The notes under the pieces were generated by a model that saw only the letters and a program-made list of their open reading frames with translations, did not search any database and was not told where the DNA came from. From Actinomycetes bacterium (lineage in GTDB: Bacteria; Actinomycetota; Acidimicrobiia; Acidimicrobiales; SZUA-35), in contig JAJRQY010000097.1 in assembly GCA_024280015.1 (NCBI GenBank), positions 1 through 51,632 on the forward strand: 51,632 bases of DNA, read 5' to 3'. Each line of letters opens with the position of its first letter. The first letter of the stretch is position 1. The position numbers and the translations under genes are program-made. Of the stretch, positions 1 to 51,632 are shown in pieces.

Positions 1-154
1 CGCAGAAACAAGGACTGGCACGCACATGACCACACAATGGCGGCACAGTCCCGTGCTGAAGTCGCGCCATCATCGTTCAACACTTCGACCATTCCTACCG
101 CCCAGGTCTGGCCTCGATGGTAAGCCTGCTGAGGCAACCATCACTAGAGCCTGT

Positions 155-177
155 TAGAGTTGCACTAATAAACTCTA
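155..177. promoter_or_regulatory. 7-bp inverted repeat upstream of the AAA ATPase gene
   Basis: TAGAGTT at 155-161 and its exact complement AACTCTA at 171-177 are separated by 9 nt. A weak promoter could overlap it: TTGCAC at 160-165 and TAGTGA at 182-187 with a 16-nt spacer. The repeat would overlap the -35 and spacer, as expected for a repressor operator. Positions 1-154 show no gene I can support. Confidence 0.35.
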
Positions 178-199
178 GCAGTAGTGATTGGAAGGTCCG

Positions 200-1483
200 A
201 TGTTCAATCCGTTTGCTCCAGGCCCAGCGACCCAACCACCGCTACTAGCTGGCCGCGATCAACTCATCCAGAACATGCTAGATGAGTTCGACCGAGTTGA
301 GAGGGGAACCGGAGCCAGACCAATGGCCTTCACTGGACTGCGGGGTGTTGGCAAGACTGTCTTGTTGGATCACCTCGTTGACCGGGCAATTGAACGTGGC
401 TGGGCTGGCCTACGTCTCCAAGCATCTTCTCACGAAGGCAACGATTCGTTGACTCAACTCACGGCTGTAGGCGACACCTTGATGAACATGTTGGCGACGG
501 GCTCAGCGACAGGCAAGGCACTGAGGCGTGGGGCAAGTGCCATAGATGGTATATCGGTTTCGCTGGCTGGGGCTGGCGCGTCGCTGAAGTTTGGCAAGGA
601 TGGCACCAGGGCGGAGCTTGGGATACCAATGGAGTTTGATGCCTTACTTACCGCGTTGGGCGAGACTGCTCGGGACCGGGGTGTTGGCGTATTCATTGCA
701 ATTGATGAGTTGCAGGGTTGTTCACGAAGTGAACTCCTCACCTTTGGCCGCACTATGCAGGCAGCGAACTCCAGACACCTCCCTATTCTGTATGCGTTTG
801 CTGGACTTCCCTCTACCCGCGAGCACATGGTCAAGATTGATTCCGTCACGTTCACAGAACGGGTTGAGTGGAGCCGTTTGCAGTATCTGACTCCTACCGA
901 AACAGCAACCGCAATTGAGGAGCCGTTGATTGGTTCGGGTCGTCGTATTGATGCTGGAGCCTTGGAAATGCTGGTGGAGTTAACTCACGGGTATCCGTTC
1001 TTAGTTCAAGCGGCAAGCAAGCGAACTGTTGATGCTGCGGGCGCTTCGGACCTCGTCACCAAGAAACACGTGATGGCTGCGCTGCCAGGGTTGACGGAGG
1101 ACTTGGCTGAGGGGGTTTACGGTGCGAGCTGGTCGCGAACTGCTCCCCAAGAGCGCCGTTTCTTGTATGCGATGTCGGTAGCGACATTCGACTTGAAGTC
1201 TGATGAGGTGGCAAGTAGCGAGGTGTATCGCCGCCTCGGGTTAACGGGTAAACAAGCCTCGATGTATCGAGCCAGGCTTATTGAGCGCGGCCTGATTGAT
1301 GGCAGTGGCCGCCGTCTTGCGTTCACCTTGCCGGGGTTCGGATCCTTTGTTTTGCAGCACCGAGCGGTCATGGAACCCGAGATTACCGTTGGCATCGAGC
1401 CGCCAGCGGCTCGGCGGGCGTCAGTCGAGTTTTCGCCAGGTCCGGCAACTTCTAACAAAAGCATTCCAGGTCTCGAGTTGTAG
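200..1483 (+). CDS. AAA family ATPase (ORC1/archaeal-ATPase-like) with C-terminal winged helix
   Basis: A 427-aa P-loop ATPase. Walker A is GLRGVGKT at residues 46-53, Walker B is IAIDE near residues 166-170, and a helical lid follows. The last ~110 residues (from about the TAPQERRFLY segment) have winged-helix character, suggesting DNA binding. I chose ATG 200 over TTG 188 because GGAAGG (190-195) lies 4 nt before it. It heads the element operon and is separated by 153 nt from the coupling-ATPase gene. Proteins of this shape are common in actinobacterial integrative elements, where their role is mostly unproven. Function here beyond nucleotide-driven DNA or protein remodelling is inference. 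Confidence 0.8.
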   Translation: MFNPFAPGPATQPPLLAGRDQLIQNMLDEFDRVERGTGARPMAFTGLRGVGKTVLLDHLVDRAIERGWAGLRLQASSHEGNDSLTQLTAVGDTLMNMLATGSATGKALRRGASAIDGISVSLAGAGASLKFGKDGTRAELGIPMEFDALLTALGETARDRGVGVFIAIDELQGCSRSELLTFGRTMQAANSRHLPILYAFAGLPSTREHMVKIDSVTFTERVEWSRLQYLTPTETATAIEEPLIGSGRRIDAGALEMLVELTHGYPFLVQAASKRTVDAAGASDLVTKKHVMAALPGLTEDLAEGVYGASWSRTAPQERRFLYAMSVATFDLKSDEVASSEVYRRLGLTGKQASMYRARLIERGLIDGSGRRLAFTLPGFGSFVLQHRAVMEPEITVGIEPPAARRASVEFSPGPATSNKSIPGLEL

Positions 1484-1636
1484 GCGCTTGGTGGAGATCC
1501 CTGCTCTTTGGATCGGGTCGGTGACACAACCCTAGGGCTCACACTTTTGCCGGTCCCGGGGTCTTCAGAACCACTCTGCTGGGTGCCGGGGAGCGACCGA
1601 GCCGACACTATTTCAAGTTTCTAACGAGATTCCGGG

Positions 1637-3805
1637 GTGCTTACCGCGCTTGGTAAGGGTGTGAAGCAAGAACCCTCAATCCTCGAACCTCTCTTCCTCG
1701 CCGCTCTGGCCGCAGCGTTCGTTGCGTCGCTCACGACATGGGCTGGCGCGTGGATCACCACCCTGGCCATGGGCGGCACGTTGGATGGTGGAATCGCCCA
1801 AGGCTTGCCAGCGCTCATCGGCTATTTCCGCAATCCCGGGGACCCGGCCGCAGCATGGGGAGACCCGGATGTGGCGGCCCCGTGGCTTCTCTACCCAGTC
1901 ACCGCCATTATCGCCATCGCCACCATCATGGTGTTGTTCCGGATCGGGAACGCCCTGTGGACCCGCCGTTCTGGGTTTGAACGCCGCGACCGCCTCGGTA
2001 CCTCACCCGAAGCCGCCCTAGCCACCAAAGCTGATTTGGCTCCGATCCGGGCGAAGTTCCCGCTACATGGCCGGTTCCTGTTGGGTGTGTTCGGTGCGAT
2101 GCCTCTAGCGACTGAGTGGCGGGCCAAACCCGGTATCCGCCTGACCCGCAAAGCACGACGCCGCCAAAACGATCGAGGAGCTGTGGCATTGGTTGCCCCA
2201 TCACGTCAAGGCAAAAGCGTGCTGCTGGTAGCGGGGATGTTGGAGTGGGACGGCCCACTGGTGGTGTCCTCAGTGAAGGACGATCTGATTCGCCCGACCC
2301 TGCCGCATCGTCGCCGCCAAGGCCAATGCGCCGTGTTTGACCCGACAGCGTTCATAACGAATGCCTACCGGCAACGAGGCGATGATGATCAGGTCCCGGG
2401 GTGGGATGAACGCTTGTTGGTGTCGTGGTCACCACTGTCTGGGATCACCACGTTTGATGACGCCCTAGCCAGTTCTAAGGCGGTGATTGATGCCGCACCT
2501 GATGGTGGGTTGAGTGACAACTTCTGGATGGAACAAGTCGAAATGCTCCTCGCCGCGTTGTTCTGGGTCGCAGCCAACGGTGCGGGGTTGGGAATGAAAG
2601 ATGTTGTGACGTGGGTGATGTCCAAGGACCACCCCTCCGATCAAGGAGGAGATGGTGGTGATGGCCTGGTTGTCACCCAGATGCATCACATCAGCATCTG
2701 GACCAAAGACAAGAAAGCACCAAAGCTTGACTATTTGGCCCAGTGCCGCGAAGTCTTGGAAGGAATCTGGACTGATGACGAAAAAACGATGTCGTCGGTG
2801 TACGCCACGGCTCGCACCGTTATCAAACCTTGGTTGGGTGAGAACACCATCGCTGCCTCTGAAGGCCCCTCCATAGATTTGGAATGGCTGGTGTCAGGTA
2901 ACAACACCCTGTACCTGTCCGCACCACCACAGGACCAGAAACGCCTGGGCCCAGTGTTTGGTGGCTGCATCAACGACCTACTGGAACAAGCCTTCCACTA
3001 CACCGCCGTGCACGGCCCGATCAACCCGCCACTACTCATCGTGTTGGACGAGGCCGGAAACATGCCACTGGCCCGGCTACCAGAATTCGTGTCCACCGTC
3101 GCCGGTTTGGGTATTCAGTTGGTGACGGCGTGGCAGTCCCTGGCCCAAATCAAAGCCGCCTACAAAGACTCAGCCGACACCGTGTTGACGAATCATTTAA
3201 CGAAAATGTTTTTCGGTGCCCAATCCGACTCTGATGCCTTGGAATACGTGGCCCGGCTAGTTGGTGATGAGGAAGTCGCTACCGCGTCAACCACGACCGA
3301 CACCTTCGCCATGAGGTCAGGGTCGGTGCAAGACGCCTCCCAGCGGGTGGCACTCACCCCAGCGAACGTGTTGCGCCAGATGGAGAAATTCACGGCACTG
3401 TTGATTCATGGTGCGTTGCCGCCGGCGCATGTCCGCATCGTCACCTATTTCGACACCCGCCGTTACGCCCCGATGTTGGAATGGTCTGAAGGTGTGAGCG
3501 ATATCGGGTTGCCACAACTCGGCGGTGGCCCAGATGAGACCCCGACGGTGCCTGATCTGCCACGTCCCGGCCTAGCCGACGCTCTCCCCCACCTCACCAA
3601 CACCGGCGAGGAAAACCCCGACGCTCAAAACAACGACGGTGGCCAAGAAGTCCCCTCCGCCCACTTCCCCAACTTCACACCTGTTAGGCCAAAACCCTCT
3701 GACGGGTTCGCACCTGAACCAGCTGAGACCACAACGACTGATGAGCCGAAGCGGCAACGCCAATCCCTCGCCGCCCATTTGTACACGAATGAGAGATCCC
3801 AGTGA
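1637..3805 (+). CDS. VirD4/TraG-like type IV coupling ATPase
   Basis: A 722-aa membrane ATPase. Two hydrophobic segments near residues 13-40 and 82-107 anchor it. Walker A is APSRQGKS at residues 187-194. Walker B is LLIVLDEAGN, with the DE pair at residues 471-472, and is followed by the typical GLGIQLVTAWQSLAQI segment of TraG/TraD proteins. The C-terminal ~100 residues are proline-rich and probably disordered. In conjugation such proteins deliver the relaxase-DNA complex to the secretion channel. No relaxase or VirB4 is seen in the window. GTG 1637 is the longest start; GTG 1661 is an alternative. The gene ends in a GTGA overlap with the next one. Confidence 0.85.
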   Translation: MLTALGKGVKQEPSILEPLFLAALAAAFVASLTTWAGAWITTLAMGGTLDGGIAQGLPALIGYFRNPGDPAAAWGDPDVAAPWLLYPVTAIIAIATIMVLFRIGNALWTRRSGFERRDRLGTSPEAALATKADLAPIRAKFPLHGRFLLGVFGAMPLATEWRAKPGIRLTRKARRRQNDRGAVALVAPSRQGKSVLLVAGMLEWDGPLVVSSVKDDLIRPTLPHRRRQGQCAVFDPTAFITNAYRQRGDDDQVPGWDERLLVSWSPLSGITTFDDALASSKAVIDAAPDGGLSDNFWMEQVEMLLAALFWVAANGAGLGMKDVVTWVMSKDHPSDQGGDGGDGLVVTQMHHISIWTKDKKAPKLDYLAQCREVLEGIWTDDEKTMSSVYATARTVIKPWLGENTIAASEGPSIDLEWLVSGNNTLYLSAPPQDQKRLGPVFGGCINDLLEQAFHYTAVHGPINPPLLIVLDEAGNMPLARLPEFVSTVAGLGIQLVTAWQSLAQIKAAYKDSADTVLTNHLTKMFFGAQSDSDALEYVARLVGDEEVATASTTTDTFAMRSGSVQDASQRVALTPANVLRQMEKFTALLIHGALPPAHVRIVTYFDTRRYAPMLEWSEGVSDIGLPQLGGGPDETPTVPDLPRPGLADALPHLTNTGEENPDAQNNDGGQEVPSAHFPNFTPVRPKPSDGFAPEPAETTTTDEPKRQRQSLAAHLYTNERSQ

Positions 3806-4650
3806 ACAACCTCACCAATACTGAACATCCTGACCGGCTTGGCAGTGAACTGCGGGTCTTTGACGGGCCCAATGAGATCACTAACGATCCTCCTGACCAG
3901 CTCAGCGTGATTGACGGCTCGGTCGCTCTGCTGATCCTTCGGGCCCCGGGATTGCAGGCTACCGACCGCCACCACACTGGCTCCCTTGATGCTTACCGCT
4001 CCTGGCTCAAAGCCGTGATCACCGACGCGGCACGAGTGTTGGAACCCGGTGGCCGCATCGCAGTGGTGGCCCCAATGGTGGTCTGCCACCGGCCTTTCGT
4101 CTGCCTAGCGACTGAAACCAAGGAAGCATTCGATGCGGCAGGCCTGTTGTTGCGGGACGAGATCGTGTGGATCAAGGTTCCCGTACCAGACACTCAAGAC
4201 CTCCCCGTCGGAGTGAAGGCCTGGGTATCACCCCACAACCCCGGGACCCAATACGTTTCTGAACGGATCCTCATTGGCTGCAAAGAACAAGTGTCACGCT
4301 GGGGTGGCCCCGCGGACCGGGCCGAGGCCGGGCTGCCATCAGAGTCGGATCTGACTCAGGAAGCGTTCGCCCGAGACACCCTCGATGTGTGGTTCGTGAC
4401 CCCAGAAACCTGGGAACTCATGGGCGATGAGCCCGAACCCTTACCGGCCGAACTGGTGACCCGGTTGATTGGTTTGCACACCTATGTGGGCGATCTGGTG
4501 GTTGATCCGATGTGTGGCACCGCAGGTGTTTTGTTAGTGGCGACCGAGATGGGTCGCAGGGCTTGGGGGGCTGAAACCAATGAGTCATTGGCGACCAGGG
4601 CACGACTGACGATGGCGGTAACTAACCAAGAAGGCGGAACCAAATCATGA
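3802..4650 (+). CDS. Beta-class DNA methyltransferase homologue with degenerate catalytic motif
   Basis: 282 aa with the motif order of N6/N4 DNA methylases of the PF01555 type. The N-terminal part holds the target-base motif region and a RVLEPGGRIAVVAP strand; the SAM-binding motif I is near the C-terminus (DPMCGTAG, residues 235-242), followed by GRRAWGAETNE. Where active enzymes carry (D/N/S)PP(Y/F/W), this protein has RAPG at residues 47-50. Loss of that motif should abolish methyl transfer, so it is probably a pseudo-enzyme, DNA-binding partner or regulator. It starts at GTG in a 4-nt overlap with the coupling ATPase and ends in ATGA with the next ORF. Confidence 0.75.
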   Translation: MNNLTNTEHPDRLGSELRVFDGPNEITNDPPDQLSVIDGSVALLILRAPGLQATDRHHTGSLDAYRSWLKAVITDAARVLEPGGRIAVVAPMVVCHRPFVCLATETKEAFDAAGLLLRDEIVWIKVPVPDTQDLPVGVKAWVSPHNPGTQYVSERILIGCKEQVSRWGGPADRAEAGLPSESDLTQEAFARDTLDVWFVTPETWELMGDEPEPLPAELVTRLIGLHTYVGDLVVDPMCGTAGVLLVATEMGRRAWGAETNESLATRARLTMAVTNQEGGTKS

Positions 4651-4832
4651 CAACCACAACAAACAACCAAACAGTCAAAGGCCAGGCCCCGGTGGTGCTA
4701 CGCCTCCTCGCGACCCCTGACCCGGAACTAGTCAGCGTGTTGACACAAGCAGGGTGGACCCCAGTGTTGCCTGATGGCGGCACCCCAACCTGGATCCGAA
4801 CTGGGGGTGGAAGCGATGCGTTGGCCCGTTGA
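4647..4832 (+). CDS. Small protein of unknown function (61 aa)
   Basis: The start codon overlaps the methyltransferase stop as ATGA, and the 3' end overlaps the next gene by 17 nt, so it would be translationally coupled on both sides. The protein begins with a Thr/Asn/Gln-rich stretch, then a short alpha/beta-like part ending in a Gly/Thr-rich tail with two Trp. No family is recognised. It could instead be a coupling leader rather than a functional protein. Confidence 0.5.
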   Translation: MTTTTNNQTVKGQAPVVLRLLATPDPELVSVLTQAGWTPVLPDGGTPTWIRTGGGSDALAR

Positions 4833-5568
4833 AGTCGCAGGTATCGACCAGTCCGATCCGAACAATGTTCGGGAGGTGGCGGGTCAGGCGGTGTGGCGTG
4901 ATGACCGCCAGAGTTTCGCCATCTTGATGCAAACCAGTCCCCTCGAAAACAACCGCGGTGACCGGTCAGCATCTAGTCAGCGTCTGGCGTGGATTGGTGA
5001 CCGCCACGGCCAGTTCCCGACCATGGCCGCGTTGGAGACTGAGCTTGCTTCCCGTGACATCCAGCTGGGTATGCGATCTGTGCGTAACCTCGGCCAGTTG
5101 GCGGCGATCGCGAAGGAAACCGTTGGTCCAGCGCGCCTGGTTGGCAACAAGCGCCATGGCAAGGCCGTGCTAGCGGTTGTTCATCCTGATGAGTCTGTGA
5201 CCCGGCTCGAACCTGGACGGAAACTCTCAGCGGATGGTTTCAACTGGGGTTACCGGGGTCACGGCACCCTAGAAACCGCGGACGCTGGCTTGCGGGCCGC
5301 GGTTGGCGACAAGACAAGTGAGGAGGAACTCTTGATCGGGGCGATGGGTCCGCACCGAAGTGATTTGGTGGGGACGTTGTTGGCGGCGTTGCCTGATGAG
5401 TTTGCTTTGCCGTTGGATGAACTGGCCGAGTGGATCCGGACGCGTCGCCCGTTCAGCGTGCAAACCTATTCCCCGGCGACTCGTCACCTGGATCGCGACA
5501 TTGCTGAACGGGGTGTTGAGCTGCCTGAGCGGGTGGTTGAGCGCTCACCATTAGGGCGGGCACGATGA
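4816..5568 (+). CDS. Conserved-looking hypothetical protein of the element operon
   Basis: 250 aa from ATG 4816, chosen over a longer frame because a purine-rich GGGGGTGGAAG stretch precedes it (4804-4814). It starts MRWPVEVAG. A central segment near residues 140-160 reads GFNWGYRGHGTLETADAGL, which resembles the GFxWGYxGxGP pattern of small DUF6166-like proteins. That likeness is by eye and weak. No signal peptide or membrane segment is seen. It ends in ATGA with the next small ORF. Function unknown; its place between two methylase-type genes suggests a role with them. Confidence 0.7.
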   Translation: MRWPVEVAGIDQSDPNNVREVAGQAVWRDDRQSFAILMQTSPLENNRGDRSASSQRLAWIGDRHGQFPTMAALETELASRDIQLGMRSVRNLGQLAAIAKETVGPARLVGNKRHGKAVLAVVHPDESVTRLEPGRKLSADGFNWGYRGHGTLETADAGLRAAVGDKTSEEELLIGAMGPHRSDLVGTLLAALPDEFALPLDELAEWIRTRRPFSVQTYSPATRHLDRDIAERGVELPERVVERSPLGRAR

Positions 5569-5684
5569 GTTCGCTTCCGACACGAGTTCGCGGCTTATTG
5601 GGCCCTGGCTGGGGTTGGCTGTCACAGGGCGTGACTAGCCTTGCCCATGCAGCCTCGCATCTTCGGTGTGGTGGTGGCGCATGA
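5565..5684 (+). CDS. Tiny ORF (39 aa) linking two genes by ATGA overlaps
   Basis: Reading from ATG 5565 gives 39 codons ending at TGA 5682-5684. Its start overlaps the upstream stop as ATGA, and its stop overlaps the next start (5681) as ATGA. The product is Trp/Gly/Leu-rich (GPGWGWLSQGV) and ends in a Cys-Gly cluster. No family is recognised. The double overlap is the main evidence. It may be a real small protein or a translational coupler for the large gene. Confidence 0.45.
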   Translation: MSSLPTRVRGLLGPGWGWLSQGVTSLAHAASHLRCGGGA

Positions 5685-8600
5685 GCGAACAGCTCTCACT
5701 CTTCCCCCAAACACAAGACAACAACGCGAAGCTTGGAGAAGACAATGACAACACAAGAATGGGTCGCCCCGGATCAGTGGATCACCCCGACCCTGCCGAT
5801 AGGGCCACGCCCAGCATGGGTAAAGAGCCTGGGCCGGTACGGCCGCGCAGCCTACGAATGGAACCGCCGCTACCCAGCGATTCAACTCCCGGAAAAGTAC
5901 TACCTGGATCTTCAGGTGTGGGTGGAGACCGAAGTTCAGGGCCTGATGGCGGACTGGGAGAGTCTGGATCCCGAATCCGAGGAGTGGTGGGAGAAGTTCG
6001 GGGAGCCCCAGGAGTTGGTGACGGATCATCCGCTGGAGTTGCGGATCCTATTGGAACCAGGGGTGTGTCGACGTCTGGTGTTCCAACCAACCACGGAGGG
6101 GTTGAGGGATCCGTTGGGGGGCCGGTGGGTGAGCGAAGCGGACCGGGGTCTGGTGCTCAACACCGGCCCGCAGGACGAGGATCACGAGATCCAGACGCTG
6201 ATCTGGAAGGCCGACCAGCACGTCAATTACCTGTTGCAGATGTGGGAGGACTACGAGAGCTTGGAGTCGGGTCTGGAGTGGTTCATGCCAACAGCCGGGG
6301 AGGTCGTACTGGACGCCATCAACAACGATCCCCGGATGCTCAAGCAGGGCCTGAAGATCCAGCAGTACCCGGACTAGCGCCCTACACCCCGCCCTCGACC
6401 CCTGCCGCACGAGCAGCAGCGAACATTGAGGTCCTGCGGGTCTTGTCGCAGACAGCTACGGGTTCAAAAGCTGAGCGTGAAGTATTGGGTCAGTGGTCGG
6501 GTTGGGGTGCACTCCCTCAAGTGTTTGAGGATGAACCGTCCGAGCCGTGGGCACGGCGCACCCGCCAGGAAATGGACCGTCTCATGACGCCAGTAGAGAT
6601 CGACGCGGCGATGCGGTCCACCCTGAACGCCCACTACACCACCCCAGCGATCGCTTCTGGCATGTGGCGACTGGCGGACTCGCTTGGCTTTGAGGGTGGC
6701 CGGGTGTTGGAACCGGGGTGCGGGCCCGGAGTGTTCATGGCGCGGGCACCGGCGCATGCCCGAATGCTCGGTGTCGAACGCGACCCGATCACTGCTGAGG
6801 TCGCCCGCCGTCTCCACCCCCAAGCCGAGATCGTGCAGACAGCACTGGAGGACTACCGCCATGTGGGCGAACCGTTCGCTTTGGTGATTGGCAACGTCCC
6901 GTTCGCGTCGACCAAACCCTTCGACACCCAGTTCAACAAGTCGAACCGGTTGGCGTTGCATAACTATGCGATCACCAAATCCCTGGCCCTGTCCGCGCCC
7001 GGGGCGTTAACGATCGCGATCACCTCTTCGTTCACCTTGGATGCCCGCAACCAATCCCAGAGGGCGTTGATTGGTGAGTGGGGCACCTTTGTCGGTGCTA
7101 TCCGTTTGCCGGATCGGGCGTTCCACGCTCAGTCCGGTACTCAGGTCACTACCGACATCGTTGTGTTCCGTCGCCGAAGCGAACGACTCTTCGACCCCAG
7201 GATCCAGGGGGCAGAGATTGATCGGGGTGAGGTCCCAGACTGGATGAGTGTCAGCGGCATTAGGGAACTTGGTGACCGGATCGGGATGAACCAATGGTTT
7301 CACGACAACCCCGAACTCGTGCTAGGCGAGTTGGCCGATGGCGGCATGTACCGCAAAGACCAACTCCGTGTGCAACTGGATCCAGACGCGGATTTGGGCG
7401 CAATGCTCTCCCACGCTTTTGGTCGGATAGCAGTATTGGATGCACCCAACCGGGACCGCCACCGAGGTGTGTTGCCCGATCCGGTCATTGACCTGACCCA
7501 ACCGGTCTTGCCGGTCACGATCACCCCGCCACCAACAACACAGCGCCGCCTGATCGCAGAGGATTTGCCTGGGTGGGCCAAGCAAGGCTCAATCTTTGTT
7601 GACCCGTTGACGCCCCGAGGTTTCGCCCAACTCGTTGGCGACGCAGTTGTGCCCTATGTGCCGTCCTCCAAGAAGGACGAACCAACCCTGCGGGCTGTCT
7701 TGGCGCTGCGTACCACCATGATGGATCTCATCACCGCCGAACTGGCCGATGAACCGGCCGGTGACATCGAACGCCTCCGGACGCGCCTCGGCGCCGACTA
7801 CGACACTGCGGTACGGCGTATAGGTGGACCACTCAATAGGTACAAGCTGTCATCCAATGAGGTGCGCCTGTTCCCACGCCTGGCCGGGTTCCGGCGTGAT
7901 GACCCTGATTACTCAGCGCTACTGGCCCTGGAGTCCTTTGACTCTGAGACCCAGACCGCGACCCGCAGCGCCATCTTCACTACCCGACAAATCAGGCCCC
8001 AACGCCGACCAATGACTGCTTCGACGCTTCCCGAGGCGGTAGCGATGTCCATGGGTGAATCGGGGTTGCTGGACACGAAACGAATCAACGAACTCCTGGC
8101 AGACGCCACAATTGATGTGGAGGCAGGGCTCGCTGACATAGCGTTCCGTGACCCCACCGAGCCGCAACGTTGGTTGTTCGCACCCCATTACTTGTCGGGG
8201 AATGTGCGCAGCAAGCTCGATGTCGCCCGCGAAGCGGCCCTCACCAATCCGTTACTGGCCCAAAACGTTGAGGCCCTCCAAGCAGCACTACCCAAACCCT
8301 TGGTTGCTGAGGAGATCTCGGTACGCCTAGGCGTCTCCTGGCTCACCCCAAAAGACATCACCCAGTTCATTACCGACACCATTGGCCCTACCAGTGGTTT
8401 GGAAGTGTTCTGGCATGAGCAGTCCGGATGGTCCTTAGAGGCACCGTCCTGGCAAAGAAGTTCGGTGGCCATGACCCAAACGTGGGGCACGTCGCGCCGT
8501 GACGCCCTCACAATTGTTGCGGCCGGGTTGACTGGCAAAGCAATCGTGGTCAAAGACAACGACCCCGAGGGGAAACCAATCCTCAACAAGGACGAAACCC

Positions 8601-11284
8601 TCGCCGCCAATCAGAAACTGGTGGAACTCAACGAAGCTCTGGCGGACTGGTGTTGGCACAAAAACCCCGAACGCTCCGACCGGCTGGCTGCCCGTTACAA
8701 CAAGGCGTTCCGTTCCTATGTCCCACCCCAACACGATGGAGAGTGGCTCAACCCGGTCGGCCTGGTGGAAGGCTTTGAGCTGCGGCCCCATCAACGCCAA
8801 GCAATCGCCAGAGTGATCGTAGATGGCGGGGCACTGTTGGCTCACGCTGTTGGTGCAGGCAAAACCGCGGAAATGGTGGCTGCGGGTATGGAGATGCGAC
8901 GTATGGGTCTCATCAACAAGCCGCTCTATGTCGTACCGAATCATGTGGTGGAACAATTCGGTGCGGAAATGCGGCAACTCTTCCCGACTGCCTCCGTCCT
9001 GGTTCCGGATCAGAGCCAGAAGACACCGAAGCGTCGAGCTGAGCTAGTTGGGCGTATAGCGGCCGGGGACTGGGACGCAGTCATTGTCTCCCATAGGACG
9101 TTCAAGTCCATTCCCGTTAGCACCCAAGCAGAGTTGGATTACCTGGATGACATTGTGGCTCGCACCCGTGACGCTCAGTCCGCTGCCAGTAACGGTGGCG
9201 GGGGCACCAAGACCATCAAGAAGATCGCCGCTGCATTGGAGAAAGCGGAAGCCAAAACAAAGAAGCTGCGGGACAATCCACGTGATGATTCACTGACGTT
9301 CGAACAACTCGGCGTCGACTACCTCTTCGTGGATGAGGCGCATGAGTTCAAGAACTTGGCTGTGCCGTGCGCGAATCCTGACCTCGGGTTCGGCGGCGAT
9401 TCTGGGTCCAAGAAAGCCACTGACCTGGATTTGAAGATCAAACTCTTGCGTCGCATGCACCCCACCCAACGCGGTGTCGTCACCTTCGCTACCGGTACCC
9501 CAATTCCGAACAGGGTGGCGGAGTTGTATGTGATGCAACACTACTTGCAGCCGGATGCCCTGGAGGCTGCCGGTGTCGGCTCCTTCGATGCGTGGGCCGC
9601 CCAGTTCGGCACGGCTGTCACCCAATATGAGGTGGGTGTTGGCAATCAGTGGAAGCTGCGAACCCGTTTCGCTCGCTACCAGAACCTGCCGGAGCTTCAA
9701 CTCCTACTGGGAACCGTTGCCGACATCCAGATGGCTGAGGATCTCAACTTGCCGCGCCCTGCCCTTGTGACCGGTAAGGCGCAGATGGTGATGGTTCCCT
9801 CCTCACATGCTCTGGATCTGTTCTCCGAGCAGCTGGCTGTGCGGGCGGCGTCAGTGTCGGGGTTCGGAGAGAAGGACAACATGTTGGCGGTCATGGGTGA
9901 GGGCCGCAGAGCTGCTTTGGATCTACGTCTTGTTGGCCGTTCTCAGCCTGACCCATCCAAGATCGGCACTGCGGTACAGCGGATTGCGGAGATCTGGGAG
10001 AAACATCGTGATCGGGCCTATGACGATGTGTTGACTGGTGAACCTCATCCTCGGACTGGAGGTTTGCAGATCGTGTTCTGTGACCATGGTGTGGAAGGCA
10101 CCAATAGCGGTACCGGTGTGAATCTGTATCAGATACTGCGCGACCAGCTTGCCGAAGCAGGACTACCGGCACAGCAGGTGGAGTTCATGCAGAACCACAA
10201 AACTCCAGTAGCGAAGGCCGAACTGTTCGCTCGTTGTCGAGATGGCCGGGTATCGGTCCTTGTTGGTTCCACTGGGACAATGGGAACGGGAATGAATGTG
10301 CAAGCCCGAGCGGTGGCTTTGCATCACCTGGATGCCACCTGGCGGCCAGCCGATATCGAACAGAGAGAAGGGCGTGCGTGGCGCCAAGGGAACCAGAACC
10401 CCGACATTGAGATCCTGCGCTACGCCACGGAGAAGAGTTTTGATGTGGTGATGTGGCAAACCTTGGAACGTAAGGCCGGGTTTATCGCGCAAGTCATGCG
10501 ACCTCGTCCGGGAGGTGTCCGCGAGATTGAGGAAGTCTTCAACGAGAACGAGCTGTCCTTCGCTGAGATGAAGTCACTGGCCACTGGTGATCCGAAGATG
10601 ATTGACAAGATGCGCCTGGATCGCCGCCACACTGATTTGGCCCGCCTTGAATCAACTTGGGCCAAACAGAAAGTGCGCCTCGAATCGAGTATTCCCCGCT
10701 GGCGAAACCGGCGTGTCGCCCTGGCGACCCGGGTGGATGGCTTGTTGGATGTGGCGGGGCGTCTGGGTGAGCAAATGGATCTCACAATCACTGGACGTCG
10801 TTTCGACACGTTGAAAGAAGCCGATGTGGAGATCCGTCGGCTGGCTCGAAAGATGAGGTCCTCGGACGGCCCGGCGGTACTCGGTTCTCTTGGTGGGTTG
10901 CCTGTTGAGGTGAGACGCCATATCGATGCCGTTGATTTCACTGTTGGTGCGCACACCGCGAAGCTTGTGACCACCTTGTCAATCGAGGACCTGGTGAACG
11001 ACGCGCAGATCGGTTCCAGGTTGCTGCGCTTAGCAAGGTCTGCACCGTCGCGGGCCGCTGATGCAGAAGTCGAGATCACCCGGTTGGGTAAGGAAATTAG
11101 GGCCGGTGTGACCCAGGTGGAGAAGCCGTTCACCAAGGCGGCTGAGTTGGCGGAGGTTGGCCTGGAGTTGGCGACTCTGATTGCTGAGATCGAAGCCGAA
11201 CAAACCGCACCCCAACTGCCAACGACCGACGCGGTCGTGATCAAAGGTTCAGTGAAGCAGGAACGAGCGGGGAGAAGCCTGTGA
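5681..11284 (+). CDS. DarB-like N6-adenine DNA methylase fused to SF2/SNF2-type helicase
   Basis: About 1867 aa. Residues 1-230 are Gly/Ser/Pro/Arg-rich and overlap a nested gene. Residues ~235-330 carry the conserved lead-in (GWGALPQVF). Methylase motif I is LEPGCGPG (343-350) and the NPPF-type motif is NVPF (405-408), the variant I recall from this family. Helicase motifs follow: GAGKT (1058-1062), DEAH (1218-1221), ATGTPIPN, and QREGRAWRQG near 1561. A charged C-terminal tail ends the protein. Related plasmid and phage proteins (P1 DarB type) protect incoming DNA from restriction. ATG 5681 follows an ATGA overlap and gives MSEQLSLFPQ; GTG near 6272 is an alternative start if the N-terminus is not translated. 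Confidence 0.85.
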   Translation: MSEQLSLFPQTQDNNAKLGEDNDNTRMGRPGSVDHPDPADRATPSMGKEPGPVRPRSLRMEPPLPSDSTPGKVLPGSSGVGGDRSSGPDGGLGESGSRIRGVVGEVRGAPGVGDGSSAGVADPIGTRGVSTSGVPTNHGGVEGSVGGPVGERSGPGSGAQHRPAGRGSRDPDADLEGRPARQLPVADVGGLRELGVGSGVVHANSRGGRTGRHQQRSPDAQAGPEDPAVPGLAPYTPPSTPAARAAANIEVLRVLSQTATGSKAEREVLGQWSGWGALPQVFEDEPSEPWARRTRQEMDRLMTPVEIDAAMRSTLNAHYTTPAIASGMWRLADSLGFEGGRVLEPGCGPGVFMARAPAHARMLGVERDPITAEVARRLHPQAEIVQTALEDYRHVGEPFALVIGNVPFASTKPFDTQFNKSNRLALHNYAITKSLALSAPGALTIAITSSFTLDARNQSQRALIGEWGTFVGAIRLPDRAFHAQSGTQVTTDIVVFRRRSERLFDPRIQGAEIDRGEVPDWMSVSGIRELGDRIGMNQWFHDNPELVLGELADGGMYRKDQLRVQLDPDADLGAMLSHAFGRIAVLDAPNRDRHRGVLPDPVIDLTQPVLPVTITPPPTTQRRLIAEDLPGWAKQGSIFVDPLTPRGFAQLVGDAVVPYVPSSKKDEPTLRAVLALRTTMMDLITAELADEPAGDIERLRTRLGADYDTAVRRIGGPLNRYKLSSNEVRLFPRLAGFRRDDPDYSALLALESFDSETQTATRSAIFTTRQIRPQRRPMTASTLPEAVAMSMGESGLLDTKRINELLADATIDVEAGLADIAFRDPTEPQRWLFAPHYLSGNVRSKLDVAREAALTNPLLAQNVEALQAALPKPLVAEEISVRLGVSWLTPKDITQFITDTIGPTSGLEVFWHEQSGWSLEAPSWQRSSVAMTQTWGTSRRDALTIVAAGLTGKAIVVKDNDPEGKPILNKDETLAANQKLVELNEALADWCWHKNPERSDRLAARYNKAFRSYVPPQHDGEWLNPVGLVEGFELRPHQRQAIARVIVDGGALLAHAVGAGKTAEMVAAGMEMRRMGLINKPLYVVPNHVVEQFGAEMRQLFPTASVLVPDQSQKTPKRRAELVGRIAAGDWDAVIVSHRTFKSIPVSTQAELDYLDDIVARTRDAQSAASNGGGGTKTIKKIAAALEKAEAKTKKLRDNPRDDSLTFEQLGVDYLFVDEAHEFKNLAVPCANPDLGFGGDSGSKKATDLDLKIKLLRRMHPTQRGVVTFATGTPIPNRVAELYVMQHYLQPDALEAAGVGSFDAWAAQFGTAVTQYEVGVGNQWKLRTRFARYQNLPELQLLLGTVADIQMAEDLNLPRPALVTGKAQMVMVPSSHALDLFSEQLAVRAASVSGFGEKDNMLAVMGEGRRAALDLRLVGRSQPDPSKIGTAVQRIAEIWEKHRDRAYDDVLTGEPHPRTGGLQIVFCDHGVEGTNSGTGVNLYQILRDQLAEAGLPAQQVEFMQNHKTPVAKAELFARCRDGRVSVLVGSTGTMGTGMNVQARAVALHHLDATWRPADIEQREGRAWRQGNQNPDIEILRYATEKSFDVVMWQTLERKAGFIAQVMRPRPGGVREIEEVFNENELSFAEMKSLATGDPKMIDKMRLDRRHTDLARLESTWAKQKVRLESSIPRWRNRRVALATRVDGLLDVAGRLGEQMDLTITGRRFDTLKEADVEIRRLARKMRSSDGPAVLGSLGGLPVEVRRHIDAVDFTVGAHTAKLVTTLSIEDLVNDAQIGSRLLRLARSAPSRAADAEVEITRLGKEIRAGVTQVEKPFTKAAELAEVGLELATLIAEIEAEQTAPQLPTTDAVVIKGSVKQERAGRSL
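5745..6377 (+). CDS. Nested Trp-rich 210-aa protein in the +1 frame of the methylase-helicase gene
   Basis: This gene lies wholly inside the 5' part of the large gene in another frame. ATG 5745 has GGAG at 5735-5738 with a 6-nt spacer. The codons strongly favour G or C in the third position, and the product looks folded: 12 Trp, alternating hydrophobic and acidic helices (EEWWEKF, LLQMWEDYESLE) and no low-complexity stretch. The other frame over the same bases gives only a Gly/Ser/Arg/Pro-rich sequence. Its stop (TAG 6375-6377) falls just where the conserved part of the methylase-helicase begins. No family is recognised. A cytoplasmic partner of the methylase is possible, but that is inference. 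Confidence 0.7.
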   Translation: MTTQEWVAPDQWITPTLPIGPRPAWVKSLGRYGRAAYEWNRRYPAIQLPEKYYLDLQVWVETEVQGLMADWESLDPESEEWWEKFGEPQELVTDHPLELRILLEPGVCRRLVFQPTTEGLRDPLGGRWVSEADRGLVLNTGPQDEDHEIQTLIWKADQHVNYLLQMWEDYESLESGLEWFMPTAGEVVLDAINNDPRMLKQGLKIQQYPD

Positions 11285-12363
11285 ACGTTCTGAAGATACG
11301 CCACGGATTGGTCGACGTGTTGGTGTTTGGTCTGGCCTATGAAGTGCTCGCACCCGCCACATGGATCACCCATCTCCAAGAATTCAAGGACTTGTCCACC
11401 AGTACCGCAACGAGCGTGGCCGGTAGCATTCACATCGATGGATGGCTACTGGTGTTCGTCGGTGTGCTTGGTCTCATGTTGGCCATGACGTTGTTGTCCA
11501 AGTGGTATCTGCGATTGGGAGCCAGGGGAATTGAAGCTGATCCAACCGATGCTGGTTGCATGACTCAGGGTCTGACCGGGTCCAGCGAGGTTGCTACTTG
11601 GCGGTTTCAGATTGCTATTCGAGCGCTCGCTGATCCAGATCCGGTGATCCGGGTCGGAGCGATCTTTGACCTCGAAGCAGTAGCGGTGATTGCCGAAAGC
11701 GAGTTCGCCGGATTGGTGTATGAGAACCTGGTCGCAACGTTGCTCGCTAACGCCAGACCTGATCCAGAAATGGACGTTGAGATCTTCCCTACAGAGTCAT
11801 TGGAGACTCATTGGACTCCCAACGGGATGCGGATACATGTGAGGCCGCTACCACCAACCGATGTTGTGACCGTTCTACGGGTCTTGGCCAGGCGCAGGGC
11901 CCTGTTTGACAGAAACGTCGAGTATCTCGCGACAGACAACGAACGCCTCGAAGGCGGCCCACCGGCCACTGGTGTGCATCTGGCGCACATTGATTTGAGT
12001 CAAGCGTGGTTGGCTAACACGAACTTTCAGAACGCGACGTTGACGAAAGTCAATTTGAAGGAGGCCACGTTGACTGGGATAGATCTGGACGGAGCGAACA
12101 TTCATTCTTGTTCGCTTGCTATGGCCAAGCTTGATAGGGCTAGCTTCTGGCGAGCAAGCATTGCCTGGTGCTCATTCATGTTTGCTGACTTGTCGTGGAC
12201 TCGGTTCTACCGGGCCGCGATCAAGGGCACCAATTTCTACGATGCAATTGTTGAGGGTGAAGCATTTGAGAATGCGTATTTTGATGAGGGTGTGGACCTG
12301 ACCACGATGAGGGTTCGGGGATCGAGGCCTGATGGGGATCCCACCGACTCCTTCACTGCCTGA
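11281..12363 (+). CDS. Membrane-anchored pentapeptide-repeat protein
   Basis: 360 aa, starting at GTG in a GTGA overlap with the methylase-helicase stop. Two hydrophobic segments (about residues 9-25 and 53-75) anchor it. A charged middle domain follows. From about residue 240 there is a run of pentapeptide repeats of the A(N/D)LXX type (IDLSQAWLANTNFQNATL and onward) for ~90 residues. Pentapeptide repeats form a right-handed quadrilateral helix; some mimic DNA, many act as scaffolds. It closes the element operon, so a structural or DNA-mimic role with the upstream ATPases is plausible but unproven. Confidence 0.8.
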   Translation: MNVLKIRHGLVDVLVFGLAYEVLAPATWITHLQEFKDLSTSTATSVAGSIHIDGWLLVFVGVLGLMLAMTLLSKWYLRLGARGIEADPTDAGCMTQGLTGSSEVATWRFQIAIRALADPDPVIRVGAIFDLEAVAVIAESEFAGLVYENLVATLLANARPDPEMDVEIFPTESLETHWTPNGMRIHVRPLPPTDVVTVLRVLARRRALFDRNVEYLATDNERLEGGPPATGVHLAHIDLSQAWLANTNFQNATLTKVNLKEATLTGIDLDGANIHSCSLAMAKLDRASFWRASIAWCSFMFADLSWTRFYRAAIKGTNFYDAIVEGEAFENAYFDEGVDLTTMRVRGSRPDGDPTDSFTA

Positions 12364-12622
12364 ACTAGAGCTATTGCTAGGGGAGAGCAATGACCGGCGG
12401 ACGTCGGTGATGGGGGTTGAAGCCGGTGGCTACACCTGACGTCGCTGGACCGGCCGTGTGGGTTCATCAATGGAGGTCTGGTCGCTGATGCGAAATGTCT
12501 GCTGGTCACGTAGTCGATGATGGGTCGTGGCTGGAAGCTTCGCGAGAGCATCTGGTGGATGGGCATGGGGACCGGCAAGTCGTCTACCATTCGCGTCGAT
12601 CGGTTTGAGTGGAGGAATGGCG

Positions 12623-13012
12623 ATGGAACTTCATCATCGAGCTGGACAGGTGGCACAACAGCACTTTGATGATGCCCGCTCCTTGTTCACCGAGTGCCTT
12701 GGCTTCGAAGAGTTCGTCGCCACCGAGCATATGGCGATCCTTCACCAGGCAGGATCTGGAATTGATATTCAGCTCATTTGTAGCGAGGTCTTTGATCCTC
12801 AGCTCAACAAACACCAGTCGCATCTTGGGTTCATTTCCAGCGAGCCGAAGCAAGAGCGAGACCTGATCCAGCGGTGGAGCGAGAGTCGTGGGCTCACCGT
12901 CGAAGTCGGGCAATGGTCTGACCGGGAGCTGTGGATTGATTTACCCGATGTCTTCCTTGACTTCGTCATTGAAGTCATGGATCGTAGAATTCTCGAGGAA
13001 CCTGTCACCTAG
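12623..13012 (+). CDS. VOC/glyoxalase-fold protein
   Basis: 129 aa from ATG 12623, chosen because GGAGG (12611-12615) lies 7 nt upstream; the in-frame ATG 12617 is too close to it. The sequence shows one long beta-alpha-beta unit set of the vicinal oxygen chelate fold: a helix after the first strand, a strand AILHQAGSGIDIQLI, then QSHLGFISSEP and a C-terminal strand. Metal-ligand assignment is not clear, so catalysis cannot be claimed. It lies 259 nt after the element operon in its own transcription unit. Confidence 0.55.
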   Translation: MELHHRAGQVAQQHFDDARSLFTECLGFEEFVATEHMAILHQAGSGIDIQLICSEVFDPQLNKHQSHLGFISSEPKQERDLIQRWSESRGLTVEVGQWSDRELWIDLPDVFLDFVIEVMDRRILEEPVT

Positions 13013-13221
13013 GAATCGAGACCCTCCGGCTGTCACAAACCGGTCGAGGTTGAGGAGCTGTCCTGCAATCACGATGTGGCGGTCCTTGAAACAGTTTGTG
13101 TATGGACTCAGCAGTCGTCAAACCCGTTTGGATTCAGTTTGCGGCTCGAGACGCTACATGATCAACACCCAACATGTGGCACACCCTCTTCATGTCCATC
13201 GGTTGTGTATGCGGGACCAGG

Positions 13222-13722
13222 TCACTTGCCCAGCGATGAAGCACTCACCACGTGAACCTCTGACTGCCAATGCGCCGTCGACGCCCAGATCAACTTGGTA
13301 GCGCTGGCATAATCCGGAGGAGCATCCCCGATGTCATTGACCTGACAGTTGAGATAGGTGAAATGTGCTGCCCGGACCCTCAAACTCGCGTCGGGGTAGC
13401 ACACCACTCCAAAGTGCAGATCAGCAGAACCCTTCTCAGCATCGGAGGACAGGATGTTCCACGCCGTCAAGTCTGTGGTTCGCTGGTCAGCTCTCCAACG
13501 AAGGGTCTCGACCCCTTTTGCTACAAGAACCGCAGTATTGGATTCGTGCAAATGCATGGCCACGCGAAGCTCGAAGAGAACACCCAATACTCCTCTCGCG
13601 AGATCAAAGCGAAGGTCCAATACCTGTGCTTCAAGCAAGGCATCCCTCTCGACAAGGGGGTTGACCTCGGGAATTCGATTCGAAAAGGGCCCGGACGACA
13701 GGAGGAGGTCAGCCGCTCTCAT
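13222..13722 (-). CDS. Hypothetical protein (166 aa)
   Basis: An ORF with protein-like composition: hydrophobic strands such as GVLGVLFELRVAMHL and NTAVLVAKGVETLRW, then a beta-rich C-terminal half with VCYPDASLRVRAAHF. ATG 13722 has a weak AGGG upstream. Competing + strand frames over the same bases give Arg/Ser-rich sequences that look like shadows. No family is recognised. If it is not real, 13013-13982 holds no gene. Confidence 0.45.
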   Translation of the reverse strand: MRAADLLLSSGPFSNRIPEVNPLVERDALLEAQVLDLRFDLARGVLGVLFELRVAMHLHESNTAVLVAKGVETLRWRADQRTTDLTAWNILSSDAEKGSADLHFGVVCYPDASLRVRAAHFTYLNCQVNDIGDAPPDYASATKLIWASTAHWQSEVHVVSASSLGK

Positions 13723-13763
13723 CTGGCCAACCCTACATGAGCGAATGGTTCGGAGAACTTGAC

Positions 13764-13784
13764 AGTCCGGCTTGTGAGCGGACT
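13764..13784. other. Small hairpin in the gap before the epoxide hydrolase
   Basis: AGTCCG at 13764-13769 pairs with CGGACT at 13779-13784 around a 9-nt loop. It sits upstream of the minus-strand hypothetical gene and beyond the stop of the epoxide hydrolase. It has no T-run, so terminator function is doubtful. The rest of 13785-13982 shows nothing I can name. Confidence 0.25.
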
Positions 13785-13982
13785 AGCGGGTTGCCTAGCC
13801 TGGTTCATGTACGCGCTCCTAATGCATTGAGGAAAGCTTGGTGAGGACTGGACAGTGTGTTGTCAATAACGGGTGTCGAGCTAATTTGACACGTCCCGGT
13901 GGTCAATTCCTCAGCCCCGACGCTCCACTTCGCAAACCATAGATACCCGAGTCGTGCATTGACCCGAACGTGAACATGTTCG

Positions 13983-15167
13983 TCACCGAAGTGGATGAAA
14001 GAATTGACGTATGGCTTGGGCCATCAACTGTGGCTCTTCCAACGCCATGAAGTGTCCGCCACAGCCAAAGTCTTCCCAACCCCGTATGTCGGTGAAGGTC
14101 CGTTCCACGTACTCGCGAGGTGGGCGTTCAACAGCATGCATTGTTCGGGTTACGCCAGTTGGAACATCGATGGTTTCGTCTCGACCAATCGGCCAGAAAT
14201 TGTGCGCTCGTTCAAAGTACAAACGGTTGGCCGAGTTGATGGTCTGGGTTGCCCAGTAGAGGGTCACGTTGGTGAGTAGTTGGTCCATGGTGAAGTGGTC
14301 GCCCAGCTCACCGTTTGGAGGTTCTGTCCACGCATACCACTTCTCGACTATCCAGGCGGCCAGACCTACAGGTGAGTCGTTCAGGCCGTAGCCGAGGGTT
14401 TGGGGTCGCGTGGTTTGAAGCGCCATGTAGCCACCCTCCTCGATGTCCCACAGATCTGTTTGGCGAAGGTATGTCTGTTCGTCGCGAGAGAGTGGCTCTG
14501 AGCCAACACCGAGGTACGGAGCAGGATTGTCAGGGGCCGTGGTGTGATAGCCAATGAGGCGTTCGGGGCAGCGTCGGAGTAGGAAACTCATGATTGTCGC
14601 ACCGACGTCGTAGGCATGGGCAGCGAAGCGGTCATAGCCCAGGCTCGTCATCAGCCCCGCCCAGAGGTCGGCTGTGTTCCCATAGTGAAAGCCGGGCTTG
14701 GTTGGAACATCGGAGAATGCGTAGCCCGGTATCGAAGGGATGATCACGTCAAAGCTGTCAGTACTGTCGCCGCCGAAGTGTTCGGGGTTGGTTAGCAACG
14801 GAACAAGGTTGAGCATCTCGTAGAACGAACTCGGCCAACCATGGGTCAACAAGATCGGTATGGCGTTGGGGTTGCTGCTCTTTTGGTGAATGACATGGAG
14901 GCCCACTCCGTCAACTTCTATTCGGTAGTTGTTGAAGCTGTTGATGCGTTCTTCTTGCTTGCGCCAATCAAAGTCGTTGATCCAGTAGTCGACGAGTCCA
15001 CGCATGTATGACAAGTTTGCGCCGTAGTTCCAGCCAGCATCCTCGACTTCGTCAGGCCAGCGAGACGCCTTGAGGCGGCCACGAAGGTCATCCAGGGTTT
15101 CGTTGCTGATCTTGATTGTGAACGGGGTCAGATTTGTGGGGTCCGCCCCAGGGTTTGGCTTAGTCAT
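13983..15167 (-). CDS. Epoxide hydrolase (alpha/beta-hydrolase, EHN N-terminal domain)
   Basis: 394 aa. The N-terminal ~110 residues match the epoxide-hydrolase N-terminal domain (FTIKISNETLDDLRGRL, SRWPDEVEDAGWNYG). HGWP provides the oxyanion hole, the Asp of the HAYDVGA turn is the likely nucleophile, and GGHF near the C-terminus carries the catalytic His. Members open epoxides to diols, in juvenile-hormone/microsomal style. ATG 15167 overlaps the stop of an upstream small ORF as ATGA; GTG 15185 would add six residues. It lies inside the element as probable cargo. Confidence 0.85.
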   Translation of the reverse strand: MTKPNPGADPTNLTPFTIKISNETLDDLRGRLKASRWPDEVEDAGWNYGANLSYMRGLVDYWINDFDWRKQEERINSFNNYRIEVDGVGLHVIHQKSSNPNAIPILLTHGWPSSFYEMLNLVPLLTNPEHFGGDSTDSFDVIIPSIPGYAFSDVPTKPGFHYGNTADLWAGLMTSLGYDRFAAHAYDVGATIMSFLLRRCPERLIGYHTTAPDNPAPYLGVGSEPLSRDEQTYLRQTDLWDIEEGGYMALQTTRPQTLGYGLNDSPVGLAAWIVEKWYAWTEPPNGELGDHFTMDQLLTNVTLYWATQTINSANRLYFERAHNFWPIGRDETIDVPTGVTRTMHAVERPPREYVERTFTDIRGWEDFGCGGHFMALEEPQLMAQAIRQFFHPLR

Positions 15168-15556
15168 TGATGTGCCACTCTCCACTCGCCGACCTTCGAT
15201 CGGGCGCTCGCAGACACTAACTCAACAGTTGAACACCGGCCAAACAATGGTGTTGGGACTTCGATGGTGATGCTGTCTCGTTGCTCATTGTTGTAGGCAT
15301 CATCAGCTTCAAGGAAATGTCGGCCAAAGCCAATTGCCTGTTCCATCGGAGCCACTACCTCCCGGCTGTAGCCGTAACCAAACCCAGTGAACATCACCAG
15401 GTGAGGTACACCGTCACGGTCAGGGCGAGCCTGTTCGATTGACGGAGGTTCTACAGCCGGGTCGCCCGTGTGAGAGGCTTTGAGGTGATCAGCGGATCTC
15501 GACGAATTCGGAACCAAGATTGTGGACAAGCACAAGAGTGAAATCGGTGCCTTCAT
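15164..15556 (-). CDS. Hypothetical ORF coupled to the epoxide hydrolase
   Basis: A 130-codon ORF whose stop overlaps the epoxide-hydrolase ATG as ATGA, which supports translation of at least its 3' part. The N-terminal half is poorly ordered; an internal Met before FTGFGYGYSREV may be the true start. No family is recognised and no good ribosome-binding site is seen at the longest start. Confidence 0.35.
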   Translation of the reverse strand: MKAPISLLCLSTILVPNSSRSADHLKASHTGDPAVEPPSIEQARPDRDGVPHLVMFTGFGYGYSREVVAPMEQAIGFGRHFLEADDAYNNEQRDSITIEVPTPLFGRCSTVELVSASARSKVGEWRVAHQ

Positions 15557-15577
15557 CCCTTGGAAGGAACTCCGACG

Positions 15578-15991
15578 ATGAAGACCGACGCCTCAGACGA
15601 GCTAGCTGAGATGCTCCTGGGCGCGGCTAAACACCGTGTCGTAGTCAATGCGCGACTCTCCATCTGGTTACGACTACTGCGCGATCAGCCTTCCCTTGGG
15701 TTTGCGATGGCGGATCGGCCCGAGACGCCAGACGAGGTCCTGACCTGTCTCGCCTTGGTTGGTGACCGGAGAACTAGATCGCGACTGGTGATGAGAAATA
15801 CACTTCCAGCAGAGGTGGTCGAGTTGCTGGAATCGGATCTAGAAGTTGGCTCAGGGGTCCATGTTGTTCATGCCTCAGATGTCGATCGGAATAAGCTGGA
15901 GCGTCTCGTCAACCATCGTTGGGCATCGGTGAGGGCTGTTGCGAAGGACCGCCTCGAATCGTTGGTTGAGGGCCCGCAACTGGATCGCTGA
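15578..15991 (+). CDS. Small LRV/HEAT-like repeat protein
   Basis: 137 aa from ATG 15578; GGAAGGA (15562-15568) lies 9 nt upstream, which is why I prefer it to the longer frame from 15560. The sequence has helical pairs of the type TPDEVLTCLALVGDRRTRSRLVMRN and WASVRAVAKDRLESL, resembling the leucine-rich-repeat-variant pattern of ~24 residues. Such repeats form curved helical protein-binding surfaces. No enzymatic motif is seen. It is the last supported gene before the attachment site. Confidence 0.5.
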   Translation: MKTDASDELAEMLLGAAKHRVVVNARLSIWLRLLRDQPSLGFAMADRPETPDEVLTCLALVGDRRTRSRLVMRNTLPAEVVELLESDLEVGSGVHVVHASDVDRNKLERLVNHRWASVRAVAKDRLESLVEGPQLDR

Positions 15992-16544
15992 TCGGCTTCG
16001 TAGCAGGCAGTTGCTGAGAATCGTCATGGTCTCTCAATGCAACTATGCCCGTAAGAAACGGCTCAATAATAGTCCTTCGGCCTGGGGACAACCGAGTCAA
16101 GGGATCGGAGTGCCAAGATGACTAGCGTCTAATGTCGTTCATATCACTGTGGTAACACTGGTAGCAGTAAACAAGGGTACATAGGGCTGTCGGACTGGTA
16201 TCGTCTTGTTCTTCGATTCAGCGCATTGACCAGGGGAAACGTGGTAATTGCAGGGTTCTTCGGAATCTCGGGTTTGGGTCTTGAAAGCTGTTGGGACTGC
16301 AACACGGAGTCCAGGACGGGCCGCCCACCAAGGGCTCTGAAGAGCAATCCGTCGATGTCATTGACCCCGCTTCGGTGCTGGCCATTGACATCGGAGCCGA
16401 GCGTCAGGGAATCTCGTACCACTCACGTACCACTGGCAGGGGTGTTTAGGGGTTAAAGTGAGGTATCAGAGGACGAGTCGTGCGATCCACTGATAAGGCT
16501 GTGACCTGGATAAATAGACCAATAGTGGAGCTATAGGGGCAAAT
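15992..16544. other. Non-coding stretch next to the attachment site
   Basis: About 550 nt with no ORF that looks coding. It contains the CGTACCACT direct repeats (16415-16434) and a 6-bp inverted repeat, TATCAG 16464-16469 with CTGATA 16490-16495. Such sequences at the edge of an element could bind integrase or excisionase. Short ORFs on both strands at 16144-16456 overlap each other and lack ribosome-binding sites. Confidence 0.5.
16415..16434 (+). repeat. Two CGTACCACT direct repeats, 11 bp apart
   Basis: CGTACCACT occurs at 16415-16423 and again at 16426-16434, one helical turn apart, about 110 nt from the tRNA fragment on the element side. Arm-type binding sites of tyrosine recombinases are short repeats in this position. 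That role is inferred from location only. Confidence 0.4.
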
Positions 16545-16613
16545 GGCGGGCGGCCTCGAAAGCCGTTGTGGTGCTTCGCATCACCAAGGGTTCGAATCCC
16601 TTACCTTCCGCCA
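16545..16613 (+). tRNA. 5'-truncated tRNA-Ser(CGA) fragment, probable attachment site
   Basis: Seen: anticodon stem GCGGC/GCCGT with loop CTCGAAA (anticodon CGA at 16557-16559), a long variable arm typical of class II tRNA-Ser, a perfect T-arm AAGGG-TTCGAAT-CCCTT, the 3' acceptor strand ACCTTCC, discriminator G and encoded CCA (16611-16613). The 5' acceptor strand GGAAGGT and D-arm expected near 16524 are absent; the bases there cannot pair. This is the 3' part of the gene, as left by integration of an element. Confidence 0.8.
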
Positions 16614-16691
16614 CAAAGGCCCTGATCGGTGTTTGCTTCAATCGAAGTGATCCGGATCGGGGTCTTTCTCGTTCTAGGGACGAAAACGAGG

Positions 16692-16710
16692 CGCGGACAC
16701 TGTGCGGACA
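16692..16710 (+). repeat. Two GCGGACAC direct repeats beyond the tRNA fragment
   Basis: GCGGACAC occurs twice with a 3-nt spacer about 80 nt past the tRNA fragment, on the presumed host side. Role unknown; it may be a remnant of an earlier integration. Confidence 0.3.
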
Positions 16711-16737
16711 CGGGGAAAAGGTCGGTAGCGGTTGGTT

Positions 16738-17121
16738 TCAGCTGTGCGAGATCCCATCTGTGGCGACGCCGCGCCAGATGGCATCAATAGTGCGGCGTGC
16801 GTGGCTGGTTTTCATGGGCAGGTGTCCAATCATGAGACGCAGCCAAACTGGACCGTAGATGGCGTCAAGCACGATTTCTTGATCGATATTGGTACGGATT
16901 TCTCCGAGCTCAATACCTCGTTGGAGTCGTTGTCGGGACAGATCGCGTCGGGGTTTCCAGAAGCGATCACGGAACTCCTCCGCGATCGAATCGTCGGATT
17001 GTGACTCGGCTAATAGTTCGCGGATGAGTGTGCCTGTTGGAGAGTTGAAGAGCTTTATTACCGTACGCAGGTGGGCTTCAAAGTCGGCTTGGATGTCGTC
17101 ACTCTCGCGAAGTGGTGTCAC
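16738..17121 (-). pseudogene. TetR-family regulator lacking its DNA-binding domain
   Basis: 127 codons that match the C-terminal ligand/dimerisation domain of TetR/AcrR regulators: SPTGTLIRELLAESQSD, FRDRFWKPRRDLSRQRLQRG and IYGPVWLRLMIGHLP. The ~65-residue helix-turn-helix domain that should precede it is absent; the upstream bases code for a membrane protein in another frame. It therefore looks 5'-truncated. It lies within 130 nt of the tRNA fragment, so truncation by an integration or rearrangement is plausible. A dominant-negative or repurposed domain remains possible because the frame is intact. Confidence 0.65.
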
Positions 17122-17290
17122 CTTGTCGAGTCACGATCCAGCGAACTGCAGCCACCACAACCAAGGCCGCTATCGGAAGTCCTAGCAAGATATAGAAGGG
17201 CGCTCTACCGGAGACTGCAGTGCCAGCAGCAAACGCTAAAACTGCGATGATCGGGGTCCATGGAGTTGGTGATCGCGTGTTTGAGGGCAC
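17099..17290 (-). CDS. Small two-helix membrane protein
   Basis: 63 aa from GTG 17290, with GAGG about 6 nt upstream. Two hydrophobic segments (WTPIIAVLAFAAGTAV and FYILLGLPIAALVVVAAV) are separated by a short polar turn. The stop overlaps the TetR-remnant frame by 23 nt. No family is recognised. Confidence 0.55.
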   Translation of the reverse strand: MPSNTRSPTPWTPIIAVLAFAAGTAVSGRAPFYILLGLPIAALVVVAAVRWIVTRQGDTTSRE

Positions 17291-17513
17291 GACTTCCTCT
17301 GTCGGGTGGTCACGAAGATGTTACCGGTTGCGTGGAGTGAGAGGAATCCGCCGGAAGAAGCACCTCAGACTTCACCCGGGTAGGACTTGCACGCGATCAT
17401 GTTCCGTCAGCCCCACCTCGAAATCGTGACGCAAAACGCGCGCTCATGACCAGATTAGAGGAAAGACCCCGCTCCTCATTGTCTAGCTTCATCGCCCTAC
17501 CCAAGGAGCATCC

Positions 17514-17804
17514 ATGTCCGCCACGACATTCATCATTCACTTTCATGCCGCAGAGGCCAAGCTCTCTGAATTCCAAGGAGCCATGCAGCAGCTCGGCACC
17601 GAATTACCCAAGGTCGCTGGTTGCACGGCCGTAGCCGTCTACCAAGACCGAGATGACAGCTCGCGCTTCACGGTGGTGGAATCATGGAACTCCGCAGACG
17701 AACACCAGAGACACGTTGAGAGCCTGTTGGCTGACGGAACATGGAACCAGCTTGCCAGCCTCTTGCGATCCGAGCCCTCAAGCAACTACTTCAATCCACT
17801 ATGA
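17514..17804 (+). CDS. ABM-domain (antibiotic biosynthesis monooxygenase) protein
   Basis: 96 aa with the dimeric alpha/beta-barrel ABM pattern: strand FIIHFHA, helix KLSEFQGAMQQL, strand CTAVAVYQD, strand FTVVESWNS and helix EHQRHVESLLA. AAGGAG (17503-17508) lies 5 nt before ATG 17514. Members act as small cofactor-free monooxygenases, heme-degrading enzymes or simple stress proteins; the substrate cannot be told. It stands alone, convergent with the glycosylation cluster. Confidence 0.75.
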   Translation: MSATTFIIHFHAAEAKLSEFQGAMQQLGTELPKVAGCTAVAVYQDRDDSSRFTVVESWNSADEHQRHVESLLADGTWNQLASLLRSEPSSNYFNPL

Positions 17805-17839
17805 GTATGTAATTTCTGATCTTGAGACAGATGCAGCCG

Positions 17840-20602
17840 CTAGTCCTCATCGCTGAACGCCAGTGTCTGCTCGGGATTGGCCAACATGACGGTCATGCTC
17901 TCAATCCCGATCAGTGGTCCGTCCGGACGTGAGGTCATGGTGAATGAAAGCGGATCTAAAGAATCGATGTCAACAGCGAGTTGTACTTCGTAGTTGTCCG
18001 GCTGCAATTCGGAGACGTTAATGATCTGATCCTCAAACTGAGGGCTATGGAGAGTGAAGGCCCCTGGTTTCTCGTCGACTCTTCGTAGTCGGAATCGTAT
18101 GATGAGTTCGTCACCGGGTTCGACACCGATCAATGGAATGGAGACAGAGGCACCAGCAGTTGGGACCACTTGGCCCCACTCCTGGGCTTCACCCCAACCA
18201 TTAGTCATCACTGGTTGGGAGTCTGCTCCGGCCGCGAAGCTGATCGGTTCCGCAACCACTGGTAGGAACGGCGCCACTGCTCCTGCGTCGAGACCGGCCC
18301 ACTGGTCGGTACATGCCAGCAGTCGTCCATTGTCGCGGCACCGATGTAGTTCATCAATAAGGACGCCAGGGTTCAACCGGTTTGGCATGACCAGAACGCG
18401 GAGTTCACCCGGTGCCAGTGCCGCTTCTGTTTCACTGCCGCACTCGTACCCTTTGGGAATACGTGCGGTGTAGGCCGTATCGATGGGAACCCCGCGCTCG
18501 GCCGCCACCACTATCGCGTCTAGAGCGGCCCATGAATCCTCCAACTCTTGGGCGCAATGAAACGACGGTGATACTCGTACCTGCGACGAATTTCCGACGG
18601 CGGCCAAAAGAGCGTCAGACCCTGGGATCGCGACCGAGTCGACCATGGTGGCTGCGGCCTCGTCGCGGACCGGCCCGGTATCAACAATCTGTACTGCTGC
18701 GGCTAGTGCCAGTGGTATCAGGAGCACTCTTGAGGAGGAACGGGCAACCACGGCTACTGATCCCAAGACGAGCAGAAGGCCGACCGGCCACCACAAACGC
18801 CCAGATGCACGCACGATTCCAAGAGGAGAAATCAATCGCGCTCCAAGTAACCAGACTCCAGCACCGCCCACGTAGCAAAGCCCTACTACTGCCGCCAGTT
18901 CTTTGGTGGCAGTTCGAGAAGGACGCCGGATCAACCAGAAGGCGCCGAGCACAAGACTCAGAATGCCAACACCAGCGGCGAGAGAGAGTGGATGCTCAGC
19001 AAGCGAGTCGAGATCGAAGACCCCATTGCTTCCGTAGTTGATTGTCTGGCTGACAGCTAGAGCCGTGAGAAGCACCATGGAGAAGAGCAAGCCGAGCGAG
19101 CGACGAGGCAACCCGCGATCTTTCAAGGAGACCAAAGCCGCAGCGGCAACAAAGAGACCGAGCGCTCCAAAGCCGAACCAGTTGAATGCCTCCCAGCCTT
19201 TCGGGCCGCCAGCGACAAGAACCGGTTGCTCACCCGGAAGAATCCCGGACAGTTGGGGGTAGATCGGTGCCAGTAGATTCAGTCCGTATTCGCCGTAGCC
19301 CGAGGCTCCGCCGTGGGTACCCACGTATCCACCGACGTAGAGAACAGCGAACAAGCCAGCGAGTGACCCTTCAGCGAGGGTAGCAATCTGACGAATTGTG
19401 AGCCTGCCGCTGCGCCAGTGATCGACGAACACTCCTGCTACCAGTGGGGTAATCATGATCAGCAAGTAGGGATGAATGAGCAAGGTGATAATGAGCAACA
19501 CGCCGGTTGCCACTTGCCAGCGACCCGGTGTTGTCGAACCGATACTGCCGACACGAGAAGCACTGTCTGCTGAAGCAGAATCTGTTGAGTTGGATTCGGT
19601 GATTGCTCCTGAGGCAAAGGCCGCAGCAAGGGTGAAGAGCATGATGAAGTGGGCATCGAGTGCCGGGTGGATCCCACGATAAACAAAGGCCGGGAACGTC
19701 ACTGCCAGGATTGCTCCGGTTACCAGAGCGTCGCGACGCTTCACTCCTAAGGATTTTAGGAGTGCTACTCCACCTACGCCTTGGAGGCTGTAGATGAGGA
19801 TGAACCAGGATGGGAAGTAGTTGATGTCAGAACCAATGATCGGTCGAGCCAGTTTGGCGCCGAGGGCCATTAGGGGGATGCTGTCGGTGAAGACAATGTT
19901 TGTTCCCTCAGGGAAGCTGAGGTCATCAGTGAGTAGGGGCGGCCAGTGCCAGTCGTCGGCTAGGTAGTAGCGCATGCCGACTACTCCGGTTCCGCGGTCG
20001 CCGCTGGGGAGGCGCCAGACTTCGCTGCCGGCGTCGAGGAATCCGTCGGGGACGACTGCTAGGAGGGCGATGATTCCGACGCCAACAGCCACTACCCAAA
20101 CACCGATGTCAAGCAGCCATGGAACAAGGGGTTTGCGTGACATTGGTTCGGTGAATACTTGGGTTGCGAGTACCCCGAAGCGCATAAGGGGGATGGCGAT
20201 GACGGCAACCAATAGGGAGGTGCGTTCGTCGGCCCCCATGGATCGGAGGAACCACAGCACCCATTGGGACAGAGCGAATGTGACTGCGGAGACCACGAGG
20301 AATCGGATCACGGTGTCTGTGTGGTCAGCGTCTGAGCGGAAGGTGAATCGGTAGTTTCCGGCGTAGGTGATTCCCAGTGCGGCAATGAAACCAATGGTGT
20401 TTGCGGGGATGCTTCCTAGTGTGTTGACTAGGATCCAGGCGATCAGGCCATGCAGCGCTGTTGCCGCTAATCCGACAGCGACGAAGGTCAGAAAGCGACG
20501 AAACCAGTCGCCGGAGCGGCTGGCTTTGACGTCGGATTCGGAGTCTGTCTCGAGGTTATTGGTGGTCTTCGTCGTGTCGTTGACAGCCTTGGTTGCCTTC
20601 AT
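17840..20602 (-). CDS. GtrA-like domain fused to DUF6311-type polytopic membrane protein
   Basis: 920 aa. Residues ~34-150 form a GtrA-type four-helix membrane domain (FLTFVAVGLAATALHGLIA, GNYRFTFRS). The remainder is a large polytopic protein with GT-C-like features. The segment NIVFTDSIPLMALGAKL matches the conserved part of DUF6311 as I recall it. A beta-rich extracytoplasmic tail (~250 residues) ends the protein. GtrA proteins are thought to flip lipid-linked sugars; the fusion suggests transfer and modification in one chain. It starts as ATGA with the upstream methyltransferase and follows a GtrB-like transferase, forming a cell-surface glycosylation operon. Confidence 0.75.
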   Translation of the reverse strand: MKATKAVNDTTKTTNNLETDSESDVKASRSGDWFRRFLTFVAVGLAATALHGLIAWILVNTLGSIPANTIGFIAALGITYAGNYRFTFRSDADHTDTVIRFLVVSAVTFALSQWVLWFLRSMGADERTSLLVAVIAIPLMRFGVLATQVFTEPMSRKPLVPWLLDIGVWVVAVGVGIIALLAVVPDGFLDAGSEVWRLPSGDRGTGVVGMRYYLADDWHWPPLLTDDLSFPEGTNIVFTDSIPLMALGAKLARPIIGSDINYFPSWFILIYSLQGVGGVALLKSLGVKRRDALVTGAILAVTFPAFVYRGIHPALDAHFIMLFTLAAAFASGAITESNSTDSASADSASRVGSIGSTTPGRWQVATGVLLIITLLIHPYLLIMITPLVAGVFVDHWRSGRLTIRQIATLAEGSLAGLFAVLYVGGYVGTHGGASGYGEYGLNLLAPIYPQLSGILPGEQPVLVAGGPKGWEAFNWFGFGALGLFVAAAALVSLKDRGLPRRSLGLLFSMVLLTALAVSQTINYGSNGVFDLDSLAEHPLSLAAGVGILSLVLGAFWLIRRPSRTATKELAAVVGLCYVGGAGVWLLGARLISPLGIVRASGRLWWPVGLLLVLGSVAVVARSSSRVLLIPLALAAAVQIVDTGPVRDEAAATMVDSVAIPGSDALLAAVGNSSQVRVSPSFHCAQELEDSWAALDAIVVAAERGVPIDTAYTARIPKGYECGSETEAALAPGELRVLVMPNRLNPGVLIDELHRCRDNGRLLACTDQWAGLDAGAVAPFLPVVAEPISFAAGADSQPVMTNGWGEAQEWGQVVPTAGASVSIPLIGVEPGDELIIRFRLRRVDEKPGAFTLHSPQFEDQIINVSELQPDNYEVQLAVDIDSLDPLSFTMTSRPDGPLIGIESMTVMLANPEQTLAFSDED

Positions 20603-21318
20603 GGACGATGTCCTAGGACGACGACGCTGAGTCCACCGAGTCGGTTGCGCCCCTGGATACGCGTTTCCGCCGACGAGATGCTCTTGAGAACTCCGTTCAG
20701 AACTGGTGAGTAGACCTTGAGCTTGGAAGCTGGCTTCTGGTCTGTACTCCTTCGCCCCATGAGACGTTGAGCGGCAGCTGCAGGAAAGACGAGACCGAAG
20801 AAGTAGTGACCACTGTCAACGACGAGGCCAGCACGTTCGAACAAGGCTTCGACTTCGGGAAGGGTGTAGCGGCGAACGTGCCCCAAGAAGTCATCGTGGC
20901 CGCTCCATAGCCATTGGAAGGCGGGCACGGTGACAAAGACGTGCCCACCGGGAGCAACCCGTTCGACAGTTGCCCGAAGCAAGCCAGTGTCGTCTTCAAC
21001 ATGCTCACAAACATCCATCAGCACTGCGAGATCGACTCCGGTCAGAGCGTCGTTAAGGTCTCGCCTTTGACGGAGTACCTTGCCGTCAGCAAGGGTCTCT
21101 TCGCCGTCTGCTTCATAGGACGTGTCGACACAGTCGATCTGCTGGATATCGCTGTTCTGCAGCAAGTGGTTGGCAAAAAAGCCAGAGCCAGAGCCAATGT
21201 CGAGGGCAGTAGAAACCTCAAGGCCATCAAGGGCTCGTTCCATTGCTTTGGCCTTGCTTTGGTAGTACCAATGATCCCCGATCTTGTCTCCGAGGATTTC
21301 TTCTTCTTTCAGGTCCAT
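20599..21318 (-). CDS. SAM-dependent class I methyltransferase
   Basis: 239 aa. SAM-binding motif I is ALDIGSGSGFFANHLL near residues 37-52. LAVLMDVCEHVEDD and GGHVFVTVPAFQWLWSGHDDFLGH are typical of Methyltransf_11/23 enzymes. The C-terminal third has a hydrophobic helix (YFFGLVFPAAAAQRL), suggesting membrane association. It lies between a GtrB-type glycosyltransferase and the GtrA fusion with 4-10 nt overlaps, so it probably methylates a glycolipid or sugar in that pathway. Substrate unknown. Confidence 0.8.
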   Translation of the reverse strand: MDLKEEEILGDKIGDHWYYQSKAKAMERALDGLEVSTALDIGSGSGFFANHLLQNSDIQQIDCVDTSYEADGEETLADGKVLRQRRDLNDALTGVDLAVLMDVCEHVEDDTGLLRATVERVAPGGHVFVTVPAFQWLWSGHDDFLGHVRRYTLPEVEALFERAGLVVDSGHYFFGLVFPAAAAQRLMGRRSTDQKPASKLKVYSPVLNGVLKSISSAETRIQGRNRLGGLSVVVLGHRP

Positions 21319-22424
21319 GACGCAACTTTCGACTTGGATGCCACTGGAGATTTTGAGCGTTGGCTACGGCCGCCCTTGCCCGGTTGGTCAGCGGTCGGGG
21401 ATGTAGCCGGAGATTCTGTCGGGGTGGCTGGATTGGCCTCGCCTGCCTCGTAGATGCCCTCAAGCAGGTACAAGGGTCGCTGCTTGGATTCGGTCAAGAC
21501 GCGGGCCAGATACTCGCCGATCAGGCCGAGCGACATGAGCTGCATAGCGCCGAGGAACAAGATCACCAGGATGAGTGAGGCGTAGCCGGGGACGTCACCC
21601 ATGTTTCCGGTGAGGGCCAAGCCAAGAATGATTGCTCCGTAGATGCCGCACCCCGTGGCGATCAGCATGCCGATATAGGTCCAGATCCGAAGCGGTGCGG
21701 TGGAAAAGCTGGTGATTCCGTCAAGGGCGAAGTTCCACAACCGCCAAGGAGTCCAATTCGATGTTCCAGAGGAACGCTCTGGTCGCTCGAACTCAACCCC
21801 AATCGAAGGGAATCCGACCCAGGCAAAGAGCCCTTTCATGAAGCGGCTTCGTTCGTCCATGGCTAGGACGGCGTCAACGACGCGACGATCCATGAGCCGA
21901 AAGTCGCCAACGTTCTGTGGAATGGGGGTTCGGGTCAGGACATTGAAAATTCGATAGAACCATCGAGCGCTCAGACGCTTCATGAAGGTGTCGCCTGCCC
22001 GGTCCACGCGAATCCCATACACGACGTCATAGCCAGCACGCCACTTCTCAATGAAGGTGCTGAGGAGCTCCGGTGGATCTTGCAGATCAGCATCAATGGG
22101 TATGACGATCTCGCCCGTTGTTGCCTCAAGACCAGCGGTCAAGGCCGCTTCCTTGCCAAAGTTTCGTGACAGATTGAGAATACGAATACGAGTATCTCTG
22201 GTCTGGAGATCGAAGAGGGCGGTCAACGTGCCGTCAGTACTGCCGTCATTGACAAAGACAAATTCGGCACGGACACCGACTGCCGTTGCGATCGGCCCAA
22301 CAGATTCAATAAATGTCGCCACCGTCGACTCTTCGTTGTACACCGGCACGACGAAGGACACCAGGGGATCGGCTGGTCTGGGACGACGCTGTGCCAACAA
22401 GGCCTGTTCGTTGGCGCTGCTCAT
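21309..22424 (-). CDS. Polyprenyl-phosphate glycosyltransferase, GtrB/DPM1-like (GT2)
   Basis: 371 aa. The N-terminal GT2 catalytic domain has VSFVVPVYNEESTVATF, FVFVNDGSTDGT and the metal-binding IPIDADLQDPPEL. FDRLM-type DFRLMDRRVV and a C-terminal pair of transmembrane helices (residues ~245-330) complete the GtrB layout. Such enzymes load a sugar onto undecaprenyl phosphate on the cytoplasmic face. The C-terminal 40 residues are Ser/Pro/Lys-rich. It is the first gene of the operon with the methyltransferase and the GtrA fusion. Confidence 0.88.
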   Translation of the reverse strand: MSSANEQALLAQRRPRPADPLVSFVVPVYNEESTVATFIESVGPIATAVGVRAEFVFVNDGSTDGTLTALFDLQTRDTRIRILNLSRNFGKEAALTAGLEATTGEIVIPIDADLQDPPELLSTFIEKWRAGYDVVYGIRVDRAGDTFMKRLSARWFYRIFNVLTRTPIPQNVGDFRLMDRRVVDAVLAMDERSRFMKGLFAWVGFPSIGVEFERPERSSGTSNWTPWRLWNFALDGITSFSTAPLRIWTYIGMLIATGCGIYGAIILGLALTGNMGDVPGYASLILVILFLGAMQLMSLGLIGEYLARVLTESKQRPLYLLEGIYEAGEANPATPTESPATSPTADQPGKGGRSQRSKSPVASKSKVASWT

Positions 22425-22503
22425 GTTGAACTATCGGCGTGTGGCTTGACTTTCTTAGCGAGTCGGCACTCCGATCATCTGGTTTTGGCCCCAGCCTCGT
22501 CGA

Positions 22504-22520
22504 CTCACACCCGGTGTGAG
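22504..22520. promoter_or_regulatory. Perfect palindrome upstream of the carbonic anhydrase promoter
   Basis: CTCACACC at 22504-22511 and GGTGTGAG at 22513-22520 are exact complements around a single C. It ends 10 nt before the -35 box at 22531, between divergent genes. An 8-1-8 palindrome in this position is a good candidate operator for a dimeric regulator. Confidence 0.5.
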
Positions 22521-22530
22521 CAGCGTTCAC

Positions 22531-22566
22531 TTGACAATTCTTTAAATGTACGTATATTCGTACTTA
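22531..22566 (+). promoter_or_regulatory. Sigma-70-type promoter giving a leaderless mRNA for carbonic anhydrase
   Basis: Consensus -35 TTGACA (22531-22536), a 16-nt spacer and -10 TATATT (22553-22558). The ATG is at 22566, 7 nt after the -10, where transcription should begin. No ribosome-binding site fits between them, so the transcript is probably leaderless. Confidence 0.7.
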
Positions 22567-23096
22567 TGCCTTCCACCTGGGACACTCTTCTTGCCGCGCA
22601 CCAAGCAGTTAGTGATCCGAGGCGAGCTCTCGTTCCCGAACATACTCCGGTTGCAGCAATCTTGACCTGCTCAGACGCCCGTGTTCCTCCATCGGTCATC
22701 TTTGATCAGCCTTCGGGCAGCCTCTATGTCGTGCGAGTGGCCGGCAATACCGCCACCCCCTCGGCTATCGCCAGTCTGGACTATGCGGTCTCCGCCTTGG
22801 GTATCAAGCTCATTATTGTGCTTGGACACACCAATTGTGGGGCCGTTGGAGCCGCATGCAGCGGTCAGTGTGGCGGCTATCTCGAAGCCATAACCAAGCA
22901 GATATGCAAGCTGGCCTCGGTACATGACGTACCCAATATCGACCAGATAACCGAACAGAACGTGCACGCCACGATCGCTGGTCTAACAGGGGCAGTCTCG
23001 CCGACAGGCTCCGCTATTCGAGGAGGCGAGGTACGGGTCGAGGGTGCGGTCTATGACCTGGCCACAGACTCGGTCCTTCCCGCACGCAACCTGTAA
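22566..23096 (+). CDS. Beta-carbonic anhydrase
   Basis: 176 aa. Zinc ligands Cys35, His88 and Cys91 are seen in TCSDAR and LGHTNCGAV; the Asp37-Arg39 dyad of beta-class enzymes is intact. It interconverts CO2 and bicarbonate in the cytoplasm. Starting at ATG 22566 places it directly at the end of a strong promoter; upstream in-frame codons precede the promoter and are unlikely to be translated. At 176 residues it is at the short end for the family. A Cys-Gly insertion (CSGQCGGY) follows the zinc site. Confidence 0.9.
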   Translation: MPSTWDTLLAAHQAVSDPRRALVPEHTPVAAILTCSDARVPPSVIFDQPSGSLYVVRVAGNTATPSAIASLDYAVSALGIKLIIVLGHTNCGAVGAACSGQCGGYLEAITKQICKLASVHDVPNIDQITEQNVHATIAGLTGAVSPTGSAIRGGEVRVEGAVYDLATDSVLPARNL

Positions 23097-23141
23097 GGAA
23101 CAGGCTGGTCGCAGGTCTGTGAAGTTGGCCGGTTCCAGTTG

Positions 23142-24791
23142 CTACCAGGCGTACTCGGGTGCTGCCAGGTTGCCAGCTTCTCCCTCGATTTGGACTTCGA
23201 ACTGTGCCCCACCCAAGCCACTAGTTCTGGCCAACGCCATCCCACCATGAGCTTGTGCCACCTCCTTCACGATCGCCAAGCCAAGACCGCTGCCGCCAGC
23301 ATCACGAGCCCGGCCCTCGTCCAATCGGGTGAATCGATCAAAGACCCGGTCTTGCTCCGTGACGGGGATTCCCTGACCATCGTCGTCAACCCGTAGGACC
23401 ACCCGACCATCCAGATGTTGCAGACTGACCTGAACGATCGACGATGTGTGTCGATCTGCATTGGCCAACAAGTTCTGGACAAGACGTCCGAGCTGGCGGG
23501 AGTCGCCGTCAATCCGGACCGGCTTCACTCGGCTGGTATCAACGGGGTGGGCCCAACCTCGCGATGCCTCCAGACGAACCAGATCATCAAGATCGATCTC
23601 GTGGTGCCCACTAGGACTGCCGGGGCGATGAGAACGATCTTCGTCCAGTCTGGCCAGCAAGATCAGATCATCGACGAGAGCACTCAGGCGAAACTGCTCG
23701 GTCAGAACCGACCGACCTGTTGCTTCCCAGTCGTTGCCAGGATCAGCCATTGCCGCTTCGACCTCGGCCCGTATGACTGCGGTTGGGGTGCGCAGCTCAT
23801 GAGAAAGATCCGATACAAACTGGCGTTGACGAAGTGAGGAACTCTCCAAGCGATCCAGCATCTTGTTCATTGTCAATGCCAGGTTCGCAATCTCATCACT
23901 GTTTGCGGGCACCGGAACTCGCTCGGAGGACTCCGCACTTTGAATCTGATCAACCTGGGTGGTGATCTCTGCCACCGGTTGAAGGGCGCTCCGGGCGGCC
24001 AAATACGCCATGCCGGCGACCAAGGCCAGCAAGATGGGATTGGTGAACCACAGAACAGTCTTGATAGCCCCCAATGCTTGATCGACACTGGCTACGCGGC
24101 TTTGTGCCCGGAGTGTCAGCTCCTCACCAAAGACATCGACTGTTCGGTCCGTAACCACCAGCCGACCCTCCGGCGCTGCCGAGCGCGTTCCTGGTCCAAA
24201 GATCAGGTCAGCCAGAATCGATTGGTACTTGGCCAGACGCCTCTGTTCTGACTCCTCCAGAACTGTAGGCAGATCGGCCGCATCGATCGCTTCGGCTTCC
24301 ACGATTCGGAGAACTGTTTCGTACTCGGCGATGGTTTCCGGGGAAAGCTCGGTGAGAAGTGATTGGTAGAAGTCCGGCAGCCTCAGAACCCCATCCAACA
24401 CCTCCTCTTCGGTCATTCCCTCGTATTGGGGGAGGTTCGGGATCGTGGCTGAATCGGGCTCGGTCAGTGCCTGGAAGCTCTCGGCTGAGTCCCCAATCAG
24501 GGTTCCATCCGCCATCCGGATGGTGATGTAGGTGCCATCGTCAGGAATAAGAGCAAGCAGGCCACCATCGACCACCTCGGCCAAACCCTCCGGCTCATCC
24601 GCCAGCAGAAGCTCAAGGTTCTCAAAGATCTCGGCTTGGCGATCCAATTCTTCCGCATCATCGGCCCGAACCTCAGCCAACAAGCGACCCTTGAACCACT
24701 GGACCAGAAAGAGCGAAGCGACAAGGAGAACAATGGCGAATGAGGCCGTCACCATGAGGGCTATACGGGCCGGAAGTGAGCTGGGCTTCAT
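23142..24791 (-). CDS. Sensor histidine kinase
   Basis: 549 aa. An N-terminal membrane helix (IALMVTASFAIVLLVASLFL) precedes a ~210-residue extracytoplasmic sensor domain rich in Asp/Glu, then a second helix (WFTNPILLALVAGMAYLAA), a HAMP linker, the H-box with phospho-acceptor His331 in SHELRTPT, and the HATPase domain (LVQNLLANADRH, DDGQGIP, GGSGLGLAIVKEV). ATGA overlap with the response regulator shows co-translation. The acidic sensor domain may detect cations or cationic peptides, which fits the divergent efflux operon, but that is inference. Confidence 0.92.
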   Translation of the reverse strand: MKPSSLPARIALMVTASFAIVLLVASLFLVQWFKGRLLAEVRADDAEELDRQAEIFENLELLLADEPEGLAEVVDGGLLALIPDDGTYITIRMADGTLIGDSAESFQALTEPDSATIPNLPQYEGMTEEEVLDGVLRLPDFYQSLLTELSPETIAEYETVLRIVEAEAIDAADLPTVLEESEQRRLAKYQSILADLIFGPGTRSAAPEGRLVVTDRTVDVFGEELTLRAQSRVASVDQALGAIKTVLWFTNPILLALVAGMAYLAARSALQPVAEITTQVDQIQSAESSERVPVPANSDEIANLALTMNKMLDRLESSSLRQRQFVSDLSHELRTPTAVIRAEVEAAMADPGNDWEATGRSVLTEQFRLSALVDDLILLARLDEDRSHRPGSPSGHHEIDLDDLVRLEASRGWAHPVDTSRVKPVRIDGDSRQLGRLVQNLLANADRHTSSIVQVSLQHLDGRVVLRVDDDGQGIPVTEQDRVFDRFTRLDEGRARDAGGSGLGLAIVKEVAQAHGGMALARTSGLGGAQFEVQIEGEAGNLAAPEYAW

Positions 24792-25456
24792 TGGGCCAAC
24801 CGGTAGCCAAGGCCCCGCACCGTATGAATCAATGGTGACGAGAACGGCTGATCGATCTTCTTACGCAGATACCCAATATAGACCTCAACCACATTGGTAT
24901 CACCGTCAAAGTCCATGCCCCAAACATGATCAACCAGGGTGTGCTTGGTCAGAACATCACCATCATTTCGCATCAAGAACTCCAACAGTGAACGCTCTCG
25001 GGGAGTGAGGTCGATCTGATCGCCACTTCGCCGACAGACTTGTGAGGAGGTATCCAACTCAAGGTCTCCGACTCGCAAGGTTGGCGGGCGGACCGTGCCG
25101 CTTCGTCGGGCCAGTGCGCGGAGCCTTGCCAGCAAGATGATGAACGAAAAGGGTTTGATCAGGTAGTCGTCGGCTCCCGTCTCCAGACCTTCGGCTTCGT
25201 CGTATTCGCCGTCCTTTGCCGTCAGCATCAGGATTGGGGTCCATTTGTCTCGGGCTCGCATTTCCGCGCACACCCGGTAGCCATTCATGGAAGGCAGCAT
25301 GATGTCGAGGATCATCACGTCATAGGAGCCCTGAATGGCGCGCCACAGGCCGTCCTTGCCGTCATGGCAGATATCGACATCGAAGGACTCAGCGACCAAG
25401 CGCCGTTCGATGGCTTTGGCCAGCTTCACCTCATCTTCAACAATCAGTACCCGCAA
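24788..25456 (-). CDS. OmpR/PhoP-family response regulator
   Basis: 222 aa. Receiver domain with acidic pocket E7-D8, phospho-acceptor Asp51 (VMILDIMLP) and the KPF switch lysine region; winged-helix DNA-binding domain ending in YIGYLRKKIDQPF and VRGLGYRL. I chose TTG 25456 because GGAGG (complement of 25462-25466) lies 5 nt before it and the protein then begins MRVLIVEDE, as usual for the family. The kinase gene follows with a 4-nt overlap. A PhoP-like box array lies upstream. Confidence 0.92.
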   Translation of the reverse strand: MRVLIVEDEVKLAKAIERRLVAESFDVDICHDGKDGLWRAIQGSYDVMILDIMLPSMNGYRVCAEMRARDKWTPILMLTAKDGEYDEAEGLETGADDYLIKPFSFIILLARLRALARRSGTVRPPTLRVGDLELDTSSQVCRRSGDQIDLTPRERSLLEFLMRNDGDVLTKHTLVDHVWGMDFDGDTNVVEVYIGYLRKKIDQPFSSPLIHTVRGLGYRLAQ

Positions 25457-25504
25457 GGTTTCCTCCGCTTGACAGTCTGGCCGCAGAACAGTGTGTACCG
25501 GAAA

Positions 25505-25564
25505 GCTGTGAGTTTGCTGAGACCGGCTGTGAGCACTCTTAACCAATCACAGCCGGGTCACAGT
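25505..25564. promoter_or_regulatory. Five phased TCACAGC-type heptamers (PhoP-like boxes) between divergent operons
   Basis: On the minus strand, TCACAGC occurs at 25526-25532 and 25505-25511, with TCTCAGC (one change) at 25516-25522 between them; start spacing is 10 and 11 bp. On the plus strand, TCACAGC (25547-25553) and TCACAGT (25558-25564) are separated by 4 nt. Known: mycobacterial PhoP binds TCACAGC-N4-TCACAGC. The two half-arrays face the response-regulator gene and the lipoprotein operon, each about 48-49 nt from the nearest start codon. Confidence 0.7.
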
Positions 25565-25611
25565 GTGGTCCTTCATGGTTTGGCATCAACCAAATCGAAT
25601 GGAGATCAGCC

Positions 25612-26322
25612 ATGTTGACCACCCGTTGGGCGATAGCCCGACCCAACAGAAAACCTTACCGACTAGCCCCCGTACTCGTTGGCCTTGGGCTTGCCCTCTC
25701 GGCTTGTGGCTCGGGCTCAGGTGACGCCAGCTCCGGCGCGGCCACAAGTAGCGATACGACGCCAACCACCGAAGCCAAGCTCGCTGATTCGGGAGTGCCA
25801 TCACTTGAATCGACCACAACCACAGTTGACACAGACCCAGATACTGGCACTGCCTCTGATTTGCCGGTGTTGGACGGGAACAGTTCTGATGACGAGATCT
25901 TTGCTGTCTGGCAGAGCTGCATGATTGATGAAGGCATCAGCGACCTCGAGGGTAAGGCCTTTGCCGACTTTGTCGAGGAGGATCCATCAACAGGACCCGA
26001 GTACGTCAGCGCCTCACGTGTCTGTGATGCGGTCATCTCCGATGCCTTCGGTTCCTTCAAACTTGATCCGGCCCTCAAGGCTGACCTGGCCGACCGGTCT
26101 GTGCAACTGGCGGCTTGTGGACGCAAATTCCTCGACCTGGATATTCCCGATGACATCCTCTTCCTTGAAGAGGATGATCCCCGGTTGTTGGCTCTCAACA
26201 ATCTGGAAACAACACCAGAACAAGACGAAGCCATCGAAGCCTGCCTGCAAGAAGCGCTTGGTGACCTGATCGATGATGACGGGAATCTGATTGCTGATGA
26301 GGAAGAAGGAGCCGATCAATGA
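25612..26322 (+). CDS. Acidic secreted lipoprotein of the efflux operon
   Basis: 236 aa. The signal peptide ends in the lipobox LSAC with lipidated Cys32. A Ser/Thr/Asp-rich linker (residues 33-80) is followed by a helical domain with conserved-looking Cys residues (WQSCMIDEG, RVCDAVI, AACGRKF, IEACLQEALGD). The C-terminus is strongly acidic. GGAG (25601-25604) is 7 nt before the ATG. It overlaps the adaptor gene as ATGA. Similar lipoproteins precede PG-binding adaptor/ABC operons in Actinobacteria as I recall; its role is probably sensing or presenting the exported substrate. Confidence 0.75.
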   Translation: MLTTRWAIARPNRKPYRLAPVLVGLGLALSACGSGSGDASSGAATSSDTTPTTEAKLADSGVPSLESTTTTVDTDPDTGTASDLPVLDGNSSDDEIFAVWQSCMIDEGISDLEGKAFADFVEEDPSTGPEYVSASRVCDAVISDAFGSFKLDPALKADLADRSVQLAACGRKFLDLDIPDDILFLEEDDPRLLALNNLETTPEQDEAIEACLQEALGDLIDDDGNLIADEEEGADQ

Positions 26323-27386
26323 GCTTCCAAAAGCAGAAGAGTAGGAAGCGGGTCCTCACCCTGATTGCCGTCGCGGTTGTGGCTGGCGGGGCATGGTTTG
26401 GCCTTTCCCGGCTTGACCGTGCCACCCCGGCCGCGGCCCAAGACTCCGCCGACACATCCGATGGGGAGCAGGTCAGCGAACGAACCAGCACCGTCGAGAT
26501 CAAAACCCTGAGTCGCAAGCAAGAGTTCAACGCCGACCTCGGTTTCGGCAAGACTCGGGATCTGTTTGCCCAGGTCGAAGGCACCCTGACCTGGGTGCCC
26601 AATCTTGGACAAGAGATCGAACCAGGCGAGAAGATCTGGGAGATCGACCGACAACCCGTCATCTATATGCCCGGCGACTTGCCCATGTACCGAGACCTCT
26701 ACAAGGGGGTCAAGAAGGGTGATGACATCCTCCAGCTCGAAGAGTTCCTGATTGCCGAAGGATTCGGGCCCGATGGCTGGCTGGCCGATGACTCCTTCAA
26801 TGCTCGAACGAGGGCGGCGGTGAAAGCCTTTCAGAAGGCCCGTGGCATGACCGAAGATGGGCTACTTGGTCCGGCCGAGCTGGTAGTTGGCCAGGTTTCG
26901 CTCCGGGTGGAGACTCGAGCCAACCTTGGTGACTTGACCAGCAATGGCCCGGTTCTAACCGTTACTGATGCTGAAGCGATTGTCACCCTGACATCCAGTT
27001 CCCGTCAACTGGCAAACTTCCAACAGAACCCGGAGGTCGTGATTGTTCTGGGCGACAGTACTGAGCTGCCTGCAACCCTTGACCAGGTCAAGTCGACTCC
27101 GGCTGATGAGACCGGGGCGTTTGGCTACGAAATCCGCTACCGGGTTGATGCGGAGATTTCTGAAGCCCAACCAGTCAAGGTCAAGCTGGTCCAGGTTCTG
27201 GCGGCCAATGCTTTGACCGTTCCCGTTGATGCCCTCATAGCTCTAGCCGAAGGGGGCTACGCCGTTGAGGTTTCGACCGTCGAAGGCAGTGTTCTGCGCG
27301 GTGTCGATGTCATTGACTTTGATGACACCACCGTGGCCGTGACCGGGGACGTTGTCGAGGGTGATCAGGTGGTGATCCCGTCATGA
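26319..27386 (+). CDS. Periplasmic-type efflux adaptor with peptidoglycan-binding domain
   Basis: 355 aa. One N-terminal membrane anchor (VLTLIAVAVVAGGAWFGL), then an HlyD-like barrel and hairpin region interrupted by a PG_binding_1 domain: LEEFLIAEGFGPDGWLADD and TRAAVKAFQKARGMTEDGLLGP. The C-terminal part (residues ~210-355) is beta-barrel-like. Such adaptors couple MacB-type transporters to the cell wall or envelope in Actinobacteria. ATGA overlaps join it to the lipoprotein before it and the ATPase after it. Confidence 0.85.
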   Translation: MSFQKQKSRKRVLTLIAVAVVAGGAWFGLSRLDRATPAAAQDSADTSDGEQVSERTSTVEIKTLSRKQEFNADLGFGKTRDLFAQVEGTLTWVPNLGQEIEPGEKIWEIDRQPVIYMPGDLPMYRDLYKGVKKGDDILQLEEFLIAEGFGPDGWLADDSFNARTRAAVKAFQKARGMTEDGLLGPAELVVGQVSLRVETRANLGDLTSNGPVLTVTDAEAIVTLTSSSRQLANFQQNPEVVIVLGDSTELPATLDQVKSTPADETGAFGYEIRYRVDAEISEAQPVKVKLVQVLAANALTVPVDALIALAEGGYAVEVSTVEGSVLRGVDVIDFDDTTVAVTGDVVEGDQVVIPS

Positions 27387-28081
27387 GTGTGCTCCAGCTG
27401 ACCTCCGTCACCAAGGAATATGGGGGCAAACCCGCGGTTCGAGCACTTGATGATGTGAGCCTGCGAATCGAGGCGGGCGAATTGACCGCAATCGTCGGCC
27501 CCTCTGGTTCAGGAAAGTCGACCCTGATGAATGTGATCGGCACCCTGGACCGACCAACCCGTGGTGAGGTCATGATCGAGGGTGAAGCGACATCGGCAAT
27601 GAGTGATGCCCAGCTGGCGGGCCTGCGGGCGCGACGCATCGGTTTTGTGTTCCAGCAGTTCCATCTGCTGGCCGGTCTGAGTGCAGCCGCCAATGTTGCC
27701 ACCGGATTGCTCTATCGCGGCATCAAACCAAAGGAGCGAGAGCGTCGCTCCCACCACGCCTTAGAACGGGTCGGGCTTGGTCATCGAATTGATCACCGAC
27801 CCGGCGCTCTGTCTGGTGGTGAGCGCCAGCGGGTTGCCATTGCCCGAGCACTGGTTGGCGACCCGGCAATTGTCTTGGCTGATGAGCCAACAGGAAACCT
27901 CGACAGTAAGACAAGTGAAGAGATTGTGAACCTGATGCTCGAATTGAATTCCGAAGGATCGACCATCGTGGTGATCACTCATGACAACGAACTAGCCGAG
28001 CTTTTCCCGCGAAGAGTCCGGGTTCTTGACGGACGAATCGATTCTGATGTGCAAGTAGAAGCCTTGATTGGAGCGGTGTGA
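27383..28081 (+). CDS. MacB/LolD-type ABC transporter ATP-binding protein
   Basis: 232 aa. Walker A GPSGSGKST (residues ~38-46), Q-loop VFQQFHLL, signature LSGGERQRVAIARAL, Walker B IVLADEPTGNLDS and H-loop VITHDNELA. These are the exact features of the MacB/FtsE/LolD group that works with FtsX-fold permeases. It overlaps both neighbours by 4 nt (ATGA and GTGATG). It should power export or mechanotransmission together with the permease and adaptor. Confidence 0.95.
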   Translation: MSVLQLTSVTKEYGGKPAVRALDDVSLRIEAGELTAIVGPSGSGKSTLMNVIGTLDRPTRGEVMIEGEATSAMSDAQLAGLRARRIGFVFQQFHLLAGLSAAANVATGLLYRGIKPKERERRSHHALERVGLGHRIDHRPGALSGGERQRVAIARALVGDPAIVLADEPTGNLDSKTSEEIVNLMLELNSEGSTIVVITHDNELAELFPRRVRVLDGRIDSDVQVEALIGAV

Positions 28082-29268
28082 TGAACCGCAGTCGACTTCG
28101 CTTCGCTGATCTCATTCGTACCGGTCTGCTCGGTCTTACCACTCGGTTGGGACGGACAATTCTGACCGCCGGTGGAATCGCCATTGGCATTGCTTCCATG
28201 GTCTCGGTTCTTGGAATCTCTTCGTCCAGTACCGCCGACGTGTTGTCCGAACTTGACCGTCTCGGAACCAACCTGTTGGCGGTCGAGGCTGGGGCCAGCT
28301 TCCTGGATGATGACGTACGCCTGCCTGATACGTCCTCGGCCCGAATCCGACGCATCCCCGCTACCGAGAATGCTGCCGCGCTGACGCCGGTTTCGGTGGA
28401 CATTGTCAAGAGCGATGTCATGCCCAGCGGCCGCAACGGGGGCGTGCAGGTGAGCGCAACCGAAGCAGAGCTTCTGGACACACTTGCTGGAACCGTCGCC
28501 GATGGTCGCTTCCTCAGTACTGGCGATGGACAACTTCCGGTGGTGGTCCTTGGGTCTGAGGCGGCCGAGCGTTTCGGTATTTCTTCGGTGAAGCACCGGC
28601 CGGCGGTCCAGCTTGGTGAGCATCGCTTTGCCGTCGTTGGAATCCTTGAACCGCTTGTGTTGTACCCCGACATTGACCGAATGGCCCTCATCGGTTTTGA
28701 CGTTGCGGAGAATCTGTTTGACTCCAAGCGGGCGCCAGGGACCGTTTACCTTCGTACCGATCCGGATTATGTGGAACAGGTCCGCAATATCCTGGCCAGG
28801 ACCGTTGATCCCGCATCACCGAGTTCGGTCAGCGTCACCCGGCCAAGCGAAGCCCTGTCAGCTAAGGCGGAAGTGAACAAGTCGTTGACCAATCTGCTGC
28901 TTGGCCTCGGAGCAGTTGCCTTGGTCGTTGGCGGTGTTGGCATTGCCAACGTCATGGTAATTTCGGTGCTGGAACGCCGCGGTGAAATCGGCGTACGGCG
29001 AGCACTGGGTGCAACCCGCCGACACATTGCCGCCCAATTTGTGGTTGAGAGCGCTGCTCTGGCCCTTATCGGAGGAACGGTCGGTGTTGGCATTGGCGCC
29101 CTGGTCACCATTGGCTACGCCAAACGCCAAGACTGGACGGTCAGCGTTCCTCTCGAAGGTCTGGCTCTTGGAGTACTTGCTGCCCTGGTTATCGGTGCAG
29201 TTGCCGGGCTCTACCCGGCGGTGCGGGCGGCCCGTCTAGATCCGGCCGAAGCGGTGCGGCCGGCATGA
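28078..29268 (+). CDS. FtsX/MacB-type ABC transporter permease
   Basis: 396 aa. An N-terminal helix (TILTAGGIAIGIASMVSVLG) is followed by a MacB-type extracytoplasmic domain (~residues 50-255), then three helices with the conserved GVGIANVMVISVLERRGEIGVRRALGA segment (shown in part) and a C-terminal YPAVRAARLDPAEAVR signature. It is the last gene of the lipoprotein-adaptor-ATPase-permease operon. Substrate unknown; antimicrobial peptides or lipids are typical for the group. Confidence 0.92.
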   Translation: MMNRSRLRFADLIRTGLLGLTTRLGRTILTAGGIAIGIASMVSVLGISSSSTADVLSELDRLGTNLLAVEAGASFLDDDVRLPDTSSARIRRIPATENAAALTPVSVDIVKSDVMPSGRNGGVQVSATEAELLDTLAGTVADGRFLSTGDGQLPVVVLGSEAAERFGISSVKHRPAVQLGEHRFAVVGILEPLVLYPDIDRMALIGFDVAENLFDSKRAPGTVYLRTDPDYVEQVRNILARTVDPASPSSVSVTRPSEALSAKAEVNKSLTNLLLGLGAVALVVGGVGIANVMVISVLERRGEIGVRRALGATRRHIAAQFVVESAALALIGGTVGVGIGALVTIGYAKRQDWTVSVPLEGLALGVLAALVIGAVAGLYPAVRAARLDPAEAVRPA

Positions 29269-29287
29269 TTGCCCTAGGGTCTGCCCG

Positions 29288-30874
29288 GTGAGACAATTTG
29301 CTGGCCTGACCCGACTGAGCTTCCTGGGCCCATTTTTCGTCGTCGGTGTCGCCGTTGCCGCATGCGGAGGAACTCCGGACCCGATCCAGAATGCGATTTC
29401 GCCGACCACTTCTGTCGAAGGCGAGAGGCAAACACCCGGCGTCTCATCTGGAACCGTTGAATCTGTCGGGACCACCGGAACTGGCTTGACCACGACCCCG
29501 GCACCCGATACGGAACATGAGACGGTCGGAGAAAACGTTTCCTACGCCAATGAGATCCTTCCGATTCTGGAACGCTCGTGCGCCTCATGCCACGAGCCCG
29601 GGCAGGCTGGGTCAGAAAGCCTTGTCCTGTCCTTCGCCAGCGATGCGGTAGAGAATGCTGAAGACATCCAGCTCATCACCACGGCAACGGTGATGCCTCC
29701 CTGGCCAGCATCACACCTTTCGACAACATTCCTGGGCAACCAGTCGTTGGAAGAAGAGGAAATCGAGGCGATCGCCAACTGGTATGAACAAGGTGCGGAG
29801 CTGGACGTGGTGTCGGACACTCCGATTGAGTCAACGCAAGGACTGTCCAACCTGATCGATCCAGAGATCGTGATGACCTCAGCTGGCGGTGCCTACACCG
29901 GATCAGCCGATATCGAGGATGAGTATCGCTGCTTGATCTTCGAGCCAGGAAACACGGACCAGGAATGGATCCTGGGTTCACAATTCATTCCCGACCAGAC
30001 CGAGATCGTGCATCACGGGATCATCTCCTTGGCCTCCAAGGAGTTGCGTGACCAGGCCGCCTGGCTGGACTCAACCAAGCCTGGCCCAGGCTGGACTTGT
30101 TACGGAGGAACCGGCCTGCAAACCAATGAGGGTGGCTACACCTTCAATATGTCCGGTTGGGCTCCGGGTGGACAGCCCCAAAGACAACCCGAGGGCTATG
30201 CGATTCCGCTCAATCCTGGTGACTTCTTTGTCGTGCAAATCCACTACCACTTCCTGGAAGACCCGCCCGCCGATCTCAGCCAGTTCACTCTCGACCTCGC
30301 GTCTGACCAGGAGATCGCGGACCAAGGGGGGAGCTATAAATCGCTGTCTGGCAGCTTGTACCTCGGCCCGGCAGAAATCCCCTGTTATGAGGGTGATACA
30401 CATCCGCTCTGTGACCGCGATGCTGCAGTCGAGCGAGCGAAGGGCCTCTACGGCGAGTTCATCGGAAGTCTGCCCGACTATTTCCTGTGGAACTGTGGCT
30501 CCGACGTTGCCGACTACGCCAACATGACCAGTGGGGATGCCTCCTCCACCTGTGATCTGCCGGTGACGAACCCGGGTCGAATCGTGTCGGTCACCGGACA
30601 CATGCATGAACTCGGCCAGAGCATTCGTCTCACTCTCAACCCCGATACGCCCGAAGAACTGATCCTCCTAGACATTCCAGACTGGGATTTCGAATGGCAG
30701 CTCGCCTATATCCCCGTTGAGGACATCGTGATCGACGCTGGCGACACGATTCGTATTGACTGTGCATGGAATAGGGAGCGAGCCCCCTACCAGGCCGTTG
30801 GCTACATACTTTGGGCCGACGGCACCGGTGACGAGATGTGTTACTCGAATATCACCACAGCTCCGCTCGGCTAG
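29288..30874 (+). CDS. Lipoprotein with cytochrome c site and copper type II monooxygenase domains
   Basis: 528 aa from GTG 29288. The signal peptide ends in VAAC (Cys26). A Thr/Ser/Pro linker leads to a single CASCH heme-binding site near residues 97-101, with MPPWP as the likely Met ligand region. The rest resembles peptidylglycine-type copper monooxygenases: VHHG, QIHYH, GHMHELG and DEMC supply His and Met copper ligands. A heme domain fused to the copper domains would feed electrons directly. It follows the ABC permease by 19 nt and may be co-transcribed. Substrate unknown. Confidence 0.8.
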   Translation: MRQFAGLTRLSFLGPFFVVGVAVAACGGTPDPIQNAISPTTSVEGERQTPGVSSGTVESVGTTGTGLTTTPAPDTEHETVGENVSYANEILPILERSCASCHEPGQAGSESLVLSFASDAVENAEDIQLITTATVMPPWPASHLSTTFLGNQSLEEEEIEAIANWYEQGAELDVVSDTPIESTQGLSNLIDPEIVMTSAGGAYTGSADIEDEYRCLIFEPGNTDQEWILGSQFIPDQTEIVHHGIISLASKELRDQAAWLDSTKPGPGWTCYGGTGLQTNEGGYTFNMSGWAPGGQPQRQPEGYAIPLNPGDFFVVQIHYHFLEDPPADLSQFTLDLASDQEIADQGGSYKSLSGSLYLGPAEIPCYEGDTHPLCDRDAAVERAKGLYGEFIGSLPDYFLWNCGSDVADYANMTSGDASSTCDLPVTNPGRIVSVTGHMHELGQSIRLTLNPDTPEELILLDIPDWDFEWQLAYIPVEDIVIDAGDTIRIDCAWNRERAPYQAVGYILWADGTGDEMCYSNITTAPLG

Positions 30875-31056
30875 TTTCCGCCTGAGGAGTTCTACTTGAG
30901 CAGCTGGCAACACCACTCGGGTCCGGTTTGGGGTCACGCCAGTACTGATGGAGCTGCTCTAGGGGTTTATTGGGGGATATCCCGGATCTCAGTTTTATCT
31001 CGCGTGGTTCATGCTGGAGATATGCATACGTTCTCTTGCCGCACCACGAGGTTGTC

Positions 31057-31581
31057 ATGACCGCTCTGATGTCAGGCCCCGCTGTCGCCGGACCACTGTC
31101 TACAACGTCTGAGGAACTCGATTTTGAAGAGTTTTATCGTGACTATCGTCGGACAATCGCCACCACCCTGGCGGCGTCAGTTGGCGATCACGAACTTGGT
31201 TTCGAAGCGGCTGATGAAGCAATGAGTCGTGCTTTCCAGCGTTGGACCGATGTTTCGTCCTACTCCAATCCCCAAGGATGGGTATTTCGGACGGGCCGAA
31301 ACTGGGCAATTTCGGCGCTTCGCCGCCGCACGATGGGCCGAGCGAAGGACCAACTGGTAGTGCGATCACTGGTTCGCCACGACCGCCAACCCGATACTGA
31401 CCTTGCTCGCGCAGTAGCCGGACTGAAAGATGAGCACCGCTCGATTGTGGAACTTCGCTTCTATTCGGATCTCTCCATCGATCAAATCGCCAACGAATTG
31501 GGAATCCCCAGCGGAACGGTGAAGAGCCGATTGAGTCGTGCGTTGGTTTCGTTGCAGGGTGAGCTAGCAATCGCGGCCTGA
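31057..31581 (+). CDS. Sigma-70 family RNA polymerase sigma factor (ECF, SigE-like)
   Basis: 174 aa from ATG 31057, with GAGG 5 nt upstream; an in-frame extension to 30970 lacks support. Region 2 is FEEFYRDYRRTIATTLAASVGD and GWVFRTGRNWAISALRRR (each part of a longer match). Region 4 is ELRFYSDLSIDQIANELGIPSGTVKSRLSRAL in shortened form: LSIDQIANELGIPSGTVKSR. No anti-sigma gene is adjacent. The target regulon cannot be told; the 181-nt gap upstream holds a GGGATATCCC palindrome. Confidence 0.85.
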   Translation: MTALMSGPAVAGPLSTTSEELDFEEFYRDYRRTIATTLAASVGDHELGFEAADEAMSRAFQRWTDVSSYSNPQGWVFRTGRNWAISALRRRTMGRAKDQLVVRSLVRHDRQPDTDLARAVAGLKDEHRSIVELRFYSDLSIDQIANELGIPSGTVKSRLSRALVSLQGELAIAA

Positions 31582-31742
31582 ACCCGTTCCCGGAGTACCC
31601 GGAATCAGCTGCATTAGAGATGGGTTAGCGCTATTCATACCCGTACCCGATTGGCGCCAGTTGATTGACTACGGTTTGTGTAACGACCCTGTCTGCGCCC
31701 GTTCCAGTTCTGGATGCGAGCACAGCGAAAGTGAGTCAACTC

Positions 31743-33413
31743 ATGTCAGACCCTGCAACCACCGACCCTGTAGCAGACAACCCTTCTTCACTAACATCAA
31801 GCCCGGCCTGGCTGGCGCTCACCGACCTTCAAGCAGGGCTCGCTGGGTCGTCTCTTCGGCAGCTTTTTGCTGATGATCCGGAACGGTCCGAACGTTTCAC
31901 CATTGATGCGGTTGATCTGCATGCCGACCTGTCAAAGAACATGTTGAACGACGAGGTGCTGACGGCACTAGTTTCTCTAGCTGAGCAAGTCGGGTTGCAA
32001 GCCAAAATCGATGCCATGTTTGCTGGTGAGCGAATCAACACCACCGAGGACCGCTCGGTCTTGCACACTGCCCTGCGCAAGCCGAAAGGTAGTCAGCTGG
32101 AGGTGGACGGTGCCGATGTTGTCGGACCGGTTCACACCGTTCTTGACCGGATGGCTGATTTCAGTAATCGGGTGCGCTCCGGTGAGTGGGTTGGCGCCAG
32201 CGGCAAACGCATGCGCAATATTGTCAATATCGGCATTGGAGGTTCAGACCTGGGACCGCTCATGGCCTACCGGGCCCTGGCCTCCTTCCGCCATCCCGAC
32301 ATCCAATGCTTCTATGTTTCCAATGTCGATCCGGCCCATCTGCTGGAAACCATCAAGCCGCTCGATCCCGAAGAGACCCTGTTCGTTGTTGCCTCCAAGA
32401 CCTTCACCACCTTGGAGACCCTGTCCAATGCTCGTTCAGCCCGATCATGGCTGGTTGAGGGACTTGGCGGTGACCTGGCGGTCGTGGCCAAACACTTCGT
32501 TGCCTTGTCCACCAATGCTGATGAGGTCGAAGCCTTTGGGATTGACACCGCCAACATGTTCGAGTTCTGGGACTGGGTTGGCGGACGCTACTCGGTTGAC
32601 TCTGCCATCGGTCTGAGCCTGATGATCGCCATTGGTTCGGACGCATTCAGGGAGATGTTGGATGGTTTTCACCAGATGGATGAGCATTTCCGCACCACAC
32701 CTTTTGCCCAGAACCTGCCGGTGATGCTCGGTCTTGTTGGTGTCTGGTACCGGAACTTCTTTGACTACCCGACCCATGCCGTCTTGCCTTACATCCAGGC
32801 TCTGGATCGTTTTCCCGCCTACCTCCAGCAGCTGGACATGGAAAGCAACGGCAAGCATGTTTCCAAGGACGGCAGCACGGTCGACTATGAGACCGGCCCG
32901 ATCATCTGGGGCGAACCAGGGACCAATGGTCAGCACGCGTTCTACCAACTCATTCATCAGGGCACCACCGTGATTCCCGTGGACCTGATTGGGGCTATTG
33001 ATCCGGCGGATGATGTTGGTGGCCAGCATGATTTCTTGATGGCCAACTTGTTCGCCCAGGCGGAGGCCCTGGCTTTTGGCAAGACGGCCGAAGAAGTTGC
33101 GGCCAGCGGAGCGAGCGACGATCTGGTAGCCCACCGAACCTTCACCGGAAACCGGCCATCCAACATGATTTTGACCCAGACACTGACTCCCAGTGTTGTT
33201 GGCCAATTGGTGGCGCTCTATGAGCACAAGGTGTTCACTCAGGGAGTGATCTGGGATGTGAACTCGTTCGACCAGTGGGGGGTCGAGTTGGGCAAGGAAC
33301 TGGCCAACTCGATCATTCCCGAGTTGCAATCACGAACCGAGCCGGAGCTGAGCCATGACAGTTCAACCAACGCCCTGATCCGTCGCTACCGGAACAACCG
33401 CAGCCGCGACTAG
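31743..33413 (+). CDS. pgi: Glucose-6-phosphate isomerase
   Basis: 556 aa, the usual bacterial length. The family signatures are all present: [42 protein letters not shown] (active-site Glu), [15 protein letters not shown] (catalytic His) and QWGVELGK. It interconverts glucose-6-phosphate and fructose-6-phosphate in glycolysis and gluconeogenesis. I chose ATG 31743 because the longer in-frame extension to 31665 does not resemble the family. No clear ribosome-binding site precedes it. It stands alone after the sigma factor gene. Confidence 0.95.
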
Positions 33414-33529
33414 AGCTGGTCTGGTTCAACGAGCGTGGGTGGGGAATGCTGCGGGCATTGTGGGCTCCCTGATCGGTGACTCTTAATCCTTGGCGATGGG
33501 CGAGAACGACGCTTGTCGGCGGTGGCTCG

Positions 33530-33542
33530 TATTCTTGTTCGA
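33530..33542 (+). promoter_or_regulatory. Candidate leaderless -10 for the ABC exporter
   Basis: TATTCT at 33530-33535 lies 6 nt before ATG 33542, the spacing at which transcription would start on the A of ATG. No ribosome-binding site is present and the -35 is not recognisable. Confidence 0.45.
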
Positions 33543-35431
33543 TGCAGCAAATGATGGCCATGTGGCCGCGCGACCGTGAATCGTTACAGGGAGCAAAGAT
33601 TGAGAAGGAAGCAGCGGCCCGGGTTTGGCGTTTCGCCGCTCCCTACCGAGGCATGGTGGTCGGTTTCCTCGTAGCCGTTGTTGGCCAGGCAGCCCTTGGC
33701 CTGGTTCCCCCAATCCTGTTCGGTCGAATATTGGACCGGGCAATTCCGGAATCGAATAAGGGGCTGCTCGGTATCTATGCCGCCTTCATTGTTGGTGCCT
33801 CGATCTTGCAAAGCGGCATGGCCCTCTTCGAACGTTGGTGGTCAGCCCAGATCGGCGAGGGTGTCATCTTCGATCTTCGCTCGGCCCTATTCGACCATGT
33901 GCAACGCCTTCCCATCGCCTTCTTCACTCGCACCCAAACTGGGACCCTGACCAATCGACTCAACGGTGACGTCATTGGCGCCCAGCGGGCGCTCACCAGC
34001 ACGTTGGGAACGGTTGTTGCCAGCACCATCACCCTGCTCACCACCCTGGCCGCCATGCTTATCCTCGAATGGCGCCTCACCATTTTGGCCGTCGTTCTCA
34101 CCCCTTTCTTTGTCATGCCCTACCGCAAGGTCGGCGCAGTTCAGCAGAAGATCACTCGAGACGGTATGGACCACAATGCGGTCATGAACTCGATGATGAC
34201 CGAGCGTTTCAATGTCTCGGGAGCCTTGCTGGTCAAGCTGTTTGGACGACAAGATGACGAGGCGGCAGAGTTCACCCACAGCGCGGCCGCGGTTCGAGAC
34301 ATTGGTATTCGCTCGGCCATGTTCACTCGTGGCTTCATGGTCATCCTTGGTCTGCTCGGCACCATTGGCACCGCCATGGTCTACGGGCTTGGTGGCTGGT
34401 TCGCCATTGATGGTTCGATCGCTCCCGGTGAGCTGGCGACCATGGGCCTTCTGGTTGGACGCATCTATCAGCCCCTGACCGGACTAACCAACGCTCGCAT
34501 CGATGTGCTCACCGCTCTGGTTAGCTTCGATCGGGTGTTCGAGGTCCTGGACAGTCCCTCGCCCCTCCAGGACCAACCAGGCGCCCATGTTCTAAGCAGC
34601 CCTCGGGGCCAGCTGGAGTTTGACCAGGTCAGTTTCCGCTACCCCCTCTCGACCGAGACCATCATTCCCTCGCTAGAAACGCCAAGCTCAACGATCTCCG
34701 ATGAAGACCTGGCTCCAACCATGCAGAACCTGAGCTTCACTATTGAGCCGGGCCAGATGTTCGCTTTGGTTGGGCCATCTGGAGCGGGCAAGACAACAAT
34801 CACCAACCTGGTCCCTCGGCTTTATGACGTCACCGAAGGGGCAGTGAAGGTCGACGGGTTCGATGTTCGATCACTGACCCAGGAATCGTTACGAAAATCT
34901 ATTGGTGTTGTGGTTCAGGACCCGCATCTCTTCCACGTCTCTATTGCCGAGAACCTGCGCTACGCCAAGCCCGATGCCACCGACGGCGAACTGATCGCAG
35001 CCTGTAAGGCAGCGCAGATTCATGATGCCATCTCGCGCTTGCCCGGTGCCTATGACACGGTGGTTGGTGAGCGCGGCTATCGCTTCTCTGGCGGAGAGAA
35101 GCAGCGTCTGTCCATTGCCAGGATGTTGTTGAAGGATCCGGCCATCGTGATTCTGGATGAGGCAACCAGCCACCTTGATTCGGAGAATGAAGCCTTGGTG
35201 CAAGACGCCCTGGCTCAGGCCCTGTCCGGTCGTTCAGCCCTGGTGATTGCCCACCGCTTGTCCACCATTGCCGATGCCGACCAGATCCTGGTTCTAGATG
35301 AGGGCCAGCTGGTCGAGCGAGGCAAGCACACTGAACTCTTGGCCAATGAGGGCCTCTATGCCGACCTGTATCACCGACTTGTGCGAGCAGATGAAGAGAT
35401 CGAAGAGGTCGAAGAGGTCGAGATCACCTAG
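33542..35431 (+). CDS. ABC exporter (fused membrane and ATPase domains)
   Basis: 629 aa half-transporter of the MsbA/MDR type. Six membrane helices occupy residues ~30-310 (VVGFLVAVVGQAALGLVPPI, LLTTLAAMLILEWRLTILAV and others). The ATPase domain shows GPSGAGKTT, SGGEKQRLSIARMLL, IVILDEATSHLDSE and the H-loop VIAHRLSTI. It ends in a Glu/Val-rich tail of repeated EEVEEVE. It should act as a homodimer or with an unlinked partner; substrate unknown. ATG 33542 is chosen for its position just after a -10-like hexamer. Confidence 0.9.
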   Translation: MQQMMAMWPRDRESLQGAKIEKEAAARVWRFAAPYRGMVVGFLVAVVGQAALGLVPPILFGRILDRAIPESNKGLLGIYAAFIVGASILQSGMALFERWWSAQIGEGVIFDLRSALFDHVQRLPIAFFTRTQTGTLTNRLNGDVIGAQRALTSTLGTVVASTITLLTTLAAMLILEWRLTILAVVLTPFFVMPYRKVGAVQQKITRDGMDHNAVMNSMMTERFNVSGALLVKLFGRQDDEAAEFTHSAAAVRDIGIRSAMFTRGFMVILGLLGTIGTAMVYGLGGWFAIDGSIAPGELATMGLLVGRIYQPLTGLTNARIDVLTALVSFDRVFEVLDSPSPLQDQPGAHVLSSPRGQLEFDQVSFRYPLSTETIIPSLETPSSTISDEDLAPTMQNLSFTIEPGQMFALVGPSGAGKTTITNLVPRLYDVTEGAVKVDGFDVRSLTQESLRKSIGVVVQDPHLFHVSIAENLRYAKPDATDGELIAACKAAQIHDAISRLPGAYDTVVGERGYRFSGGEKQRLSIARMLLKDPAIVILDEATSHLDSENEALVQDALAQALSGRSALVIAHRLSTIADADQILVLDEGQLVERGKHTELLANEGLYADLYHRLVRADEEIEEVEEVEIT

Positions 35432-35472
35432 ATGAGGCCGATGAGATAGAGCGTCGGAATAGTCTCTGGCCG

Positions 35473-36174
35473 CTAGGAACTGCTGCAGGAGCTTCGGGTC
35501 GAACAGCTGCTGGACCCAGCGCCAACGACCGGACCGCAGCAATTCTCGCCTCGCCAGGCTTCGCGTCCTTCGCGCGCAGCCACCGCAGCGATGATGAGCC
35601 CGGCAACTGGATCAGCCCACCACCAACCCAGTGTGGCGTTGGCGACCAGGCCAACAAGTAGGACGGCGGAGAGCGAGGTACACAGCCAGGTTTGTGCACT
35701 ATCAGCGACAACGGTTGCTGACGACATTGCCTTGCCAACCCGCCGCTTGGTCAAGGCCAAGGCGGGCATGACAATCAGGGAAACGATGGCCAGCACGATT
35801 CCAGTCGTTGACTCCTCGGGCTGAACCTGACCGATGAGGGTGATGACCGAGGTGAGGGTGACCCAGATTGCCAGGGCGAAGAATGACAAGGCAATCATCT
35901 TGAGGGCTCGTTCTTCTCGCTCCTCTGATACGTCGGACCGCAGTTGCCAGAGGACCACCAGGGCAGAGGACACTTCGATGAGGGAGTCCAGACCAAAACC
36001 AATGAGCGCAGTTGAACCAGCCGATTGTCCCGCGAAGAGGGCAACACCAGCTTCGACCAGGTACCAAGCAACAGTCAGCCAGGCCAAGCCGATCGCAGTT
36101 CTAGCCAACCTTGAGGCGGCCTCCGGTTGGGTGGTACGAATTTGAGGTTCAAGTGATCGGTCAGCGAGATCCAT
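35473..36174 (-). CDS. Cation-efflux family membrane protein (CDF-like, short form)
   Basis: 233 aa with five or six membrane helices. GFGLDSLIEVSSA and VADSAQTWLCTSLSA resemble the metal-binding HxxxD/DxxxD-type pairs of CDF transporters, and WWWADPVAGLIIA is typical of the short actinobacterial members. The cytoplasmic C-terminal domain is absent; the tail is a Cys/Ser-rich run after REAWRGENCC. It is divergent from the alpha/beta-hydrolase gene. Metal specificity unknown. Confidence 0.75.
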   Translation of the reverse strand: MDLADRSLEPQIRTTQPEAASRLARTAIGLAWLTVAWYLVEAGVALFAGQSAGSTALIGFGLDSLIEVSSALVVLWQLRSDVSEEREERALKMIALSFFALAIWVTLTSVITLIGQVQPEESTTGIVLAIVSLIVMPALALTKRRVGKAMSSATVVADSAQTWLCTSLSAVLLVGLVANATLGWWWADPVAGLIIAAVAAREGREAWRGENCCGPVVGAGSSSCSTRSSCSSS

Positions 36175-36186
36175 AGCGGGAATGAG

Positions 36187-36201
36187 TCTACGCTTGGAGA
36201 A
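36187..36201. promoter_or_regulatory. Overlapping divergent -10 hexamers
   Basis: On the + strand TACGCT (36189-36194) lies 6 nt before ATG 36201 of the hydrolase. On the minus strand TAGACT (complement of 36187-36192) lies 10 nt before ATG 36174 of the cation transporter. The two hexamers share four base pairs, so the promoters would exclude each other. No -35 consensus is clear. Confidence 0.4.
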
Positions 36202-37130
36202 TGGCTGCTGACCCGCGTTCGCGTACTGATCCTGTCCAGCTGCAGTGGCGAGAGATGAGCGGAGAGGATCGCCAACGAGAGTACTCGCCTAGTTCGGCCA
36301 TTGGTGGCGACTTTTCTCCCTTCATCGAGGCCTACGTCCAGGAGAGCGAGGCGGCTCGGGTGCTGTGTGCCCAAGCGGGCAATCATCTGACCGAGATTCG
36401 CTACGGCCCCGGAGAGTTTCAGACGATCGATCTGGTTATTCCCCATGATGCTGATGGCTCGACTCCCTTGCTGGTCTATATCCATGGTGGCTATTGGCAG
36501 CTCTTGTCCAAGCGTGAGTCATTCTTTGCCGCCACGGGATGTCTGGACCAGGGCCTGGCCTTCGCTGCGTTGGACTACACCCTGGCTCCCGCGGCCACCC
36601 TGGACGAGATTGTTGAGGAGTGTCGCGAAGCGCTGCGAAGCCTTGAGCGGGCGGCTGCTGACTATGGCTATGACCCGCATCGCATCTTCATTGCTGGGAG
36701 TTCAGCTGGTGGCCACCTCACCGCCATGATGGGCCTTGCGGGAATTGATCAGTCAGATGGCGGTCTTGGTTTTGCTCCTGCTGGTCTGATTTTGATCTCC
36801 GGGGTGTTCGAGCTGGAACCCCTCATTGGAACCACGGTGAATGATGCTGTCGGGTTGGACTTGGAAGCGGCTCGTCGCAACAGCCCAATGCTGGCCGATC
36901 TTGAGGGTTTACCTCCAAGCCTGCTGGCCTGGGGAGAAATTGAGACTGATGAATTCAAGCGACAAAGCAGGCTGATGGCTAACAAGCTGACCCTGGCTGG
37001 TGTTGATGCCAGCTTGTTGGAAGTGCCAGAACGCAACCACTTCGACATCGTGTTGGGTCTGTCCGATCCTCGGACCCTGCTGGGTGGCGCCTTCGCTGAC
37101 CTGGTGGCCGGTCAACCGATCGGTAGCTGA
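36201..37130 (+). CDS. Alpha/beta hydrolase, BD-FAE / arylformamidase-like
   Basis: 309 aa. HGGYW forms the oxyanion hole, GSSAGGH the nucleophile elbow, and a C-terminal HFD supplies the catalytic His (PERNHFDIV), with the acid in between (GEIETDEF). This layout matches kynurenine formamidase-like esterases of the BD-FAE family. Without neighbours of tryptophan breakdown the substrate stays open. ATG 36201 follows a -10-like hexamer by 6 nt. Confidence 0.85.
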   Translation: MAADPRSRTDPVQLQWREMSGEDRQREYSPSSAIGGDFSPFIEAYVQESEAARVLCAQAGNHLTEIRYGPGEFQTIDLVIPHDADGSTPLLVYIHGGYWQLLSKRESFFAATGCLDQGLAFAALDYTLAPAATLDEIVEECREALRSLERAAADYGYDPHRIFIAGSSAGGHLTAMMGLAGIDQSDGGLGFAPAGLILISGVFELEPLIGTTVNDAVGLDLEAARRNSPMLADLEGLPPSLLAWGEIETDEFKRQSRLMANKLTLAGVDASLLEVPERNHFDIVLGLSDPRTLLGGAFADLVAGQPIGS

Positions 37131-37252
37131 CCGGCGTCAGGTTTCGCGTCCCATCGGTAGTCGAGCTGCCGAGAAGCAGTGAGAAATACCTCGTATGGCC
37201 CGCCGGAGTCCACCAGGTCAACACCATCAAAGAGCAAGATTCCAATCTCCAT
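37112..37252 (-). pseudogene. Truncated DJ-1/PfpI family gene
   Basis: The frame from ATG 37252 begins MEIGILLFDGVDLVDSGG, the first strand and helix of a DJ-1/PfpI domain, but stops after ~46 residues, far short of the ~180-200 needed. Its 3' end overlaps the hydrolase gene tail to tail. It faces a GlxA-type gene whose protein also begins with a DJ-1 domain. A -10-like GATACT lies 7 nt before the ATG. A deletion that removed the rest is the simplest explanation. Confidence 0.6.
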
Positions 37253-37336
37253 GCCGTGCAGTATCCATCTCGCGATGGATGGCCGCAAGGACATGATTCA
37301 GTGGATTTAGGACATCGAATTTGTAACACTGTCCCC

Positions 37337-38308
37337 ATGGTCTGCCGGGTTGAGTTTGTGGTCTATGACAATATTTCGCTTCTTGACGTCGCTGGGCCGG
37401 CAGAAGTATTCGCTACGGCCAATCAACTAACGGACGAGAATCTCTACCAGATAGAGACGGCAGCCGTGGGTGGCTTGAAAGAAGTTCGGTCCGAATCCGG
37501 ACTCTGCCTTGGTGTTGATGCCGATCTTTCGTCGAAGCCCCCCTTCGACACCCTGATTGTGACCGGAGGACTCGGCTATGGACGGGCAATGCAAGATTTG
37601 TCCCTTCTCGGTTCGATCGGGGCGGCGGCCAACCAAGCTGAGCGAGTTGCTTCGGTCTGCACGGGAGCCTTTCTCCTCGCGGCAATCGGTCTGCTGGACG
37701 GGCGACGAGCGACGACCCATTGGGCCTACGCCGAGAAACTGGCGCGGCGGTTTCCCGAGGTCTCCGTGGTGGCCGATGAGATCTATGTGGTTGATGGCCC
37801 GATCATGACCGCCGCTGGTGTGGCCGCTGGAATAGATCTGGCTTTGGCCATGGTGCAAGATGACCACGGGGCTGATCTTGCTCGATCGGTTTCTCGCCGA
37901 ATGGTGGTCTATCTGCAACGTGTTGGTGGACAGTCCCAATTCAGCGAGCGGCATGTTGCACCAACACGCGAAGTAGAAGACTGCTTTGATCTTGCTCTGG
38001 CCCATGCCGTGAGCTATCCGCAGGACGATCTGAGTGTTCGTTCTTTGGCTGAGCGGGCGTCCATGAGTCGCCGCCACTTCAGTCGTGTCTTTCGTGAGCG
38101 AACTGGAACTACACCTGCTCGATGGATCGAACGAATCCGGGTCGACGCGGCGCGAGCGCTGTTGGAGCGAGGTGATGAAACAATGCCGTCGGTCGCCGCT
38201 GAGGCTGGGTTTGGGTCTGAACACACCATGCGCCAGGCGTTCCAGCGAGTCGTGGGAATGTCACCGTCCGACTATCGAGTCGTGCACCAGCCAACTCCTG
38301 ATCGCTAG
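37337..38308 (+). CDS. GlxA-family transcriptional regulator (DJ-1/PfpI + AraC HTH)
   Basis: 323 aa. Residues 1-175 form a DJ-1/PfpI domain (RVEFVVYDNISLLDVAGPAE) with the nucleophile-elbow Cys in ASVCTGAFLLAAIGLLDG. Residues ~220-320 carry two AraC-type helix-turn-helix motifs (LSVRSLAERASMSRRHFSRV and the MPSVAAEAGFGSEHTMRQAF segment). ATG 37337 matches the usual N-terminus; the upstream in-frame stretch does not. TAACAC lies 7 nt before it. Targets unknown; the divergent DJ-1 remnant may have been one. Confidence 0.88.
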   Translation: MVCRVEFVVYDNISLLDVAGPAEVFATANQLTDENLYQIETAAVGGLKEVRSESGLCLGVDADLSSKPPFDTLIVTGGLGYGRAMQDLSLLGSIGAAANQAERVASVCTGAFLLAAIGLLDGRRATTHWAYAEKLARRFPEVSVVADEIYVVDGPIMTAAGVAAGIDLALAMVQDDHGADLARSVSRRMVVYLQRVGGQSQFSERHVAPTREVEDCFDLALAHAVSYPQDDLSVRSLAERASMSRRHFSRVFRERTGTTPARWIERIRVDAARALLERGDETMPSVAAEAGFGSEHTMRQAFQRVVGMSPSDYRVVHQPTPDR

Positions 38309-39306
38309 CCAGTAACAGCGTCGGTCATCTCCACCCGACCAACAACAAGGCCATCCCAGTTCTGGATGGTTGAACTGGCCCACCTACCCAGTTGGGTGAC
38401 TTCCTCCTCGGTGATCAGATCGCAATGTTGAAGGAGCCGAACCAGTAGGGGGCTGAAGGCCCGACTGCCACCGTCGTCAATTTTGAGAGCCAAGCCTCGA
38501 TCGGCCCCGACCGCTCCAACGAAGTAGACACCCTCGGCCCCGATCTTGGCGAATAGTCTGCCTTTGCTGACCTTCAGCAGGTCGGTGCACAGCCGATCAA
38601 CTGATCCAGCAACAAGTTCGGGAAACTCCGTTGCCGCCGCGATGAAACGCTCGCAGGCCGTGGCTCGCGCCTGGCCAAGTAGATCGGGGTCGGGGTTTGC
38701 AACCCGAGCAATGCCTGTAGCCATCGCTCGCAGCGGGATACGAAAGGTCGGTGCACTGCAGCCATCGACGGCCACATTCACGGTTTCTGGATCAGCTCCG
38801 GTAATCCCAATCACCGCCTCACGGACGAGGGTTTGTACCTGACCAGTTGGATTGAGGTAGTCAGCAGGAGCGGCCCCGAGGTGCTGGGACACGGCCAGGA
38901 ATCCGGCATGTTTGCCCGAACAGTTGTGCAACACCCGGGTGGCCTTGTCTTCATAGGTTGAAGCGAATGGTGCTTGGGTCCCGCACTGCAAGACACTCTC
39001 ATCAAGGCCAATCAGCTCCAGTGTTTTGCTCACCGCCCGATCATGCTGGGGCTCGCCGGAATGAGAGGCGATAGCAGTCGCGATCGACTCGATCGGCAAA
39101 TCAAAGGCGTCGGCCGCGCCTGACTCGATCAGAGGTAGGGCTTGGAAACTCTTGGTGGAAGATCGGCCAAAGATTGGCTGTTCGGGGTCCCCGGCTCCGT
39201 CCAGAACCGTTCCTGAGGTATCAACCAACACCCATGCTCCGCGATGAATGGACTCCACATAGTCCTCACGCCAGTAGCGAGCCAAGACAGGGTTACTTTC
39301 GATCAT
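38305..39306 (-). CDS. Asparaginase of the Rhizobium etli (AnsA-like, PF06089) type
   Basis: 333 aa, the usual length. Family motifs are RSSTKSFQALPLI (catalytic Ser-Lys), ASHSGEPQH, NCSGKHAGFL and DGCSAPTF with a metal-binding Cys. The enzyme hydrolyses L-asparagine to aspartate and ammonia. ATG 39306 is preceded at 6 nt by TAGGCT, giving a probable leaderless mRNA. The 3' end touches the GlxA gene tail to tail (4-nt overlap). Confidence 0.88.
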   Translation of the reverse strand: MIESNPVLARYWREDYVESIHRGAWVLVDTSGTVLDGAGDPEQPIFGRSSTKSFQALPLIESGAADAFDLPIESIATAIASHSGEPQHDRAVSKTLELIGLDESVLQCGTQAPFASTYEDKATRVLHNCSGKHAGFLAVSQHLGAAPADYLNPTGQVQTLVREAVIGITGADPETVNVAVDGCSAPTFRIPLRAMATGIARVANPDPDLLGQARATACERFIAAATEFPELVAGSVDRLCTDLLKVSKGRLFAKIGAEGVYFVGAVGADRGLALKIDDGGSRAFSPLLVRLLQHCDLITEEEVTQLGRWASSTIQNWDGLVVGRVEMTDAVTG

Positions 39307-39318
39307 GTCTGGAGCCTA
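39304..39318 (-). promoter_or_regulatory. Leaderless -10 for asparaginase
   Basis: On the minus strand TAGGCT (complement of 39313-39318) is followed by 6 nt and the ATG at 39306. No ribosome-binding site is present. The same TAGGCT-N6/7-ATG arrangement precedes the exonuclease and TldD genes. Confidence 0.5.
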
Positions 39319-39359
39319 TGGGTCACTGAGTTGCCGATGGTGCCTCAATCACCGATGAT

Positions 39360-40757
39360 GTGTCGGTGGCTGAACTGAACGAACTGACCGCGGTTGAACA
39401 ACGGGCGATGCTTGGGCGCAAGGAGGTTTCGGCCCGAGAGCTTTTGAACGCCCACCTTGCGCAGATTCACGCCGTCAATGGCGAGGTCAATGCCGTTGTT
39501 GCGCTGGATGCCGAGGTGGCCCAGACGAAAGCTGACGCGGTCGACCAGATGATTTTTGATGGACAAACCCCTGGACCACTGGCCGGTCTTGTCACTGCGC
39601 ACAAGGATTTGGAACTCACCAAGGATTTTCCAACCACCTTCGGGTCACCGTTGTTTGAGAACAATCGACCGACAACAAACTCAATCCTGGTGCAACGCAT
39701 GGCTGATGCCGGCGCCGTTGCCTTGGGCAAGACCAATGTCCCCGAGTTCGGCGCCGGGTCCCACTCCTTCAATCCGGTCTATGGAACAACACTCAACCCC
39801 TATGACCGGACTCGCTCGGCTGGTGGTTCCTCCGGCGGTGCCGCCGTCGCCCTCGCTTCCAACATGGTGGCCATTGCCGATGGCAGTGACATGGGAGGCT
39901 CCCTGCGAAACCCCGCGGCGTGGAACAATGTGGTCGGATTCCGCAACTCTCCTCGCATGGTTCCCAGTGCTGATGGTGACTGGTCAATCTTGGGCATCCA
40001 AGGGGCGATGGGTCGTACCGTTGATGACCTCGTTCTTTTGCTCAAGGTGATTGGCCAACCCCACCTTGCTGATCCACTAAGTCGACCGCTTGAGCTTCCG
40101 GACAAGATCCCTCCCGTGGATCACCCACTTCGCGTCGCCGTCTCACCCGATCTGGGAGGCTTGCCTATTGAGGCTGATGTTCGGGCCGTGCTGGACACCA
40201 TGTATGCCGTGGTAGAAGACCTTGGCTGGCAGGTGCAAGAAGCCGAGCCCAACATGTCTCGAGCCGATGAGTGTTTCGGAGTCTTGCGGTCCTTCGCCTT
40301 TGCTACCGGCCCATTGTCTTCTGCTGGTGAGTCGATCAAGGAGACCAAGGCCACCATTCAGGACGAGGTTGCGCGTGGTAGTCAACTGAGTGGCCAAGAA
40401 GTGGCCAAGGCTCAGGCTCAGCTCCTGAGGCTGTGGAAGAATTCGGTCCAGTTTTTCCAGAACTACGACATCATGTTGGCTCCCGTCACCCAACTCTCAC
40501 CCTTCGATGCCAAGCTTGAATACCCCGCCGTGGTCGACGGGCAAGAGTCTGAGCGCTATATCGACTGGATGCGTTCGTGCTGTCGGGTCACCACCATGGG
40601 TATGCCCGCACTGTCGCTGCCGGCGGGATTCACCGACGCTGGCCTGCCAGTCGGCGTCCAGATCATTGGTGGCCCGTGGCAAGACCTGATGGTGTTACGG
40701 GCAGCCAAGGCCATCGAGGCCGTGACCAATCACTGGCAACGCCGCCCCACCTTCTAG
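39360..40757 (+). CDS. Amidase (amidase signature family)
   Basis: 465 aa. The Ser-cisSer-Lys triad is in place: Lys in TAHKDLELTKDF, cis-Ser in GGSSGGAAVA and the nucleophile Ser in DGSDMGGSLRNPA. The C-terminal QIIGGPWQDLMVL is typical. It hydrolyses small amides; it is not GatA because the partner genes and tRNA-binding tail are lacking. GTG 39360 is the best start, with GTG 39366 possible. Its TAG stop lies inside the -10-like hexamer of the next gene. Confidence 0.88.
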   Translation: MSVAELNELTAVEQRAMLGRKEVSARELLNAHLAQIHAVNGEVNAVVALDAEVAQTKADAVDQMIFDGQTPGPLAGLVTAHKDLELTKDFPTTFGSPLFENNRPTTNSILVQRMADAGAVALGKTNVPEFGAGSHSFNPVYGTTLNPYDRTRSAGGSSGGAAVALASNMVAIADGSDMGGSLRNPAAWNNVVGFRNSPRMVPSADGDWSILGIQGAMGRTVDDLVLLLKVIGQPHLADPLSRPLELPDKIPPVDHPLRVAVSPDLGGLPIEADVRAVLDTMYAVVEDLGWQVQEAEPNMSRADECFGVLRSFAFATGPLSSAGESIKETKATIQDEVARGSQLSGQEVAKAQAQLLRLWKNSVQFFQNYDIMLAPVTQLSPFDAKLEYPAVVDGQESERYIDWMRSCCRVTTMGMPALSLPAGFTDAGLPVGVQIIGGPWQDLMVLRAAKAIEAVTNHWQRRPTF

Positions 40758-40768
40758 GCTCTGGGTCA
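40755..40768 (+). promoter_or_regulatory. Candidate leaderless -10 for tldD inside the amidase stop
   Basis: TAGGCT (40755-40760) begins with the amidase TAG stop codon and lies 7 nt before ATG 40768. This would allow separate leaderless expression of the TldD/TldE pair. Confidence 0.4.
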
Positions 40769-42222
40769 TGACCATGACCCAACCATCGACCATCGAGATG
40801 CTCGAGCCGCGTCTTCGAGATGCCCTCCCCAGTGATGTGAGCTATGCCTCCATCCGTCTCGTTGATGAGGCCGCGGAGTACCTCACGGTGCGCCAAGACC
40901 AGTTGGAACCCCTCCAAACCGTGACCGACACTGGTGTGATGGTCTCCATCTGGGACGGTGGCGGGCTCGGCTATGCCGCTACCAACAACCTCAGCCCCGA
41001 AGGCCTGGCGGCTGCGGTGGCGAAGGCTCGTCATTGGGCGAAGGCCACAGCAGATCGGTCAATCCTGAGCGAGCCACCGCTCAGTCACCCGGTTGGCGAG
41101 TACACCTCACCGGTCGAGGTTTCCTGGGACTCCATGTCCTTGGCCGATCGTATTGACTTACTCCAGCAGCAGTCCCGCCTGCTCGGTGGTGATAATCGCA
41201 TCGTTGATTGGGAAGCTGGACTGGTCCGTCGAGATGTTGACACCCTCCTGCTCACCTCGGGTGGCGGACGTGTCGAGCAACGCTTCCGCTTTGTGTATCC
41301 CAACCTCCGAGCTACGGCCAACGAAGGATCTAACACCCAAACCCGAACCTTTGGCAGTGGTGCCTACTGTGGACAGGGCGGCATTGAAGTCCTTGCCCGC
41401 TTTGGCTTTGGCGACAGCGCCTCAACCGTTGCCGCCCAGGCAGTCGAATTGCTGGACGCTCCCAACTGCCCAACCGGAACCATGGATGTGCTGCTGGCCC
41501 CGGACCAGATGGTGTTGCAAATCCACGAATCAATTGGTCACCCCTTGGAACTGGACCGGATCCTTGGTGATGAACGAAACTATGCTGGAACGACCTTTGT
41601 GAAGCCGGACATGTTTGGTTCCTACCAATACGGATCGGACCTGCTCAACGTCACCTTCGACCCCACCGTCTCTGGTCAGCTGGCCAGCTACGGCTTCGAT
41701 GACGATGGCTCACCAGCGACCAAAGAGTTCCTGATCAAGGACGGGATCCTGGTCCGCCCCCTAGGTGCCGCCGTGTCCCAAGAGCGAGCAGGCATGGACG
41801 GCGTCGCCAACGCCAGGGCCAATAGTTGGAACCGGCCACCGATCGATCGCATGGCCAACCTCAATGTCGAAGCTGGCACATCAACCGAAGCCGAACTGAT
41901 TGCCAGTGTCGAACGCGGCGTCTACTTCCACACCAACAACTCATGGTCAATTGACGACAGCCGAAACAAGTTCCAGTTCGGCTCGGAGTATGGACAGCTC
42001 ATTGAGGACGGTGAAATCACCGGCACGGTACGCAACCCGTCCTATCGAGGAATCTCGGCCACCTTCTGGCGCAACCTCAAGGGTGTAGGCAACCAAGAAA
42101 GTGTGATCGCCATGGGAACGCCAACCTGTGGCAAGGGTGAACTCAACCAATCCATCGGAACGGGGCACGCATCACCAGCCTGCCTCTTCAGCAATGTCGC
42201 AGTCTTCGGAGGAGAAGCATGA
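40768..42222 (+). CDS. tldD: TldD-type metalloprotease subunit
   Basis: 484 aa. The zinc motif HESIGH (HExxxH type) is in MVLQIHESIGHPLELDRIL (part), matching TldD. Other family segments are GSGAYCGQGGIEV and the glycine-rich GMDGVANARANSWNRPP. TldD works with TldE to degrade unfolded peptides and to mature peptide toxins such as microcins. It overlaps the tldE gene as ATGA. ATG 40768 lies 7 nt after a -10-like hexamer. Confidence 0.92.
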   Translation: MTMTQPSTIEMLEPRLRDALPSDVSYASIRLVDEAAEYLTVRQDQLEPLQTVTDTGVMVSIWDGGGLGYAATNNLSPEGLAAAVAKARHWAKATADRSILSEPPLSHPVGEYTSPVEVSWDSMSLADRIDLLQQQSRLLGGDNRIVDWEAGLVRRDVDTLLLTSGGGRVEQRFRFVYPNLRATANEGSNTQTRTFGSGAYCGQGGIEVLARFGFGDSASTVAAQAVELLDAPNCPTGTMDVLLAPDQMVLQIHESIGHPLELDRILGDERNYAGTTFVKPDMFGSYQYGSDLLNVTFDPTVSGQLASYGFDDDGSPATKEFLIKDGILVRPLGAAVSQERAGMDGVANARANSWNRPPIDRMANLNVEAGTSTEAELIASVERGVYFHTNNSWSIDDSRNKFQFGSEYGQLIEDGEITGTVRNPSYRGISATFWRNLKGVGNQESVIAMGTPTCGKGELNQSIGTGHASPACLFSNVAVFGGEA

Positions 42223-43544
42223 GTCAGGCCTATTTCCAAGAAATTAGCGACTGGGCACTCACCCAGATCCAAGGTGACGAGGTCCTACTGGCCAGTGTTG
42301 CCGGTGAAGCAACCGACTTCATTCGTTTCAACAACGGTGCCATCCGCCAAGCCGGTTCGGTAACCCAACAGCAGCTCTCATTGACCCTGATTAACGGAGC
42401 CAAGCAGACCAGCGGCCATGTGCAACTGGCCGCCGACCGTGCATTGGATGACGCGCGCGTCGGACGCATGCTTGGACAGTTGCGTGACCAGCTCCAGTTC
42501 GTTTCCGACGATCCCTACATTGCCTACAGCACCGACACCTCCGTGTCCGCAGACATCGTTGCCGGCGCCGTGCCTGATAGTTCGGATGTACTTGGCTCCA
42601 TTGCTGATGCCAGCAAGGGCCGAGACATGGTCGGAATTTATGCCGCTGGTGACTCCTTCGGTGGGTTCGCCTCGTCACTGGGCCAGCGCAACTGGTTCCA
42701 ACGCTCAACCTTCAATCTGGACTGGAGTTTCTACCTTCGCGACGACAAGGCAGCCAAGAACCTCTATGCCGGGATGGACTGGTCCGATGATGCCTTTGGG
42801 TTGAAGGTTGCCGAGTCAGCCAGTCACCTCGGTGCCCTAGACCGTGAACCCGTCGTGCTCAAGCCTGGGGCTTATCGCTCCTTCCTCACCCCAGCCGCCG
42901 TCGGTGAACTGATGGGGCTGTTGTCTTGGGATGCCTTCGGCTTGCAGGCCATGGAAACCAAACAGACCTCACTCTTGCGGATGGTGACTGATGGCCAAAC
43001 CATGGCTGACGAGGTTTCCATCAGTGAGCACACTGGTGCCGGTGTAGCCGCCAGCTTTGGTGAGTTCGGCTTTGCTCGCCCGGACAAGGTCGACCTGATC
43101 AGCGGCGGCCGCCACTCTGGCACCCTGGTGTCGGCTCGCTCCTCGCGCCAATACGGGGTCGAAACAAATGGGGCCAACACTGGTGAGCAGCCCGAATCGC
43201 TGGCCATTGCGGCCGGGTCGGTACCAACCGCTGGCGTGCTGGCCGAGCTGGGGACCGGGATCTATGTTGGCAATCTTTGGTACACCAACTATTCGGACCG
43301 CACCGCTTGTCGCACCACTGGTCTCACCCGCTTCGCTACCTTCTGGGTTGAGGGCGGAGAAATCGTCGCCCCCATCAATGTCATGCGCTTCGACGACACC
43401 ATCTACAGCTTGCTGGGTGAACAATTGGTTGGCTTAACCGATCAGAGCGAGATGATGCTTGATGCGATGTCCTATGAGCGGCGATCAACCAGCTCGATGA
43501 ACATGCCTGGGGCCCTCGTCAACGAGATGAAGTTCACCCTCTAG
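42219..43544 (+). CDS. pmbA: TldE/PmbA-type partner subunit
   Basis: 441 aa. It shares the TldD fold but lacks the HExxxH zinc site, as expected for the TldE partner. Typical segments are LKPGAYRSFLTPAAVGELMG, GTGIYVGNLWYTNYSDR and the C-terminal SSMNMPGALVNEMKF. It completes the heterodimeric peptidase with TldD. No ribosomal peptide precursor is seen nearby. Confidence 0.9.
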   Translation: MSQAYFQEISDWALTQIQGDEVLLASVAGEATDFIRFNNGAIRQAGSVTQQQLSLTLINGAKQTSGHVQLAADRALDDARVGRMLGQLRDQLQFVSDDPYIAYSTDTSVSADIVAGAVPDSSDVLGSIADASKGRDMVGIYAAGDSFGGFASSLGQRNWFQRSTFNLDWSFYLRDDKAAKNLYAGMDWSDDAFGLKVAESASHLGALDREPVVLKPGAYRSFLTPAAVGELMGLLSWDAFGLQAMETKQTSLLRMVTDGQTMADEVSISEHTGAGVAASFGEFGFARPDKVDLISGGRHSGTLVSARSSRQYGVETNGANTGEQPESLAIAAGSVPTAGVLAELGTGIYVGNLWYTNYSDRTACRTTGLTRFATFWVEGGEIVAPINVMRFDDTIYSLLGEQLVGLTDQSEMMLDAMSYERRSTSSMNMPGALVNEMKFTL

Positions 43545-43564
43545 TTCCCTCTCAGAATCCGAAC

Positions 43565-43606
43565 TGGCACCGCTGGCGATCCATATCCGACATCAGCTCG
43601 GTGCCA
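43565..43606. terminator. Hairpin between convergent tldE and yaaA
   Basis: TGGCACCG (43565-43572) is the exact complement of CGGTGCCA (43599-43606) with a 26-nt loop that has internal pairing. It lies between convergent genes and may stop transcription from both sides. It lacks a T-run, so it is a weak candidate. Confidence 0.4.
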
Positions 43607-43638
43607 AGTCGACGAGGTGTGGCGAGGGGACCGCTGGG

Positions 43639-44424
43639 TTAGGCGTCGTTTTCGCGGATGAATGTCGGGCGGGAGGGGCTGGACCGCTCGGGGTCATAGC
43701 GGTAGCCCATGCCGTCAAACTGGTTCAGGGCGCGTGCGCTCTTGATCCGATTCTGGATGATCCAGCCAGCCATGGTTCCGCGCGCTCGCTTGGCGAAGAA
43801 ACTGACGATCTTGTAGTCGCCGCCGTCCTTGGAATCGAGGAAGACCGGAGCAATAATTTTAGCCTCAACCCGCTTGGGGTTGATGGCGTTGTAGTACTCA
43901 TTGGAGGCCAGATTGATCAGGACAGCCGCACCCGGGCTGTCCTTCATGTCGGCATTGATCGAGTCGGTGATCTGATCACCCCAGAACTGATACAAAGTCT
44001 TGCCTGCCGGAGTCTTTACCGTCGAACCCATCTCCAAGCGATAGGCCTGCATCAGATCCAGCGGCCGCAACACTCCATAGAGGCCAGACAGGATTCGCAG
44101 CATCTTCTGGGCGTGGGTGAAGTCTCGTTCGGAGAAGGTGTTTGGGGCGTCCATTCCCAGATAGACGTCGCCACTAAAGGCCAGTAAGGCTGGCCGGGCA
44201 TTGTCGGTGGTGAAGGGAACACTCCAGTCCTGGAAGCGTTCGAAGTTCAGCTCGCCCAAAGCGGAGGAGATCTTCATCATCTTGGACAGATCAGCCGGGG
44301 TCTTCTTGGCCATGATCTCAACCAGCTCTGCCGATTGTTCCAACATGGTTGGTTCGCTGAACTTCTTGGTGGTTAGCGGGGTCTCGAAGTCCAAAGACTT
44401 GGCGGGGGAGACAACAATCAACAT
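43639..44424 (-). CDS. yaaA: YaaA family peroxide-stress protein
   Basis: 261 aa, near the usual length. It begins MLIVVSPAKSLDFETPL, the family signature, and contains LLAFSGDVYLGMDA, RILSGLYGVLRPLDLMQAYRLEMG (in part), NLASNEYYNAI and FFAKRARGTMAGWII. YaaA proteins lower free iron and protect DNA and proteins during peroxide stress. It follows the CDF transporter gene by 20 nt, which suggests one transcript and a shared link to metal control. Confidence 0.93.
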   Translation of the reverse strand: MLIVVSPAKSLDFETPLTTKKFSEPTMLEQSAELVEIMAKKTPADLSKMMKISSALGELNFERFQDWSVPFTTDNARPALLAFSGDVYLGMDAPNTFSERDFTHAQKMLRILSGLYGVLRPLDLMQAYRLEMGSTVKTPAGKTLYQFWGDQITDSINADMKDSPGAAVLINLASNEYYNAINPKRVEAKIIAPVFLDSKDGGDYKIVSFFAKRARGTMAGWIIQNRIKSARALNQFDGMGYRYDPERSSPSRPTFIRENDA

Positions 44425-44444
44425 GGCAGGTTGGCTTTCACGAT

Positions 44445-45392
44445 CTAGTTCTCCTCAGGCTGTGCATCAGACATTGCCGACATCTCACGTCGAAAGTCGG
44501 GTTCGATATAGATGGGGTTGGCGTAGGGGACCACTTCACGGATGCTGACCTCAACCGAGTCAATGGCGGCTGCCAGTTCCTGCATCGAGAGGCCGCGATC
44601 GAATTCGATCTTGGCTCCGAGGAGCAGTTCTTCTGGTCCAAGGTGCTGGGTCCGAAGGTGGATCAGATGGTTGACCTGGTCAGAGCCATTGATGGCGGCG
44701 CGAATCTTTACCATCTCGCGGGGTTGGGCCCCTTCGCCGATCAGCAGGCTGCGCATCTCAACAATGAGGGTGCAAGCAATGAAGAACAACAAGATGCCAA
44801 TACCCAAGGTGCCAATACCGTCCCAGACGGGGGCTTCGGCGAAGTGAGCGATCAGCAAGGCACTGAAGGCAAAGGCGAGGCCGATCATGGCCCCCAAGTC
44901 CTCGAGTAAGACAACGGGAAGCTCCGGGGTTCGTGAACGCCGGATGAACTGCCACCATGAGAGATCACCCTTGAGTGGGCGTGCTTCGACAACGGCCGTC
45001 TTGAAGCTAAAGCCCTCGACCAGGATGGCAAAGCCGAGCACTCCAAGAGCGACCGGCAGGTTCTCAATCTCGTGGGGGTTGAGGATTTTGGAGATGCCCT
45101 CGAAGGTGGCAAACCCAGCGCCAAGAGTGAACAGCACAAGGGCAACCACGAAGGACCAGAAATACCGCTCGCGCCCGTAGCCAAACTGGTGTTCTTCGTC
45201 AGCCTCTTTCTGTGCTGCCTTACCGCCCCACAACAACAATCCCTGGTTACCCGAGTCGGCAACCGAGTGGATGGCTTCAGCCAGCATGGAGGCCGAGCCA
45301 GTTATGAAGAAGGCGACGAACTTGGCGACGGCTATCAGAGAGTTGCCTATGAGAGCGGCAACGACTGCTTTGGTACTTCCACCTGCTGACAC
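44445..45392 (-). CDS. Cation diffusion facilitator transporter
   Basis: 315 aa from GTG 45392 with GGAGG 4 nt upstream. Six membrane helices; metal-site residues in ASMLAEAIHSVADSGNQ (HxxxD) and VLLEDLGAMIGL. A cytoplasmic ferredoxin-like domain of ~90 residues ends it (MVKIRAAINGSDQVNHLIHL and onward). The ExxxD-type second site resembles the SLC30A9-like branch. It exports divalent cations such as zinc, manganese or iron; the exact metal cannot be read. Confidence 0.88.
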   Translation of the reverse strand: MSAGGSTKAVVAALIGNSLIAVAKFVAFFITGSASMLAEAIHSVADSGNQGLLLWGGKAAQKEADEEHQFGYGRERYFWSFVVALVLFTLGAGFATFEGISKILNPHEIENLPVALGVLGFAILVEGFSFKTAVVEARPLKGDLSWWQFIRRSRTPELPVVLLEDLGAMIGLAFAFSALLIAHFAEAPVWDGIGTLGIGILLFFIACTLIVEMRSLLIGEGAQPREMVKIRAAINGSDQVNHLIHLRTQHLGPEELLLGAKIEFDRGLSMQELAAAIDSVEVSIREVVPYANPIYIEPDFRREMSAMSDAQPEEN

Positions 45393-45518
45393 GGGGCCTC
45401 CGGCTGATCGGGTCTTCGGTCACAGAGGTTAGGCGAACCTGAGGCCGATAACGCAGAAAGCTCTCCCGATGTTGCGGTATCGATCGCTCGGACGGAAGAC
45501 AGCACAGGGGTCAGCCAA

Positions 45519-45531
45519 TAGGCTACGCCAA
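45519..45531 (+). promoter_or_regulatory. Leaderless -10 for the exonuclease gene
   Basis: TAGGCT (45519-45524) lies 6 nt before ATG 45531; AAGACA at 45496-45501 is a poor -35 with a 17-nt spacer. No ribosome-binding site precedes the ATG. Confidence 0.5.
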
Positions 45532-46409
45532 TGGATGTACACCTCGTTGATGGCACCTACGAACTCTTTCGCCAGTTCTTTGGCCGACCCGGTCACCTCA
45601 ATAGTGCTGGTCGAGAAGTAGGGGCGACACGAGCAGTCTTGCGAAACATGCTGTCCATGCTGGACGACGGTGCTACCCATATTGCGGTTGCCACCGACTC
45701 GGTGATCGAATCGTTCCGCAACGACCTGTATGAGGGCTACAAGTCCGGTGACGGTATGGACCCGGACATCTTGCAACAGTTCCCTCTGCTGGATGACGGC
45801 CTGCGGGCTCTTGGCCTGGTTACCTACGCCATGATCGAATATGAGGCTGACGATGCCATGGGAGCCGCAGCCGCGATGGCGGCCAAGGACCCTCGAGTTG
45901 GCCGAGTCTTCATTTGTACGCCGGACAAGGACATGGCCCAATGTGTTCGCCAAGGCAAGGTCTTGTTATTCGACCGTCGTAAGGAAAAGATCTATGATGT
46001 TGACGATGTGATCGAGAAGTTCGGTGTTCCACCAGAATCGATCCCGGACTATCTCGGGCTGATGGGCGACTCTGCCGATGGTTTCCCCGGCTTGCCTGGC
46101 TGGGGAGCGAAATCATCCAGCGTTGTGCTGGCCCGCTACGGCCATATCGAAGGTATTCCGCTGGCTGCTGGTCAATGGGATATCACCGTTCGCGGAGGAG
46201 CGAAGTTGGCCAAGACGCTGGCCGACAACCTGGATGATGCCCTACTGTTTCGCCGAATCGCCACCCTCGACATGGCTGCACCCGTTTCGGCTTCGGTCGA
46301 TGACTTGCAATGGAGCGGCCCGACTGCTGAACTGCCCGCCATCGCCGCTGAGCTTGATGCACCCGATCTGGTAACCAAGGCCAAGAAGCTAGAAGAGAGA
46401 ACCCATTGA
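45531..46409 (+). CDS. 5'-3' exonuclease (PolA-type FEN domain)
   Basis: 292 aa stand-alone version of the DNA polymerase I 5'-nuclease domain. Metal-binding acidic residues are in LVDGTYELF, YEADDAMGAAA and TPDKDMAQCV. The H3TH DNA-binding part reads IPDYLGLMGDSADGFPGLPG and GWGAKSS. Actinobacteria often carry this extra paralogue for RNA primer or flap removal. The stop overlaps the next start as TTGA. Confidence 0.9.
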   Translation: MDVHLVDGTYELFRQFFGRPGHLNSAGREVGATRAVLRNMLSMLDDGATHIAVATDSVIESFRNDLYEGYKSGDGMDPDILQQFPLLDDGLRALGLVTYAMIEYEADDAMGAAAAMAAKDPRVGRVFICTPDKDMAQCVRQGKVLLFDRRKEKIYDVDDVIEKFGVPPESIPDYLGLMGDSADGFPGLPGWGAKSSSVVLARYGHIEGIPLAAGQWDITVRGGAKLAKTLADNLDDALLFRRIATLDMAAPVSASVDDLQWSGPTAELPAIAAELDAPDLVTKAKKLEERTH

Positions 46410-46906
46410 TTCGTGACTATGCCCCCTCCGACGCTCAGACCGTTTTGGCAATCAACGCCAGCAATGTGCCCGAGGTCGGCTCGATGGATGAAGACAAACT
46501 CGCTCTGTTCGTCGAGATTTCACCCTTCTTCAAGGTGGTCGAAATAGACGGAGAAGTAGTTGGCATCATGATCGGCCTCAGCGAAGAATCGACCTCCTAT
46601 GGAAGCTCCAACTACGCCTGGTTCGTCGATCGTCTTGACTCCTTTGCCTACGTCGACCGTATCGCTCTGATTGAAGGTGGCCGGGGCCAGGGCTGGGGTC
46701 AGAAGTTGTACCGTGAGTTTCAACAGTGGGGTACCGACTCTGGTCGCTCGTGGCTTTGTGCCGAAGTCAATACCGAGCCTGACAATCCGCCGTCTCACCG
46801 CTTTCACCTCAAGTTTGGCTTCAGGGAAGTAGCCCGTCGTCGGCCCTACGGCCCCGACGAGGAAGTGGTCATGTACGAAAAGAGCCTGCGCAAAAAGGAC
46901 CGATAG
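46406..46906 (+). CDS. GNAT family N-acetyltransferase
   Basis: 166 aa from TTG 46406, coupled to the exonuclease stop. The acetyl-CoA motif region is RIALIEGGRGQGWGQKLYRE, with the Q/R-x-x-G-x-G/A pattern GGRGQGWG. A C-terminal strand set FHLKFGFREVARR follows. Substrate unknown. The last codons and stop lie in the left arm of a hairpin shared with the convergent YibE/F gene. Confidence 0.85.
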   Translation: MIRDYAPSDAQTVLAINASNVPEVGSMDEDKLALFVEISPFFKVVEIDGEVVGIMIGLSEESTSYGSSNYAWFVDRLDSFAYVDRIALIEGGRGQGWGQKLYREFQQWGTDSGRSWLCAEVNTEPDNPPSHRFHLKFGFREVARRRPYGPDEEVVMYEKSLRKKDR

Positions 46907-46929
46907 AAGACCTACTTCTACCGGTCCTT
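46895..46929. terminator. Bidirectional hairpin overlapping both stop codons
   Basis: AAGGACCG (46895-46902) pairs with CGGTCCTT (46922-46929); after one mismatch, TAGAAG (46904-46909) pairs with CTTCTA (46915-46920) around a 5-nt loop. The left arm includes the GNAT stop codon and the right arm the first bases of the YibE/F stop. A long stem between convergent genes 21 nt apart fits a two-way terminator, although T-runs are short. Confidence 0.65.
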
Positions 46930-48271
46930 ACAGATCATCTAGCCCAACCCTCAGTCGACCGGGACCAGCCGGTCCAACTGATTCGTTCGACCCAGAATGC
47001 TCGCGTCGCATTGGTGGCCGAGGGGCAAGAACCTCGCCGCCGCGGTTCGCCGTGAAGACCGGAGCAAGTGAACCGATGGTGAGGGCCGCCAGTCCAGTAG
47101 CGATCGGACTGGCAAGAACCAGCCCAAGCACCCCTGCGCAAACTCGAACCAGCGTGGCTGCCACCATCTCATTGTTGAGTGCGGTACCCGTCGTGAGGCT
47201 GTTGTTGGCAAACAAACCAAGCAGGGGAAGAGACGCCGATAGCGACGCCAAGACAAAGAGGCTGATGCCATTGGCTGTTTGGCGCTGGCTTGATCCAATA
47301 CAGTCGAAGAACAGTGATGCAGTTGTCTTCTGGTCAGTACCAGTCGACTGAAGGCTGGCTTCGGTCATCACCGACGCCACCTGGCGAGTGGCGATCCAAT
47401 GGACGAGAACAATGGAAGCAATCACTGTTCCCAGCAGGACGAAGCCTTGTTGGCTGGCACCGGTTCCGCTCGGGTTGAGGACCAGGCTGGCAGCCGAGAC
47501 AGGGTCGCCGATCCTGGTCACGGCCAAGAAGGCTTGGCCGATGCCAATGATCACCAAGGTGGTCAGAATTGATGCCAAGAAAACCATCTGGTTGTGGAGT
47601 TTGGTTGCTCCGTCCATGACCAGAATCAATGCCAAGATCATGACGGCGGTAACCACGGCAATGACCCCCGCGAATGCTTGGTCACCATTCGGTTGGTTGA
47701 GAGCTGGGACTGCATACAGGACTAGGACGGCAACCGAGCCGAGGGTGATGGCCACAGCCCGAGCTCCGAACCAATAGCCAGCCACCAGGACGGCGGCCAT
47801 GGCGGAGCCAACAAGAAGGAACAGTCCGACAGTGCGAGTCCGCTCGACGTAGGAATAGGTCGTACCAAACTCATCAGCAAGGACTCGGGCCTGAATAACT
47901 TCGTTCGCTTTGAAGGTCCCTCCCACCAATGCTCTGGGTCCTTCTGATGCAGCCGCTCTTGATGAGGGAACAAAAAGCGGGTCGAGAGCGACCAATTGTC
48001 CCGAGTCCACTCCATTGAGAACCTCGACCAGGATCTCCTGGCATTCCAAGCCGCCGGCTCGCCCTAAGGCTTCTTCGAAGGAACCAGCTGTGCAAGGCTG
48101 GCTACGGACAACGCGTACAGACATGGTCTGCGCTGCGCCTGGACCGGTCTGAGTGGACGTCGGCCAGGTTTTGATAGCAAGAACGGTTGCAACCAACACG
48201 AGAAGCCAGGTCAGGCCGACCATGAGCTGGCGAAACCGTATTGGCACTTCGCGCTCTCTGCCTCCCCGCAT
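46928..48271 (-). CDS. YibE/F family membrane protein
   Basis: 447 aa from ATG 48271 with GGAGG 7 nt upstream. After one N-terminal helix comes an extracytoplasmic domain (~residues 45-145), then seven or so helices. Segments such as VIAVVTAVMILALILVMDGA, ASILTTLVIIGIGQAFLA and GISLFVLASLSASLPLLGLF are like the YibE/F family, which has no proven function. The C-terminus is a short basic, Pro/Gly-rich tail. Confidence 0.8.
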   Translation of the reverse strand: MRGGREREVPIRFRQLMVGLTWLLVLVATVLAIKTWPTSTQTGPGAAQTMSVRVVRSQPCTAGSFEEALGRAGGLECQEILVEVLNGVDSGQLVALDPLFVPSSRAAASEGPRALVGGTFKANEVIQARVLADEFGTTYSYVERTRTVGLFLLVGSAMAAVLVAGYWFGARAVAITLGSVAVLVLYAVPALNQPNGDQAFAGVIAVVTAVMILALILVMDGATKLHNQMVFLASILTTLVIIGIGQAFLAVTRIGDPVSAASLVLNPSGTGASQQGFVLLGTVIASIVLVHWIATRQVASVMTEASLQSTGTDQKTTASLFFDCIGSSQRQTANGISLFVLASLSASLPLLGLFANNSLTTGTALNNEMVAATLVRVCAGVLGLVLASPIATGLAALTIGSLAPVFTANRGGEVLAPRPPMRREHSGSNESVGPAGPGRLRVGLDDL

Positions 48272-48448
48272 TCTGCTTCCTCCGCTGGTTCTTGTCAGAC
48301 GGCTTTCCGCACTGCCGTAGGCCGTTCCCTGTCAGACGGCTTTCCGCACTACCGCCCTTGGAGGGAAGAGTCACCGTATCGCTGGATTGTGCCCGGGAGT
48401 CAGAGCAGAACCTGGACAGGAGAAGCGGGAGTAGCCAGTCTGCGCCGT

Positions 48449-49465
48449 TTAATCCGAATCTGACCTGGCTCGGCTCGGTGGAACTCGCGGCGGCTCATTG
48501 GGTTGTTTGGGGTAGACGGGTGGCCAAGGGGCATCCATCATTCCGGAGGCCATGTCGCGCTCGGACATCTCTAGGAGGGGCTGGATGGACTGCGGATCAT
48601 GGTTCATTTCAAGCCACGGATCTCCCGTCGCGGCTAATCGCGTCGGCACAGTCTGCATGGTCAAAGAATTGGGGTCGATGGAGGCCACTTCGTACCAGCT
48701 GATTGGTGTCGATACTTGAGCACCAACCCGGGCGCGGACCGACCAAGCTCCGAACACGGTCTTGTGAGGAGCATTCTGGTTGAAGTCGACAAAGACTCTG
48801 GCCCCTCGTTCCTCTTTCCACCAGGCGGCCGTCATGGTGTCGGGGTGGCGCCGCTCCAGCTCTCGGGCCAAGGCAACCGATGCTGCCCGAACCGCATAGG
48901 AATCCCATTTTGGTTCCAAACGTGCATAGATATGGAGGCCTCGACTGCCGGTCGTCTTGACGAAGGTGCGAATGCTTAGCTCATCGCACAGCTCCCTGAC
49001 CCGCTGGGCGCCAGCGCGAATGTCGTCGAAGTCAATACCGGGTGAAGGGTCGAGGTCGATGCGTAGCTCGTCAGCAAATTTGGGTATTGCGGCCAGGTAG
49101 GGCCAGGGATGGAAACCAAGGCAACCCAAATTTACGGCCCAGGCAACATGGGCAATATCGGCCACCACCATGGCATTGGACTCAGTGCCGTTCGGTGTCG
49201 TGACTACGGTCGTTTCCAGCCAGTCGGGGGCGCCCTTTGGGACCCGTTTCTGAAAGAACGACTTTCCTGATGCCCCATCGGGGAATCGTTGCATCAAGGT
49301 TGGACGTCCACCCATTGTTCGTAGCAGCGGTTCTTCGACGGCCCGGTAGTAGTTGATGAGGTCAAGCTTGGTTTCGCCCTGTCTGGAGAAGAACACTTTG
49401 TCCGGGCTTGAGACGCGAACTTCTCGGCCCGCCAGCTCAATGGTGATCGCTTCAGTCTTGGCCAT
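48449..49465 (-). CDS. LigD-type NHEJ primase-polymerase domain protein
   Basis: 338 aa from ATG 49465. The archaeo-eukaryotic primase-like fold of LigD PolDom is shown by LSSPDKVFF-like VSSPDKVFFSRQGETKLDL, the catalytic DLDP (ELRIDLDPSPG), SRGLHIYARL and VFVDFNQNA. It fills gaps with ribo- or deoxynucleotides at double-strand breaks during non-homologous end joining. It overlaps the ligase gene by 14 nt, so the LigD activities are split over two coupled genes. No Ku gene lies in the window. Confidence 0.9.
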   Translation of the reverse strand: MAKTEAITIELAGREVRVSSPDKVFFSRQGETKLDLINYYRAVEEPLLRTMGGRPTLMQRFPDGASGKSFFQKRVPKGAPDWLETTVVTTPNGTESNAMVVADIAHVAWAVNLGCLGFHPWPYLAAIPKFADELRIDLDPSPGIDFDDIRAGAQRVRELCDELSIRTFVKTTGSRGLHIYARLEPKWDSYAVRAASVALARELERRHPDTMTAAWWKEERGARVFVDFNQNAPHKTVFGAWSVRARVGAQVSTPISWYEVASIDPNSLTMQTVPTRLAATGDPWLEMNHDPQSIQPLLEMSERDMASGMMDAPWPPVYPKQPNEPPRVPPSRARSDSD

Positions 49466-50618
49466 CTGCTGCCTTGCTGGCGAGCGGGGTTGAGAGTAAA
49501 ACGGTGTCGAGTCCGACGGGAATGGGTTCCTCCAGCTGATCAAAAGTGCACTGAGCCGGTGTCTTGTCCGGCCGCCAGCGAAGGAATCGGGTCACTTCGC
49601 GGAATCGCCCATTCAGGGTTGCGTTGTACTTCACTTCAACCACTTGCTCAATACGTAGCGGCACCCACGAGTGATCTTTCTTGCCATTCCAACGATTCGG
49701 AGCCCCCGGCATGCGAACCTCCGAAGTGCCTGAGTTTGGCTGGGCGGTGTCCTCTGGCTGTGCGGTGTCCTCAGGCTGCGCGGTGTCCTCTGGCTGTGCT
49801 CTGCCCCAACCCTTCCACGGGTGGTTGGACAACGCCCCGCTGGTCAAGGGGGCAAGCTCATCCACCAGTTCGGCCCGGCGTTTGGCGGTAAAGCTGGCGG
49901 CAACCCCAACATGGTGCAGCTCGCCCTCATCGTCGTGCAAGCCCAAGAGCAGGGAGCCAACCCCTTTCCCGTCCTTGTGCCAGCGGTACCCGGCAATCAC
50001 CGCGTCGGCAGTACGAACATGCTTGATCTTGAGCTGGGCTCGCTTGTTTTCCAGATACGGGTCACTGGTTGGCTTGGCGATCAGGCCATCAAGACCTGCT
50101 CCTTCAAAGTCGACAAACCACTGGGCCGCCTCAGCCTTATCGGCTGTCAACCTTGTTAGATGGATCGGCGGTCCAGCGTCTCCAAGCGCGTTCACCAGGG
50201 CGGCCCGGCGCTCGGAGAAGGGAGCTGTCCGCATGTCTTGGTCGCCAATGGCTAGTAAGTCAAAGGCAACAAATTGAGCGGGAGTGGACTGCGACAGCAT
50301 CGCAACCCGACTCTCCGCCGGATGGATCCGTTGCTGCAGTGCATCGAAATCCAGATGATTGTTTGTGACCAGAATGAGTTCGCCGTCAATCACGACCTTG
50401 TCCGGCAAGGAGGCGAGCAGGGGAGCGACCATCTCGGGGAAGTAGCGGGTCAGCGGCTTCTCGTTTCGAGAACCCAGCAGGATCTCATCACCATCTCGAA
50501 AGACAATGCAACGAAAACCATCCCACTTTGGTTCAAAAACCACATCGTCGCGATCAGGAATGCCGGCAACCGCCTTAGCCAGCATTGGCTTGACCGGAGG
50601 ATTCACTGGAAGGTCCAC
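49452..50618 (-). CDS. ATP-dependent DNA ligase (LigD ligase-domain type)
   Basis: 388 aa from GTG 50618. The adenylation motif is EPKWDGFR with the nucleophile Lys; GSRNEKPLTRYFPE, VIDGELIL, GLDGLIAKP and AQLKIKHVR are motifs III to V, and an OB domain follows. Between the ligase core and the end of the OB domain sits an in-frame AQPEDT repeat encoded by an 18-bp tandem repeat. TAGCGT lies 6 nt before the GTG, suggesting a leaderless start. It seals nicks in end joining together with the polymerase gene. Confidence 0.9.
   Translation of the reverse strand: MDLPVNPPVKPMLAKAVAGIPDRDDVVFEPKWDGFRCIVFRDGDEILLGSRNEKPLTRYFPEMVAPLLASLPDKVVIDGELILVTNNHLDFDALQQRIHPAESRVAMLSQSTPAQFVAFDLLAIGDQDMRTAPFSERRAALVNALGDAGPPIHLTRLTADKAEAAQWFVDFEGAGLDGLIAKPTSDPYLENKRAQLKIKHVRTADAVIAGYRWHKDGKGVGSLLLGLHDDEGELHHVGVAASFTAKRRAELVDELAPLTSGALSNHPWKGWGRAQPEDTAQPEDTAQPEDTAQPNSGTSEVRMPGAPNRWNGKKDHSWVPLRIEQVVEVKYNATLNGRFREVTRFLRWRPDKTPAQCTFDQLEEPIPVGLDTVLLSTPLASKAADGQD
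49744..49797 (-). repeat. 18-bp tandem repeat, three copies, in the ligase gene
   Basis: Units start at 49744, 49762 and 49780, each 18 bp and differing at one or two bases (T/A at the 12th and T/C at the 18th position), followed by a partial fourth copy. On the coding strand each unit encodes AQPEDT-type hexapeptides. Because the unit is a multiple of three, copy changes keep the frame, so length should vary between strains. Confidence 0.9.
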
Positions 50619-50630
50619 GGTTCGACGCTA
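50616..50630 (-). promoter_or_regulatory. Leaderless -10 for the ligase gene
   Basis: TAGCGT (complement of 50625-50630) is followed by 6 nt and GTG at 50618. It is the same spacing as at the LOG, asparaginase and exonuclease genes, here with a GTG start. Confidence 0.45.
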
Positions 50631-50683
50631 CAACAGGCTTGGTCGCGGCGCTTGGTCAACTGTGAAGGGCCCCCGCCGCTCAA

Positions 50684-51271
50684 CTACATGTCAAAGTTGA
50701 TCCACTTTGGTTCACTATTGATCTTGGCCGCTAGCAATGCATCGACTAGATCCACGGGCTTCTCCCGGTCGATAATGAAGTCCCGATTTGACGGCTTAAG
50801 CAGACCATCCTCGATCGCTCGGTCCAACCAGGCAAGGAAAAGGTCATAATACCCGTCGACGTTGAGTACGCCGATTGGCTTCACATGGAGACCAATTTGA
50901 GACCAGGTTGTGACCTCGGTTAGCTCTTCCATGGTGCCAAAACCACCGGGTAGGGCAATGAAGGCATCGGAACGGCGGAACATTTCTTCCTTGCGTTCAT
51001 GCATTGTTGCGACCTCGAGCAGATCAGTCAAACCAGCGTGAGCGACCTCCCGCGGAAAGAGGTGGGCGGGGATGATGCCAGTCACCCGGCCACCAGCATC
51101 TAGGACCGTGTCAGCTATCACGCCCATCAAACCAACGGCCCCTCCGCCATAAATCAGCTCGATATCGTTGTCGGCCATCATCTGGCCCAATTCGATTGCT
51201 GCTTCGGCGTAGTGCGGGTTTGTTCCTGTTGAGGAGCCGCAATATACACAAAGGCTTCGAATCTCTCGCAT
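50684..51271 (-). CDS. LOG family phosphoribohydrolase (TIGR00730 type)
   Basis: 195 aa. It begins with VYCGSSTG, contains LIYGGGAVGLMG and the hallmark PGGFGTMEE (PGGxGTxxE) with R/E residues for nucleotide 5'-monophosphate binding. Enzymes of this family cleave N6-modified or plain AMP-type nucleotides to base and ribose 5-phosphate. TACTGT lies 6 nt before ATG 51271, so the mRNA is probably leaderless. Confidence 0.9.
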   Translation of the reverse strand: MREIRSLCVYCGSSTGTNPHYAEAAIELGQMMADNDIELIYGGGAVGLMGVIADTVLDAGGRVTGIIPAHLFPREVAHAGLTDLLEVATMHERKEEMFRRSDAFIALPGGFGTMEELTEVTTWSQIGLHVKPIGVLNVDGYYDLFLAWLDRAIEDGLLKPSNRDFIIDREKPVDLVDALLAAKINSEPKWINFDM

Positions 51272-51283
51272 CGCAAAACAGTA
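51269..51283 (-). promoter_or_regulatory. Leaderless -10 for the LOG gene
   Basis: TACTGT (complement of 51278-51283), then 6 nt, then ATG at 51271. No ribosome-binding site is seen between them. Confidence 0.5.
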
Positions 51284-51405
51284 ACAACCGTGGCGCGGTC
51301 CAGTCGATAGGCCGAACGGCAGGGGGCATAGGTAGTTCTCACGATGTCAACGGGCTTGAGCCACTGATTTGGCTGCTAGTGGGCCCGCGCGTTAATCATT
51401 ATGAC

Positions 51406-51632
51406 TTACGCGGCTAACGGCCGGCCATCATAAGTCCACCGGAACGGCCTCGCCTTCTTGTTATAAGCATTAATGAACTCAATGATCCGATCAGCAAGCT
51501 CATCAACCGAATCAAACTCACCATTCTTGATCAACCGCCGCTGCAAAATCGAGAAAAACAGTTCAACCTGATTCAACCATGACGAATGAGTCGGCGTGTG
51601 ATGGATCTTCACATGCGGATTATCAACCAGAA
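51406..51632 (-). CDS. IS630-family transposase, C-terminal part (cut by window edge)
   Basis: The frame is open to the window edge and reads LVDNPHVKIHHTPTHSSWLN followed by QVELFFSILQRRLI, the third catalytic acidic block of IS630-type DDE transposases. At least 75 residues of the C-terminus are present; the rest lies outside. The element's end is probably within 51370-51405, where a sequence with GCGCGTTAATCATTATGAC occurs, but I cannot pair it with a partner repeat. Confidence 0.8.
   Translation of the reverse strand, partial: LVDNPHVKIHHTPTHSSWLNQVELFFSILQRRLIKNGEFDSVDELADRIIEFINAYNKKARPFRWTYDGRPLAA

Follow-up and report, generated by a model that had tools for sequence, protein, structure and literature searches.

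Does a bacterial cell make one protein or two from the first part of a gene for a DarB-like methylase–helicase? In the window considered here (the whole analysed stretch of DNA, 51,632 nt), a second open reading frame (ORF) is fully nested in the 5′ part of the large one, shifted by +1, and runs from its ATG to a TAG at 6375–6377, giving an overlap of 633 nt (Table 1). The initial annotation had left two outcomes open: either both frames are translated, or the large protein starts near 6272 and its apparent N-terminus is not made. We consider it very likely that the nested ORF and the large one beginning at ATG 5681 each represent a genuine gene and that the overlap is a dual-coding region, with the reservation that translation is inferred from sequence alone. 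Relatives from several phyla share this arrangement with neither frame interrupted, so that production of both proteins is very probable.

Table 1. Positions in the window of the two overlapping reading frames and of the features within them.
Feature	Position	Strand	Basis or comment
Large ORF, DarB-like methylase–SNF2-type helicase with N-terminal extension	5681–11284	+	1867 aa from ATG 5681
QLSLF, beta-clamp-binding-like motif, large frame	5690–5704	+	Sequence; resembles the clamp-binding consensus, binding inferred
GGAG, Shine–Dalgarno core of nested gene	5735–5738	+	Sequence; L029 has the same bases
Nested ORF, 210 aa, +1 frame relative to large ORF	5745–6377	+	Probable remote relative of the TnpV-like nested family
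Dual-coding region (inferred): nested gene and Gly/Pro/Ser/Arg-rich linker of large protein	5745–6376	+	Family-level codon-permutation and four-fold-site tests; composition
Conserved N-terminal part of methylase–helicase, homology anchor	6377–7600	+	Alignment of relatives
SNF2-related domain, large protein	8825–9355	+	Pfam, residues 1049–1225
Helicase C-terminal domain, large protein	10175–10390	+	Pfam, residues 1499–1570

The nested frame was found where the initial annotation had placed it, with the same coordinates, frame, stop and GGAG site. Its GC content by codon position is 0.65/0.40/0.80, in agreement with the GC-rich third positions that had been described, and the product is indeed Trp-rich (12 of 210 residues). 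The large protein begins MSEQLSLF, and its 232-residue N-terminal extension, described as rich in Gly, Ser, Pro and Arg, contains 20% G, 12% P, 10% S and 10% R and is continuous with the methylase–helicase, the frame being open until 11284. Homology to other methylase–helicases begins at the nested stop, as had also been noted. The span of 5681–6377 given for the finding needs amending at its 5′ end, since the large protein has its ATG at 5681, outside the nested gene. The third frame has nine stops across the nested gene. For the window alone, synonymous permutation within the nested gene left the large frame open in 2.2% of 1000 runs, and sampling with helicase codon usage did so in 0.1% of 1000 draws. 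By eye, no strong Shine–Dalgarno core was seen upstream of ATG 5681 in the window; between 5300 and 6500, a promoter scan gave no promoter-like site and a terminator scan gave one terminator-like site, with 0.9 expected. A DUF6166-containing protein is encoded just 5′ of the large gene (4774–5568), a TraG-like coupling protein was identified upstream of the methylase–helicase with Pfam, and the coding region of a pentapeptide-repeat protein (11281–12363) overlaps the last 4 nt of the large ORF.

The window's nested protein was useless as a query: a tblastn search of plasmids and a search of viral contigs gave no match, and the class genomes gave weak matches only. The route that worked was the methylase–helicase anchor, which matched in 7 of 292 class genomes (the window's own included), 1940 plasmid records, 23 viral contigs and 343 genome stretches, 80 of which were analysed. 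Left out of the resulting set of 122 loci were weak matches (L003–L007), fragments (L017, L018) and the window itself (L001, L002, L008). Most of the first loci, read by eye, shared one layout, in which the large frame was open upstream and bore a QLSLF-like motif and a +1 ORF occupied the same place. An iterated HMM recovered the nested family in 104 of the 122 loci (E < 0.01), and the best match lay in the +1 phase in 102 of these; counted as ORF matches at E < 1e-3, 100 of 103 were in +1. The two exceptions, L019 and L096 (phase +2), are apparently out of phase through single indels. In L019, a plasmid of Iamia sp. SCSIO 61187, the indel seems to align the nested frame with the helicase, and a sequencing error cannot be distinguished from a real fusion. 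The HMM missed the nested genes of the window and of L029; by eye only, a +1 ORF was in place in six HMM-negative loci (L014, L031, L042, L044, L078, L083), and none was recognised in three others (L028, L119, L125). Sampling that started from the nested profile yielded nine places in 8 of 396 genomes. All seven places that adjoined a helicase, L011 again among them, had the +1 phase and an uninterrupted large frame; the other two were a second upstream copy and a place without a helicase in the fetched stretch. At one locus (L155/L149, G462:C7), two tandem TnpV-like ORFs precede the methylase–helicase, and the +1 overlap with it involves the second alone. When 106 loci were grouped into 50 clusters, a Shine–Dalgarno core was present before the chosen nested start in 44 of the 50 representatives, compared with 61 of 525 internal helicase ATGs; the former count is biased because the best of several candidate starts was chosen.

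The +1 nesting was also found in Listeria (L135), Campylobacter jejuni (L136), Selenomonas (L137), Pseudomonas (L133) and six viral contigs (L128, L141, L142, L143, L145 and L146). For L141, L142 and L145, the nested ORF was taken from the point of homology, with no start codon assigned. The Listeria query found 97 plasmid records, 95 of them from Listeria, and the Campylobacter query found 212 (206 Campylobacter and 6 Helicobacter), while no relatives were found among the viral contigs with the Selenomonas or the Campylobacter protein as query. No nested gene was recognised in the alphaproteobacterial plasmids L132, L134 and L138, and no nested ORF in L144.

Part of the nested family matches TnpV (PF14198). 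This Pfam model was matched by 9 of the 34 nested members in the actinobacterial set at E ≤ 0.01 (best 1.2e-5), and several plasmid records label the nested gene TnpV. Outside that set, four of ten nested proteins (L135, L137, L141, L128) reached or exceeded the Pfam TnpV cut-off, L142 matched with an E of 0.064 only, and for the remaining five (L133, L136, L143, L145, L146) Pfam gave no match to TnpV, their resemblance to the family being by eye. The window's own protein had no TnpV match at E ≤ 1 and nothing above cut-off in Pfam or NCBIfam. The L009 group aligns to the nested family with an E of 3e-6, and a profile of the window and L029 pair aligned to the family over 76 collinear columns (hhalign E 0.0016, probability only 16%); the alignment of this pair to the L009 group was poor (Prob 1%). 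We regard the window protein as no more than a probable remote member of the TnpV-like nested family, the alignment being suggestive rather than proof; its position and phase are those of the other nested genes. A model of a family representative (L057) is helical, with pLDDT block means of 93–98 over residues 1–80. The AlphaFold2 model of the window protein has a mean pLDDT of 70.7, with residues 21–70 at about 88–95, and contains helices at 31–40, 50–73 and 96–111. A Foldseek search with the L057 model gave no match at E ≤ 0.001, and the family profile matched none of the PDB sequences. The best VIA match of the L057 model (Z 6.4), to a helical stretch of PRORP, is within the level common for helical models. 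No solved structure is clearly similar to the family model.

In the large protein, SNF2-rel_dom, ResIII and Helicase_C scored above the Pfam cut-off, and Methyltransf_25 scored below it (E 0.001). The alignment of methylase–helicases contains conserved LEPGCG and NVPF motifs, which we take to count toward an adenine methylase. With this assignment, the protein has an adenine methylase followed by a SWI2/SNF2 helicase in one polypeptide, our criterion for calling it DarB-like. At residues 4–8 it carries QLSLF, near the terminus as required of a clamp motif; that this is beta-clamp-binding-like is our presumption from the clamp-binding consensus, and binding itself is inferred. In 31 of 47 cluster representatives with an open large frame, that frame carries a clamp-like motif no more than 80 residues upstream of where the nested domain starts, compared with a mean of 0.5 and a maximum of 4 loci in 500 shuffles, and 0.3 in helicase segments. 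The motif pattern was composed after examples had been viewed. Other upstream elements in the large frame were SAP repeats in L117 (Pfam, E 1.6e-22) and DnaG_N in L022 (Pfam, E 8.3e-8); seven further upstream segments scanned against Pfam gave nothing above cut-off. In the part of the polyvalent-protein literature available to us (PMC5512222), DarB of phage P1 is the archetype of polyvalent proteins with a DNA methylase–SWI2/SNF2 helicase dyad, the dyad also present in the window's large protein, and it protects injected DNA in cis. The main text of that paper contains no "TnpV", "overlapping" or "frameshift".

We propose that the large protein is the DarB-like polyvalent methylase–helicase of a conjugative element, and that, most likely, one message with two starts would yield both proteins. 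Ribosomes starting at 5681 would make the clamp-motif N-terminus, a linker that is probably disordered, as inferred, and corresponds to the nested gene read out of frame, then the methylase and the helicase. Internal starts at the Shine–Dalgarno core and ATG (5735–5747) would produce a separate, small helical protein, remotely TnpV-like. By inference, the clamp motif would carry the large protein to replicating DNA. Most likely, the small protein would work together with the large one during transfer or establishment of the element DNA, a role that is inferred; the two are inherited together and would be co-expressed.

Dual coding could also be correct with the small protein serving as an excision factor of the element and not as a partner of the large protein. 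This is the less probable role in our judgement, but one to be kept in mind: according to the accessible portion of PMC3158075, an excision role was postulated for TnpV of Tn4451 from its similarity to lambda Xis, and Tn6104–Tn6106 carry TnpV genes. However, in the loci studied here, the overlap links the small protein to the methylase–helicase rather than to a recombinase. Neither role has been tested. In the Tn4451-type elements, as far as the same portion describes them, TnpV genes are ordinary separate genes, whereas their nested relatives lie inside another coding region. We retain the partnership of the two proteins as the preferred reading.

Among the +1 loci, with the window and L029 included, the large frame had no stop between the beginning of the nested domain and the anchor in 99 of 104; this count takes L027 as open, despite a nested gene that looks frameshifted. 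Across the nested gene, the large frame was stop-free in 47 of the 49 cluster representatives in the permutation test (L096, in phase +2, was skipped), compared with 14.3 expected from synonymous codon permutation and 11.2 from helicase codon usage. These figures correspond to a P of about 9e-31 and 3e-38, respectively, if the clusters are independent, which they are not fully. The third frame was open in none of the 49. At single loci of GC-rich genomes, openness by chance is often appreciable (up to 0.86); for L029 alone, it was 0.074 by permutation and 0 of 1000 with helicase usage. A T that would create a stop in the large frame was found at 0 of 955 nested four-fold sites, compared with T at 98 of 2472 other nested four-fold sites and at 196 of 3082 in helicase bodies. 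In the broken-frame representatives, such stop-making T was present at 2 of 48 sites. Both frames are open beyond chance in the relatives, which fulfils the criterion that we set for dual coding.

The four-fold sites were also compared between relatives, in 23 disjoint pairs picked greedily from 80, of which 21 were overlapped and two had a broken large frame. In the overlapped pairs, 224 of 1358 nested four-fold sites differed, compared with 1010 of 3811 in the helicase (Mantel–Haenszel OR 0.52, p 2e-15); without the stop-risk sites, the OR was again 0.52. In the two broken-frame pairs, the ratio was reversed (43/133 compared with 86/376, OR 1.72), a small control of two pairs from one cluster. 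With the nested family conserved and its four-fold divergence reduced, we consider the requirement of selective constraint on both frames to be met, without a full two-frame dN/dS model. At the level of the family, comparison of the sequences shows that both frames are maintained in the +1 phase, with stop avoidance and reduced divergence at nested synonymous positions.

Five loci differ from this pattern. L043, L045, L062, L108 and L103 have two to three large-frame stops inside the nested gene. In the first four, which are mycobacterial, the large frame apparently starts 25 nt ahead of the nested stop, leaving an overlap of about 25 nt, and the clamp-like motif is found downstream of the nested stop. 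In L103, the first large start comes after the nested stop; its helicase frame ends 456 codons past the anchor, so that decay of this copy is possible. Early ends of the helicase frame were seen in 8 of the 50 representatives (L010, L026, L027, L032, L051, L073, L096, L103), and some copies may therefore be decaying or split. The initial annotation had named two kinds of loci, one that would refute the extended N-terminus and one that would refute the nested gene, and both do occur, as minorities: the nested frame is open and the large frame broken in 5 of 104 +1 loci, and the large frame continues without a recognisable nested gene in, for example, L028 and L144. Such loci look like losses or rearrangements rather than the rule of the family.

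We considered the possibility that the nested ORF is the sole real gene in 5745–6377, with the large protein starting downstream (at GTG 6278 or later) and the open frame being a by-product of GC-rich codons. Openness by chance at single loci and the five relatives above, which look so arranged, would fit this, as would the existing annotation. In 13 plasmid records with a nested gene that is not visibly frameshifted (L019 and L027 left out, and the gene table of that collection being incomplete), the overlapping pair was never listed; ten records list the small gene and a helicase starting after it, and three (L022, L135, L136) the large gene alone. One of the ten, L026, has a helicase frame that is itself broken. 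However, a downstream start does not account for 47 of 49 open representatives where 11 to 14 are expected, for the clamp-like motif, SAP or DnaG_N in the upstream large frame, for the constraint on nested four-fold sites, or for the open large frame in Campylobacter, and we consider it quite improbable. Of the outcomes first offered, dual coding is supported by these numbers and by the conserved upstream elements, whereas a late start near 6272 (the nearest in-frame GTG, by eye, is at 6278) with an N-terminus that is not made goes against the comparison.

The loci from other phyla and from viruses gave the same result: the large frame was stop-free across the nested gene in 10 of 10. Permutation left it open in <1% of cases for L135, L136 and L146 and in 6 to 44% for the other seven, while with helicase codon usage chance openness was 17% for L145 and did not exceed 1.1% in the other nine. 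In Campylobacter (L136), where the large frame was followed over 159 codons, 0 of 2000 permutations kept either frame open given the other. Conditional on the large protein, openness of the nested frame had a chance probability of up to 0.83 (L133).

A close relative of the window is L029, with an anchor that is 88% identical. Both of its frames are open. The flanks are nearly unchanged, the leader (5672–5748) being identical and 6433–6560 98% identical, whereas the cassette has 57% nucleotide identity with 69 gap columns; in the nested proteins, 85 of 193 aligned residues are kept. Because its borders of divergence are sharp, the cassette looks as if it had been exchanged by recombination, or had evolved very fast within.

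A programmed frameshift that fuses the nested protein to the methylase–helicase, giving one polypeptide from both frames, is very improbable. The frames are one base apart, the nested stop lies at the methylase boundary, and the indel in the Iamia plasmid seems to bring the nested frame in line with the helicase. However, a frameshift leaves the upstream openness and the conserved motifs of the large frame unexplained, the +1 loci show 62 different distances between the nested stop and the anchor, the longest being 2.3 kb, and no slippery site was seen by eye in the window, the only locus inspected for one. That only the large ORF is translated and the nested ORF is a chance open frame can practically be discounted: its absence from three plasmid records, in a gene table that is incomplete, and the chance openness of some nested frames, as in L133, are outweighed by a conserved family with a confident helical model, by TnpV scores at or above cut-off in four of the ten outside proteins, by the Shine–Dalgarno cores before nested starts and by the residues kept between the window and L029 at 57% nucleotide identity.

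In open-licence papers only, we found no published description of a TnpV-like gene nested in a methylase–helicase gene, and those in which TnpV and "overlapping" occur together had, in the passages available, no bearing on overlapping genes. Long same-strand overlaps in bacteria have hitherto been treated as annotation errors, according to the part of PMC2478687 available to us; this 2008 survey of 968 overlaps of >60 bp judged none of the co-directional ones to be real and put the longest real overlap at 56 bp. The window overlap is 633 nt and recurs across phyla. Single long bacterial overlaps have been reported since (e.g., PMC4683798 and PMC7103648, in the portions available), in which two proteins likewise come from one stretch in different frames. 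The pair described here is long, fully nested and present in several phyla, and is backed by phase, stop avoidance, constraint and loci in which the overlap was lost. We suggest, as an idea with an even chance of being right, that a TnpV-like gene within the linker of a DarB-like protein forms one ancient unit, which has spread among Actinomycetota, Bacillota, Campylobacterota, Pseudomonadota and phages with its +1 phase unchanged and is at times swapped as a whole cassette, and that it permanently ties a helper to a DNA-protection machine. Dual coding could readily be tested on the nested pair, and the small protein is a candidate partner for polyvalent proteins.
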